From positions 1 to 39,716 of IMG/VR virus record IMGVR_UViG_3300035698_003663: a stretch of DNA of 39,716 nt. The stretch is one strand, 5' to 3'. How positions within the stretch are numbered: the first letter of the stretch is position 1; each line of letters opens with the position of its first letter. The position numbers and the translations under genes are program-made. Shown here piece after piece: positions 1 through 39,716 of the stretch. The DNA is from a virus. The notes beneath the pieces were generated by a model, which saw only the letters and a list, made by a program, of their open reading frames with translations, searched no databases and had not been told where the DNA came from.

Positions 1-127
1 CATATTTAAATAAATAATTACCAGAGGCATCTTTTATACCATCACTAGGAAAATCAAATCTATAATTAACGCCAGAACGCAGACCAACAACTATGTCACC
101 GATTTGAACTTCCTTACCATCTGTAAA
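1..127. repeat. Terminal direct repeat, left copy (circular overlap)
   Basis: Bases 1-127 are identical to 39590-39716. An exact 127-base match at both ends of a contig is the usual mark of a circular or circularly permuted molecule assembled with k=127. A reading frame continues across the join without a break, which supports circularity. It is very unlikely to be a true short terminal repeat, because it lies in the middle of a tail gene. Confidence 0.93.
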
Positions 128-151
128 TTCGCTAAACTTGTTATCAGCCAT
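1..151 (-). CDS. Tail fibre-like protein, N-terminal part (continues at 39716)
   Basis: The ATG at 149-151 opens a frame beginning MADNKFSEFTDGKEVQIGD. It runs off base 1 and continues in frame at the right edge, ending at 38565. The rejoined gene is 1176 bp, or 391 aa. The opening 'VQIGDIVVGLRSG' followed by 'NYRFDFP' is a start I know from phage tail-fibre or collar-type proteins. It lies 11 bases after the gene ending at 163, in the same late operon. Function beyond virion or tail is inferred. Confidence 0.85.
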   Translation of the reverse strand, partial: MADNKFSEFTDGKEVQIGDIVVGLRSGVNYRFDFPSDGIKDASGNYLFKY

Positions 152-162
152 TATAGCGCCTC

Positions 163-516
163 TTAATTAATCGTGTTTATCGCATAAAAGACAACGCTTA
201 CATCACCACCAGCAGTTGAATAAAAATGTATAACATCTCCTGCAACAACTTCACGGCACATCTGCCCATTTACTGGAACTAATTCGGATGTGTCAGCAGC
301 AAAGCCCGCCCCAGCTGGTACATCAGCCACTTCATTTAAAGCAACCCACATAACTGCATCAACGCTGGACTTGATTAAAGCTTTATACCTTGGTGCATCA
401 CCTGGAACGGTTAATAAAGTATCAGTCGTTGCAGCTACAGCAGCACTGTATTTTAAGCTTGGAAATTGTTGGCCAAAATCATCAACCGGTTGTTGTCCTA
501 AGTATGATCTTATCAT
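163..516 (-). CDS. Small hypothetical virion protein
   Basis: This 117-aa protein begins MIRSYLGQQPVDDFGQQFPS. It is rich in Ala, Val and Thr and predicted mostly beta from composition, with no signal peptide or membrane segment. An AAGGA box lies 7 bases before the ATG. It sits between two tail-fibre-like genes in the late operon, so a small tail or baseplate-type structural role is likely. I do not recognise a family. Confidence 0.8.
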   Translation of the reverse strand: MIRSYLGQQPVDDFGQQFPSLKYSAAVAATTDTLLTVPGDAPRYKALIKSSVDAVMWVALNEVADVPAGAGFAADTSELVPVNGQMCREVVAGDVIHFYSTAGGDVSVVFYAINTIN

Positions 517-542
517 CTTTATATCCTTATAAATTTAAGTTA

Positions 543-3056
543 TTATACCACGCCCAAACGTGCATCAGCCACCCAATGTAAACCTACTCTAGTACCAGCA
601 CCACCTGTAGAATTGTAACTAAACGAGAAGCCTTTCAATTGAAGATTTTGAATAGTAGTACCAGTTGCATTAGATGCTCCACCATAATTTCTAGCTTGTA
701 GGCTCGCAGTAACTGGATTATAAGTTGTCATATTTGGTATTGCCTTAAGTGGTGGAACAAATGCAATGCTTGGTGAGTTATTTGCTGCTGCTGTTTGCGC
801 CCCATGAGTATTATCTCCACTTAGAGTTCCAAATGCCTGTATTGGCGTACTTCCATTAGGGAATGTCATTTGATAGTACCTACTGCAATCATGATACACC
901 TGTTCAGCAGTTTCAACCGCTGGCCTTGTAGGTATATTGCCAGGAGTTACACTAATTGAATCTACAGTTATTTGAGTTGTGATTGTAGGAACTTCAAAGG
1001 TAACTACTACTGCGAATTTATCAGTATTGGATATTTCTGTTGCAACAGTCACTTCCCAACCTACAAACTTAATATCTAAGTCAGTATTCAAATCAACCGA
1101 AGTAGTTATAACAGGTAACTTAGCAGTCGCTGTACCTAAGCCATTCCTTGTAATTTCTGTCCAGTTCAATCCTTCGCCAACAGTTGTATTTAATGTAAAT
1201 ACTCCACCAGTGGTAACTGAACCAATACTAGCTGGCAACAATGGTACACTTGCAGAAGCTGCAAAAGCAATTGCATCAGTACCAACTGTTGTAATTATGT
1301 TAGTCTGCACCCATGTGGTACTATCTAAAGTATTACCAGCAGTACCAACTGGGAATATAGCGCCTTGAAGCATATCAGCTACAACGTCATAATCTACCGC
1401 TCTGGTTAATACCCATTTAGCCGCGCCTGAACCAATAACAGTTACAGTGTAAACACCATTTTGGGCAGGAGCTGTTTGAGCTTTTACTAAAATCCTGTCC
1501 CCAACAACCACAGCTTTACCATCAACACTTAATAACGACATACCAGTGGTCTGAGTTAATGTGGCACCCAATCCAGCCGCTCCGTTAGCATAAGTACCCG
1601 CTAAATTAACTGTTGAGGCTAATCTTGACTCAGCATATGATGCAATCGTTCTGTACATATATGCACGCATCGTTACATCAGAACCAGCAGCACTTTTGTA
1701 AGCTACAGCATTTAGTGAAAGTTTGTTAGTTAGTATCTTTTTAGCTTCAGCACCCGTTAGATACTGCATTAAATAGAAACCTTCAGTGCCTGACCCATTG
1801 CTAAAACTTATACCATTTGTTGTCGCATCTCGTGTTACAGTAACCGCGCCAGTGACCCTAGCAGCTATTGTTTGATCCCAAATATATGCCGGGGCTGCCG
1901 TAATAGTCTTAGCTGTGCCAAGTTGTGCCGGGTTTAATGGAAAATCCCAGGCAGTTAATAAACTAGCAGCCTGTTTAGCTTCTAAATTTGGGATATAATA
2001 ATCACCCATTAAAGCCTGTTCACGATTACTAGTCTTAGGATCGTATTGAACTGTATTAGTTCCAGCATCACCAAGTGTGGGTATAACTTGCAAGCTACTA
2101 ATCGTAACATGTGCGCTAGCTTCTAAAGATACATATATTTCTGCATAAGCACCAGTCCCGCTTTGCGTATTTACAGATGCAGGTAATGCCGTAGATACAC
2201 CTAAAACCCCTTTAATTAAAGAGTAAGAGCCATTCTCTAATGCCCCTGATAATATTTTAAGTTCTGCGCCTGTAGACTCTTTAAAATACATATCTATAGC
2301 AGCACTTCCAGCAGCTTCGTTTTGACCAACTAAAGCAGCAGATAAAAATATCTGCTCGTTAGTTGTACTTCCCCAGATACCAGAGTTTGTATCAAATCTT
2401 TGTATCAGTTTGCATGTTGTATCAGCAGCAACACTTATATCTAAAACATATGGTGGACTTGTAATAACACCAGCAATACCAGTAATAGCAGTTCGGGAAA
2501 CAGTAACAGTACCAGTTATAGCGCTTTGAACTTCTATATCCCAATCTGGAGCCAATGAAAATCTAACTGTATCGGCTGTCACACTATATACAGTATCTAA
2601 ATCTTCATTAATAAATACCCTAGTAAACTGGGGATTAGCTACTTGGTTTTGAACTGGAAACTGATCTTTAGTTGGGTCGTTACTTGCATTAAGATTTGGC
2701 CAACCTTCACGTGTCCACTGTTCAATTCCATCTTCGTTCTTGCAAACAATGTAATACAAATCTAACACACCAGTATTTGCTGTTGGTGTGCCTTCAAATG
2801 GGTAGTAGTATATTACAACATTGTTGCCACCTGCATTTTGAACAGTACCAACGCTACTAAGAGTTATTGGGTCAGTTAAAGCTGTATATGTGTAATCCGC
2901 TGGCGTACCAGTTAATTGATACACAGGTTTATAGGTTGTCCTAGCGGAATCCCTGTAGAATGTAAGCGTACCGTTGCACAACGGTAGCCCAGTATCTTTG
3001 TCGACGAAAAATTGGTCTAAAGGGCTGCTTACAATATATCTATCATCTAATGCCAT
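543..3056 (-). CDS. Large tail fibre / tailspike-like protein
   Basis: This 837-aa protein begins MALDDRYIVSSPLDQFFVDK, a head-binding type start (DKDTGLPLCNGTLTFYRD) seen in podovirus tail fibres. Residues of roughly 1-130 would attach it to the particle. The middle is beta-rich. Around residues 480-610 is a module with 'VVVGDRILVKAQTAPAQNG', followed by 'VLTRAVDYD', a known tail-fibre module of the 'DRVLVKDQT' type. The C-terminal third ends in a possible receptor-binding domain. The same module recurs inside the adaptor gene at 8132-9544. It follows the ejection genes, the usual P22 position for the tailspike. I see no obvious endorhamnosidase or lyase motif. Confidence 0.85.
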   Translation of the reverse strand: MALDDRYIVSSPLDQFFVDKDTGLPLCNGTLTFYRDSARTTYKPVYQLTGTPADYTYTALTDPITLSSVGTVQNAGGNNVVIYYYPFEGTPTANTGVLDLYYIVCKNEDGIEQWTREGWPNLNASNDPTKDQFPVQNQVANPQFTRVFINEDLDTVYSVTADTVRFSLAPDWDIEVQSAITGTVTVSRTAITGIAGVITSPPYVLDISVAADTTCKLIQRFDTNSGIWGSTTNEQIFLSAALVGQNEAAGSAAIDMYFKESTGAELKILSGALENGSYSLIKGVLGVSTALPASVNTQSGTGAYAEIYVSLEASAHVTISSLQVIPTLGDAGTNTVQYDPKTSNREQALMGDYYIPNLEAKQAASLLTAWDFPLNPAQLGTAKTITAAPAYIWDQTIAARVTGAVTVTRDATTNGISFSNGSGTEGFYLMQYLTGAEAKKILTNKLSLNAVAYKSAAGSDVTMRAYMYRTIASYAESRLASTVNLAGTYANGAAGLGATLTQTTGMSLLSVDGKAVVVGDRILVKAQTAPAQNGVYTVTVIGSGAAKWVLTRAVDYDVVADMLQGAIFPVGTAGNTLDSTTWVQTNIITTVGTDAIAFAASASVPLLPASIGSVTTGGVFTLNTTVGEGLNWTEITRNGLGTATAKLPVITTSVDLNTDLDIKFVGWEVTVATEISNTDKFAVVVTFEVPTITTQITVDSISVTPGNIPTRPAVETAEQVYHDCSRYYQMTFPNGSTPIQAFGTLSGDNTHGAQTAAANNSPSIAFVPPLKAIPNMTTYNPVTASLQARNYGGASNATGTTIQNLQLKGFSFSYNSTGGAGTRVGLHWVADARLGVV

Positions 3057-3062
3057 TATTTA

Positions 3063-4241
3063 TTATCCTTTTCTGAATGCGTCAATTAAAGTATCAGCAT
3101 ATGGTAATCCCAACATTCCAGCACCACTCGCGCCTACACCCAAACCTACACCCTGACCAACATGTTTTACTGCTGGCGGTAAATCGGAAATAGCTTTGCG
3201 TGTTGAAAACCCTGGTATTTCACTATAATTTTTTGACTTCCCTGTTGTACCAGCATCTTTAATTAAAGATTTAACTAATTGCTTAGGAGTATCTTTGCCA
3301 GATCGATATTGCTTAACAGCATTATTTAAATATGGCGACATCTCTTTCTTGTAACCTTTAGTAGCATTAATGTATTTCTTAAGTATTTCAGGTTGTTTAT
3401 TCTTAGTTAAGAATTGTGACATCTCACCACGAACACGCCTTTGTAAATCTCTAGCTAGGTTCGCAACATCTTTATCAGCGCCCATCTTACTTTTGTTCAA
3501 TAAACTTTGCAGTTCATGAGCATTTTTAAAATTAGGGTCTTTAGTAAAAGTAGAAAGTGACCTCTTTAGTTGGGGTTTAAATCCTTTAGCTGCTTCTGAC
3601 CCTTCAATATTCTTTATCGCTGATGGAACTCGTAGGCTTTCTTTATTAAGCCCTGTGTCTTTTAAGCTATCAAAAATTCCTTTGTATTCTTTGCTGTATT
3701 TCTTTTCTAATGTAGCTGCTCTTGCGCCAACTTTCTTAGATATTGCTTTAGATGTAAGACCAGAAACTCCAGCAGCTCCAGCGCCCAGAACACCACTTAC
3801 AGACCGGCTAAATAAATCATCCTTTTCATCACCACCAAGTGCAAAACCTGCCGCACCACTAGCTAGCATTTCTTTAGCTAAAGTTTTAGCACCCATAGCT
3901 TTGCTGATTTTACCACCTAAACCTACTACTGGAGCAGATTCACCTAAGAATTGCCCAGTTTTCATTAGCCCTGATTCCATTGGTGATTTAGCCATATCTT
4001 CTGGATTGTAATAAGGTATTCGCTTATCAGTAAATGGCATTAACGCTAAATTACCAAGACTAGCAGCAGATTTCTCAACACCTGAAACTACACCAGTAGC
4101 TAATGCCCCTAAAGGCCTGCCAATTGGTTCATTGATGTTTTCCTGAATCCAATTAGTCGCTTTATCAAAACTAGATGATTCTTGCTCTGGCTCAGCAGCA
4201 TTTAATTGGGATAATATGTTTGGGTCTGTAACCTCTCTCAT
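3063..4241 (-). CDS. Putative ejection (internal virion) protein
   Basis: This 392-aa protein begins MREVTDPNILSQLNAAEPEQ. A longer reading starts four codons upstream at 4253. I chose 4241 because its ATG overlaps the previous stop as ATGA, the standard coupling arrangement, though no strong Shine-Dalgarno is seen for either start. Residues of about 60-180 hold long Gly/Ala-rich hydrophobic helices (ALATGVVSGVEKSAASLGNL, and two more such runs), and residues 180-330 are Lys-rich helical. Amphipathic, Gly/Ala-rich helices are typical of podovirus proteins ejected into the host envelope, and the position matches P22 gene 16. The function is inferred from context and composition. Confidence 0.75.
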   Translation of the reverse strand: MREVTDPNILSQLNAAEPEQESSSFDKATNWIQENINEPIGRPLGALATGVVSGVEKSAASLGNLALMPFTDKRIPYYNPEDMAKSPMESGLMKTGQFLGESAPVVGLGGKISKAMGAKTLAKEMLASGAAGFALGGDEKDDLFSRSVSGVLGAGAAGVSGLTSKAISKKVGARAATLEKKYSKEYKGIFDSLKDTGLNKESLRVPSAIKNIEGSEAAKGFKPQLKRSLSTFTKDPNFKNAHELQSLLNKSKMGADKDVANLARDLQRRVRGEMSQFLTKNKQPEILKKYINATKGYKKEMSPYLNNAVKQYRSGKDTPKQLVKSLIKDAGTTGKSKNYSEIPGFSTRKAISDLPPAVKHVGQGVGLGVGASGAGMLGLPYADTLIDAFRKG

Positions 4242-5581
4242 AATGCGTACCATTTGCCATTTTTTTGAGTATATTTAGAACGATCAATGGGTTGTTGATT
4301 TTGCTCCGCTGAAACACCTCTCATCAAGCCTTTAACCTCTGAAGTCACTTCATCTAACCCCATAGTCTCTCTAGCCGCTTTCATAGCTTCAATTCTAGAC
4401 ATGCCGCTACCCATCTGTTTATCTATAAATTCGACTTTTTTAGCGACATTCTCGTTTAAAATCTTCATGGCTTTTAACTTACCAACAAATTGTCCGTAAG
4501 TATCAGCTGGATTAAACTTCATTGAATTTATTAACCCAAGGTCACGACCAGTAAATGCCCCTTTAATCGCCTTAGCAGCATCGAGTGCAACATTTCCTGA
4601 GGTAGTAGATAACTGACCTAATAACTCTCTATCTTCATCCTTACCGAACAACCTAGCCATATGTTGGTTAACTGGCCCAATTACGTTTTTAGCGTTAGGA
4701 TTGTCTTCAAGTAGCTTAAGAGCCATATCTGTATTAGCTAGATTATCTTGTACAGCACTATAATTGTTTGCTAACTCACCCCTGTATTTAACTCTTTCTT
4801 TAGCAACTTCTTTGCGTTCTGTAACATCTTCAGGCTTGTCACCAATTTTATAAGCACGCTGCTCAATCTTGCCGCTTGGGTATTCAATAGTTTGAAATAC
4901 TTGCCCAGATGCAGGGTCTTGATGTGTGCTAATCTTCTCTTTGTAGCCCTGTCCTTCTAGAAACTTTTTAACCATCGGATTGCTATAATATGCTTCGTCA
5001 ATCTTATCCATACCAGGATTAGATTCGCGTACAACATTAACATCACCAGGCGATGTAACGCCATCTGGAGACTGTGGATTAATACCAGGGCGTTGGCTTA
5101 TGCCAGGCGTGTTCAGCTGTCCTAGCTGCTCTTGACCCTGCTCTATAGGCTGATTCAAAGCAGATGTATCAAAATTCGGACTCTGGATATTAGGTTGTTG
5201 CTGCTGATCCATTTGCATTTGTTGCTGATGCTGCCCTGGACTCATTTGCCCCTGTTGCATTTGTTGCTGGTGCTGTGGACTCATTTGTTGACCTTGACTG
5301 GCTTGTCCACCTTGACCAAAAGCATTTTGTAGATAACTATAAAGCATCTGCTGTTGTTCAGATTCCATCTTCTTCTGTGGTGTCGCATATTGAGTTTGCT
5401 GTAATTGCTCTTGTAGAATCTTATTTCTAAGGTCTGCACCTGTAGATTCTTGTTGCGCTTGTCTAGGCATTTGAGACGTTTTAAAGCCAGACTGTAAAGC
5501 TTCCATTAAGCCTTGCATTCTTGGATCGCCCTGAGTCGGTAACTGTGCTGCGCTTGTAAAACTATTTGGATCGTAGACCAT
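4238..5581 (-). CDS. Gln-rich putative ejection protein
   Basis: This 447-aa protein begins MVYDPNSFTSAAQLPTQGDP. Residues of about 60-190 are extremely Gln/Met/Pro-rich, with imperfect repeats of QQMSPQHQQQMQQGQMSPGQ type. The C-terminal half is helical, with many charged residues. The order small Gly/Gln-rich protein, Gln-rich protein, Gly/Ala-rich protein matches P22 genes 7, 20 and 16, whose products are ejected with the DNA. An AAGGATATATT box precedes the ATG. The assignment rests on position and composition, not on a recognised domain. Confidence 0.75.
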   Translation of the reverse strand: MVYDPNSFTSAAQLPTQGDPRMQGLMEALQSGFKTSQMPRQAQQESTGADLRNKILQEQLQQTQYATPQKKMESEQQQMLYSYLQNAFGQGGQASQGQQMSPQHQQQMQQGQMSPGQHQQQMQMDQQQQPNIQSPNFDTSALNQPIEQGQEQLGQLNTPGISQRPGINPQSPDGVTSPGDVNVVRESNPGMDKIDEAYYSNPMVKKFLEGQGYKEKISTHQDPASGQVFQTIEYPSGKIEQRAYKIGDKPEDVTERKEVAKERVKYRGELANNYSAVQDNLANTDMALKLLEDNPNAKNVIGPVNQHMARLFGKDEDRELLGQLSTTSGNVALDAAKAIKGAFTGRDLGLINSMKFNPADTYGQFVGKLKAMKILNENVAKKVEFIDKQMGSGMSRIEAMKAARETMGLDEVTSEVKGLMRGVSAEQNQQPIDRSKYTQKNGKWYAL

Positions 5582-5590
5582 AATATATCC

Positions 5591-6226
5591 TTATTTCATG
5601 AATCCAGATGTTGGAGCACCACCAACGGCACCCATCATTTGTATTAACATTTTCATCTGGTCGCCTCTAGCACGATTTGCATCTTGTGCACCTTGAAATG
5701 CCATGCCACCTTGCTGACCAAGAGCGTTATTTAAATCACCACCTAAACCTTTTGAAGCATCGTAGCCCGTGTTATACATACCTTGCTGCCCTGCTAGCCC
5801 TGTGTTTTGTAGCCCACTGACATTGCCATACCAGCGCTGCATGTCTTCACCCATAAGTCTATCGGATATCTGTGCAGCTTGATTGACATCTTGTTGCGTT
5901 CCGCGCATACCACCAGCCGCAGCACTGTTTCCAGCCGCTCTTTGCTGTTCTTGATTTTGCATGTCATATTGCTTTGAAGGCTGATAATTAGCCATTAACT
6001 GCTCATAAAATGCCGCTGGGTCTTGAGCCATTTTACCGTACTGCTGCCCTAGGTTTTGGCCAGCCTGCTGACCTTGCTGGATATAAGGGTCGTATGTTTG
6101 GTGAGATTGACCAGGTATCTGATTTAAATACTTATTAGCTTCATGCTGTGGGTTTTTGTTACCCCCAAACATTCCAAGGGCGCCAAATGCACCGGCTTGT
6201 GTAGCTTTCTTCCAAAAATTTGACAT
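5591..6226 (-). CDS. Putative ejection / DNA-transfer protein (gp7-like position)
   Basis: This 211-aa protein begins MSNFWKKATQAGAFGALGMF. It has a short amphipathic or hydrophobic N-terminus, then a long Gln/Gly/Ala-rich helical region containing 'YDPYIQQGQQAGQNLGQQYG' and ending APTSGFMK. Related small Gly/Gln-rich proteins with the 'YxPYxxxG' motif are common in podovirus ejection clusters. It is first of three such genes. An AAAGGGA box is about 6 bases before the start. Confidence 0.75.
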   Translation of the reverse strand: MSNFWKKATQAGAFGALGMFGGNKNPQHEANKYLNQIPGQSHQTYDPYIQQGQQAGQNLGQQYGKMAQDPAAFYEQLMANYQPSKQYDMQNQEQQRAAGNSAAAGGMRGTQQDVNQAAQISDRLMGEDMQRWYGNVSGLQNTGLAGQQGMYNTGYDASKGLGGDLNNALGQQGGMAFQGAQDANRARGDQMKMLIQMMGAVGGAPTSGFMK

Positions 6227-6237
6227 ATAAATTCCCT

Positions 6238-6525
6238 TTACGCGCTCGTGATTGTTTGAATAGTTCCAGCTGCTGTTTTAACTTTTAATTTACTGTCTGT
6301 ACTACTAAACCAAACAGTTCCAGCTGCAACATCAGCATCAGCTCCAAATGCTGTGATAGCTGTGTTATCGTAACTTGGAAAGACCCAACCGTCATTTACC
6401 GCACCAACTACTTGATCTAAAGTCTGGAAAGTTTGATCGTTATGAAGCATTGCCTCAGCAGTTAAATTTCCTTTGTCATCAGTATAATTCATATTATAGA
6501 ATGGCGGTAGCTTTGAAACAGTCAT
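6238..6525 (-). CDS. Small virion protein in tail-needle position
   Basis: This 95-aa protein begins MTVSKLPPFYNMNYTDDKGN. Residues 60-95 (GTVWFSSTDSKLKVKTAAGT) match a short beta module that often ends phage tail proteins. The start overlaps the stop of the gp10-like gene by one base (TAATG), so the two are translationally coupled. In P22 the gene after gp10 is the tail needle gp26. This product is much shorter than P22 gp26 (about 230 aa) and has no long coiled coil, so a plug or needle role is only a positional guess. Confidence 0.75.
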   Translation of the reverse strand: MTVSKLPPFYNMNYTDDKGNLTAEAMLHNDQTFQTLDQVVGAVNDGWVFPSYDNTAITAFGADADVAAGTVWFSSTDSKLKVKTAAGTIQTITSA

Positions 6526-8114
6526 TAGTAAGTCTCCAGGGTAGCATCTTTAGCTACAAACCTTGATAAACCCCAAAACCTTAATTGAAACGTGATTTCA
6601 TTGGCTTGCCCCATCCTATGCCAGTTAATTTGATTTCTATAATTACCTTGAGAATTTAAATTCCTTGATACAATATTACTAAACGATTGATTACCATCTT
6701 TAGAGAATGATAAATCAACTCGTGGCCTATTGGCATTAATAACACAGTAACCCTCATCATTAAGTATAGGTACACCGTCTTCTGTAAGTATAGCATCGCC
6801 AGTATCTTCTTCTGCTAATTGACCAACACATACAACCTCATCTTCATTTGCCGCTGTGAAGCTATTTACCCCTTGCTCCAGCCAGAAGGAAAAGCTATTA
6901 CTTCTAAATACTGATGAATCATCTTTGCGAATTGTGTTTGTAACTCTAATTCTAGGTATCACATCACCAACTATAGTAGCATCTAAATTATAATTATAAG
7001 TTAATAAATCTGGAGACATCTCGTATATTCCATTATCATTTAAAGATGAAAAATAGACTTTACGATTAAAGAACGCAGCTTGGCGAGCAGGATAATAATT
7101 TTGGTTCTCATCTGATAAATGATAAAATTTTTCAGTGTTAAAATCATATAGTAATGATAAATTGTCAGTAGGGTTATGAAATGTAAGATGATAAAATAAA
7201 TGACCGTTTTGCTTATAAATAAAACCTGATGATTCTTCTGGATGAATTAAAGTTTCCATTAAATGTGATATGCCATCAGTAGATATTATCCTGTGCTGGC
7301 TACCATTTGTTTCAATGATGGTTGGAGATTCGTCTTCGTTATGTGCTAACCATACAACCTTATCATCACTTGTGGCAATAGTATCAACAGATATTGTACC
7401 AACATTAATATTGCTAGATGATACACGCCTATAATTCTCCGTACCGCCAACCTGCGTCCAGATTTCAGCTACCGTTGAGCCAATTACAATCACGTTATTA
7501 CCACGACCAGGAATTCGTAAGACAGCTAACGCATAGTCTGGCTTGGTCGATAATGTAAATTGATCTTGTAGTGCTATTTGTATAGTAGTTGCAGTTGCAA
7601 ATGTTGCAGCGTACCAAGTGTGCGGGTTATTTGATGCTGGGCTTGAACCGAATAAAAAATATGTGTTATGGAAATCAACGTAATTAGGTGTAATTTCAAC
7701 TGTGGTGTTCCATAGCAGTGTCTGTGTGGCGAATTGGCCAGTCTCATAATTATAAATATATGCTTTCAATCCATCTACAATACAAATCTGACTATTGAGA
7801 TTTTCCGCTATACTAACCCCTCCGTGAGAAGTGTCAATATTTGCAATGAAAACCGATCCTAATCCTTCAGTTATTTTATATACACCCGTTCCAGCAACAG
7901 CTATCATAAAGTTGCCACGGTAAGATGCGTATAAACCACGACCTTCAACTCCTGAGCCTAAGTTTAATCTACGCTGATAGCCTGCATAATTAATCAGCCA
8001 TTCATCTGAAATAAACATATTGAATGTCTTTTCGATGTTCATCTTTGGATAAATTGCGAACTGTGAGCTGCCAACTATATTGACAGGAACTGCATTTGAA
8101 TTAGTTGTTGGCAT
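6525..8114 (-). CDS. P22 gp10-like packaged DNA stabilisation protein (tail hub)
   Basis: This 529-aa protein is a little longer than P22 gp10 (472 aa). The repeated blade-like strands through residues 50-380 (for example RGLYASYRGNFMIAVAGTGV) fit a beta-propeller. The C-terminal block has FSKDGNQSFSN, then GNYRNQINWHRMGQANEITF, the signature of the phage stabilisation family ('sDGG.sWs', then 'G.Y..RV.WRRLG'). It forms the tail hub closing the capsid after packaging. A short acidic insertion, 'ILTEDGVPILNDEGYCVIN', sits near residue 440. It lies directly after the gp4-like adaptor, as in P22. Confidence 0.85.
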   Translation of the reverse strand: MPTTNSNAVPVNIVGSSQFAIYPKMNIEKTFNMFISDEWLINYAGYQRRLNLGSGVEGRGLYASYRGNFMIAVAGTGVYKITEGLGSVFIANIDTSHGGVSIAENLNSQICIVDGLKAYIYNYETGQFATQTLLWNTTVEITPNYVDFHNTYFLFGSSPASNNPHTWYAATFATATTIQIALQDQFTLSTKPDYALAVLRIPGRGNNVIVIGSTVAEIWTQVGGTENYRRVSSSNINVGTISVDTIATSDDKVVWLAHNEDESPTIIETNGSQHRIISTDGISHLMETLIHPEESSGFIYKQNGHLFYHLTFHNPTDNLSLLYDFNTEKFYHLSDENQNYYPARQAAFFNRKVYFSSLNDNGIYEMSPDLLTYNYNLDATIVGDVIPRIRVTNTIRKDDSSVFRSNSFSFWLEQGVNSFTAANEDEVVCVGQLAEEDTGDAILTEDGVPILNDEGYCVINANRPRVDLSFSKDGNQSFSNIVSRNLNSQGNYRNQINWHRMGQANEITFQLRFWGLSRFVAKDATLETY

Positions 8115-8131
8115 CTTCTCTCCCTCGTCAA

Positions 8132-9544
8132 TTAGCCAGGTCTTGTATATCCTTTACCGATATTTATCATTCCGTAGTTCAACGCACTACCTCTACCTAA
8201 GGTTGATACTTTCTCATTGCGCAAATCCATAACTCTAGATTTTTGAGCAATAAATGATTCGTACTTTCCAAGTTGTCGTTTGACATTCTCTGGTGTGTCA
8301 AAATTATACTCAGCGCAAATTCTATCTGATAAAGCATATTTTAAATATGTGATGTAAAATTGATCTAAACCTCTCGGCCTGTAAATCTTTTCAAGTGATG
8401 TGCTTTTAGTACTAAATGAACTGAAACTAATATTTGAAAATTGAGTAAATACTATACTTGTAGTCCCAACAGCTACTATTGCATTATCTTGTTCCCAATA
8501 TGTAGATGCTTGCGTACCACCACTTACTAAAACTAAATTACCTGTTTGAATATCATCTGATGTATCAAAATTAGCGGCTCGTGTTAGCACCCAGGCAACC
8601 ACTGGCGCAGCTGTACCCAATGTGCTCATCGTGTAAATGCCGTTCTCAGCCGGTAATGTCTGGTCTTTAACTAGAACCCTTTCATCTAACCCGATAGTAA
8701 CGCCATCAACAATTAATGGAGTAGCTGTACCAGTTAAGGTCGCACCTAGTCCTAGTGTTCCATTAACATAAGTAGCCGCCATATCAGCTAAAGATGCAAC
8801 AACTGCTGCGCCCTTATCGGTAATAACAGGAGTTGATCCAGTTGTAGATAATGTGACATTTACAGGTGTGTCAGTCGTCGAAGATAATACAAAATCATTT
8901 ACATTAATTGCCGCTGTAACATTTGGTACTACACCAGTATTAATGTGATTTACCAGCGCACCAATTGTTGCATAAGTACCTGCTAAATCAACAGTATTAA
9001 CCACTAATTGACCACCTGTTAACTCTCCTGGAACTGCCACTGTTGACACTCCAAGATTTGCTACAGTCGTGTTTAATGATAAATCCTGACCTTTTGATAC
9101 ATTCTGTAGTCTAAATATTCCATGTACTTCAATTGGATATACTCTGTCGGGTTTAAAGTAAATATAAAGTTTACCACCACCAAACTCACGCTCAAAATAC
9201 CATTCAAATGGTAATGATTGAATTGTTTCAACCCTTGGCGCACCAAAATATTGATTTCGCTTTTCAAATATCATCGAATAACGTACATTATCTTTGTAAA
9301 AAACTAATGTACTAATTTGTGATAAACCTGGTATGTAATATGTTTCTACCCCAATAGATGCATTAAAACTGTATGTAGTTTCATACGGTATTAGAGCTAA
9401 ATCGACAGCCTTCTCAGATAAAATATCATTCAACCATTGAAGGCCATCAGAAACTTGACCACCGCTAACAGTTTCAAACTCACGCGAAACAACGCCTGAA
9501 GCATAATATGAATTCGATATTAATTCATTAACGGTGTATGTCAT
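8132..9544 (-). CDS. P22 gp4-like head-to-tail adaptor with inserted tail-fibre module
   Basis: This 470-aa protein begins MTYTVNELISNSYYASGVVS. Residues 1-150 (helix, then ETTYSFNASIGVETYYIP) and the last about 85 residues (LDQFYITYLKYALSDRICAE and a Tyr/Lys-rich tail) look like a podovirus tail accessory or adaptor protein. Between them, residues of about 165-385 form a beta-rich insertion with 'GLDERVLVKDQTLPAENGIY', the same module as in the large fibre at 543-3056. P22 gp4 is only 166 aa, so the insertion accounts for most of the extra length. It sits between coat and gp10-like genes. The adaptor call is from position plus pattern. Confidence 0.75.
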   Translation of the reverse strand: MTYTVNELISNSYYASGVVSREFETVSGGQVSDGLQWLNDILSEKAVDLALIPYETTYSFNASIGVETYYIPGLSQISTLVFYKDNVRYSMIFEKRNQYFGAPRVETIQSLPFEWYFEREFGGGKLYIYFKPDRVYPIEVHGIFRLQNVSKGQDLSLNTTVANLGVSTVAVPGELTGGQLVVNTVDLAGTYATIGALVNHINTGVVPNVTAAINVNDFVLSSTTDTPVNVTLSTTGSTPVITDKGAAVVASLADMAATYVNGTLGLGATLTGTATPLIVDGVTIGLDERVLVKDQTLPAENGIYTMSTLGTAAPVVAWVLTRAANFDTSDDIQTGNLVLVSGGTQASTYWEQDNAIVAVGTTSIVFTQFSNISFSSFSTKSTSLEKIYRPRGLDQFYITYLKYALSDRICAEYNFDTPENVKRQLGKYESFIAQKSRVMDLRNEKVSTLGRGSALNYGMINIGKGYTRPG

Positions 9545-9554
9545 GTTATATCCC

Positions 9555-10304
9555 TTACGCTAGTTGGTCTACGTATGACTGAACATTAAGAGCAACAGCA
9601 GAGCCAGTAACTTTATAGTCAACCGCTGAAGCAGCAGTAGCACTACAAGGGCATCTAAGCATTGTTCTCTCAACTACAGCAGCTACAGCGCCTGAAGCAA
9701 CAGCTTGGCTATCACCAGCCGCAGCAGAATCACCATTACGCAAATTTAACTCATCGTTAGGAGCGGTAGGTGTAAATGCGCATGCAAAGTTCACATCAGT
9801 AGCTTGAGCCGGAACCGAACCAGAAATATCAACAGCAGCATAAGCAGCAGAAGCACCAGCAGTAATATCTGAAGCAACAGAAGCTCTATACCACATTTCA
9901 CGATCACTACCCATACCACGTTGATCGAATAACAACCAATCAGCAGCACCATCAGTTAAGACAGAACCTACACGTCTCCACATATCATAACCGCGTGGCA
10001 GAGTTGGCTTATCATGGTCTAAAGATAGAATTCCAGCAGCATCTTTATATTTAGTAGAATCTCCGATTACATAAACAGCGTATAAACTGTCTAAAACAAT
10101 AACCGCTAAATCTACGCCACCAGCACCAACCACTCCGCCATCAACATCAACAGCAGCAGCTAATACGATATCATTTACATTAGTAGAATCACGAGCAGAA
10201 CCAGCAGCGATATTTATAATCGTATCAGGCGCAACCGCATCATTTGATAAATTTAAGCCGTTGACATATTTCAGCCCGGCATTGACTATAGGTACATTTG
10301 TCAT
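9555..10304 (-). CDS. Virion protein of unknown role following the coat gene
   Basis: With the start at 10304 the product is 249 aa, beginning MTNVPIVNAGLKYVNGLNLS. A longer reading begins at 10325, but a GGAG box sits 5 bases before the 10304 ATG, so I chose that. The body is Ala/Asp-rich and probably beta-structured. A central block reads DWLLFDQRGMGSDREMWYRA. Similar proteins occur beside podovirus coat genes. Decoration, fibre or spike are all possible. No catalytic motif is seen. Confidence 0.8.
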   Translation of the reverse strand: MTNVPIVNAGLKYVNGLNLSNDAVAPDTIINIAAGSARDSTNVNDIVLAAAVDVDGGVVGAGGVDLAVIVLDSLYAVYVIGDSTKYKDAAGILSLDHDKPTLPRGYDMWRRVGSVLTDGAADWLLFDQRGMGSDREMWYRASVASDITAGASAAYAAVDISGSVPAQATDVNFACAFTPTAPNDELNLRNGDSAAAGDSQAVASGAVAAVVERTMLRCPCSATAASAVDYKVTGSAVALNVQSYVDQLA

Positions 10305-10351
10305 ATTTTCTCCATAAAGGGGCATACGCCCCTAGAATTTTATTGATTAGA

Positions 10352-11593
10352 TTATAGTGGTAATGCAACCATCATTGCATATTCGTCTACAAGTGTAGAA
10401 CCCCATATGCAATCATGAACCATCGATCTTTGATTCTGACCGAACTGAGAACCATAGTACTGTCTTAATGACGCGCCAGAAGCAGCATCCATTAAGTTAC
10501 TTGTAGGGAATGGAACTTCTTCAGGTAATCTTGGCATAGCAAGATATAAAGGATTACCAGCTACTATCAAACCACAACGATGTGAAGGTAATACAGTAAT
10601 TTGCATGCCAACAGCTAGTGGTACATTTAAGTTCTGAGCTTTACCCGCAGCAGATTGTAAAGGCGGATTGAAAGTAATAGTTACTAAACCACCACCATCA
10701 GATGCAGCGTCAGCCGAAGCATTCATTTGGACAGGTGATTGAGAAACCTCATGACCAATAAATGTAAGGTAACGCATATTAGCTTGACCAGCTACGCCAT
10801 CACTAAATTGCAGCTTATCATATTGCTTAATAGCATCAACATCACCAGCACCAGCGCCAGAAAATGTGATAGCAGCTACAGCGCCAGCAGCATCAGGAGT
10901 AAATGCAGAAACTGTTAGTACAGTACCAGCAATACCTACACTTCCAGATGTGTGAGTTTTTAGTAAATTAGACTGATACCAGTCACATCTACTAAATGCG
11001 CCAACTTCCCAACTCATCATTTCCTTCTCGTTCCTAAGAGGTGTAAACTGGTTTAAGCCAGAGTTAACAATCGCAGGGAAAGTCAAATCAGACAAATAAC
11101 CTTTAGTGTTCTCTTTAGCAGCACCGTAGTTTCTGAAGAATGCTAGCGCGTTTCCAAGTTGAAGATACGAACTAACTGGAGTCACACCATCGCCGAAGAA
11201 TCTATAACAATTTGATTCAGCTAAGGAAGCAACGTTAGCCTCAATTTTAGCGCCAATTTCAGCAACAGCACTACGACCGAAGACATCCATATAATCGCGA
11301 ACATTGAAAATGAATTGCTGAGCAGTGAAATCATAAGCTGTAGAAGCTTGTTGATCTACTGTTAAGCTATGGACTCTTTGCACAGCAGATTGACTAGAAA
11401 TTACTAGTGAATTAGTTGTGTTGAATCTAGGTGGAAGATCGAAATTAACAGTCGTGCCAAGGTTAGCTGGTACTTGTCTGTCAAAGTCTTTATATTTTTT
11501 ATTAGCAGTTGCTAAAAAGCAATTACTATTCTGTAGTAACGCAAGACCCGCTTTATTATAAGTTGCGACGTCCTGTAAGGTATTATTAGCCAT
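10352..11593 (-). CDS. Major capsid (coat) protein, P22 gp5-like
   Basis: This 413-aa protein is close to P22 coat (430 aa). The N-terminus MANNTLQDVATYNKAGLALL, an early 'DRQVPANLGTTVNFDLPPRF' block, a middle Ig-like insertion region (residues of about 215-320, rich in GAAG and SDG turns) and the C-terminus (STLVDEYAMMVALPL) fit the P22 coat family. It sits immediately after the scaffold gene with a GGAGA box before the start, and would assemble the icosahedral shell around scaffold and portal. Confidence 0.85.
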   Translation of the reverse strand: MANNTLQDVATYNKAGLALLQNSNCFLATANKKYKDFDRQVPANLGTTVNFDLPPRFNTTNSLVISSQSAVQRVHSLTVDQQASTAYDFTAQQFIFNVRDYMDVFGRSAVAEIGAKIEANVASLAESNCYRFFGDGVTPVSSYLQLGNALAFFRNYGAAKENTKGYLSDLTFPAIVNSGLNQFTPLRNEKEMMSWEVGAFSRCDWYQSNLLKTHTSGSVGIAGTVLTVSAFTPDAAGAVAAITFSGAGAGDVDAIKQYDKLQFSDGVAGQANMRYLTFIGHEVSQSPVQMNASADAASDGGGLVTITFNPPLQSAAGKAQNLNVPLAVGMQITVLPSHRCGLIVAGNPLYLAMPRLPEEVPFPTSNLMDAASGASLRQYYGSQFGQNQRSMVHDCIWGSTLVDEYAMMVALPL

Positions 11594-11656
11594 TATTTAA
11601 CTCTCCATGTTATAAGTGAACACAGGGGTAACGGCTAACAAGACTAGATATGAATG

Positions 11657-12370
11657 CTACCCCCTAAGCCAAGGCATAGATCTCAAATCGTTGACAGACT
11701 GCTCACCATTACTTCCTGAAACTCTTGAAGGATTTAGGCGGTCGAGCGGAGGTTCGGATTCAAAATTCCCAGCACTGGCAACAGCTTCCTTGTTTAGGGA
11801 AATCGATTGCGCTAATGACTGTAATTCTTGAAGTGCCATCTCTGGAGCCTCTTTTGCTAGTACACTAATAGCAGCTAATTTCGTTGGGTTTTTAGCCAAA
11901 TCGTAAATAACTGAACCACCATTTTCTAAACCCGATACTAAGTAAACCAATTGTGGAAACTTGCTAGCGTCAAATTTAGCTGTAATAGCGTCAAAGTCTT
12001 CATAGGAACCACGGGCTGCATCAACTTTGGAAAGGTAACTATTTGCAACGCCAGACATTTCGGTTTCGAATTGCTTTTGCTGCATCTCAGCGTTGATTCT
12101 TTCCTGCACTTGCTGGTAGATAGCGTCCGCATCGACTTCACGACTAACATTTTCATTCTGTGCAGCTTGCTGCATAGGAATCTGTTTAGCCTGTTCCATC
12201 TTCTGCTGATACTCTTGCTCTACTTCCCTTCGTGCCTTAACTGATGCATTTTCCTTCTCACGTTGCACAATCTTATTGACCTGGTCTTGTGTCAGCATTT
12301 TCTCAGCTGGCGGTTCGACTGGTACTTGTTCTTGTGCTAATGATTGCTCTAGTGCTTCCTGCTCTTGCAT
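11657..12370 (-). CDS. Scaffolding protein
   Basis: This 237-aa protein begins MQEQEALEQSLAQEQVPVEP. It is strongly acidic and Gln/Glu-rich, with a predicted long helix or coiled coil at residues 30-110 (NKIVQREKENASVKARREVE) and a flexible end finishing NDLRSMPWLRG. Size, composition and its place directly before the coat gene match podovirus scaffolding proteins such as P22 gp8 (303 aa). It would direct procapsid assembly and leave before or during packaging. An AAAGGGA box precedes the ATG. Confidence 0.8.
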   Translation of the reverse strand: MQEQEALEQSLAQEQVPVEPPAEKMLTQDQVNKIVQREKENASVKARREVEQEYQQKMEQAKQIPMQQAAQNENVSREVDADAIYQQVQERINAEMQQKQFETEMSGVANSYLSKVDAARGSYEDFDAITAKFDASKFPQLVYLVSGLENGGSVIYDLAKNPTKLAAISVLAKEAPEMALQELQSLAQSISLNKEAVASAGNFESEPPLDRLNPSRVSGSNGEQSVNDLRSMPWLRG

Positions 12371-12436
12371 TATAAATCCCTTTATTGTTCCATTTAACCC
12401 GTGTGAACGCGGTGATAGCCTCGTATCGATGAGTGT

Positions 12437-12459
12437 CGTTAGCTAAGTCCGTTAGCTAA
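12437..12459. repeat. Tandem CGTTAGCTAA repeats with palindromic cores
   Basis: CGTTAGCTAA occurs at 12437-12446 and again at 12450-12459, with a period of 13 bp. Each copy contains the perfect palindrome TTAGCTAA. They lie in the leader between the candidate promoter and the scaffold start. Paired palindromes suggest a protein-binding site or an RNA control element. No function is known to me. Confidence 0.5.
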
Positions 12460-12512
12460 AACGTAATAACCGGTTGTTTATAGTGTTCCGTACACATTGT
12501 AAATCTATCTAA

Positions 12513-12541
12513 ATTATATACGAACGTTTGGGCATGCACAA
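12513..12541 (-). promoter_or_regulatory. Candidate promoter for scaffold and coat genes
   Basis: On the minus strand a perfect TATAAT (12513-12518) lies 17 bp from TTGTGC (12536-12541). The -35 shares only TTG with consensus, so this is a moderate candidate. It would give a leader of about 140 nt for the scaffold and coat mRNA and could raise capsid expression over the upstream packaging genes. Confidence 0.35.
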
Positions 12542-12693
12542 GTTATGGGCGAACATTTGTTCACTGATGGTTGATTTATGTGGAATTTTAAGGTAGTAGG
12601 GGTAGCTAGGTAAAGTCGCCATCCTTGGCAACGAGCGTAACCCCTATCGGTAGTATAATACACCGACAAGGTATTACAAATTAGCAGGTCAAC

Positions 12694-12870
12694 TTATCCA
12701 GCTAAGTCTAAAAGATGATCTAGCTCAATAATTGCACCTTGAGTATTAGCAATCTCTTTCTTAACATCTTTAAGTCGCTCTTTTAAATCTCCATGGCTTG
12801 ATTCGCTATGTTCAAGAGTCTCTAATAAATCCGAACGTCTGGCTGTTAACTTTTCTAGTGTTAAACTCAT
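12694..12870 (-). CDS. Small coiled-coil protein (58 aa)
   Basis: The frame begins MSLTLEKLTARRSDLLETLE and ends HLLDLAG. It is almost entirely charged heptad-like helix, so a coiled coil is likely. The start is supported by AAGGA 8 bases upstream. Short coiled-coil proteins between portal and scaffold genes are frequent in podoviruses and often described as hypothetical. A role in DNA or portal assembly cannot be told from sequence. Confidence 0.7.
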   Translation of the reverse strand: MSLTLEKLTARRSDLLETLEHSESSHGDLKERLKDVKKEIANTQGAIIELDHLLDLAG

Positions 12871-12918
12871 GGTTCTTTCCTTGATATTGTTAATTACATA
12901 ATAATAATACGTTTATAA

Positions 12919-13122
12919 TTAACTATTGCAAGTACGGTACTTTCGTCTCATGATATTGAAATCCCTATGGACTCTAACGGACTTCCTGGGACAATAATAA
13001 AATACTGCTTCAAAATTACGATCCATTAAATCTGAAACTGTCGCCCTGTCATGAGGCTCTAATTTATATTCAAGGCTAGAAACTTTGACGTAGTGTTCTT
13101 TTTCTTGAGACTTAAACCGCAT
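12919..13122 (-). CDS. Hypothetical basic protein (67 aa)
   Basis: The frame could open at 13206, but the ATG at 13122 has a GGGGG box 7 bases upstream and overlaps the previous gene by only 11 bases, so I chose it. The product begins MRFKSQEKEHYVKVSSLEYK and ends in a basic tail (HRDFNIMRRKYRTCNS). The compact mixed alpha/beta fold and basic end suggest nucleic-acid contact, but no family is recognised. Confidence 0.6.
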   Translation of the reverse strand: MRFKSQEKEHYVKVSSLEYKLEPHDRATVSDLMDRNFEAVFYYCPRKSVRVHRDFNIMRRKYRTCNS

Positions 13123-13309
13123 AATCAACCCCCTTGGCATTACCTTGTATAAGCCTTGTCGCCTTGCATGATTTACACACTCTGTAACTATTACCAAACG
13201 CATCATAGTTATGTAAGAATTTAGTGTTTCTCGAATCGCATTCTTTGCATGTAGGATCTAAATCCAAAGCTAGAATCTTATCCATTGTCATCGTTACAAT
13301 ATTTTGCAC
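13112..13309 (-). CDS. Small zinc-ribbon protein (65 aa)
   Basis: The start codon is GTG, 3 bases after the portal stop, with AAGGA inside the last portal codons. ATGs at 13291 and 13285 are alternatives. The product has CKECDSR then, about 20 residues on, CKSCKA: two CxxC knuckles forming a zinc ribbon. It is translationally coupled to the portal gene. The molecular role is unknown. Confidence 0.65.
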   Translation of the reverse strand: MQNIVTMTMDKILALDLDPTCKECDSRNTKFLHNYDAFGNSYRVCKSCKATRLIQGNAKGVDYAV

Positions 13310-13312
13310 CTA

Positions 13313-15472
13313 TTATTCCTTATCGGTTGGTTTATTAGCCTGCTCTACTTCATGTAAGTGTTTAGCTACATCAAGTTGGGCGGTAACTGCTGTCCGGGCA
13401 TTCTCAGCATCTACTTTGGCCATTGTGATTTCTTGATCTACATCTTCAGCTCTGATTTTACTCAGAATTTCTAGGAAGTTGGTATCAGCGTCACGCTCTT
13501 TAAGCGCTAGATTAGCCTGATCGACTTTAACTTTCTCTTGTAACTTCAAGAATTCTATTTCTTCCTTAGCTGGAGCATTTAACTGCTTCTCGCCTAGCGC
13601 AAGTGATACTTCGGCTTGCTTAGCAGAAACCTGCATTTGTTGCTGTGCCATTTGAGCCTCTTGTTGTTGCATCTGATTGCCCTGCTCAGCTTTTTGTTGT
13701 AGCTCAGCTTCAAATTTCGCAGCCTCTTCTTGTAGCTCTTCGATACCCCGAATATCTATGTTATCGAGTAGAATTTGCAAGCCGTGCTGATTGATGAACT
13801 GTGCAAAAATCTCTGAACTGCCCATTAAGCTTAAAATAGTCTGAAGTGCGACCTCTTTTTGTACCGCAAAGTTTGTGCCTACTTCAACTTTAATGTCTAA
13901 TGTATTTGCGTCATAGTCCATATATAGACTTTCTGGATTGGACTTGTTGTTAATCTCTACATATTCACGTTTACCAGTGGCTTTCAATACTGGTAGGCTT
14001 CTAGGTGTACGGTAGTATTTAGGTATTAAATCAACAATCATCTCAGCTGCACGATTAATACCTTTGATGAACCCAACAATATAAGGCATACTTGCAGCGT
14101 TGCTTTGCATTTGATTAGCTACAACTGCTTTGCCTGATAAATCTGCCCTGCTAACCTGTGAATTATCGAAGCTACCAAGAATGGCCACTGTCATTTCATC
14201 GCTTAACCTGAAAGTTTCAGCTATCTGTGGTGGTATTGGTGTGCGTTGTATTTCCCTTGGTGGTGGCAGTATTACATCTGGATTGTTCTCATCTTGAAAG
14301 TGATTGTAAACTAAAACATCAGCCTTCTGCACATTTCGATAAGCTGTCTCGTACTCTTCTGGTATTGCTTCATGAGCAACGACAAATTTGTGCTGAACAA
14401 GATTCTCTAACTCATTTGCTAAGCAGTTACCTGAAAAGTCTTTGAGCTTTTGAACACCTAATGCGTTATAAACATAAGGGCGTGTAAACTGCTCAGATGT
14501 TCCTGATTCTGTCAGCTGTACGCTATTACCATCTACAAATATTATAGGTAAATGCTTATAGTTAGTGTTTTGCACATCTAATACAGCATTTTCGCAGATT
14601 CTAAAACGAACAATTGATTCAATATTAGTCCAACGTGGTTTCCCCATCGGTTGTGGGGGTTGAGCCATAATACCTTTCTCTACCCAATCAACCAGCATCT
14701 TTTCATATTCTTTTTCAGTGACAGTATGACCGTTCGTAAGCTTCATTATCTTAGCGCGTTTAATCTGCTTCTCGAAGAAATCACACACCAATATTATATC
14801 TTCATCTGCGTTGCGATATGACCAATCAAAATCACCAACAGATTTAGTGTATTTTAAGCCCTCAGCTGAGCCTTTGCCGAACTCTTCTTCAAATTGTATT
14901 CTAGTCATTGGATATAACTCAAAGCAATAACGCCCATCACCCTTATGACTTGTGGTTGCCAAAGGGTCATAACCAGTTAAGCAAGGATCAAATACACGCT
15001 CTAGCTTAATTTTCTGCTCAAAAGACATTTCATTAATATAGTCAGTTGATATACGAAGACCACTAAAACCACCTGCAAGTAAATCTGTGTAAATGTTATA
15101 CTCTAACATATCATTTGAGCCATCAAAGAAGATACTTCTTAAATGAGCTTCAACAACTTTCATGGTTTCAGTAAATTTTGGGGTTAACATTCGTAATGGC
15201 ACACCGTCCGCTGCCCTTACGTTTAACCCTGGTTGCTGCTTGCTAAACTCTCCACGTAGCTTAGATATGAAACTCTCTAATACATTGAACTCTAATGTGG
15301 GTTTATTAATCTCTTGTAAGGTAGCTATTTCTTCATCAGTCATTGTACTTTTAAAGACAAAACGCATAAACTTCCTATAACGCTCAATATTGCCCTTAAA
15401 ATACCTGTGCCAATCTTCTACTTTACCCTTTAATTCTTCTAATCTCTCAGTATGTTTGCTCGCTATTGCCAT
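13313..15472 (-). CDS. Portal protein, P22 gp1-like
   Basis: The product is 719 aa from the ATG at 15472, beginning MAIASKHTERLEELKGKVED. A TTG start 18 bases upstream is possible but has no ribosome-binding site. The length matches P22 portal (725 aa). Recognisable blocks are FVFKSTMTDEEIATLQ, 'NKPTLEFNVLESFISKLRGE', 'GGFSGLRISTDY' and 'SQVSRADLSGKAVVANQ'. The C-terminal about 120 residues are a Gln/Glu/Ala-rich helix corresponding to the portal barrel region. Portal forms the dodecameric DNA channel. It overlaps the large terminase gene by 26 bases. Confidence 0.88.
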   Translation of the reverse strand: MAIASKHTERLEELKGKVEDWHRYFKGNIERYRKFMRFVFKSTMTDEEIATLQEINKPTLEFNVLESFISKLRGEFSKQQPGLNVRAADGVPLRMLTPKFTETMKVVEAHLRSIFFDGSNDMLEYNIYTDLLAGGFSGLRISTDYINEMSFEQKIKLERVFDPCLTGYDPLATTSHKGDGRYCFELYPMTRIQFEEEFGKGSAEGLKYTKSVGDFDWSYRNADEDIILVCDFFEKQIKRAKIMKLTNGHTVTEKEYEKMLVDWVEKGIMAQPPQPMGKPRWTNIESIVRFRICENAVLDVQNTNYKHLPIIFVDGNSVQLTESGTSEQFTRPYVYNALGVQKLKDFSGNCLANELENLVQHKFVVAHEAIPEEYETAYRNVQKADVLVYNHFQDENNPDVILPPPREIQRTPIPPQIAETFRLSDEMTVAILGSFDNSQVSRADLSGKAVVANQMQSNAASMPYIVGFIKGINRAAEMIVDLIPKYYRTPRSLPVLKATGKREYVEINNKSNPESLYMDYDANTLDIKVEVGTNFAVQKEVALQTILSLMGSSEIFAQFINQHGLQILLDNIDIRGIEELQEEAAKFEAELQQKAEQGNQMQQQEAQMAQQQMQVSAKQAEVSLALGEKQLNAPAKEEIEFLKLQEKVKVDQANLALKERDADTNFLEILSKIRAEDVDQEITMAKVDAENARTAVTAQLDVAKHLHEVEQANKPTDKE

Positions 15473-17000
15473 GTCTATGCTTCCCTGCAATGATTTTTGA
15501 CTCGATTCCTTGAGTCATCTTGTTGAGAAAGGTCGATTTGTTGTTGCTTCGCCTTTCTAAAGAATATACCGTTTTATCTATTAGAGCTAACCGTACAGCG
15601 TCAGCTAATGTATCTGCTATATCGTCAAATCTATGACTTCCATTGGCTGTTATTTTACTAACATGAGCCAAGCACATGGGCATATGTAACGCCCCTTCAG
15701 TATATGATACACGCTTACTAGCTATTATAGACTGTATATCCAAAAATCTCTGAGTCTTAGAGCCTGACGCCCTGCTTCGCTCAATCTTTCTAATACTAAT
15801 TCCACGCATTGACTCTAATGTACTAACTAATGTGACGCCTGTTGATTTCTTTTCAATCGCAGCTATAAAAGGTGGCACTTTATGTCTATTACATTCAGCA
15901 TAAAAATCTAAGAACACGCCTTCTAATTCTCTTGGCTGCACTCTAACCTCTAAACAATCTAACCAGTGAATACCTAACTCGCCAGTCGGTTTGTCATTAA
16001 CTTTAATGTCATATAATCCCCAGAATGAGAACACACTGGCGTCATTGTAGGTTTTGTCGGTTTCAGCTGTATCACAAGTGATGTATGTTGCTAATATCTC
16101 TGGCTCCATATCCATTTCATAGAACCATTCAGTCTTAAAAATACCTGCGCTGCTAGCTACAGGGTCTTGTTGATACTGTGAAGCAAATACATAAGGATCA
16201 TGTTCAGCCTTATTAAGTAACATCTTCTTAGGGAAAGCTTCAGGATAAAGAGCGTTACCCATCTCATCAATCGCTTTAAGTGTGATGTTATCCCAGTTAT
16301 AGCCGTCTTTACCTTCAATTAAGTAATTCGCTAAATCATCTTCATGCACCCTTTGACCAATATGGATAAATGGAACGTTAACGCCCCTAGCACGCTGTTG
16401 TATAGTCTCTCGGTAGTTTTCTATTACGCCTTCCCTAATGGTATCACTATGCGCCTCATCTATTTTGTGCATATCATCCATAACAACCGCACCACTAAAA
16501 CGATCAAGAGCAGGCAGACCGGCGTCAACTCCAACCACAGCGCCTGCGCTCCCAAAGGCTGCGACTTGTCCACCCGCTGTGGTTTGAAAGAATTCTTTGG
16601 CTTTTGAGTCATGGCGTATCGCTATACCGAATAGGAATTTATATTGTGGTAAACTTATTAGTCGCTTAAGTGTCTCGGTGTGCTTAGCTGCTAATGATTT
16701 AGAATAACTGATGTACATAAACCTTGAATCTGGATAGTTGGCCATTGCCCAAGCTATCCACATAATACACAAGGTCGACTTGCCATGTCCGGGCGGAACA
16801 GCAATTATTAATCTTTGGTCTTCTAATTCTAGCCTAAAAGCTTGGGTTAATGCTCGAGAGATTGTAATAACATGTGGTTCCCTGCATATCGGGCTAGGCA
16901 TAATGAAGTCGCGCCCAGTTAAGAGCGGATAAAACATTGTTGTAAACTCAATTAATGAGCCTTTGAGCTTTAAAGCTAATACTTCTGTTTCTTCATCCAT
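15447..17000 (-). CDS. terL: Large terminase subunit (ATPase and nuclease)
   Basis: The product is 517 aa from the ATG at 17000, which has AAGGA upstream. An in-frame ATG at 17021 would add seven residues. Walker A is VPPGHGKST (about 68-76) and Walker B VVMDDMH (about 172-178). The RNase H-like nuclease has acidic residues in ITCDTAETDK (Asp 310), AAIEKKSTG (Glu 383) and RFDDIADTLADA (Asp 459/460/463). It cuts and translocates DNA into procapsids. It is separated from the small subunit by about 2 kb of small genes, unusual for this gene order. Confidence 0.92.
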   Translation of the reverse strand: MDEETEVLALKLKGSLIEFTTMFYPLLTGRDFIMPSPICREPHVITISRALTQAFRLELEDQRLIIAVPPGHGKSTLCIMWIAWAMANYPDSRFMYISYSKSLAAKHTETLKRLISLPQYKFLFGIAIRHDSKAKEFFQTTAGGQVAAFGSAGAVVGVDAGLPALDRFSGAVVMDDMHKIDEAHSDTIREGVIENYRETIQQRARGVNVPFIHIGQRVHEDDLANYLIEGKDGYNWDNITLKAIDEMGNALYPEAFPKKMLLNKAEHDPYVFASQYQQDPVASSAGIFKTEWFYEMDMEPEILATYITCDTAETDKTYNDASVFSFWGLYDIKVNDKPTGELGIHWLDCLEVRVQPRELEGVFLDFYAECNRHKVPPFIAAIEKKSTGVTLVSTLESMRGISIRKIERSRASGSKTQRFLDIQSIIASKRVSYTEGALHMPMCLAHVSKITANGSHRFDDIADTLADAVRLALIDKTVYSLERRSNNKSTFLNKMTQGIESKIIAGKHRHGNSEQTY

Positions 17001-17033
17001 TATATGTCCATCCTTGGGCATTAAATCGACACG

Positions 17034-17183
17034 TTATTTAGTTATGTAGTTGTCATCAACATATAGTAGTAATCGCTGGAATCTAACCAGAAGACAGTTT
17101 ACACGCCAACTTTCGTCCAGGTCTGCGACTGTCTGCAATATAGCTGTTATAAAATCTAAGTCCGCACGATTGTTATTGTCCAT
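17034..17183 (-). CDS. Hypothetical small protein (49 aa)
   Basis: The frame begins MDNNNRADLDFITAILQTVA and ends DDNYITK. The start overlaps the previous gene by 11 bases, with AAGGA 8 bases before the ATG. It is acidic and helical, with no recognised domain. It was too short for a standard ORF cutoff but fits the tight gene packing. Confidence 0.55.
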   Translation of the reverse strand: MDNNNRADLDFITAILQTVADLDESWRVNCLLVRFQRLLLYVDDNYITK

Positions 17184-17400
17184 CTTTAATATCCTTAATA
17201 TCTTTAAGACTTATATAACTTTCTAGACCTAGATTAAGAGTGTAATTATTTATGTCCTGTAAGAACCTGACAGCTGAATTAAAAGAATCATCCGTTGATT
17301 CAGAATTGCAAATAATCCTTTCCATTGATTCAATATATCTAAGTGTTGCTTTAGTGGTCGAACATATGTAATCAACCTCAAACTCTCTGCTATCTTTCAT
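17173..17400 (-). CDS. Hypothetical protein (75 aa)
   Basis: The product begins MKDSREFEVDYICSTTKATL and is helical and acidic, ending with a repetitive KDIKDIKDGQ. The ATG overlaps the previous stop as ATGA, and an AAGGGG box lies upstream. I recognise no family. It is coupled to the arm-binding-domain gene before it. Confidence 0.65.
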   Translation of the reverse strand: MKDSREFEVDYICSTTKATLRYIESMERIICNSESTDDSFNSAVRFLQDINNYTLNLGLESYISLKDIKDIKDGQ

Positions 17401-17813
17401 GATTTAACCCCTTTGTTCCTAAGACTTCCTAGCATGCACTTCAAATCATCTATAGCTTTCTTGGTTAAAGATTTCCTGGAGTACTTTAAATACCAATCAT
17501 TTATGGTAAAAGAAATCGCTACCTCTTGGTCGGGAGATAGCAAAGGTTCTCCGTGTTCCATTGGATCTAATCCAATTTTAACAAGCCTCTTTAATCTCTT
17601 ATGTTCTCTGCGCGCAGTTACGATTGATATCAAATCACAAGAGCCTATATGCTTCTTGCGTAGACTCTTAGAGCCTGGCATTCTATAACAATAAACCCAT
17701 GTCCTACATCCACTAGGGCGTACTCTGACATATAAGTTACCACCATCAGTTACCTTATATTCACGCTCTCTAGGCTCAAGGTCATTAACCATTGCTGCCG
17801 TTAGTTTACTCAT
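17397..17813 (-). CDS. Orphan integrase arm-binding domain (DUF4102-like)
   Basis: This 138-aa protein begins MSKLTAAMVNDLEPREREYK. The pattern 'YKVTDGGNLYVRVRPSGCRT', a basic strand and 'ARREHKRLKRLVKIGLDP' match the N-terminal arm-type DNA-binding domain (DUF4102 / Arm-DNA-bind_3) of P4-type tyrosine integrases. A full integrase is about 400 aa. Here the frame stops soon after entry to the core-binding region, and no catalytic RHRY domain follows in any frame nearby. It may be a decayed integrase or a reused DNA-binding protein. The frame is intact, with a good ribosome-binding site (AGG, 7 bases). Confidence 0.75.
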   Translation of the reverse strand: MSKLTAAMVNDLEPREREYKVTDGGNLYVRVRPSGCRTWVYCYRMPGSKSLRKKHIGSCDLISIVTARREHKRLKRLVKIGLDPMEHGEPLLSPDQEVAISFTINDWYLKYSRKSLTKKAIDDLKCMLGSLRNKGVKS

Positions 17814-17820
17814 GAATCAC

Positions 17821-18027
17821 CTACCTCTCAGACAACTTATTAAGTTTCAGGCTCATCTCAGCCACTATATTAGTCATACTAACTCGATACCTAGAGTCAC
17901 TCTGGGCATTCATCTCTGCAATACGCTGGTTAGCACTAACTTTAACGCCTAACTCATGTATATCACGTATCAGCCTAGCAATCATTATGCCTTGGCATGC
18001 CACGCATAGCAGTAGAACATATATCAT
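17821..18027 (-). CDS. Small membrane protein with coiled-coil tail (68 aa)
   Basis: The N-terminal segment MIYVLLLCVACQGIMIARLI is a membrane anchor. The rest is helical and polar. The ATG overlaps the previous stop (ATGA), with AGAGG upstream. One anchor plus a helical soluble part resembles inner-membrane spanin subunits, but it lies among packaging genes rather than lysis genes, so no function is assigned. Confidence 0.6.
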   Translation of the reverse strand: MIYVLLLCVACQGIMIARLIRDIHELGVKVSANQRIAEMNAQSDSRYRVSMTNIVAEMSLKLNKLSER

Positions 18028-18191
18028 AACTGCCTCTTAACCTTTGTAATTGTGTAAGTCTGACCTTTAAGGGTTACAGTTACACTAGTAATACCTAAGT
18101 CACCCATAGTATCTAACGCTTGACGAAGTTTCATTGCGTCAATGTCACTGTCTAATATCTCTCTTAAGGTGTCAGACATTTTAGCTTTCAT
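18024..18191 (-). CDS. Hypothetical small protein (55 aa)
   Basis: The frame begins MKAKMSDTLREILDSDIDAM and ends KGQTYTITKVKRQL. It overlaps genes on both sides by ATGA. A start four codons later (MSDTLRE) is possible. It has an alpha-helical first half and a beta, basic end. No family is recognised. Confidence 0.6.
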   Translation of the reverse strand: MKAKMSDTLREILDSDIDAMKLRQALDTMGDLGITSVTVTLKGQTYTITKVKRQL

Positions 18192-18376
18192 TTATTAGTC
18201 CAAGCCTTTAAACATTTTAAATTACAGAATCGTTTATGCTCTTGCTCAATATGCGTTTCGTTTCTTACTACAATCTCTAAAGTTAAATGACTGCATGGTT
18301 GTTCATTCAACATATCATACAGTTCTTTATCACACTCAGCGCACTTACAGTAATAGCTTTGCTTGCTGTCAGTCAT
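18188..18376 (-). CDS. Small zinc-binding protein (62 aa)
   Basis: The product has CKCAECDKE near residue 10 and FCNLKCLKAW near the end, giving CxxC and CxxxC pairs suited to a zinc site. It begins MTDSKQSYYCKCAECDKELY. It overlaps the sigma-like gene upstream by 8 bases. Function is unknown. The fold resembles small phage treble-clef or zinc-ribbon proteins. Confidence 0.6.
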   Translation of the reverse strand: MTDSKQSYYCKCAECDKELYDMLNEQPCSHLTLEIVVRNETHIEQEHKRFCNLKCLKAWTNK

Positions 18377-18617
18377 CTTGCAGCCTACGTTCTATCTTGT
18401 ACACTATTTGCCTTACCCTCTCACCTGACAACTTGAATATATCACCAATCTCTTTATAGGTGTGGACTCTATCATATAACCCAAGAGCTTTACGCATTAG
18501 GAATATCTCACGGTTACGGTCTGCGGTAGCTTGCCATCTTTTGGTATATGCTACGTTGTTTTTGAATCTGTTATGAACACTGCTAGCAGCCGTTAGTCTT
18601 GCGTTAAAATCACTCAT
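18369..18617 (-). CDS. Sigma region 4-like DNA-binding protein (82 aa)
   Basis: The start at 18617 has an AAGGGT box 5 bases upstream. A longer GTG-started frame (18641) is less likely. The end of the protein reads TYKEIGDIFKLSGERVRQIV followed by YKIERRL, a very close match to sigma-70 region 4.2 (helix-turn-helix with the ERVRQI signature). There is no region 2 or 3, so it cannot be a full sigma factor. A late-gene activator, an anti-sigma decoy or a packaging-specific DNA binder are possible. It lies between the two terminase genes. Confidence 0.75.
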   Translation of the reverse strand: MSDFNARLTAASSVHNRFKNNVAYTKRWQATADRNREIFLMRKALGLYDRVHTYKEIGDIFKLSGERVRQIVYKIERRLQDD

Positions 18618-18855
18618 CACTACCCTTGTTGAACTTATCACAGTAGTACTTTATTACCGCTATTGGGTGGCCTTCTATTCTATCACACATGTTAATCATT
18701 TCCACCGACATGAACTCTGTGTATTGACTAATGTATTGGTTGTATGATTTGTCGCCTATACGGTGAAGTGTTTGAATGTCTTGAAGTAATGCGCAAATCT
18801 CACCAATCATATCATCACGCTTACGGCATACCTCATCAATTTGCTCTGCGTCCAT
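18610..18855 (-). CDS. Hypothetical protein (81 aa)
   Basis: The product begins MDAEQIDEVCRKRDDMIGEI and is all-helical by composition, ending FNKGSDE. Its end overlaps the sigma-like gene by 8 bases. No motif is recognised. Confidence 0.6.
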   Translation of the reverse strand: MDAEQIDEVCRKRDDMIGEICALLQDIQTLHRIGDKSYNQYISQYTEFMSVEMINMCDRIEGHPIAVIKYYCDKFNKGSDE

Positions 18856-18856
18856 G

Positions 18857-19012
18857 CTATTTGCTCTTTATTAGTTCAATCTTATAGGCTTCGCGTGCTA
18901 CCTGTACCATAGCCCACGTAATTTGCTCAGGGGTAAAACCAGCGTTATCCATGAACTGACAGAAGTTATCCATTAATTGATTGATGTTGCGCTGGTCATT
19001 CTCAGTAAGCAC
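18857..19012 (-). CDS. Hypothetical small protein, GTG start (51 aa)
   Basis: The GTG at 19010-19012 overlaps the small-terminase stop (TAGTG) and has AAGGA 6-7 bases upstream. It reads MLTENDQRNINQLMDNFCQF and ends AYKIELIKSK. It is helical. The strong ribosome-binding site and one-base coupling support it as real. Function is unknown. Confidence 0.6.
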   Translation of the reverse strand: MLTENDQRNINQLMDNFCQFMDNAGFTPEQITWAMVQVAREAYKIELIKSK

Positions 19013-19575
19013 TAGTAATCCTTCTTGTACTTTTTATCGTTGTTAATCTGCCTCTCGAGTAGGTCGGCTTTCATTTCATCTTCTTTAGTGGTGTCTATAG
19101 TCTCAACGGTTGAACGGTCACCATATCTTCGAGGTTTAAGCTTACCAGCTAACCATTTACGTGTTTCAATTTGAAGCTTGATAGCGTTGAACTCATCAGG
19201 TAAACCCCTTGATTCGTCTGACAACTCAAGTATATGCTCGGCTAACATTTCAGCTTGTCTGATTTTTGCATGCTCGTACATTTCATCAAATTCTGGATGT
19301 GTGTTACGCCAATAGTTGATAGTTGTGGGGCTAGGAATATGGTCGTCTCTAGCGCATATAGTAGACAAGCCATGCGGGGAAACAGCTACCATAGCACATA
19401 TATATTCAGCGGTTTCAAGAGTATAATGGGCTGCGTCCATCTTTATCCTGGTCAGCGCAAGTTTTGCCGTGTGTTTAGCTCGTGCGCTTTTAGTCTTGTG
19501 GTTTTGCCGTGGCTTCGCTTTCGGCTTTGGGCTTGGCTCGGCTTTTACGCTTGGCTTTGACTTTTTTGTTGTCAT
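19012..19575 (-). CDS. terS: Small terminase subunit
   Basis: This 187-aa protein has a Lys/Pro/Ala-rich N-terminal extension (residues of about 1-40). The HTH-containing domain follows, with 'SPTTINYWRNTHPEF', 'YEHAKIRQAEMLAEHILELS' and 'IKLQIETRKWLAGKLKPRRY', the pattern of Sf6/P22-type terminase small subunits. It recognises the packaging site and hands DNA to TerL. Its first 86 bases overlap the previous gene in another frame. A later start is possible because the AAAGGA box is very close to the ATG. Confidence 0.85.
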   Translation of the reverse strand: MTTKKSKPSVKAEPSPKPKAKPRQNHKTKSARAKHTAKLALTRIKMDAAHYTLETAEYICAMVAVSPHGLSTICARDDHIPSPTTINYWRNTHPEFDEMYEHAKIRQAEMLAEHILELSDESRGLPDEFNAIKLQIETRKWLAGKLKPRRYGDRSTVETIDTTKEDEMKADLLERQINNDKKYKKDY

Positions 19576-19753
19576 TATCCTTTGACTCCATGTCTTTGAC
19601 TGCTAAATGCAGCGGTTTGGTCATCCCTTCACCTAAGCATAGTGGGCATTTAACCAATGCACCACCGTTATTAGTTTGGCAATATCCACCGCCAACTTTG
19701 TATAATTTCTTCGCGCCTTGACACCTTACGCATCTAATTAAGTTATCATCCAT
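19490..19753 (-). CDS. Zinc-ribbon protein with Lys-rich tail (87 aa), first late gene
   Basis: It begins MDDNLIRCVRCQGAKKLYKV. CVRCQG and, about 25 residues later, CPLCLGEG are DnaJ-type CxxCxG knuckles. The C-terminal third is Lys/Ala-rich (KKVKAKRKSRAKPKAE). It heads the late operon, just behind a candidate promoter. Similar CxxCxG proteins next to TerS are common in phages, but their role is unknown. Its tail region is also read in another frame as the start of TerS. Confidence 0.65.
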   Translation of the reverse strand: MDDNLIRCVRCQGAKKLYKVGGGYCQTNNGGALVKCPLCLGEGMTKPLHLAVKDMESKDNDNKKVKAKRKSRAKPKAESEATAKPQD

Positions 19754-19772
19754 AATTTATCCCTCTGATAGT

Positions 19773-19802
19773 ATTATACATCTTATCAACAAAATATGTA
19801 GA
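19773..19802 (-). promoter_or_regulatory. Candidate late-operon promoter
   Basis: On the minus strand TATAAT (19773-19778) lies 18 bp from TCTACA (19797-19802; 4/6 to TTGACA). It is the nearest promoter-like site before the terminase and structural operon, with the first start codon about 20 bases downstream of the -10. Late operons often need an activator, so the imperfect -35 would fit that. Confidence 0.4.
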
Positions 19803-19829
19803 CATCCATGTTAATAACCATGTGGATAA
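19783..19829. promoter_or_regulatory. Two DnaA-box-like sites
   Basis: TGTGGATAA at 19821-19829 is the exact complement of TTATCCACA, the high-affinity DnaA box. TTATCAACA at 19783-19791 differs from the consensus TTATNCACA at one base. Both lie in the divergent gap between early and late operons, next to AT-rich sequence (19855-19935). They may mark a replication origin or a DnaA-sensitive control site. Confidence 0.4.
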
Positions 19830-19940
19830 ACAGGTAAAAGATGATGGCTACAGGTCTAAAGAAATCGTTCATATAATAATCAATAACTTGTAGTTAAACT
19901 AATAAATTAGTAACTATTGGAAATTAATTGTAACTAAGTG

Positions 19941-19969
19941 TTGACGTTACTTTAGGGTTACGGTATGAT
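19941..19969 (+). promoter_or_regulatory. Strong early promoter
   Basis: TTGACG (19941-19946), 17 bp, then TATGAT (19964-19969) is a near-consensus sigma-70 promoter. It reads into the plus-strand cluster of small genes. The first ATG with a ribosome-binding site (20007) is about 30 bases after the expected start. An in-frame ATG at 19965 lies inside the -10 box and so cannot be used by this transcript. Confidence 0.75.
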
Positions 19970-20006
19970 GTATTCATCAAAGCAACACACAACAAAGGAC
20001 AAGACA

Positions 20007-20174
20007 ATGAGCATCAACCAACTGAAAAAAAGATTAAACACTAAGACTCGTAAAGAGTACAGAGAGATAGATGCGGCAATGTTGGCTAATAAAATAACGA
20101 GTGAACAACACAAAACGCTAAGAGAGATAACCGGTGTAGTTTATAGAATGCAAATTGAAAAACTTTACAAATAA
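20007..20174 (+). CDS. Early hypothetical protein (55 aa)
   Basis: It begins MSINQLKKRLNTKTRKEYRE, is very basic and helical, and ends YRMQIEKLYK. AAAGGA lies 7 bases before the ATG. As the first gene behind a strong promoter it is probably expressed at once after infection. No family is recognised. Confidence 0.65.
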   Translation: MSINQLKKRLNTKTRKEYREIDAAMLANKITSEQHKTLREITGVVYRMQIEKLYK

Positions 20175-20185
20175 GGGGTAAGAAA

Positions 20186-20359
20186 ATGACAGTTCAAGAA
20201 ATCAGCTACGAGCAATTAGAAGCACACCAAGAATTATTGAAGGTCAAATACGACAAGCTTAAGGCTCTAGTTGCTGAAAAGATTATAACTATCTCTGAGT
20301 ATAAGAGAATAACTAACCGTATCAAGAAAGAAGCTAATCAAGCTATGTGGGGGGCATAA
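20186..20359 (+). CDS. Early hypothetical protein (57 aa)
   Basis: It begins MTVQEISYEQLEAHQELLKV and ends NQAMWGA. It is a charged helix with coiled-coil tendency. AAGGGG precedes the ATG. The stop overlaps the next start by one base (TAATG). No known motif. Confidence 0.6.
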   Translation: MTVQEISYEQLEAHQELLKVKYDKLKALVAEKIITISEYKRITNRIKKEANQAMWGA

Positions 20360-20550
20360 TGGATAAATTCATAGACTACATGCATGATTTTTACGGGGCT
20401 GGTGGAGTATATCCAATAGGTATAACCACCATTGAGGTAATAATAGCAACTGGTAAGAGATTAGAGCAACACCCAGATATAGAATTTAGTGGTGATTCTC
20501 TAGACCGTGAAAAGGTCAGGGATGTAATTTTAGATATGAGGGGCGAATGA
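20359..20550 (+). CDS. Early hypothetical protein (63 aa)
   Basis: The start at 20359 (MDKFIDYMHDFYGAGGVYPI) is chosen over an upstream in-frame codon at 20347, because a G-rich ribosome-binding site and the one-base overlap with the previous stop favour it. It is acidic, with a Gly-rich turn. No family is recognised. Confidence 0.6.
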   Translation: MDKFIDYMHDFYGAGGVYPIGITTIEVIIATGKRLEQHPDIEFSGDSLDREKVRDVILDMRGE

Positions 20551-20867
20551 TGATGACATACAGCGAATATCACAACCAGGTTATAAGTGTAGTTAAAGAT
20601 TTAATAGAAGATAACAAAGAATTAGAGTTAGATGATTTGCGTGACCTGCTGCATGAAGAGATTGACCAGCATTCATATATTATTAATTACGCTAAGTCTT
20701 TAGATGTATTAGTACACTCTAATAACTGGACAGTTATTAGTGACGTTGGTTGTGATTATGATGATTTTGCTAGTCATGTTTGCAAGGTTGCGTATTTTGC
20801 AATGCTTGCAGATTGTGAAGAGTCTTTAGTTCATGAATATGAAGGTGACGAAGATGAGGCAGCATAA
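20547..20867 (+). CDS. Early acidic protein (106 aa)
   Basis: It begins MMMTYSEYHNQVISVVKDLI with three Met codons in a row, any of which could start. GAGGGG is upstream. It is helical and very acidic, ending in EYEGDEDEAA. The pattern 'YHNxVISxVKDLI', then 'DLLHEEIDxHSYII', recurs in small proteins of many phages, without known function. It is coupled to its neighbours by ATGA and TAATG overlaps. Confidence 0.65.
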   Translation: MMMTYSEYHNQVISVVKDLIEDNKELELDDLRDLLHEEIDQHSYIINYAKSLDVLVHSNNWTVISDVGCDYDDFASHVCKVAYFAMLADCEESLVHEYEGDEDEAA

Positions 20868-21016
20868 TGTTTAAAGTAACAGAAATTGAACTTGCAGCTA
20901 AAAATTTAGCGTCACTTTATAATATCAGTATAGAAAGAGCCACCGAACTATTAACAGAATATAGCATGATTGGCGCAATGATAGTTTTAACACAAGAGAA
21001 TAGGAATAAAGCATAA
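20867..21016 (+). CDS. Early hypothetical protein (49 aa)
   Basis: It begins MFKVTEIELAAKNLASLYNI and ends TQENRNKA. It is amphipathic helical. It overlaps the genes before and after by one base each. No recognised motif. Confidence 0.55.
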   Translation: MFKVTEIELAAKNLASLYNISIERATELLTEYSMIGAMIVLTQENRNKA

Positions 21017-21192
21017 TGATTGAATACATAGTACAAGACTGGGCAGCTAATGACGTATTTGAGGGTCATGTATTTAATAGCTGGGATGATGGAGAAGATT
21101 ACCTTTGCGAATTTTTCGATACTAATAAAATGGATTATGACGAATGGCGACAAGAGTACGAAATTGTAGAACACATTAGGGAGACTTTCTAA
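21016..21192 (+). CDS. Early acidic protein (58 aa)
   Basis: It begins MIEYIVQDWAANDVFEGHVF and ends EHIRETF. It is rich in Asp, Glu, Trp and Tyr, like many small early inhibitors or DNA mimics, but that comparison is compositional only. It has one-base overlaps on both sides. Confidence 0.55.
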   Translation: MIEYIVQDWAANDVFEGHVFNSWDDGEDYLCEFFDTNKMDYDEWRQEYEIVEHIRETF

Positions 21193-21305
21193 TGGTAATA
21201 ACACTAATAATAGCGGCATTATGTGGGTGGTTTTTACCAATAGGGTTTAGCTTTACAATAATGGTCATAATGTATTGTTTGACTGAATATTTTAACAACA
21301 ACTAG
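21192..21305 (+). CDS. Tiny membrane protein (37 aa)
   Basis: It begins MVITLIIAALCGWFLPIGFS and is hydrophobic through residue 30, then ends EYFNNN. It is one long or two short membrane segments. It overlaps the previous stop by one base. Its last codons and the following ribosome-binding site are duplicated at the end of the next gene. Confidence 0.5.
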   Translation: MVITLIIAALCGWFLPIGFSFTIMVIMYCLTEYFNNN

Positions 21306-21317
21306 GAGACTAGAAAC

Positions 21318-21446
21318 ATGACAACAATATTAATATTAATAGCTGCGTGTGGCTTAGGGGTTTTAGCATACTTTGCATATAAGAAATATCAGTTATACCA
21401 AGTAATTAAGGCACATTTTAACAACAACCGGAGACTAAGAAAATGA
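21318..21446 (+). CDS. Tiny membrane protein (42 aa)
   Basis: It begins MTTILILIAACGLGVLAYFA (one membrane span) with a basic tail, HFNNNRRLRK. A GGAG box precedes the ATG. The tail is encoded by a second copy of the ribosome-binding-site segment at 21289-21321, in which the stop codon has been lost. The stop overlaps the next ATG. Confidence 0.5.
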   Translation: MTTILILIAACGLGVLAYFAYKKYQLYQVIKAHFNNNRRLRK

Positions 21447-21709
21447 AGAAAACATTACTAATACTAACATGTTTAATATCTTTAAACGCAACGGCAAATA
21501 CTTTTAACGGATTTAAACCAATCCAACCTATGAGGCCTGACTTGCCACGTGCGAAGACTTATAACAACAATAATAATACCTATAATGACCTTAGTGGGTA
21601 TGAGAAAAACCAGTTAGACCAGGAAAGAAAAAACGAAGAGATGGAAGATCAACGCGAATCCGAGTACGAGCAACAACAATATGATTCGTTATATTCTAAC
21701 GGATTATAA
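21443..21709 (+). CDS. Secreted small protein with signal peptide (88 aa)
   Basis: MKKTLLILTCLISLNATANT is a classic signal peptide with likely cleavage after ATA. The mature part is Asn-rich (NNNNNTYND), then a charged Glu/Gln-rich helix. It would act in the periplasm. No lipobox is in the right place, so it is not an obvious outer spanin. The start overlaps the previous stop, with GGAG upstream. Confidence 0.65.
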   Translation: MKKTLLILTCLISLNATANTFNGFKPIQPMRPDLPRAKTYNNNNNTYNDLSGYEKNQLDQERKNEEMEDQRESEYEQQQYDSLYSNGL

Positions 21710-21717
21710 CAATTAGG

Positions 21718-21747
21718 GGCTAGTAGGTGCTTGAACACCCACCAGCC
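21718..21747 (+). promoter_or_regulatory. Intercistronic hairpin
   Basis: GGCTAGTAGGTG and CACCCACCAGCC can form a 12-position stem with two A-C mismatches around a CTTGAA loop. It lies right after the secreted-protein gene and 40 bases before the next start. There is no U run, so it is more likely an mRNA processing, stability or attenuation element than a full terminator. Confidence 0.4.
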
Positions 21748-21787
21748 TTGTATATATACACCAAATACCATTAGGAGTACGAACACA

Positions 21788-21946
21788 ATGTACAATAAAT
21801 TACCCGAAGATACAATAAATCTATACGAATCAATCATAGGTCAGTTCACTAGCGAGCTGTTACCACCAGATTACCAAGCATTCTTGGATGAAATAGACGA
21901 TGATTATGAAGTAGAACCTGTAGACTTTAACATGCCACCATTTTAA
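21788..21946 (+). CDS. Early acidic protein (52 aa)
   Basis: The ATG at 21788 (MYNKLPEDTINLYESIIGQF) follows a TAGGAG box. A TTG-started longer frame (21731) would translate through the hairpin and is unlikely. It is highly acidic near the end (DEIDDDYEVEPVDFNMPPF). No known family. Confidence 0.6.
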   Translation: MYNKLPEDTINLYESIIGQFTSELLPPDYQAFLDEIDDDYEVEPVDFNMPPF

Positions 21947-21957
21947 AAGGATATATT

Positions 21958-22134
21958 ATGGAATTAGTAAATTTTAATTATTTAGCTATGCGAATTGATG
22001 ACTTACACGGTGACGAGAATACTCACGAGTGTTATGGAAGCAAATCTCTGTGGTGTACCTGCATGGAAGATATTCAACAAGCCAAAGAACGCATGGAAGC
22101 CTTACACTTTGATAGTATAAGGGATGATTCTTAA
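21958..22134 (+). CDS. Early hypothetical protein (58 aa)
   Basis: It begins MELVNFNYLAMRIDDLHGDE. The Cys/His arrangement in HECYGSKSLWCTCMED might bind metal. AAAGGA precedes the ATG. It is the last plus-strand gene before the convergent replication operon. Confidence 0.6.
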   Translation: MELVNFNYLAMRIDDLHGDENTHECYGSKSLWCTCMEDIQQAKERMEALHFDSIRDDS

Positions 22135-22147
22135 CCGTAATATCTAG

Positions 22148-22185
22148 CGTAAACGCATTTATAGTTAATCATAAGTGCGTTTACG
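22148..22185. terminator. Possible bidirectional terminator hairpin
   Basis: CGTAAACGCA (22148-22157) and TGCGTTTACG (22176-22185) form a perfect 10-bp stem with an 18-base loop between convergent operons. Neither strand has a clear U tract, and the hairpin includes the last codons of the minus-strand gene, so termination is plausible but not certain. Confidence 0.45.
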
Positions 22186-22296
22186 TGAGACTCTAGCCTT
22201 TGATTTTTCGTATCTGTGGCAAGCTTTACATTTATCCTTAGCATATTTCAAAGGCTCTTCACATCTTGGGCATACAATCTTAGTCTTGGTAGTCAT
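22165..22296 (-). CDS. Tiny zinc-ribbon protein (43 aa)
   Basis: It reads MTTKTKIVCPRCEEPLKYAK, then CKACHRYEK and a basic tail (KSKARVSRKRTYD). Two CxxC pairs form a zinc ribbon, and the tail probably contacts nucleic acid. AAGGATGGATA precedes the ATG. It is the last gene of the replication operon, 28 bases after the primase-helicase. Confidence 0.6.
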   Translation of the reverse strand: MTTKTKIVCPRCEEPLKYAKDKCKACHRYEKSKARVSRKRTYD

Positions 22297-22324
22297 TATC
22301 CATCCTTGGAAGTTATACCTTTAA

Positions 22325-24211
22325 TTATAGCTCGTCAGCACTACTGTATTTAATGTATTTTCTAGGTTTTGAATTATAATCAAGGTACTGAAAGCTTACA
22401 GGATTGAACCAATAATAATAAGTATCTAGTCTCCCAGTTTCACGATTTTTAAGGTGAAATACACTAGTATCTGGAAGCTGTAACTTCTTCGTCTCATCTG
22501 GTGTAATCATTTCGCCACGCTCTAGTTTTCTTAAAATTGGTTCACGGCTAATGTCTCGCCTTATCCAAAATACTTGGTCGGCTGCGTCAGTTAATGCGCC
22601 TGAGCCTTTTATAGTGTCAAGGTGGGGTTTAACAGGAGTTGTGTAATCATCTTTCGTGCTTTGATCTTTCTTAGGGTGAGCAATCAAGTGGATTGTTACA
22701 TTCTCTTTTGCTGCAAATGCTGATAATTCATTCATAAAGTCAGCCTGTTTAGTTGGTTCACCCTCTAAGCCTTTAATTCTAAATAGTGAATCAATTACAA
22801 AAACATCTATGCCAAATCTCTTAATCACATATGTCATCACTTCAAATATTCGTAGTGTACTTTCTGTGCCGACCTTATCATAAAACCAAAGCTTATCACG
22901 ATACCAATCATGGATGGCATCACAATAATCATCTGTAACCTCACCAGTAGCCAGACCAGCAACCTGATTTGTGAATCTGCATGTTAGTTCGTTCATACTC
23001 ATTTCAAGACTCATCACTAAGAATTTAGCGCCCTCTGTCATTTGATGGACAATCATATGGCTTAAGAATTGTGATTTACCATGCCCAGTAACACCTGTCC
23101 ATAAAATAGCTTGCTGTGGTTTGAATCTTACATTGCCTTGCGTTTTATTACCAAATAATGAATAGTACTCGCCTAGTTCTTCAACACCATCACGCTGTCT
23201 TTTAAATGCTTCACGAGCTTCACACATATTTTTGATTTGTGCGTGATCGTCAAAACATCTAGCATCATATATAGCACGTTCAATTACACTCTTAGTAACT
23301 CCAGACTTTAAACATTCGTTAGAATCATTTTTGGGAAAGATTACATTGTAGCATCTACTATTACCTAGCCTTTTAGCTATAACTAACGCCCCTTTTCGAC
23401 CAGCATCATCATCGTCATAACAAATGTATATCTTCTTAAATCTAGCTAGCCAATCATAATTATGGTTAATCCAGTTATCAGCAGAAGCCCCAGCATGACC
23501 AGTTACAGCAGGATAGCCATATTGATACATAGTTAATGCATCAATCTCACCCTCAGTTATAAACAATTGGGTCGTAGAGTTTGGTACTACATTCATACCG
23601 AACAATGATGGCTCACAGCCTGACTCTTGGCGTATTTGTTTCTTACCCTTTGCATCTAAATTACAATGAATCTTCTTAAGTCTGATAGCTTGGTTCCCTT
23701 TATAGGATGTGAAGACCATCCACAAACCATCAGTTCTAATATTATAGGCATTTAAAGTTGAATCGCTAAGTTTGCGCACCTCAGTAAGATATTTGTAAGC
23801 GCCAGAAGTTCTATCAAGTTTAAACTGCTCTACAGTCTTAGGTTTATCATAGTCAATTGACACCGCAGCTATTACATTTCGCTCTATTTGTTGAGGCTTG
23901 AAATCATCAGGCAGCCTTAGATATTCTTTAGCGTATTTTATAGCCTCTGGAAAGTCACAATTCCTAACATCCTTTATGAGTTGGAGTAAATCACCACGAC
24001 AATCAGGATTTGCTTTATCATGATATCTTCCAGCCCTTTGACCTGTTAGTTGTATCTGCATTGAGTCGCCAGGCTCATTATGCACGTTACCAATTAGCAT
24101 CACTGAACTATTCTTCGTTACTTTACCATTAGGCAAAAGTTGCAAGCATAGATTCTGCGCATCATTAGCCAATAATGCAGCTATATCATGAACTTTTAAG
24201 TCATTATGCAT
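22325..24211 (-). CDS. Primase-helicase (Toprim plus DnaB-type helicase)
   Basis: This 628-aa protein is T7 gp4/Twinkle-like. Toprim motifs are LFITEGEIDAL (residues of about 217-226) and YICYDDDDAG (262-271). The helicase has Walker A TGVTGHGKS (372-380), Walker B DVFVIDS (469-475) and an AHPKK segment near 511. The N-terminal about 110 residues lack the usual four-Cys zinc finger. It should unwind DNA and make RNA primers at the phage fork. The start overlaps the O-like gene by 8 bases. Confidence 0.88.
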   Translation of the reverse strand: MHNDLKVHDIAALLANDAQNLCLQLLPNGKVTKNSSVMLIGNVHNEPGDSMQIQLTGQRAGRYHDKANPDCRGDLLQLIKDVRNCDFPEAIKYAKEYLRLPDDFKPQQIERNVIAAVSIDYDKPKTVEQFKLDRTSGAYKYLTEVRKLSDSTLNAYNIRTDGLWMVFTSYKGNQAIRLKKIHCNLDAKGKKQIRQESGCEPSLFGMNVVPNSTTQLFITEGEIDALTMYQYGYPAVTGHAGASADNWINHNYDWLARFKKIYICYDDDDAGRKGALVIAKRLGNSRCYNVIFPKNDSNECLKSGVTKSVIERAIYDARCFDDHAQIKNMCEAREAFKRQRDGVEELGEYYSLFGNKTQGNVRFKPQQAILWTGVTGHGKSQFLSHMIVHQMTEGAKFLVMSLEMSMNELTCRFTNQVAGLATGEVTDDYCDAIHDWYRDKLWFYDKVGTESTLRIFEVMTYVIKRFGIDVFVIDSLFRIKGLEGEPTKQADFMNELSAFAAKENVTIHLIAHPKKDQSTKDDYTTPVKPHLDTIKGSGALTDAADQVFWIRRDISREPILRKLERGEMITPDETKKLQLPDTSVFHLKNRETGRLDTYYYWFNPVSFQYLDYNSKPRKYIKYSSADEL

Positions 24212-25073
24212 AGTTAGCGGCTCTTATCTCATCAATAATGTATTGTGGCATTTCATTATCATTATTACTGGAATCAGAAGATTGATTGATTAACCTTTCG
24301 ATTTGCTCTTCATCTCTAAAAATAGTTTTGAGTTCAACATAAACTTTCCCAGACTTGTTGTGTCCACCTGGCAGGTTCATATTATGCTTATCGAGCTTAT
24401 TGCCGTCAATAGCTAGCTTGCATTCATCTAGTGTGTAATTAGTTAAAGCCCATTTAAGAGTTTTGTGTCGCCCTTTTAGTAGCTTAGTCTTCGGCTTGTT
24501 GTAGATGACCTGCCAATATATAAACAATTCTACAATTTCTAGTTCCATCTGTTTTGTGGATTTTTGAGCAGAAGATAACCGTGGAACGTCAGTTTCACAT
24601 AGAGTATTAGTTTCTTGATCATGATTAGTATATTGATCTTTATTATGTAGTCGTTTTTGCGGTATGCCGTGTTTACGGCTCGCCGTATTTGCGACTACCG
24701 GTTGTTCTTCAACCAACTTAGCGTCTGTATCGCAGTAATCACGCCCATCTAGGACAATTAAGTATGTTTCACCATAGGAACCATCAGGCTTTCGTTCCTG
24801 CTCGTACCTTATCAACTTCGATTTGAGCAACCATGACATGATTTTGTTATATTTGGTTCGCTTGAATCCGAAATGCTTCATTATCTGAAAAGCTTTAGGT
24901 TGCCAATCGTTACGCATTGATTGCAGGTAAGTCCAAACCAAGAACATGTCAGCATTCTTCATTGGTATGGTTTTAATTAGGTGGTTAGGTACTACTGTGA
25001 AGTAATCACCATCTTGGTATTTAACCTGGTTGTTGCCAGGCTTGAAATGATTAATTCGTTTTTTATCTGACAT
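24204..25073 (-). CDS. Replication initiation protein, lambda O-like
   Basis: This 289-aa protein begins MSDKKRINHFKPGNNQVKYQ. Residues of about 25-110 look like a winged helix (NADMFLVWTYLQSMRNDWQP, MSWLLKSKLIRYEQER). The middle is polar linker. Residues 180-260 (YWQVIYNKPKTKLLKGRHKT, LDECKLAIDGNKL) resemble the C-terminal domain of O-like or DnaD-like initiators that load helicase. It lies directly before the helicase, as O precedes P or DnaB-type genes. The specific family is inferred. Confidence 0.7.
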   Translation of the reverse strand: MSDKKRINHFKPGNNQVKYQDGDYFTVVPNHLIKTIPMKNADMFLVWTYLQSMRNDWQPKAFQIMKHFGFKRTKYNKIMSWLLKSKLIRYEQERKPDGSYGETYLIVLDGRDYCDTDAKLVEEQPVVANTASRKHGIPQKRLHNKDQYTNHDQETNTLCETDVPRLSSAQKSTKQMELEIVELFIYWQVIYNKPKTKLLKGRHKTLKWALTNYTLDECKLAIDGNKLDKHNMNLPGGHNKSGKVYVELKTIFRDEEQIERLINQSSDSSNNDNEMPQYIIDEIRAANYA

Positions 25074-25294
25074 TATTCAGTACCCCTTTTGGATGACTTT
25101 TCAGCTAATAAATTAACGCACTCTAAGAACGAACCTAAAGCCTTCTCTCGGATTTCATTCGCAGGTAATACGTTTGGAACACTCATCCAATAAGATTGCT
25201 CAACAGTCTCTAGGTGCAGTCTCATGATGCCTAGAATCTCTAAAGGTGAAGTGTCGGGATGAATTAGAATTACAGTAGTGCCTAGTTTAGACAT
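25073..25294 (-). CDS. Hypothetical protein (73 aa)
   Basis: The start at 25294 (MSKLGTTVILIHPDTSPLEI) has AAGGA about 9 bases upstream. The frame is open further to 25402, but that extension is Tyr/Asn-rich and reads through AT-rich promoter-like DNA. It is helical and ends AEKSSKRGTE, overlapping the O-like gene start by one base. No family is recognised. Confidence 0.6.
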   Translation of the reverse strand: MSKLGTTVILIHPDTSPLEILGIMRLHLETVEQSYWMSVPNVLPANEIREKALGSFLECVNLLAEKSSKRGTE

Positions 25295-25414
25295 ACACAC
25301 GATCCTTGTGTTAGTTAAATTTATAGTATTATAGTTGTAGTGGTCTATTGAGTATATGTAAAAATATAGGTGATGGCTATACAGTCTGAGATTCAATAAC
25401 ATGCAGTGTTCTCG

Positions 25415-25485
25415 CAGCAGTTGGGCAATCTTTTAGCAAAAACGATTGACACGTTTGTAGGTAATTGCTATTCTCCCAACTGCTG
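25415..25485. repeat. 11-bp inverted repeat flanking a promoter
   Basis: CAGCAGTTGGG (25415-25425) and its exact complement CCCAACTGCTG (25475-25485) lie 60 bp apart centre to centre. A second inner pair, TAGCAA (25434-25439) and TTGCTA (25465-25470), has the same symmetry. The enclosed promoter starts transcription in the right arm. It could be an operator pair, a cruciform or an origin-type element. Confidence 0.6.
25446..25474 (+). promoter_or_regulatory. Promoter of putative small RNA
   Basis: A perfect TTGACA (25446-25451), 17 bp spacing and TATTCT (25469-25474) give a good sigma-70 promoter on the plus strand. No plus-strand gene follows. Instead an intrinsic terminator lies about 75 bases downstream. 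Confidence 0.6.
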
Positions 25486-25557
25486 AGTTAGTGGAAAATA
25501 ACAAGTAATATTGTTTCCAGTAATGCTTAATTAGCCGGTTTCATGACCGGCTTTTTA
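25481..25557 (+). ncRNA. Putative phage small RNA (about 75-80 nt)
   Basis: This is the interval from the expected transcription start to the end of the terminator. It has no start codon with a ribosome-binding site and no ORF of useful length. An internal GGAA...TTCC / ACAA...TTGT stem can form around 25493-25518 before the terminator hairpin. It sits antisense to nothing annotated, in a gap of the minus-strand replication operon. Targets are unknown. It could also be an antiterminator-like or decoy RNA. Confidence 0.5.
25533..25557 (+). terminator. Intrinsic terminator
   Basis: AGCCGGT, loop TTCATG, ACCGGCT, then TTTTATTA on the plus strand. On the minus strand the stem is followed by AATTAAG, so the direction is plus. 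No protein gene reads into it from the left, which is why I tie it to the small RNA promoter. Confidence 0.75.
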
Positions 25558-25587
25558 TTATCTAAAACGTATGCATTATTACCTAAA

Positions 25588-25689
25588 TCATTGATTCGGT
25601 CTACTATTATTTGAATCTTCCAACTCATCTGGTAAATCAACATCAAACATTTCAGCTATGTCTTTAAATAATTCGTACAGTCTAAACAT
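25588..25689 (-). CDS. Possible tiny protein (33 aa)
   Basis: The frame reads MFRLYELFKDIAEMFDVDLP and ends NNSRPNQ. It overlaps the winged-helix gene by 8 bases, with CGGA about 7 bases before the ATG. Compact overlap and a sensible acidic helix support it. The short length leaves doubt. Confidence 0.4.
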   Translation of the reverse strand: MFRLYELFKDIAEMFDVDLPDELEDSNNSRPNQ

Positions 25690-25954
25690 AAATTATCCGT
25701 TTCTTGTTTTTGAACTCTCTCATGATGTAACCCTTATCTTCTAGCTTTTTAAAAGCCTTCTGGAGCGTTCTAACGTGAATTCCAAGAGAAGCAGCATATT
25801 CTTTAGAGTCAGGGGCAAACTCTTCACCACGGGCTTCATACTCTTTTACCTTTATACGTGTTATTACGTACACTCGTAGGTCACTGGCGTTTAATGCATT
25901 ATCCATCACTGCACGTTCGGTTACTGGTAATTCTTCTTCAATTTTTGGAGACAT
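25682..25954 (-). CDS. Winged-helix DNA-binding protein (90 aa)
   Basis: The start at 25954 gives MSPKIEEELPVTERAVMDNA. A GTG-started frame to 26011 is possible but its ribosome-binding site overlaps the codon. Residues 45-85 (KEYAASLGIHVRTLQKAFKK, then LEDKGYIMREFKNKKR) form a helix-turn-helix with a wing. It lies between cro and the O-like gene, the slot of lambda cII, so it may regulate early transcription. No direct evidence of CII relationship. Confidence 0.65.
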   Translation of the reverse strand: MSPKIEEELPVTERAVMDNALNASDLRVYVITRIKVKEYEARGEEFAPDSKEYAASLGIHVRTLQKAFKKLEDKGYIMREFKNKKRIIYV

Positions 25955-25997
25955 ATGATATACTCTTATAGTTAGTTTATGGTTATTGTTGCTTAGG

Positions 25998-26030
25998 AAC
26001 GAGCGCTGCACCTTCCGGGGCGTTCGTTTT
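25998..26030 (+). promoter_or_regulatory. GC-rich hairpin in replication operon
   Basis: AACGAGCGC and GCGTTCGTT pair over 9 positions (one G-U) on the plus strand, with TT following. On the minus strand the same stem has one A-C mismatch and no U run. It stands out from the AT-rich surroundings, in the short gap before the winged-helix gene. It could be a leader structure, a weak terminator or a protein site. Confidence 0.3.
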
Positions 26031-26062
26031 CAAGATTGTACAGAACATTAACTATAATGTCA

Positions 26063-26347
26063 TCACTGGGATGGTGTTTTGTTCACCTCTGATTCGTAAT
26101 CTACACAATACCCTAAACGAGTAAGTTCATCTTCGAGAACCTCAGACTTTAATCTATAACTCACATACTTAGTACCAATCCCCATTGTAGCAACAAGCAT
26201 ATCTAGGCATTCCATTACAGCAGCTTTTTCACTTAGGGCTATTTCTGGATCGTTAAGGATTAATCTAAATTCGAAAAGCATAGTCTCTACAGCATTAAAT
26301 ACCACCTTAGAGTTTTCTACTTTAACAAGAATTTCTACGTCATCCAT
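26063..26347 (-). CDS. Hypothetical protein (94 aa)
   Basis: It begins MDDVEILVKVENSKVVFNAV and is helical and acidic, with VLEDELTRLGYCVDYES near the end. It overlaps the previous gene by 8 bases. No family is recognised. Like its neighbours it belongs to the cro-to-O early interval. Confidence 0.6.
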   Translation of the reverse strand: MDDVEILVKVENSKVVFNAVETMLFEFRLILNDPEIALSEKAAVMECLDMLVATMGIGTKYVSYRLKSEVLEDELTRLGYCVDYESEVNKTPSQ

Positions 26348-26624
26348 GTTGTCGTATCTTTTGATCGTTAATATAAAATCGATCTAAGATCATGTATACA
26401 GATTCATACTCTAGGAAAAAATCAGTTAATATTTCTCGGGTTTCAGGATCATTATTACCATCCATCTCATCATAGATATCTAGAACGCCACAAAGACGGT
26501 CGCAGTTTTCCACATGTCTATCTAATATAAGACTATCATCATCAAAATCAATGGCAGCAATAATTGTTTTGGCTCTGATTAACACACCATTAAGCATGCG
26601 TTTTAATTCTTGGTAATCATCCAT
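26340..26624 (-). CDS. Hypothetical acidic protein (94 aa)
   Basis: It begins MDDYQELKRMLNGVLIRAKT, very acidic and all-helical, ending RFYINDQKIRQHG. Opening residues resemble those of the downstream gene (MDDxE) but the rest does not align by eye. No recognised domain. Confidence 0.6.
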   Translation of the reverse strand: MDDYQELKRMLNGVLIRAKTIIAAIDFDDDSLILDRHVENCDRLCGVLDIYDEMDGNNDPETREILTDFFLEYESVYMILDRFYINDQKIRQHG

Positions 26625-26634
26625 GATTAGTTTT

Positions 26635-26877
26635 TCATTTACTATTAAATGGGGTTATCTTTTTATCGTGATGGACTATTTGAATACTGCGCTCAGTAAA
26701 CATTACTTCTATGGATTTTATATCTTTAGCATTCTTGTGTAGAAATTCTAACAACCACAAGGGATCTATTGTTAATTTAGCGTGGCACCCAATAATAGGG
26801 ATATTAAGAGTGGAAGTACACCCTATCAATCCCCTTTTTACCATCTCATCATCAGCATCAGTCGGCTGGTTTGTCAT
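26635..26877 (-). CDS. Hypothetical protein (80 aa)
   Basis: The ATG at 26877 gives MTNQPTDADDEMVKRGLIGC. Three codons upstream is a TTG, and 33 bases downstream is another ATG (MVKRGLIGC) just after the previous stop, so the start is uncertain. The core has alternating strands (STLNIPIIGCHAKLTIDPLW). No family is recognised. Confidence 0.55.
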   Translation of the reverse strand: MTNQPTDADDEMVKRGLIGCTSTLNIPIIGCHAKLTIDPLWLLEFLHKNAKDIKSIEVMFTERSIQIVHHDKKITPFNSK

Positions 26878-27205
26878 CTTTGGCAACTTCAGTAGATTTC
26901 AGTCTCTCAGCCATTACTTGACTAAGGTGAGATAAGTACACCGCTTCACGGTCTAAAGCAGTAACTACACACTGAGACTTGTATAATAAATCACTTAACA
27001 CAGCATCTTCTTCAGCTGCTAAAAGTAGTTTAGATAACTCGCCAAGCTCAAGCTGCCATCTAGAAAGCTCTTTAAGTAGTGCTTCCTTATGTGGATTTAG
27101 TGCAACATCTTCTAGTGCTTCCGCTACTTCTACTGCTGCCTTTGCGTCTGCTGATTCATCTACTGCGTCTTTAACGAGTACTTCATCTTTAAGTGCTGAT
27201 TCCAT
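26858..27205 (-). CDS. Acidic coiled-coil protein (115 aa)
   Basis: It begins MESALKDEVLVKDAVDESAD. It is Ala/Glu/Leu-rich with a long helix (LLKELSRWQLELGELSKLLL), likely a coiled coil. It is directly downstream of cro. It overlaps the next gene by 20 bases. Role unknown. Confidence 0.6.
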   Translation of the reverse strand: MESALKDEVLVKDAVDESADAKAAVEVAEALEDVALNPHKEALLKELSRWQLELGELSKLLLAAEEDAVLSDLLYKSQCVVTALDREAVYLSHLSQVMAERLKSTEVAKDDKPAD

Positions 27206-27235
27206 GTTATATCCCTATCTAAATTAAAGTTGAAA

Positions 27236-27421
27236 CTATCTTTCAAGCATATCATCTTTTGCTACTAATTTACCATCGGTTAGCTTTTCAAAGCGATACT
27301 GTTGTAGTATAGGAATGCGATCAATTTTAATCCACTTAGTCCCTTGTTGTCTTGCTAATCCTATAGCTTTTGTAGCCGCGTATAGTGAGCCATAGTGTTG
27401 TAATACCTGTGCAACTGTCAT
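27236..27421 (-). CDS. cro: Cro-like repressor (P22 Cro family)
   Basis: This 61-aa protein, the same length as P22 Cro, reads MTVAQVLQHYGSLYAATKAI, then GLARQQGTKWIK, then IPILQQYRFEKLTDGKL. The spacing of 'HYG...A..KAIG', a recognition helix ending in Trp, 'IP...QYRxExLTxGxL' and a basic tail follows P22 Cro closely. It would bind operators in the adjacent divergent promoter region and control both early operons. No ribosome-binding-site conflict: AAGGATAAATAAA precedes the ATG. Confidence 0.75.
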   Translation of the reverse strand: MTVAQVLQHYGSLYAATKAIGLARQQGTKWIKIDRIPILQQYRFEKLTDGKLVAKDDMLER

Positions 27422-27442
27422 TTTATTTATCCTTGTGTTTAC

Positions 27443-27475
27443 GTAACTTTATAGTTGACATCATAGCAGTAACTT
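27443..27475. promoter_or_regulatory. Candidate Cro operator repeats
   Basis: GTAACTT followed by one base and ATA occurs at 27443-27453 and 27469-27479, as direct repeats 26 bp apart. They straddle the -35 of the plus promoter and the -10 of the minus promoter. That is the right place for a regulator that controls both directions. I cannot define a full palindromic operator. Confidence 0.4.
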
Positions 27476-27483
27476 GATAAAAT
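27455..27483 (+). promoter_or_regulatory. Strong promoter for recombination operon
   Basis: A perfect TTGACA (27455-27460), 17 bp, then TAAAAT (27478-27483). It drives HNH, YqaJ exonuclease, RecT and SSB, with a leader of about 45 nt. It is almost superimposed on the opposing cro promoter. Confidence 0.75.
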
Positions 27484-27488
27484 CTCAA
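27460..27488 (-). promoter_or_regulatory. Strong promoter for cro / replication operon
   Basis: On the minus strand TTGAGA (27483-27488), 17 bp, then TATGAT (27460-27465), 5/6 at each box. RNA polymerase bound here would exclude polymerase from the plus promoter, since the two share 24 bp. The first gene is cro, about 40 bases downstream. Confidence 0.7.
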
Positions 27489-27534
27489 TCGTTAATCACA
27501 ATAAAGCATATATAAATTAATCGGAGAATATAAA

Positions 27535-28155
27535 ATGTTAACACCAGAACGAAAATGTGAAGTAGATAATTGTAATGCAAAGCATTATGGTCGCGGATAT
27601 TGCAGTAAGCATTTCCGTAGGTTTAAGAGGCACGGTAATCCACTTATTGTACTTCCTAAAAGTATAAAACCAACAAATAAAATTGAAGTATCAATGCAGC
27701 AGCATTTTGAGTCTAAATTCGTCAGAGAAGATATCAATAAATGCTGGGAATGGCTAGGTGCAAAAGATAAAGATGGCTACGGTGATTTTAACTTCATAAA
27801 AGGTTACCAGAGCTACGCAAAATTAAAGGCACATCGTGTCAGTTATGAATTCTATAAAGGTAAAATATCTAAAGGATTAATGGCTTGCCATACTTGTGAT
27901 AACAGGGGTTGTGTTAATCCGCATCATATCTTTATCGGAACTGCTCAAGACAATGCTACTGACATGGTTAAGAAAAAGCGTTCCATGAGTGGTGAAAGAA
28001 ACAATAAAGCTAAACTAACTATTCAAGATGTTAAACACATAAAGAGCTACCTCTACCAAGGTGTTAAACGTATGGTTTTATCTGAAATATACAAGGTACA
28101 TCCAGATACAATTAGCCGCATTAAAACTGGTGTTCAGTGGGGTGACGTATGTTAA
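27535..28155 (+). CDS. HNH endonuclease (HNH_3 type)
   Basis: This 206-aa protein has an N-terminal Cys/His cluster (C8, C13, C23, H26) that may bind zinc. The nuclease core has CWEWLG (70-75), KAHRVSYE (98-105) and CHTCDNRGCVNPHHIFIGT (118-136). The C-terminus (residues 155-206, NNKAKLTIQDVKHIKSYL) is a DNA-binding helix module like those of homing endonucleases. A GGAG box is 8 bases before the ATG. It overlaps the exonuclease by 7 bases. It is probably a mobile free-standing endonuclease, sitting between cro and exo. Confidence 0.85.
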   Translation: MLTPERKCEVDNCNAKHYGRGYCSKHFRRFKRHGNPLIVLPKSIKPTNKIEVSMQQHFESKFVREDINKCWEWLGAKDKDGYGDFNFIKGYQSYAKLKAHRVSYEFYKGKISKGLMACHTCDNRGCVNPHHIFIGTAQDNATDMVKKKRSMSGERNNKAKLTIQDVKHIKSYLYQGVKRMVLSEIYKVHPDTISRIKTGVQWGDVC

Positions 28156-28991
28156 GTAAATCTCAGTTAGCTGACCGCATGAAAGGCATAGGTGGAAGTG
28201 ATGTTGGGATAATCCTGGGTCTAAGCACTTACAAAACACCTTACGAACTTTACTTAGAGAAGAAAGGGCTACTAATCCCTGCGCAAAAGATGACACCTCA
28301 ACAAGAGTGGGGGCATAGATTAGAGCCAATTATTCGTGAGAAATTCCAAGAGAATAATGACGTCAAAATTATAGAACCAGAAACTACAATTCACCCATTT
28401 TATGAATTTATGCGAGCGAATGTTGATGGCTTTATACCTAGTACCAACATGGTATTTGAAGCTAAATCATCAGGCGCATTTATGGCTAAAGATTGGGGTG
28501 ATGATGGTAGTGATATTATTCCGATGTCTTATCTTACACAAGTAGCGCATTATGTAAGTGTATTTAATGCTGATGGAGCAAATATTGCTTTACTACTCGG
28601 TGGTAATGATTACAGAGAATTTATATATAAGCGAGATTATACATTAGAGCAGACTATAATTGATGCTTGTAATACTTTCTGGGGATGGGTACAGAATAAT
28701 ATCGAGCCAAACCCTATAAATATAGATGATTTGAAGTTGAAGTACGCTAAAGAAGATGTAACGAAACTAATAACAGCTAATGCGGAATTAGAATTACTCA
28801 TACCAAGCTTTGCAGATATTAAGAGACAACAAAAGGAATTGAAGGTAATGGAAACTGAGCATAAGTATAAAATCATGGAGTACATGAAAGATGCTACATG
28901 TTTAATTGATTGCAACGGAGAACCTTTAGTAACTTTAAAGGCGACTAAAAAAGGCAACAGAACACTATTATTAAAAGGGAGCAAATCATGA
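28149..28991 (+). CDS. YqaJ-type recombination exonuclease
   Basis: This 280-aa protein has the lambda-exonuclease/YqaJ fold. GIGGSDVGIILGLS (13-26) is the N-terminal signature. EWGHRLEP (53-60), NVDGF (91-95) and FEAKSS (103-108) supply the PD-(D/E)xK residues, and a Gln follows near 131 in LTQVAHY. It would resect double-stranded ends to 3' tails for RecT. The stop overlaps the RecT start by ATGA, so the pair is coupled. Confidence 0.88.
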   Translation: MLSKSQLADRMKGIGGSDVGIILGLSTYKTPYELYLEKKGLLIPAQKMTPQQEWGHRLEPIIREKFQENNDVKIIEPETTIHPFYEFMRANVDGFIPSTNMVFEAKSSGAFMAKDWGDDGSDIIPMSYLTQVAHYVSVFNADGANIALLLGGNDYREFIYKRDYTLEQTIIDACNTFWGWVQNNIEPNPINIDDLKLKYAKEDVTKLITANAELELLIPSFADIKRQQKELKVMETEHKYKIMEYMKDATCLIDCNGEPLVTLKATKKGNRTLLLKGSKS

Positions 28992-29887
28992 GTACTACAG
29001 GCATAGCAGTTTGGGAAGATAAGAATTCATATCTTTCATCAGGTAATTTTGAGCATTTCTATCGCATGGCGAAAATGATATCGCAGACTCAAATGGTGCC
29101 AAAGTCTTATCATAATAAACCACAAGATGTTTTGGTTGCTATGGAAATGGGGCGCAGTTTAAATTTATCGCCACTCCAGGCTGTGCAAAATATTGCAGTT
29201 ATAAATGGTAAACCTACAATGTACGGTGATGCTTTACTTGCTGTATGTTCTGGTCATCCTGAGTTTGAAGATATTATTGAAGGGGCATTATTGAATGAGA
29301 AGGGTGAACTTTTAGGGGCTGAGTGTACCATTAAACGAAAAGGCCGCACTCCAGTTTATAAAGCATTTACAGTTAAGCAAGCTGAGAAAGCTAATCTTTG
29401 GAAGAAAGCAGGTGTTTGGACATCATATCCAGAGCGTATGTTACAGATGAGGGCTAGAGGTTTCGCCCTACGTGATTGCTTTGCAGATGCTTTAGCAGGG
29501 GTAAGTGTCGCTGAAGAAGTTCAGGACTATGAGATAGATATAACGCCTAAATCACAGACTGATAAACTTAACCGTCAACTAGGAGATCAAAGGAATGCGA
29601 CTACTGACACGATTAAGAGTAGCAGTACTAAGGATGAGGCAGAGGTCAACCAAATCACGGGAGAAGTGGTTGATGTTAGACAGGAAAAAGCTACCGCTAT
29701 TAGCGAAGCTTCGGAAACCGAATTGGCTAGCTCTTCGAACATCGAAAAGATCAATGCGCTACTAGAGGCTAAGAAATTTAATAATGGTCGGTTTGATAAA
29801 GCGTTGGCTTACTTTAAAGTTGATAACATCTTAAAGTTAACGCAGAAGCAATCTGAGAAATTTATAATGTTATTGGAGAAAGCTTAA
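28988..29887 (+). CDS. recT: RecT-family single-strand annealing protein
   Basis: This 299-aa protein has the RecT core at residues 25-190: VPKSYHNKPQDVLVAMEMGR, 'LNLSPLQAVQNIAVINGKPT', 'YGDALLAVC', 'YPERMLQMRARGFALRDCFA'. The C-terminal third is polar and less conserved, with a helical end that may contact SSB or the exonuclease. With the YqaJ exonuclease and SSB it forms a complete two-component recombination module. Confidence 0.9.
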   Translation: MSTTGIAVWEDKNSYLSSGNFEHFYRMAKMISQTQMVPKSYHNKPQDVLVAMEMGRSLNLSPLQAVQNIAVINGKPTMYGDALLAVCSGHPEFEDIIEGALLNEKGELLGAECTIKRKGRTPVYKAFTVKQAEKANLWKKAGVWTSYPERMLQMRARGFALRDCFADALAGVSVAEEVQDYEIDITPKSQTDKLNRQLGDQRNATTDTIKSSSTKDEAEVNQITGEVVDVRQEKATAISEASETELASSSNIEKINALLEAKKFNNGRFDKALAYFKVDNILKLTQKQSEKFIMLLEKA

Positions 29888-30036
29888 TGATTGTATTTTT
29901 AAATCTGGTAGGTGTAGGAACCATCTGCTGGATTCTTTATGAGCATTGGAAGGTTAAAGGAATGATTAATAATCTTGCAATGAAGCAAGCAATACTGCAA
30001 AAAGATTTACACTTAATGTCGGAGAAACTTAAATGA
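29887..30036 (+). CDS. Small membrane protein (49 aa)
   Basis: It begins MIVFLNLVGVGTICWILYEH: one membrane span followed by a basic helical tail (MKQAILQKDLHLMSEKLK). It overlaps recT by one base and ssb by four bases (ATGA). Its function inside the recombination operon is unknown. Confidence 0.55.
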   Translation: MIVFLNLVGVGTICWILYEHWKVKGMINNLAMKQAILQKDLHLMSEKLK

Positions 30037-30443
30037 TTAATCGCGCTACACTAATGGGTAGAATAGGCCATAAAAAGTCTAAGACTACCAAGAAAGGTAC
30101 AAACATGACAGAGCTGTCAATTGCTACTAATCGCAAATATAAAGATGCGCAGGGCACACAGAATGACGTTACAACCTGGCACACGGTATATTTCTTTAAT
30201 AAAATAGCTGATATTGCTGAAAAGTACACTGAGGTTGGTGATTTAGTGTATGTTGAGGGGGAAATTAGCAATCGTAAAATTGGTGATGGTGATGATTCTA
30301 GGTGGATTTATTCTGTTAATGGTTCTGAAATTAAATTATTACCTAATAAGCGTGAAAACAAACCAGCGCCCGATGATTCACGAACGAATAGTCGCCCAGT
30401 TACTGATGATACTTATGGCTTTGATAATGATGTGCCATTTTGA
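30033..30443 (+). CDS. ssb: Single-stranded DNA-binding protein
   Basis: This 136-aa protein starts MINRATLMGRIGHKKSKTTK. The OB fold covers residues of about 1-105 (LSIATNRKYKDAQGTQNDVT, TTWHTVYFFNKIADIAEKY, GDLVYVEGEIS). A polar linker leads to the C-terminal tip FDNDVPF, the acidic SSB tail that recruits partner proteins. It protects single strands in replication and in RecT recombination. Confidence 0.92.
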   Translation: MINRATLMGRIGHKKSKTTKKGTNMTELSIATNRKYKDAQGTQNDVTTWHTVYFFNKIADIAEKYTEVGDLVYVEGEISNRKIGDGDDSRWIYSVNGSEIKLLPNKRENKPAPDDSRTNSRPVTDDTYGFDNDVPF

Positions 30444-30686
30444 ATGATTATGAATTTACTTTTAATAATAATATTCTGGCTGTTGGTTGGGTATTTTATG
30501 CCTAGCTTCCCAGAATTTTGGCGAAATGCTTTTTGGGCTGGCACAATATCATTTTATGTAGTGTGTTTTTTGAATCTTCTGAAAAGAAATAAAAGATACA
30601 ACAAGCAGCATGAAGTGATTATTAAGAAAGCTCAAAAGCATCTAGATGATATCAAGAAAAGGATGGACGATTTAGATAAGAAGTAA
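30444..30686 (+). CDS. Membrane protein with coiled-coil tail (80 aa)
   Basis: It begins MIMNLLLIIIFWLLVGYFMP, with a second hydrophobic segment near 30-45 (WAGTISFYVVCFLNLL) and a charged helix to the end (KAQKHLDDIKKRMDDLDKK). No good ribosome-binding site is seen, but it follows the ssb stop directly. It ends one base before the convergent VRR-NUC gene. Unknown role. Confidence 0.6.
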   Translation: MIMNLLLIIIFWLLVGYFMPSFPEFWRNAFWAGTISFYVVCFLNLLKRNKRYNKQHEVIIKKAQKHLDDIKKRMDDLDKK

Positions 30687-31055
30687 TTACTTTGTAGGTA
30701 AATATTCGTCTAGCTCATCCTTCCCTTCTTCGAATGACCAAACAGTCGCGGTGTAATAGCCTCGGCTGTCCATATCTCGTAAGAATGAAATCTGTGATGG
30801 ACTTAAAACCCCATCATGGCTTTTGATTTCTAAAAAGAACCCATGCTTATCATTATTAGCTACAGCAATAAACAAATCACTGGCTCCGAGCCGTAAACCT
30901 GTCTTCATTGCCTGTGTACCTTTCTTCGCTAGACCTGCACCTTCGTTATACATTTGCATAACAGAATCGCCATAACCTAACAACTTAATATATTCGACAA
31001 TCATTTCTTGGATTGAAGACTCAGCTAAATGTCCTGACTTTAAATAACGCGCCAT
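30687..31055 (-). CDS. VRR-NUC domain nuclease
   Basis: The product is 122 aa from the ATG at 31055, which has GAGGAG 8 bases upstream. A GTG frame to 31064 is less likely. It has 'SSIQEMIVEYIKLLGYG', GLRLGASDLFI (Asp) and FFLEIKSHDGVLSPSQISFL (E-x-K and Gln), the single-domain VRR-NUC PD-(D/E)xK pattern. Such phage enzymes are Holliday-junction-type nucleases, and it may clear branched DNA before packaging. It abuts a convergent gene with no gap. Confidence 0.85.
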   Translation of the reverse strand: MARYLKSGHLAESSIQEMIVEYIKLLGYGDSVMQMYNEGAGLAKKGTQAMKTGLRLGASDLFIAVANNDKHGFFLEIKSHDGVLSPSQISFLRDMDSRGYYTATVWSFEEGKDELDEYLPTK

Positions 31056-31079
31056 CCTTGGCACTCCTCACACTTCCAT

Positions 31080-31625
31080 TTATTGCCCTGCTCGCTTCAA
31101 CCATCCATCCCTAAAACCTACCAGCTTATTGTCATCAGCTATTAGATTTATAATAAAATGCACAGAATTATCACGAAGTTCACCTAGTAATACTTTGACT
31201 TTATTATTATATATCAATCGGTTAATTCTACCAAGTGTTACCGTGCCCAATACGCCATCCACTTTAATTGGCGGGTTTTCTAAGCGGTTAATCGATATTT
31301 GTAATAATTTATGTGCCTGTGATGCGCCCATCCATACACTCATATCAAATATTTTAATAGCGACATCAAGATTTTCAATCTCACCATAACGGTATCGATC
31401 CCACCATTCACGCTTATAAATCTGTGTAGCAATGATTGCATCTATAGTCAAAATGTCTTCAACGTTAACTTTGCCATCCAAATTAAGGTCTAGCTCCACT
31501 AATTGTAGATACCTTAGCGAGATACCATACATAGTAGCACCACCTGGATCATGTTTATGACGATTCAGTTTGCCTTCGTTCTCTAATACATGTTCTACCG
31601 CAACTTCAAAGTTTGTCTTCTTCAT
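31080..31625 (-). CDS. Endolysin, GH108 muramidase with EF-hand-like insert
   Basis: This 181-aa reading starts MKKTNFEVAVEHVLENEGKL. The ENEG motif supplies the catalytic Glu (about residue 17), and HDPGGATMYGIS follows, both typical of glycosyl hydrolase family 108. WWDRYRYGEI and a C-terminal peptidoglycan-binding domain (VDGVLGTVTLGRIN) complete it. DLNLDGKVNVED (46-57) fits a calcium-binding EF-hand loop. The frame is open to 31745 and would add a hydrophobic segment, but those starts lack ribosome-binding sites. Confidence 0.82.
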   Translation of the reverse strand: MKKTNFEVAVEHVLENEGKLNRHKHDPGGATMYGISLRYLQLVELDLNLDGKVNVEDILTIDAIIATQIYKREWWDRYRYGEIENLDVAIKIFDMSVWMGASQAHKLLQISINRLENPPIKVDGVLGTVTLGRINRLIYNNKVKVLLGELRDNSVHFIINLIADDNKLVGFRDGWLKRAGQ

Positions 31626-31788
31626 GAGTATGCTCATTGCTTTTGATTTCAATGTTATCATTAAAGTTGAAAAAGCTAAAAGTAGTACCATCGTGACCAC
31701 CTTCAATGATTTGAGATATTTCATGGTAGGCCATGTAAGTCGCAAATATTACATACGCAATTACGCTCGCTATCTTTTTTTTGCTCAT
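31606..31788 (-). CDS. Small membrane protein, putative holin-like
   Basis: It reads MSKKKIASVIAYVIFATYMA (one membrane span) and has a polar, acidic, His/Glu-rich end (EIKSNEHTHEEDKL), 60 aa in all. The ATG at 31788 has AGGGG 6 bases upstream. It overlaps the endolysin start by 20 bases. Position and one span fit a class III holin or antiholin, but this is inferred only. Confidence 0.65.
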   Translation of the reverse strand: MSKKKIASVIAYVIFATYMAYHEISQIIEGGHDGTTFSFFNFNDNIEIKSNEHTHEEDKL

Positions 31789-31808
31789 CACATCCCCTTA
31801 TATGGTTA

Positions 31809-31817
31809 AGTATAGCA
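31809..31817 (-). promoter_or_regulatory. Extended -10 promoter for lysis genes
   Basis: On the minus strand TGCTATACT matches the extended -10 consensus TGnTATAAT at 8 of 9. It has no good -35 but extended -10 promoters do not need one. It follows the late-operon terminator, so the lysis cassette needs its own promoter or readthrough. Confidence 0.45.
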
Positions 31818-31890
31818 TAGTTAACTTAGTGAACATTCGGCACTTAAAATAATCATCAAATCTTCATAAGTATCGAATTAGGTGTCGAAT

Positions 31891-31913
31891 ATCGAGAATA
31901 TAATCGAGAATAT
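31891..31913. repeat. Tandem ATCGAGAATAT repeats
   Basis: ATCGAGAATAT occurs at 31891-31901 and 31903-31913 (12-bp period), flanked by related TATCGAAT and GTCGAAT at 31871 and 31884, and by a CTTCATA / TATGAAG inverted pair (31862-31868, 31911-31917). It lies between the late terminator and the lysis promoter, so it may be a regulator-binding site. Confidence 0.45.
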
Positions 31914-31922
31914 GAAGTTCCA

Positions 31923-31978
31923 GGCAATAAAAAACCGCAAAGAGGCTTTAATCCCTGAGCGGTTCGTTGCTAATTGCC
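31923..31978 (-). terminator. Late-operon terminator with nested hairpins
   Basis: Inner stem AACCGC (31933-31938) with GCGGTT (31959-31964) is followed on the minus strand by a TTTTTTATT run: a classic intrinsic terminator. An outer pair GGCAAT (31923-31928) / ATTGCC (31973-31978) surrounds it. It lies 50 bases after the last tail gene and separates the tail and lysis genes. Confidence 0.75.
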
Positions 31979-32028
31979 AGGTTAGGAGCAATTACTATAA
32001 GTGTAACACTAGACCACTATGCATTCAA

Positions 32029-32538
32029 TTAACTGTAAGCGCGTAATACTTGGTAACTAAGGATAGTATCTGCTCCAGGATCAGCAGATAGGATAACAGT
32101 TACAGTATCAGCTGTAGGTGTGACTTTCTGTACACTTGCAGCATTAGTACTAGCTTCGACTTGTGCAAATACCACATCAGTAGCTAATACACCGGTTACA
32201 GCGATTGCAACAGTTGCTGAACCACCACCGTCTGCTTCTTTACCAGCATATTTAACAACATGACTAGGATCGTTAGTCACAGGTACTAAAGACCATACTT
32301 GGCCAGAACCACTTAAACGATACGCATCAACCCTACTAGCCGCTGCATTTGGAGTAGCTTTTGTTGATACTATTGCTAATTGCTCATCATTAAAGTCTAC
32401 ACCCCATTTTTGGGCTGCTCCATTTAGGAATCCTGTAGCTGCAACTTGTGCGCGAGTACTTGTAGTCTCAATATAGACTAAAGATGGTGCGACACCTGCT
32501 TGACCGATATTGTTAACTTGTATATTTTTAATAGCCAT
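32029..32538 (-). CDS. Tail-fibre-like protein with shared N-terminal domain
   Basis: This 169-aa protein begins MAIKNIQVNNIGQAGVAPSL. Residues 1-85 align by eye with the first 85 of the large fibre at 35263-37632 (MAIK.I....IGQ.G..P...YI.T, then A.G.LN..A, then TK.TP.A). The rest is Ala/Val/Thr-rich beta-structured. It ends the late operon and may be a short fibre or tip using the same attachment domain. AAAGGA precedes the ATG. Confidence 0.75.
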   Translation of the reverse strand: MAIKNIQVNNIGQAGVAPSLVYIETTSTRAQVAATGFLNGAAQKWGVDFNDEQLAIVSTKATPNAAASRVDAYRLSGSGQVWSLVPVTNDPSHVVKYAGKEADGGGSATVAIAVTGVLATDVVFAQVEASTNAASVQKVTPTADTVTVILSADPGADTILSYQVLRAYS

Positions 32539-32559
32539 AATTTATTCCTTTAAATTTAG

Positions 32560-32877
32560 TTACTCTGGTTTAGGATATTTCACGTGAATCGCTTTAATAG
32601 CATCATAAAATACTGCACACTTAGGTATTTCTCCTGAGTCCATACCATGCCACATAGCCATTAATTGATCTTGTAATGGTGGCATTTCAGTTTTGCGATT
32701 TTCTTTATATCGATGCTCTTTAACACAGTCGGCATAAGCAGCTTTAAGTTCATCTTCGCTAGGCTTAGGGCGATCTTTACATAACCATTTCAAACCTTCA
32801 TAGTTATCGCCTTCCAATGTCCATTCGCAGCCTTTATATTTTTCCAGGTGCGCTAATGGGTATGTGTAATCTATCAT
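32560..32877 (-). CDS. Putative tail-fibre-associated protein (XkdW-like)
   Basis: This 105-aa protein begins MIDYTYPLAHLEKYKGCEWT. The middle and end, PPLQDQLMAMWHGMDSGE, then YDAIKAIHVKYPKPE, match the short C-terminal element ('YP..xxQLDxLYxD....FYxAIKxVKxxYPKP') common in phage tail-associated proteins and XkdW-like families. It may be a tail-fibre assembly protein. Its ATG overlaps the previous stop by one base. Confidence 0.65.
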   Translation of the reverse strand: MIDYTYPLAHLEKYKGCEWTLEGDNYEGLKWLCKDRPKPSEDELKAAYADCVKEHRYKENRKTEMPPLQDQLMAMWHGMDSGEIPKCAVFYDAIKAIHVKYPKPE

Positions 32878-33368
32878 TATCCCGAAATCTCCATTGCTAA
32901 AATTGTTGATGATGACCTGTTATTAGTAGCTGAATTTTGATCTGCAATACTATAATTAATTCTAACAGTCGACTGTGATGATACTTGAATCTTATATGTG
33001 ATTGCAATTGTCGATGCTGGTGAATCTAAATAACTAATAGCAACCGAGTTAGTATTATTATTAGCTGCGCCTGACATCTGCATACCTGTTGTAGATACTG
33101 TACGACTTCCTGCTGTGTCACCAACTATTAAAGCTGAGCCATCTTTTACTAAGTTTAGAAATGACTGCGCGTTGCTTGTACTACCATAACAACATGCAGA
33201 TAAAATTAAAATCTTACTCGTTGCTGATGATGGAGTAATAGTAACCGATAACCCCGGCACATCAGTCATTGTTGCTGATGTAAGTGTAAAGGTATCCACC
33301 TTAGTAGCGTAGACTATTTGTAATATCTCTCCACCACCTGATGCACATCCTGTTGCTGAATTGGCCAT
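32877..33368 (-). CDS. Tandem fibre-module paralogue, copy 3
   Basis: This 163-aa protein begins MANSATGCASGGGEILQIVY. It shares with the next two genes the blocks 'KTDTFT', 'GLSVTITPSSATSKILI', 'VGDTAGSRT', 'SYLDSPAST' and 'TYKIQVSS'. This is a beta-structured module that is common in phage tail fibres. It is the third of three one-base-overlapping copies. It probably builds receptor-binding or decorating trimers, which is inference. Confidence 0.75.
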   Translation of the reverse strand: MANSATGCASGGGEILQIVYATKVDTFTLTSATMTDVPGLSVTITPSSATSKILILSACCYGSTSNAQSFLNLVKDGSALIVGDTAGSRTVSTTGMQMSGAANNNTNSVAISYLDSPASTIAITYKIQVSSQSTVRINYSIADQNSATNNRSSSTILAMEISG

Positions 33369-33856
33369 TATGCAAGTACCTCAATTAATGTCAGTGATGA
33401 CACCGACCTATTTATAGTAGAAGTATCAGCATCATTAACACTTTTATTAATAGTAATTGTAGTGCCAGTTTCTGCCGCAACTTGAACTTTGTATGTTAAA
33501 GCTGAAGTTGATGATGGTGAATCTAAATAAGTTATACCCGATGACATTGTATTGTCAGATGATGGTGTAATTACCGTCATACCAATACTTGCTTGTGTTC
33601 TGTTACCTCCTGCGTCACCTTCTAAAATTACAACGGCATCTCTTAATATTCTAGCAAAAGTTTGCGACTGTGTATTACCACCATTGTTTAAATTTACTAT
33701 TACCAATATCTTACTGCTCGTTGCTGACGGTGTGATACTTGCTGACAACCCTGTTAAGTCTGCAAAAGTTGTGCTAGCCATACTGAAAGTATCAGTCTTG
33801 TTAACACTCACTATGCCACCACCACCTGCTGAGCATCCTGTTGCTGAATTAGCCAT
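33368..33856 (-). CDS. Tandem fibre-module paralogue, copy 2
   Basis: This 162-aa protein begins MANSATGCSAGGGGIVSVNK. It has the same block order as the copies on each side (SKILVIV, EGDAGGNRT, ITYLDSPSST, LTYKVQVAAE). Loops between strands differ strongly from copies 1 and 3, as expected if the exposed surface is diversifying. The stop overlaps the next ATG. Confidence 0.75.
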   Translation of the reverse strand: MANSATGCSAGGGGIVSVNKTDTFSMASTTFADLTGLSASITPSATSSKILVIVNLNNGGNTQSQTFARILRDAVVILEGDAGGNRTQASIGMTVITPSSDNTMSSGITYLDSPSSTSALTYKVQVAAETGTTITINKSVNDADTSTINRSVSSLTLIEVLA

Positions 33857-34362
33857 TATTCTTCCGCCTCTATTACGGTTATTGTGCTAGTGCCGCGACA
33901 CACATTAACTGAATTACTATCAGTAGCCGCTCTATTTATATACGCCACCCCAGATGACTGAACCTTGACCTGTATCTTATACGTTTGTAATGCTACTGAC
34001 GCAGGTTCATCTACTACTAGCATATTTAGCACAGCAGAATTATTTGTATTAACTGTTATATTAGCCTCAATACAACTACCACCTGTCGATTGCGTTCTGC
34101 TCCCTGCCGCCGTACCCAAGCCAATAGCCGTCCCGTTTCGCAGTATGTTATACATTACCTGGAAAGAACCCTTATTGGATGACGTTATATGCACTTTAAC
34201 TATGATTTTACTACCGGTAGATGATGGAGTAATATCAACTGTCAATCCTGTTACATCAACATAGCTAGCCGCACTAGCTGTAAATGTATCGGTCTTAGTA
34301 GTTGATATTACCTGCTTAGCTGTGCCACCAGAACTGCTACAACCTGTTGCTGTATTAGACAT
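33856..34362 (-). CDS. Tandem fibre-module paralogue, copy 1
   Basis: This 168-aa protein begins MSNTATGCSSSGGTAKQVIS. It shares TKTDTFTASAASYVDVTGL, DITPSSTGSKI, LGTAAGSRTQST and LQTYKIQVKVQSS with copies 2 and 3. The Cys in the N-terminal TGC is kept in all three, perhaps for disulphide or oligomer contacts. It follows the small fibre at 34378. Confidence 0.75.
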   Translation of the reverse strand: MSNTATGCSSSGGTAKQVISTTKTDTFTASAASYVDVTGLTVDITPSSTGSKIIVKVHITSSNKGSFQVMYNILRNGTAIGLGTAAGSRTQSTGGSCIEANITVNTNNSAVLNMLVVDEPASVALQTYKIQVKVQSSGVAYINRAATDSNSVNVCRGTSTITVIEAEE

Positions 34363-34377
34363 TTTTAAATCCCCTTA

Positions 34378-35253
34378 CTAGCATATTTCATTGCCACGGT
34401 ACGTTAACATTACCGCAGTTGTTGTGCCAGTTGCTATATAAACAGGTTTTGAAATTTCAGTGACAGTTGTAGGTTCGGTTGCTGTAGCATCACCTGCTGC
34501 TGCCTCTGATAAAAAGTAAACTGTACCAGATGTTAATCCAGCTAAACCAGACAACACACCATTGACCTGCACTGTGAAATCATCAACCCCGGCAACCGCA
34601 CTAACAATACCTATAACCTCAGCATTTGCAGCCGAAGTAGCTAACGCAGTTTCATATGTAGAGACGTTAAGTTTTAAAATTTTACCAACTACAAATCCAT
34701 GCGCTACCTGGTTAACCGCGAAACTCGATGTCGCCCCACCACCACCAGACGCGTCTTCCCACGTTGGAAGCGCAGCCGCACCATTTGACGTTAAAACTTG
34801 AGTAGCTGTGCCTAAACCGTCTACTGGTTGATGAGCAGCAGTAGTCGTAGTGCCGCCACATTGAACCGCATATGCAGTTGTAGAAGCAACACCTGTTCCG
34901 CCACCAGCAACTACTAGGCCGGTACATGCTGAAATATTACCGCTTGATGGCGTGCCTAAAACTGGCGTAATAAATGTAGGGCTTGTAGCAAATACTAACG
35001 CGCCTGTTCCAGTGTTAGAAGTATCTACAGCGGCTAGTAAATTAGCACTAGTGGGCGTTATCATCCAAGTTAAAACATCGGTATCAACCCCTGAAACTCC
35101 TGTTGATATAGGTAAACCCGTGCAACTTGTTAATGTACCTGCCGATGGTGTTCCAATATTTGGGGTCGTAAGTATTGCGTCAACTTCCCCAGCAAATTTA
35201 CCTGTTCCAGACTGTCCTGAAAGAGACAGTCCAATCATATTAAATGTAGCCAT
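34378..35253 (-). CDS. Tail-fibre-like protein (291 aa)
   Basis: It begins MATFNMIGLSLSGQSGTGKF. Residues 30-150 carry the fibre repeats 'TPNIGTPSAGTLTSCTGLP' and 'TPVLGTPSSGNISACTGLV', then a GGGTG hinge. The C-terminal domain (residues of about 180-290, VGKILKLNVSTYETALATSA, GLTSGTVYFLSEAAAGD) resembles a trimeric fibre-end domain. It lies in the tail-fibre cluster with AAGGA before the ATG. Confidence 0.8.
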   Translation of the reverse strand: MATFNMIGLSLSGQSGTGKFAGEVDAILTTPNIGTPSAGTLTSCTGLPISTGVSGVDTDVLTWMITPTSANLLAAVDTSNTGTGALVFATSPTFITPVLGTPSSGNISACTGLVVAGGGTGVASTTAYAVQCGGTTTTAAHQPVDGLGTATQVLTSNGAAALPTWEDASGGGGATSSFAVNQVAHGFVVGKILKLNVSTYETALATSAANAEVIGIVSAVAGVDDFTVQVNGVLSGLAGLTSGTVYFLSEAAAGDATATEPTTVTEISKPVYIATGTTTAVMLTYRGNEIC

Positions 35254-35262
35254 TGTATATCC

Positions 35263-37632
35263 TTATGTAGTAGTTAAGCCTGTCGAGTTCGTGCTGGTTA
35301 ATGCCCAAGTTGTATCAGCAACAATGCATTGAACCTCAGCGAAATCATATCTATCTGTAGATACTAAATCACCACCAGCAGTCGTACCAGTTGTAGCGTT
35401 AAGCTCTATAGTTTGACCTGTATTAGCTGATAATAACCAACCACCAGCTCCAGAACCTTGTACCTTAACAATGCTCGATACAGCAGCTGTAGCCGGTAGT
35501 GTAACAGTTGTTTGGGCTGCATTTTGGGTCATATAACCATTATCAATCGCAGCAGCTTGTGTTGTTCCAGCTACCTGGTTCCAAGTTATACCTGACTGTG
35601 TAGTTGAAATCGTAATAGTATTATTACCATCAACAACTGTTATACCTGAACCACCTGTAATATTTGCAGCTATGGGTGCGCCAGCAGCAGAACCAATAAC
35701 TATTTCGCCATCAGTTAGGGCTAGCCATGTTGGTATTCCAGAAGCGTCACTTGCCAATGACGCATTATTAACTTTAGCTAGTCCTTCTACCGTATTAGCA
35801 CCATTTGAATACAGTAAACCGCTAGCTGCATATGTGTCAGTAAAAGTAGCCGTTGAATATACATTGTTTGTGCCATCTGAGCGCAGAACTTTTCCAGCTG
35901 TTCCTGAGATGCTAGGGTAAGTAGGAGTAGACCAGCTAGGAGCAGCGTTTGAACCAGATTGTAACATCTGACCAGCCGTTGCTGTTGCCGCTAAAACTTC
36001 TACCGAGTCAACATCAGTGTAAAGAATACCACCGTCATCAGGGGTTAATGCTTTACCTAGTCCACCATAAGTTAACCCTATTACAGTACCATTCCACGTG
36101 CCTGTTGTTACAGTTCCAAGTGTTGTTATTGAGGTTTGACCAACGTAACCAGTATCGATATTAACAATAGGGTCAGCAGCAGTTCCAGTAATAACAATTC
36201 TAGATGCTGTGCCACTAACACTATCAACTGTACCGCCTGTACCAGCAGCAGACCATGTAGGGATAAGACCTGCTCCAGCAGATGTTAAAACCTCACCAGC
36301 TGCACCAACGCCTACAACATTTTGAAAGGCTCCAGTAGCTGTCGTACCACCAACTATTACCGAATAAGCGGTAAATGTAGTATTTCCTGTGCCGCCATAA
36401 GGCACTGTAATGGTATCAGCATTCCATGTACCAGTAGTTATTGTACCAAGCGATGTGATATTCGAGGTTGTCGCTGGTGGCAGTGTTGTGCTAATAGATG
36501 GAGTTCCTGTAGCACCTGTGACTAATACGCCATCATTTGCAGTAGCTAAACCACTGACCGCATTTACTGAGCTTGCAAAAACTATTTCATTTGCATTATA
36601 TACATCTGCATAAGTTGATGTTGATTCAACCCAGTTAGTACCATCTGCTCTTTGGACGCGACCTATATTTACAGCATCATCTGGGAAGGTTGCAGTTGAC
36701 CATGTTGGTGCTGCATTTGCGCCTGAGCGTAACATCTTGCCGGCGGCAGCATCGGCTGCTAGTATCTCCATGCTATCGGCATCGGAGTAAACTATACCAC
36801 CGTCATCAGCAACAAGAGCTTTCTCTGTGCCACCGTTTGCTAACGGTACAGGATCGGATGGTATATCACTTGTCAACGCAACCGTACCAGTTGCAGCTGG
36901 CCAGGTAATTGTATTAGTTCCAGCTACAGCAGGAGCATTTACAGTTATTGTACCGCTTGTGCTACCAGAATGAATAAAGGTATTATTGTCAAAAGTCTTT
37001 GCGCCAGTTACTGTTTGTACACCAGCTAGAATCATATCACCAGCACCAGCAATAGTTGTCCAGCTTGGAACGGTTCCGGCTCCCCCACTCGTCAGAACTT
37101 GTCCGACTGTACCTAAAGTCGCAACACTTTGTAACGCCGCAGTTGGAGCAACACCGCCAAGTATCACGGAATTTGCAACAAACGAGGTAGCGCCGGTGCC
37201 TCCATAAGGTACTGTAATGGTATCGCCGTTCCATGTGCCTGTTGTGATCGTACCAACTGTAGTTGTACTAGCTGACCCAATGTAAGCTGGATCAATATTT
37301 ATAACAGCATTTGTCGTGCCTGTAACTATAATTCTGCCAGCAGTCCCAGCAATAGTTGCTACCGTTGATGGTGATGTAATACTAGCTAATATCCAATTAC
37401 CAGAAGTTAAGTTAAGATCTAAAAGACTTAACTGCTTCTCTTTAGCGCTTGGAGTTATTTTAGTAGTAATTAACACCGCATCACCTTCAGATAAAGGGTT
37501 TGTGCGAGCAGTATTGTTTAAATAACCAGAAGCTGTAACAGTAGCTAAGGTGTCATTAGTGTCAATGTAGATAATCTTTGGTGTTTCACCAGACTGTCCA
37601 ATTGGTTGTGTTTTTATAAATTTGATAGCCAT
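35263..37632 (-). CDS. Large tail fibre (789 aa)
   Basis: It begins MAIKFIKTQPIGQSGETPKI. The N-terminal about 90 residues match the protein at 32029-32538. The long shaft has three copies of a module 'GTITTGTWNGDTITVPYGGT' near residues 130, 400 and 500, each followed by a variable block with 'VGQVLTSxGAGxxPxW'. The end (GSGAGGWLLSANTGQTIELN) is a typical fibre C-terminal module. The module repeats give direct DNA repeats over 36.0-37.3 kb. This is the largest adhesin candidate besides the one at 543-3056. Confidence 0.85.
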   Translation of the reverse strand: MAIKFIKTQPIGQSGETPKIIYIDTNDTLATVTASGYLNNTARTNPLSEGDAVLITTKITPSAKEKQLSLLDLNLTSGNWILASITSPSTVATIAGTAGRIIVTGTTNAVINIDPAYIGSASTTTVGTITTGTWNGDTITVPYGGTGATSFVANSVILGGVAPTAALQSVATLGTVGQVLTSGGAGTVPSWTTIAGAGDMILAGVQTVTGAKTFDNNTFIHSGSTSGTITVNAPAVAGTNTITWPAATGTVALTSDIPSDPVPLANGGTEKALVADDGGIVYSDADSMEILAADAAAGKMLRSGANAAPTWSTATFPDDAVNIGRVQRADGTNWVESTSTYADVYNANEIVFASSVNAVSGLATANDGVLVTGATGTPSISTTLPPATTSNITSLGTITTGTWNADTITVPYGGTGNTTFTAYSVIVGGTTATGAFQNVVGVGAAGEVLTSAGAGLIPTWSAAGTGGTVDSVSGTASRIVITGTAADPIVNIDTGYVGQTSITTLGTVTTGTWNGTVIGLTYGGLGKALTPDDGGILYTDVDSVEVLAATATAGQMLQSGSNAAPSWSTPTYPSISGTAGKVLRSDGTNNVYSTATFTDTYAASGLLYSNGANTVEGLAKVNNASLASDASGIPTWLALTDGEIVIGSAAGAPIAANITGGSGITVVDGNNTITISTTQSGITWNQVAGTTQAAAIDNGYMTQNAAQTTVTLPATAAVSSIVKVQGSGAGGWLLSANTGQTIELNATTGTTAGGDLVSTDRYDFAEVQCIVADTTWALTSTNSTGLTTT

Positions 37633-37698
37633 TTGAAATCCTTTTTAAACTTAATCTTTAATAATAGGATAGTACATCTAACGCACTATCGCTTTTGG

Positions 37699-38565
37699 TT
37701 ATTGGAACCTATATCTAATTATAACGATACCAGAACCACCTGCGCTTGCTGTAGCCGTTGAACCATTAAAGGCTGCACCGCCGCCACCGCCACCAGTATT
37801 GGCTGGTGCCGCTACCGCTGATGTACCTATACCACTATCAGCACCACCACCTAAACCACCAGGAGCTATAGTTGGATTAGAGTTAGTAGCACCACCACCT
37901 CCGCCACCGCCATAGTAAGTTGATGAGCCAGATATAGTATTAGCAGTTCCATCACCACCTGCACCACCTACTCCACTCGTAGATGTTACACCAGTCACGC
38001 CAGAATCGCCGCTACCACCGCCGCCGCCACCGCCGCCATTAATACCAAACCCTGAAGCACCGCCACCACCGTCTGCGCCTTGACTACCAGCACCACCAAG
38101 TGTTCCAGTGCTTTTCTCACCACCACCACCGCCGCCAGATCCACCAGCTCCACCGTCTTGTGTTGACTGAGTAGCTTTACCGCCACCCAAAGCCGTAAAA
38201 CCAAAAGCCGAACTGGGTGAACCGTCAGTACCATTTACATTGACAAGACCACCGGCACCACCGGCACCAATAACTACTGTGTAACCTTGAACGCTAACTG
38301 TAAGACCAGTATCTGTGAGTGTTCCACCACCGCCGCCACCGCCACCATTATCGCCGGCGCCACCACCACCGCCGCCGAGTATTAGGTAATCTACAACATC
38401 AGATTCTGCGCTGCCTGTACCAATTGTGCTAACAGTAAAAGTTGAGCCACTGTTAAACGTATGGACTTTGTAATCACCGTCCGTAGTGATTGTGCCGCCA
38501 GTAGCAGTTATATAAGTAGCGGCTACACCGCTCTGGTTAAATGTAACTGGGAAAACCATCGTCAT
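37699..38565 (-). CDS. Glycine-rich adhesin (288 aa)
   Basis: It begins MTMVFPVTFNQSGVAATYIT. After a short beta N-terminus (to about residue 65) comes 'YLILGGGGGGAGDNGGGGGG' and a series of Gly-rich stretches of 6-8 residues, separated by variable loops, ending GGSGIVIIRYRFQ. Such Gly-rich domains end tail-fibre adhesins of many phages (T-even S16-type and related), and variable loops probably set host range. Start overlaps the previous stop by one base (TAATG). Confidence 0.8.
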   Translation of the reverse strand: MTMVFPVTFNQSGVAATYITATGGTITTDGDYKVHTFNSGSTFTVSTIGTGSAESDVVDYLILGGGGGGAGDNGGGGGGGGTLTDTGLTVSVQGYTVVIGAGGAGGLVNVNGTDGSPSSAFGFTALGGGKATQSTQDGGAGGSGGGGGGEKSTGTLGGAGSQGADGGGGASGFGINGGGGGGGGSGDSGVTGVTSTSGVGGAGGDGTANTISGSSTYYGGGGGGGATNSNPTIAPGGLGGGADSGIGTSAVAAPANTGGGGGGAAFNGSTATASAGGSGIVIIRYRFQ

Positions 38566-39716
38566 TAGCTAAAGTCCTGCGCGAATGTTCCAAACATTGA
38601 GGTTCCATCACATACAAAACTTAGAACATCTACCGCGCCCGATCCAGTTGATACTGTCGGTGCCGTTCCACCTGGGAATAAATACTCACTCCCAAAAGCT
38701 AAGGTTCTAGGCGTTGAGTCTTGTACAAATGTAAATATGTATGTCGCGCCAGCTACTTTATTAGTAGGGTTAGCAAGCGTAGTATTTTCTGTCGCTGTAT
38801 GTGTTACAACCTGATTAGCCGCTAAGTTCCAAGCTATAGAGTTAGTACTACTTGTCAGTGCTGTTTGATTGAAATTCTTGGTAGCAGTATATTCTTGGGC
38901 TGTTGCCAGTAACATCACGTCAGATGATGCGCTTGTAGCATTACCAACACTGGTTATTACCCCAGTTAAATTTGCATTAGTTGTTACGTTACCTGCCGTT
39001 AATCCTGCTGCTGTCCCAGTTGCATTTGTCATAACACCTGAAGCTGGGGTGCCTAATGCTGGAGTAATTAGTGATGGACTTGTTGCGAAAACTAATGCAC
39101 CTGTACCAGTCTCATCAGTAACCGCAGCAGCTAGATTTGCACTTGATGGAGTTCCGAACCAGGTAGCTACGCCAGTTCCTAAGCTTGTTAACCCTGTGCC
39201 ACCTAAAGCAGCTGTTACCGGAACTGTAAGACTGACAGTTGGATTAATCGTGGCTGTTCCAGTTACTGTAATTCCTGAACCAGCAGCTACACTTGTTACA
39301 GTTCCAGAGCCACCAGCCGCTACTTGAGCTAATACGTAGGTTTTCATAGCTAGCGCAGCTGAAACATTAGTCGCAAGGGCAGTTGCCATTGTATCGTCAT
39401 TAATAATTGCATTTATTGCAGTCGTGCTGTTAACACTTAAATCACTTCCAATATTAAATGCACCTGTTCCTTTACCTTTGGCAGTTAGCGTAATATTATC
39501 ATCTGTGCCATCAACAGTTAGAACAGGATTACTACCAGCAGCTGCATTGATAAAGTTAAGGTGATTTACAGAAGCTGCGCCTGCTGCTGCATATTTAAAT
39601 AAATAATTACCAGAGGCATCTTTTATACCATCACTAGGAAAATCAAATCTATAATTAACGCCAGAACGCAGACCAACAACTATGTCACCGATTTGAACTT
39701 CCTTACCATCTGTAAA
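38565..39716 (-). CDS. Tail fibre-like protein, main part (5' end lies at 1-151)
   Basis: The frame is open at the right edge and continues at base 127 because of circularity. With the start at 151 the whole protein is 391 aa. Residues of about 125-240 hold the fibre repeats 'SGITVTGTATINPTVSLTV', 'TPALGTPASGVMTNATG' and 'NLTGVITSVGN'. The C-terminal domain (residues 285-391) reads HTATENTTLANPTNKVAGAT, then YIFTFVQDSTPRTLAFGSEY, a fold seen at tail-fibre ends. Any annotation that treats the contig as linear will truncate it. Confidence 0.82.
   Translation of the reverse strand, partial: FTDGKEVQIGDIVVGLRSGVNYRFDFPSDGIKDASGNYLFKYAAAGAASVNHLNFINAAAGSNPVLTVDGTDDNITLTAKGKGTGAFNIGSDLSVNSTTAINAIINDDTMATALATNVSAALAMKTYVLAQVAAGGSGTVTSVAAGSGITVTGTATINPTVSLTVPVTAALGGTGLTSLGTGVATWFGTPSSANLAAAVTDETGTGALVFATSPSLITPALGTPASGVMTNATGTAAGLTAGNVTTNANLTGVITSVGNATSASSDVMLLATAQEYTATKNFNQTALTSSTNSIAWNLAANQVVTHTATENTTLANPTNKVAGATYIFTFVQDSTPRTLAFGSEYLFPGGTAPTVSTGSGAVDVLSFVCDGTSMFGTFAQDFS
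39590..39716. repeat. Terminal direct repeat, right copy (circular overlap)
   Basis: It is identical to bases 1-127. When the circle is closed one copy should be removed, leaving 39,589 bp. Confidence 0.93.

Follow-up and report, generated by a model that had tools for sequence, protein, structure and literature searches.

A putative oop-like antisense transcription unit ahead of the replication initiator gene of an IMG/VR virus

In bacteriophage lambda, OOP RNA together with RNase III destabilises the cII mRNA, and transcription from its promoter pO opposes that from pR and affects replication (PMC3985674, PMC5869508). A LexA site was reported in pO (PMC5869508). The oop of phage P22 is a 63-nt RNA that was detected by RNA sequencing (PMC13397905). 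The order on the lambda genome is cro, cII, oop, O with the iterons inside, and P. The annotated order on the P22 genome is cro, c1, oop on the opposite strand, orf48, gene 18 with an internal origin, and gene 12 for the helicase. Another group of phage antisense RNAs, the sar RNA of P22 and C4-type RNAs, has targets in the immunity region (ant).

The DNA analysed here, referred to as the window, is the whole stretch of 39,716 bases of the virus record IMGVR_UViG_3300035698_003663 and has GC content of 39%. Judging from sequence, a locus in the early operon of this virus is rather likely the counterpart of the lambda and P22 pO/oop unit, with a short antisense transcript before the origin gene. 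It was identified as oop-like because its surroundings match the replication layout of P22 and lambda.

Replication operon and candidate origin

The order of transcription on the minus strand is P22-type Cro, small ORFs, winged-helix protein, 33-aa ORF, the gap with the locus, 73-aa ORF, O-like initiator, and primase/helicase. The features are as follows:

27236..27421, minus: P22-type Cro (Pfam P22_Cro, 35.0 bits against a cut-off of 30.2)
25682..25954, minus: winged-helix/HTH protein in the cII position, not CII-like
25588..25689, minus: ORF of 33 aa, directly upstream of the gap in the operon
25073..25294, minus: small ORF of 73 aa between the predicted RNA gene and the initiator gene, in the position of orf48 of P22
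24204..25073, minus: O-like replication initiator (PHROG replication initiation families, E down to 2.6e-12)
24650..24697: three tandem 16-bp iterons within the initiator gene (starts 24650, 24666, and 24682), ori-lambda-like
22325..24211, minus: primase/helicase (phrog_239, E 1.2e-88)

The sequence-only reading had placed the locus in a gap of an oppositely transcribed replication operon, and this holds; Cro lies upstream and the O-like initiator and primase/helicase lie downstream. The oop of P22 likewise runs against the early operon, with the regulatory genes on one side and, on the other, a small ORF, an O-like gene with internal origin, and a helicase gene, and it also has a promoter-hairpin-terminator arrangement. 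P22 and the window phage both encode P22-type Cro and a P22-type portal protein, the latter only distantly P22-like in the window. The 73-aa ORF has a Shine-Dalgarno sequence AAGGA ahead of its ATG. Zero strict terminators were found on the operon (minus) strand from Cro to past the helicase gene, and sense read-through is therefore expected here. At 27421-27535, the genes for Cro and for an HNH endonuclease diverge, with no recognisable CI-type repressor gene opposite that of Cro.

The iterons have the sequences GTCGTTTTTGCGGTAT, GCCGTGTTTACGGCTC, and GCCGTATTTGCGACTA, and each is partly palindromic. Together they fold to a hairpin of -36 kcal/mol, and no other plus-strand hairpin in the window is as stable. 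On their downstream side is an AT-rich stretch (24611-24649). As in lambda-type origins, with iterons inside the O gene and an AT-rich stretch downstream, these elements within the initiator gene represent a probable replication origin similar to ori-lambda.

Promoter, terminator, and inverted repeat

The following elements were recognised in the gap between the 33-aa and 73-aa ORFs:

25415..25485: nested inverted repeat across the promoter, with arm pairs of 11, 6, and 5 bp
25436..25445, minus: TCGTTTTTGC, identical to 10 bp of iteron 1 and adjoining the -35 box
25446..25474, plus: pO-like promoter, TTGACA + 17 bp + extended -10 (TGC)TATTCT
25481..25557, plus: predicted OOP-like small RNA of about 77 nt (fold z=-4.31; both ends predicted)
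25487..25524, plus: 5' hairpin of the predicted RNA, according to its fold
25533..25560, plus: intrinsic terminator AGCCGGTTTCATGACCGGCT + TTTTTATT, with stem 25533-25552 (-12.8 kcal/mol) and T tract

The promoter had been called perfect. This description holds for the -35 box TTGACA (25446-25451) and the 17-bp spacer but not for the -10 box TATTCT (25469-25474), which matches at four of six positions only, though with extended TGn, giving 10/12 overall. Promoters of such grade occur at chance level (39 found vs. 39.9 expected in 10 kb, according to shuffles). The plus-strand terminator is among only three strict terminators in the window and, as had been noted, it follows the promoter with no meaningful ORF between them. 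The window has a single promoter of at least 10/12 at 35-90 bp before a strict terminator, compared with an expectation of 0.025 (P=0.025, shuffling); this and the other P values at the locus apply to a region chosen after the fact, among many gaps. The 150-nt region folds as three successive hairpins, formed by the inverted repeat, the 5' hairpin, and the terminator (z=-4.95 vs. shuffles). The predicted 3' end of the RNA is about 30 nt short of the stop codon of the 33-aa ORF. No match at gathering score was obtained in an Rfam search of the window, and the weak hits, RyhB and mir-266 among them (E 0.28-2), were attributed to chance. A LexA box CTGT-N8-ACAG with up to one mismatch is absent near 25.4-25.5 kb, although this consensus may not be that of the host.

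The outer 11-bp arms of the inverted repeat are CAGCAGTTGGG (25415-25425) and CCCAACTGCTG (25475-25485), and the middle arms are TAGCAA (25434-25439) and TTGCTA (25465-25470). These two nested pairs were known from the sequence-only reading, which had missed the third, inner pair AAACG (25440-25444) and CGTTT (25452-25456). The repeat is centred on the -35 box, and one arm covers the predicted start site. In RNA of either strand it would form a hairpin of about -25 kcal/mol (-25.8 kcal/mol, z=-4.0, on the minus strand). Equally or more stable hairpins are present elsewhere, in 18 of 9,911 plus-strand windows folded and in 53 on the minus strand. Perfect 11-bp inverted repeats with a loop of up to 60 were found twice in the window vs. 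1.03 expected per shuffled window; restricted to the gap, P is 0.008. The arm sequences do not recur exactly elsewhere, the cro promoter region included, and the exact repeat used as a DNA pattern in a search for relatives gave zero matches. A comparable inverted repeat around the promoter is absent from lambda and from the Snodgrassella prophage described below. An attC site was also considered and rejected, as the arms carry GTTGGGC...CCCAAC, in an order that is wrong for R''...R'. The inverted repeat may serve as a hairpin at the start of the replication mRNA, be bound by a protein, or have arisen by chance.

The predicted RNA has the size of lambda OOP, about 77 nt and within the range of about 60-80 nt for such RNAs, and it has the same two hairpins, i.e., a 5' hairpin and the terminator, behind its own predicted sigma-70 promoter. 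Both are placed opposite to an early operon with an O or O-like gene that has internal iterons, and the distance from -10 to terminator stem is 54 bp in lambda vs. 58 bp in the window. The promoters differ, as lambda pO is TTGAGT-17-CATAAT on the start codon of O and that of the window is TTGACA-17-TATTCT off the start codon. Furthermore, lambda OOP is antisense to cII and has a LexA site in pO, neither of which applies to the window RNA. The oop of P22 reaches into c1, whereas the 3' part of the window RNA is not complementary to the end of a cII or c1 gene; it has no coding overlap, and no CII-like gene was found. The P22 promoter overlaps the start of the small ORF, but that of the window overlaps the start of neither the initiator gene nor the 73-aa ORF and lies about 150 bp upstream of the latter. 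The promoter-spanning inverted repeat is a further difference from P22. Blastn against 50,697 phage records gave no match, and the DNA shows no similarity to that of P22. The motif TCCAGTAATG, common to lambda OOP and the predicted RNA, was given no weight, as it sits in opposite hairpin arms. Because a CII gene, coding overlap, start-codon promoter, LexA box, and sequence match are all missing, the RNA was not filed as an OOP homologue. The sar and C4-type RNAs are similar as short phage antisense RNAs with a terminator, located between genes, but they differ in their immunity-region (ant) targets, and the window gave no Rfam match at gathering score.

Related loci in other phages

Protein searches revealed no close relatives of the initiator, helicase, or RecT in viral contigs. 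Among distant relatives with the same helicase family, 71 non-redundant upstream regions were compared. A strict terminator before the initiator gene was present on the opposite strand in 12/71 and on the same strand in 0/71. In a gene-body control of 196 kb of these relatives, there were 22 opposite-strand and three same-strand terminators. Much of the terminator enrichment is thus same-strand depletion, and only promoter-terminator pairs and conserved elements were therefore counted. Such pairs were found in the window and in five Snodgrassella prophage sequences of one clade; the 196 kb of gene bodies had none, and 145 kb from regions further upstream had one.

In the Snodgrassella prophages (L133, L135, L204, L205, L210, L219, and L240), an OOP-like unit is located near position 4850 of the oriented loci. 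It consists of an opposite-strand TTGACA-17-CATAAT, a hairpin, and a terminator 51-62 bp on. The unit resembles that of the window in the related primase/helicase and in the opposite-strand promoter-hairpin-terminator arrangement before the initiator gene. It differs in its -10 box, which is on the initiator start codon as in lambda, and it has no inverted repeat around the promoter. Compensatory changes in the hairpin were limited to one pair, no better than in shuffles. No report of an OOP-like unit in Snodgrassella prophages was found in the collection of papers searched.

Phages G017 and G016 have coat proteins 61-63% identical and helicases about 35% identical to those of the window phage. 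The non-coding gap before their initiator genes contains an element that is 85-95% identical between the two, compared with about 20-50% in the flanking coding DNA:

L093 of G017, about 4145-4245: conserved gap element
L095 of G016, about 3910-4010: conserved gap element

Its components are the inverted repeat GACAAAAAG/CTTTTTGTC, a hairpin of small size, and a terminator on the opposite strand; a clear sigma-70 promoter was not recognised in it (6/12). The GAATTGTAACCTGCAATTGTTC motif of these relatives is confined to G015-G017.

Possible function and other features of the window

From the elements, their order, the folds, and the positional parallels, we infer a unit in which the sigma-70 promoter at 25446-25474 would start a plus-strand RNA near 25481 that would end at the terminator near 25557. 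Such an RNA would pair without mismatch with the part of the operon mRNA that lies between the genes, and the resulting duplex may be cleavable by RNase III. The promoter would fire head-on against RNA polymerases on their way to the origin within the initiator gene. Duplex, collision, or both may lower or time the expression of the replication genes or the upstream genes, and the inverted repeat may give the processed replication mRNA a stable 5' hairpin or serve as a protein site at the promoter. A self-contained small RNA gene had been proposed earlier as one without a match among described phage RNAs; the gene remains the best reading of the sequence, but it corresponds to oop of lambda and P22 in place and orientation. 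In favour of the oop-like unit are the match to the P22 gene order, the internal iterons with their AT-rich stretch, the lambda spacing, the expected sense read-through, the Snodgrassella units, the conserved element of G016 and G017, and the findings cited for lambda pO and P22 oop. Counted against it are the lack of ORF overlap, the upstream gene that is not CII-like, the 150 bp from the promoter to the next start codon, the G016/G017 element without clear promoter, and the absence of a terminator at this place from most of the 71 relatives. To these are added the antisense terminators that occur by themselves in gene bodies as well, the Snodgrassella covariation that is not significant, and the absence of close relatives of the early region from the searched collections.

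It is unlikely that the inverted repeat is itself the functional part, as a hairpin in the leftward operon mRNA (an RNase III site or a stabiliser of the 5' end of the replication mRNA), and that the promoter is accidental. The fold of the minus strand, the location in the mRNA immediately before the replication genes, and the chance-level grade of the promoter match by itself are consistent with such a hairpin; it leaves unexplained a strong plus-strand terminator with no other gene to end, and hairpins of comparable stability are found elsewhere on both strands. An ordinary gap, in which the promoter match and the inverted repeat are incidental and the terminator does no more than stop stray antisense transcription, is considered rather improbable. 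About one 11-bp inverted repeat is indeed expected per window, and the promoter grade is that of chance. The joint promoter-terminator occurrence and the inverted repeat inside the gap (P=0.025 and P=0.008, both weakened by the post hoc choice of gap) speak against coincidence, as does the position shared with oop of P22 and lambda.

The arms might also be an operator pair where binding of a phage protein would bend the promoter DNA or form a loop across it, possibly with contact of the initiator at the iteron-like 10-mer, but the probability of this is low even in comparison with coincidence. The arms flank the promoter core with one over the start site, and TCGTTTTTGC has no copy in the window other than those beside the -35 box and in iteron 1. 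It is a possible, though weak, candidate for an initiator contact; by rough estimate, coincidence would produce such a match with a probability of about 1%. Neither arm is a palindrome, and the arms have no further exact copies and are without counterpart in lambda or the Snodgrassella prophage. DNA looping had been suggested from an arm spacing near a whole number of helical turns, but 60 bp correspond to 5.71 turns at 10.5 bp per turn, so the argument fails as stated, and looping has no support from the properties of the arms. Regulation in trans, with the RNA pairing to messages of the phage or its host, is very improbable. The search for such pairing, which had been proposed earlier, gave a best duplex with the start of the gene at 33368-33856 (minus) of -36.9 kcal/mol, slightly beyond 100 shuffles, but the gain over self-folding is only -10 kcal/mol, and the perfect cis duplex is far stronger (-133 kcal/mol).

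Within the oop-like reading, a variant is conceivable but quite doubtful. The promoter within the inverted repeat would have an iteron-like half-site at -35, through which the initiator would switch the antisense RNA and time origin firing, and the repeat-hairpin-terminator elements of G015, G016, and G017 would be the same device. If the locus is an oop-like unit in the general sense, oop-type antisense transcription would reach beyond the lambda and P22 cases considered here, to Snodgrassella prophages and to a phage whose replication module has a primase/helicase. This would suggest that a short head-on transcript before the origin gene recurs in replication modules of lambda type whether or not cII is there, and the debated role of pO in replication would become testable in phages that have no CII gene to control.

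Elsewhere in the window, no tRNA genes were found when searched for. The minus strand at 17397-17813 encodes a protein of 138 aa in which an integrase arm-DNA-binding domain (Pfam PF13356) was recognised; the ORF lacks a catalytic domain, and its product is either what is left of an integrase or a DNA-binding protein that acts by itself. Also on the minus strand, at 18369-18641, sigma-70 region 4 (Pfam PF04545, above cut-off) was identified in a protein of 90 aa, possibly a phage transcription factor for late genes.
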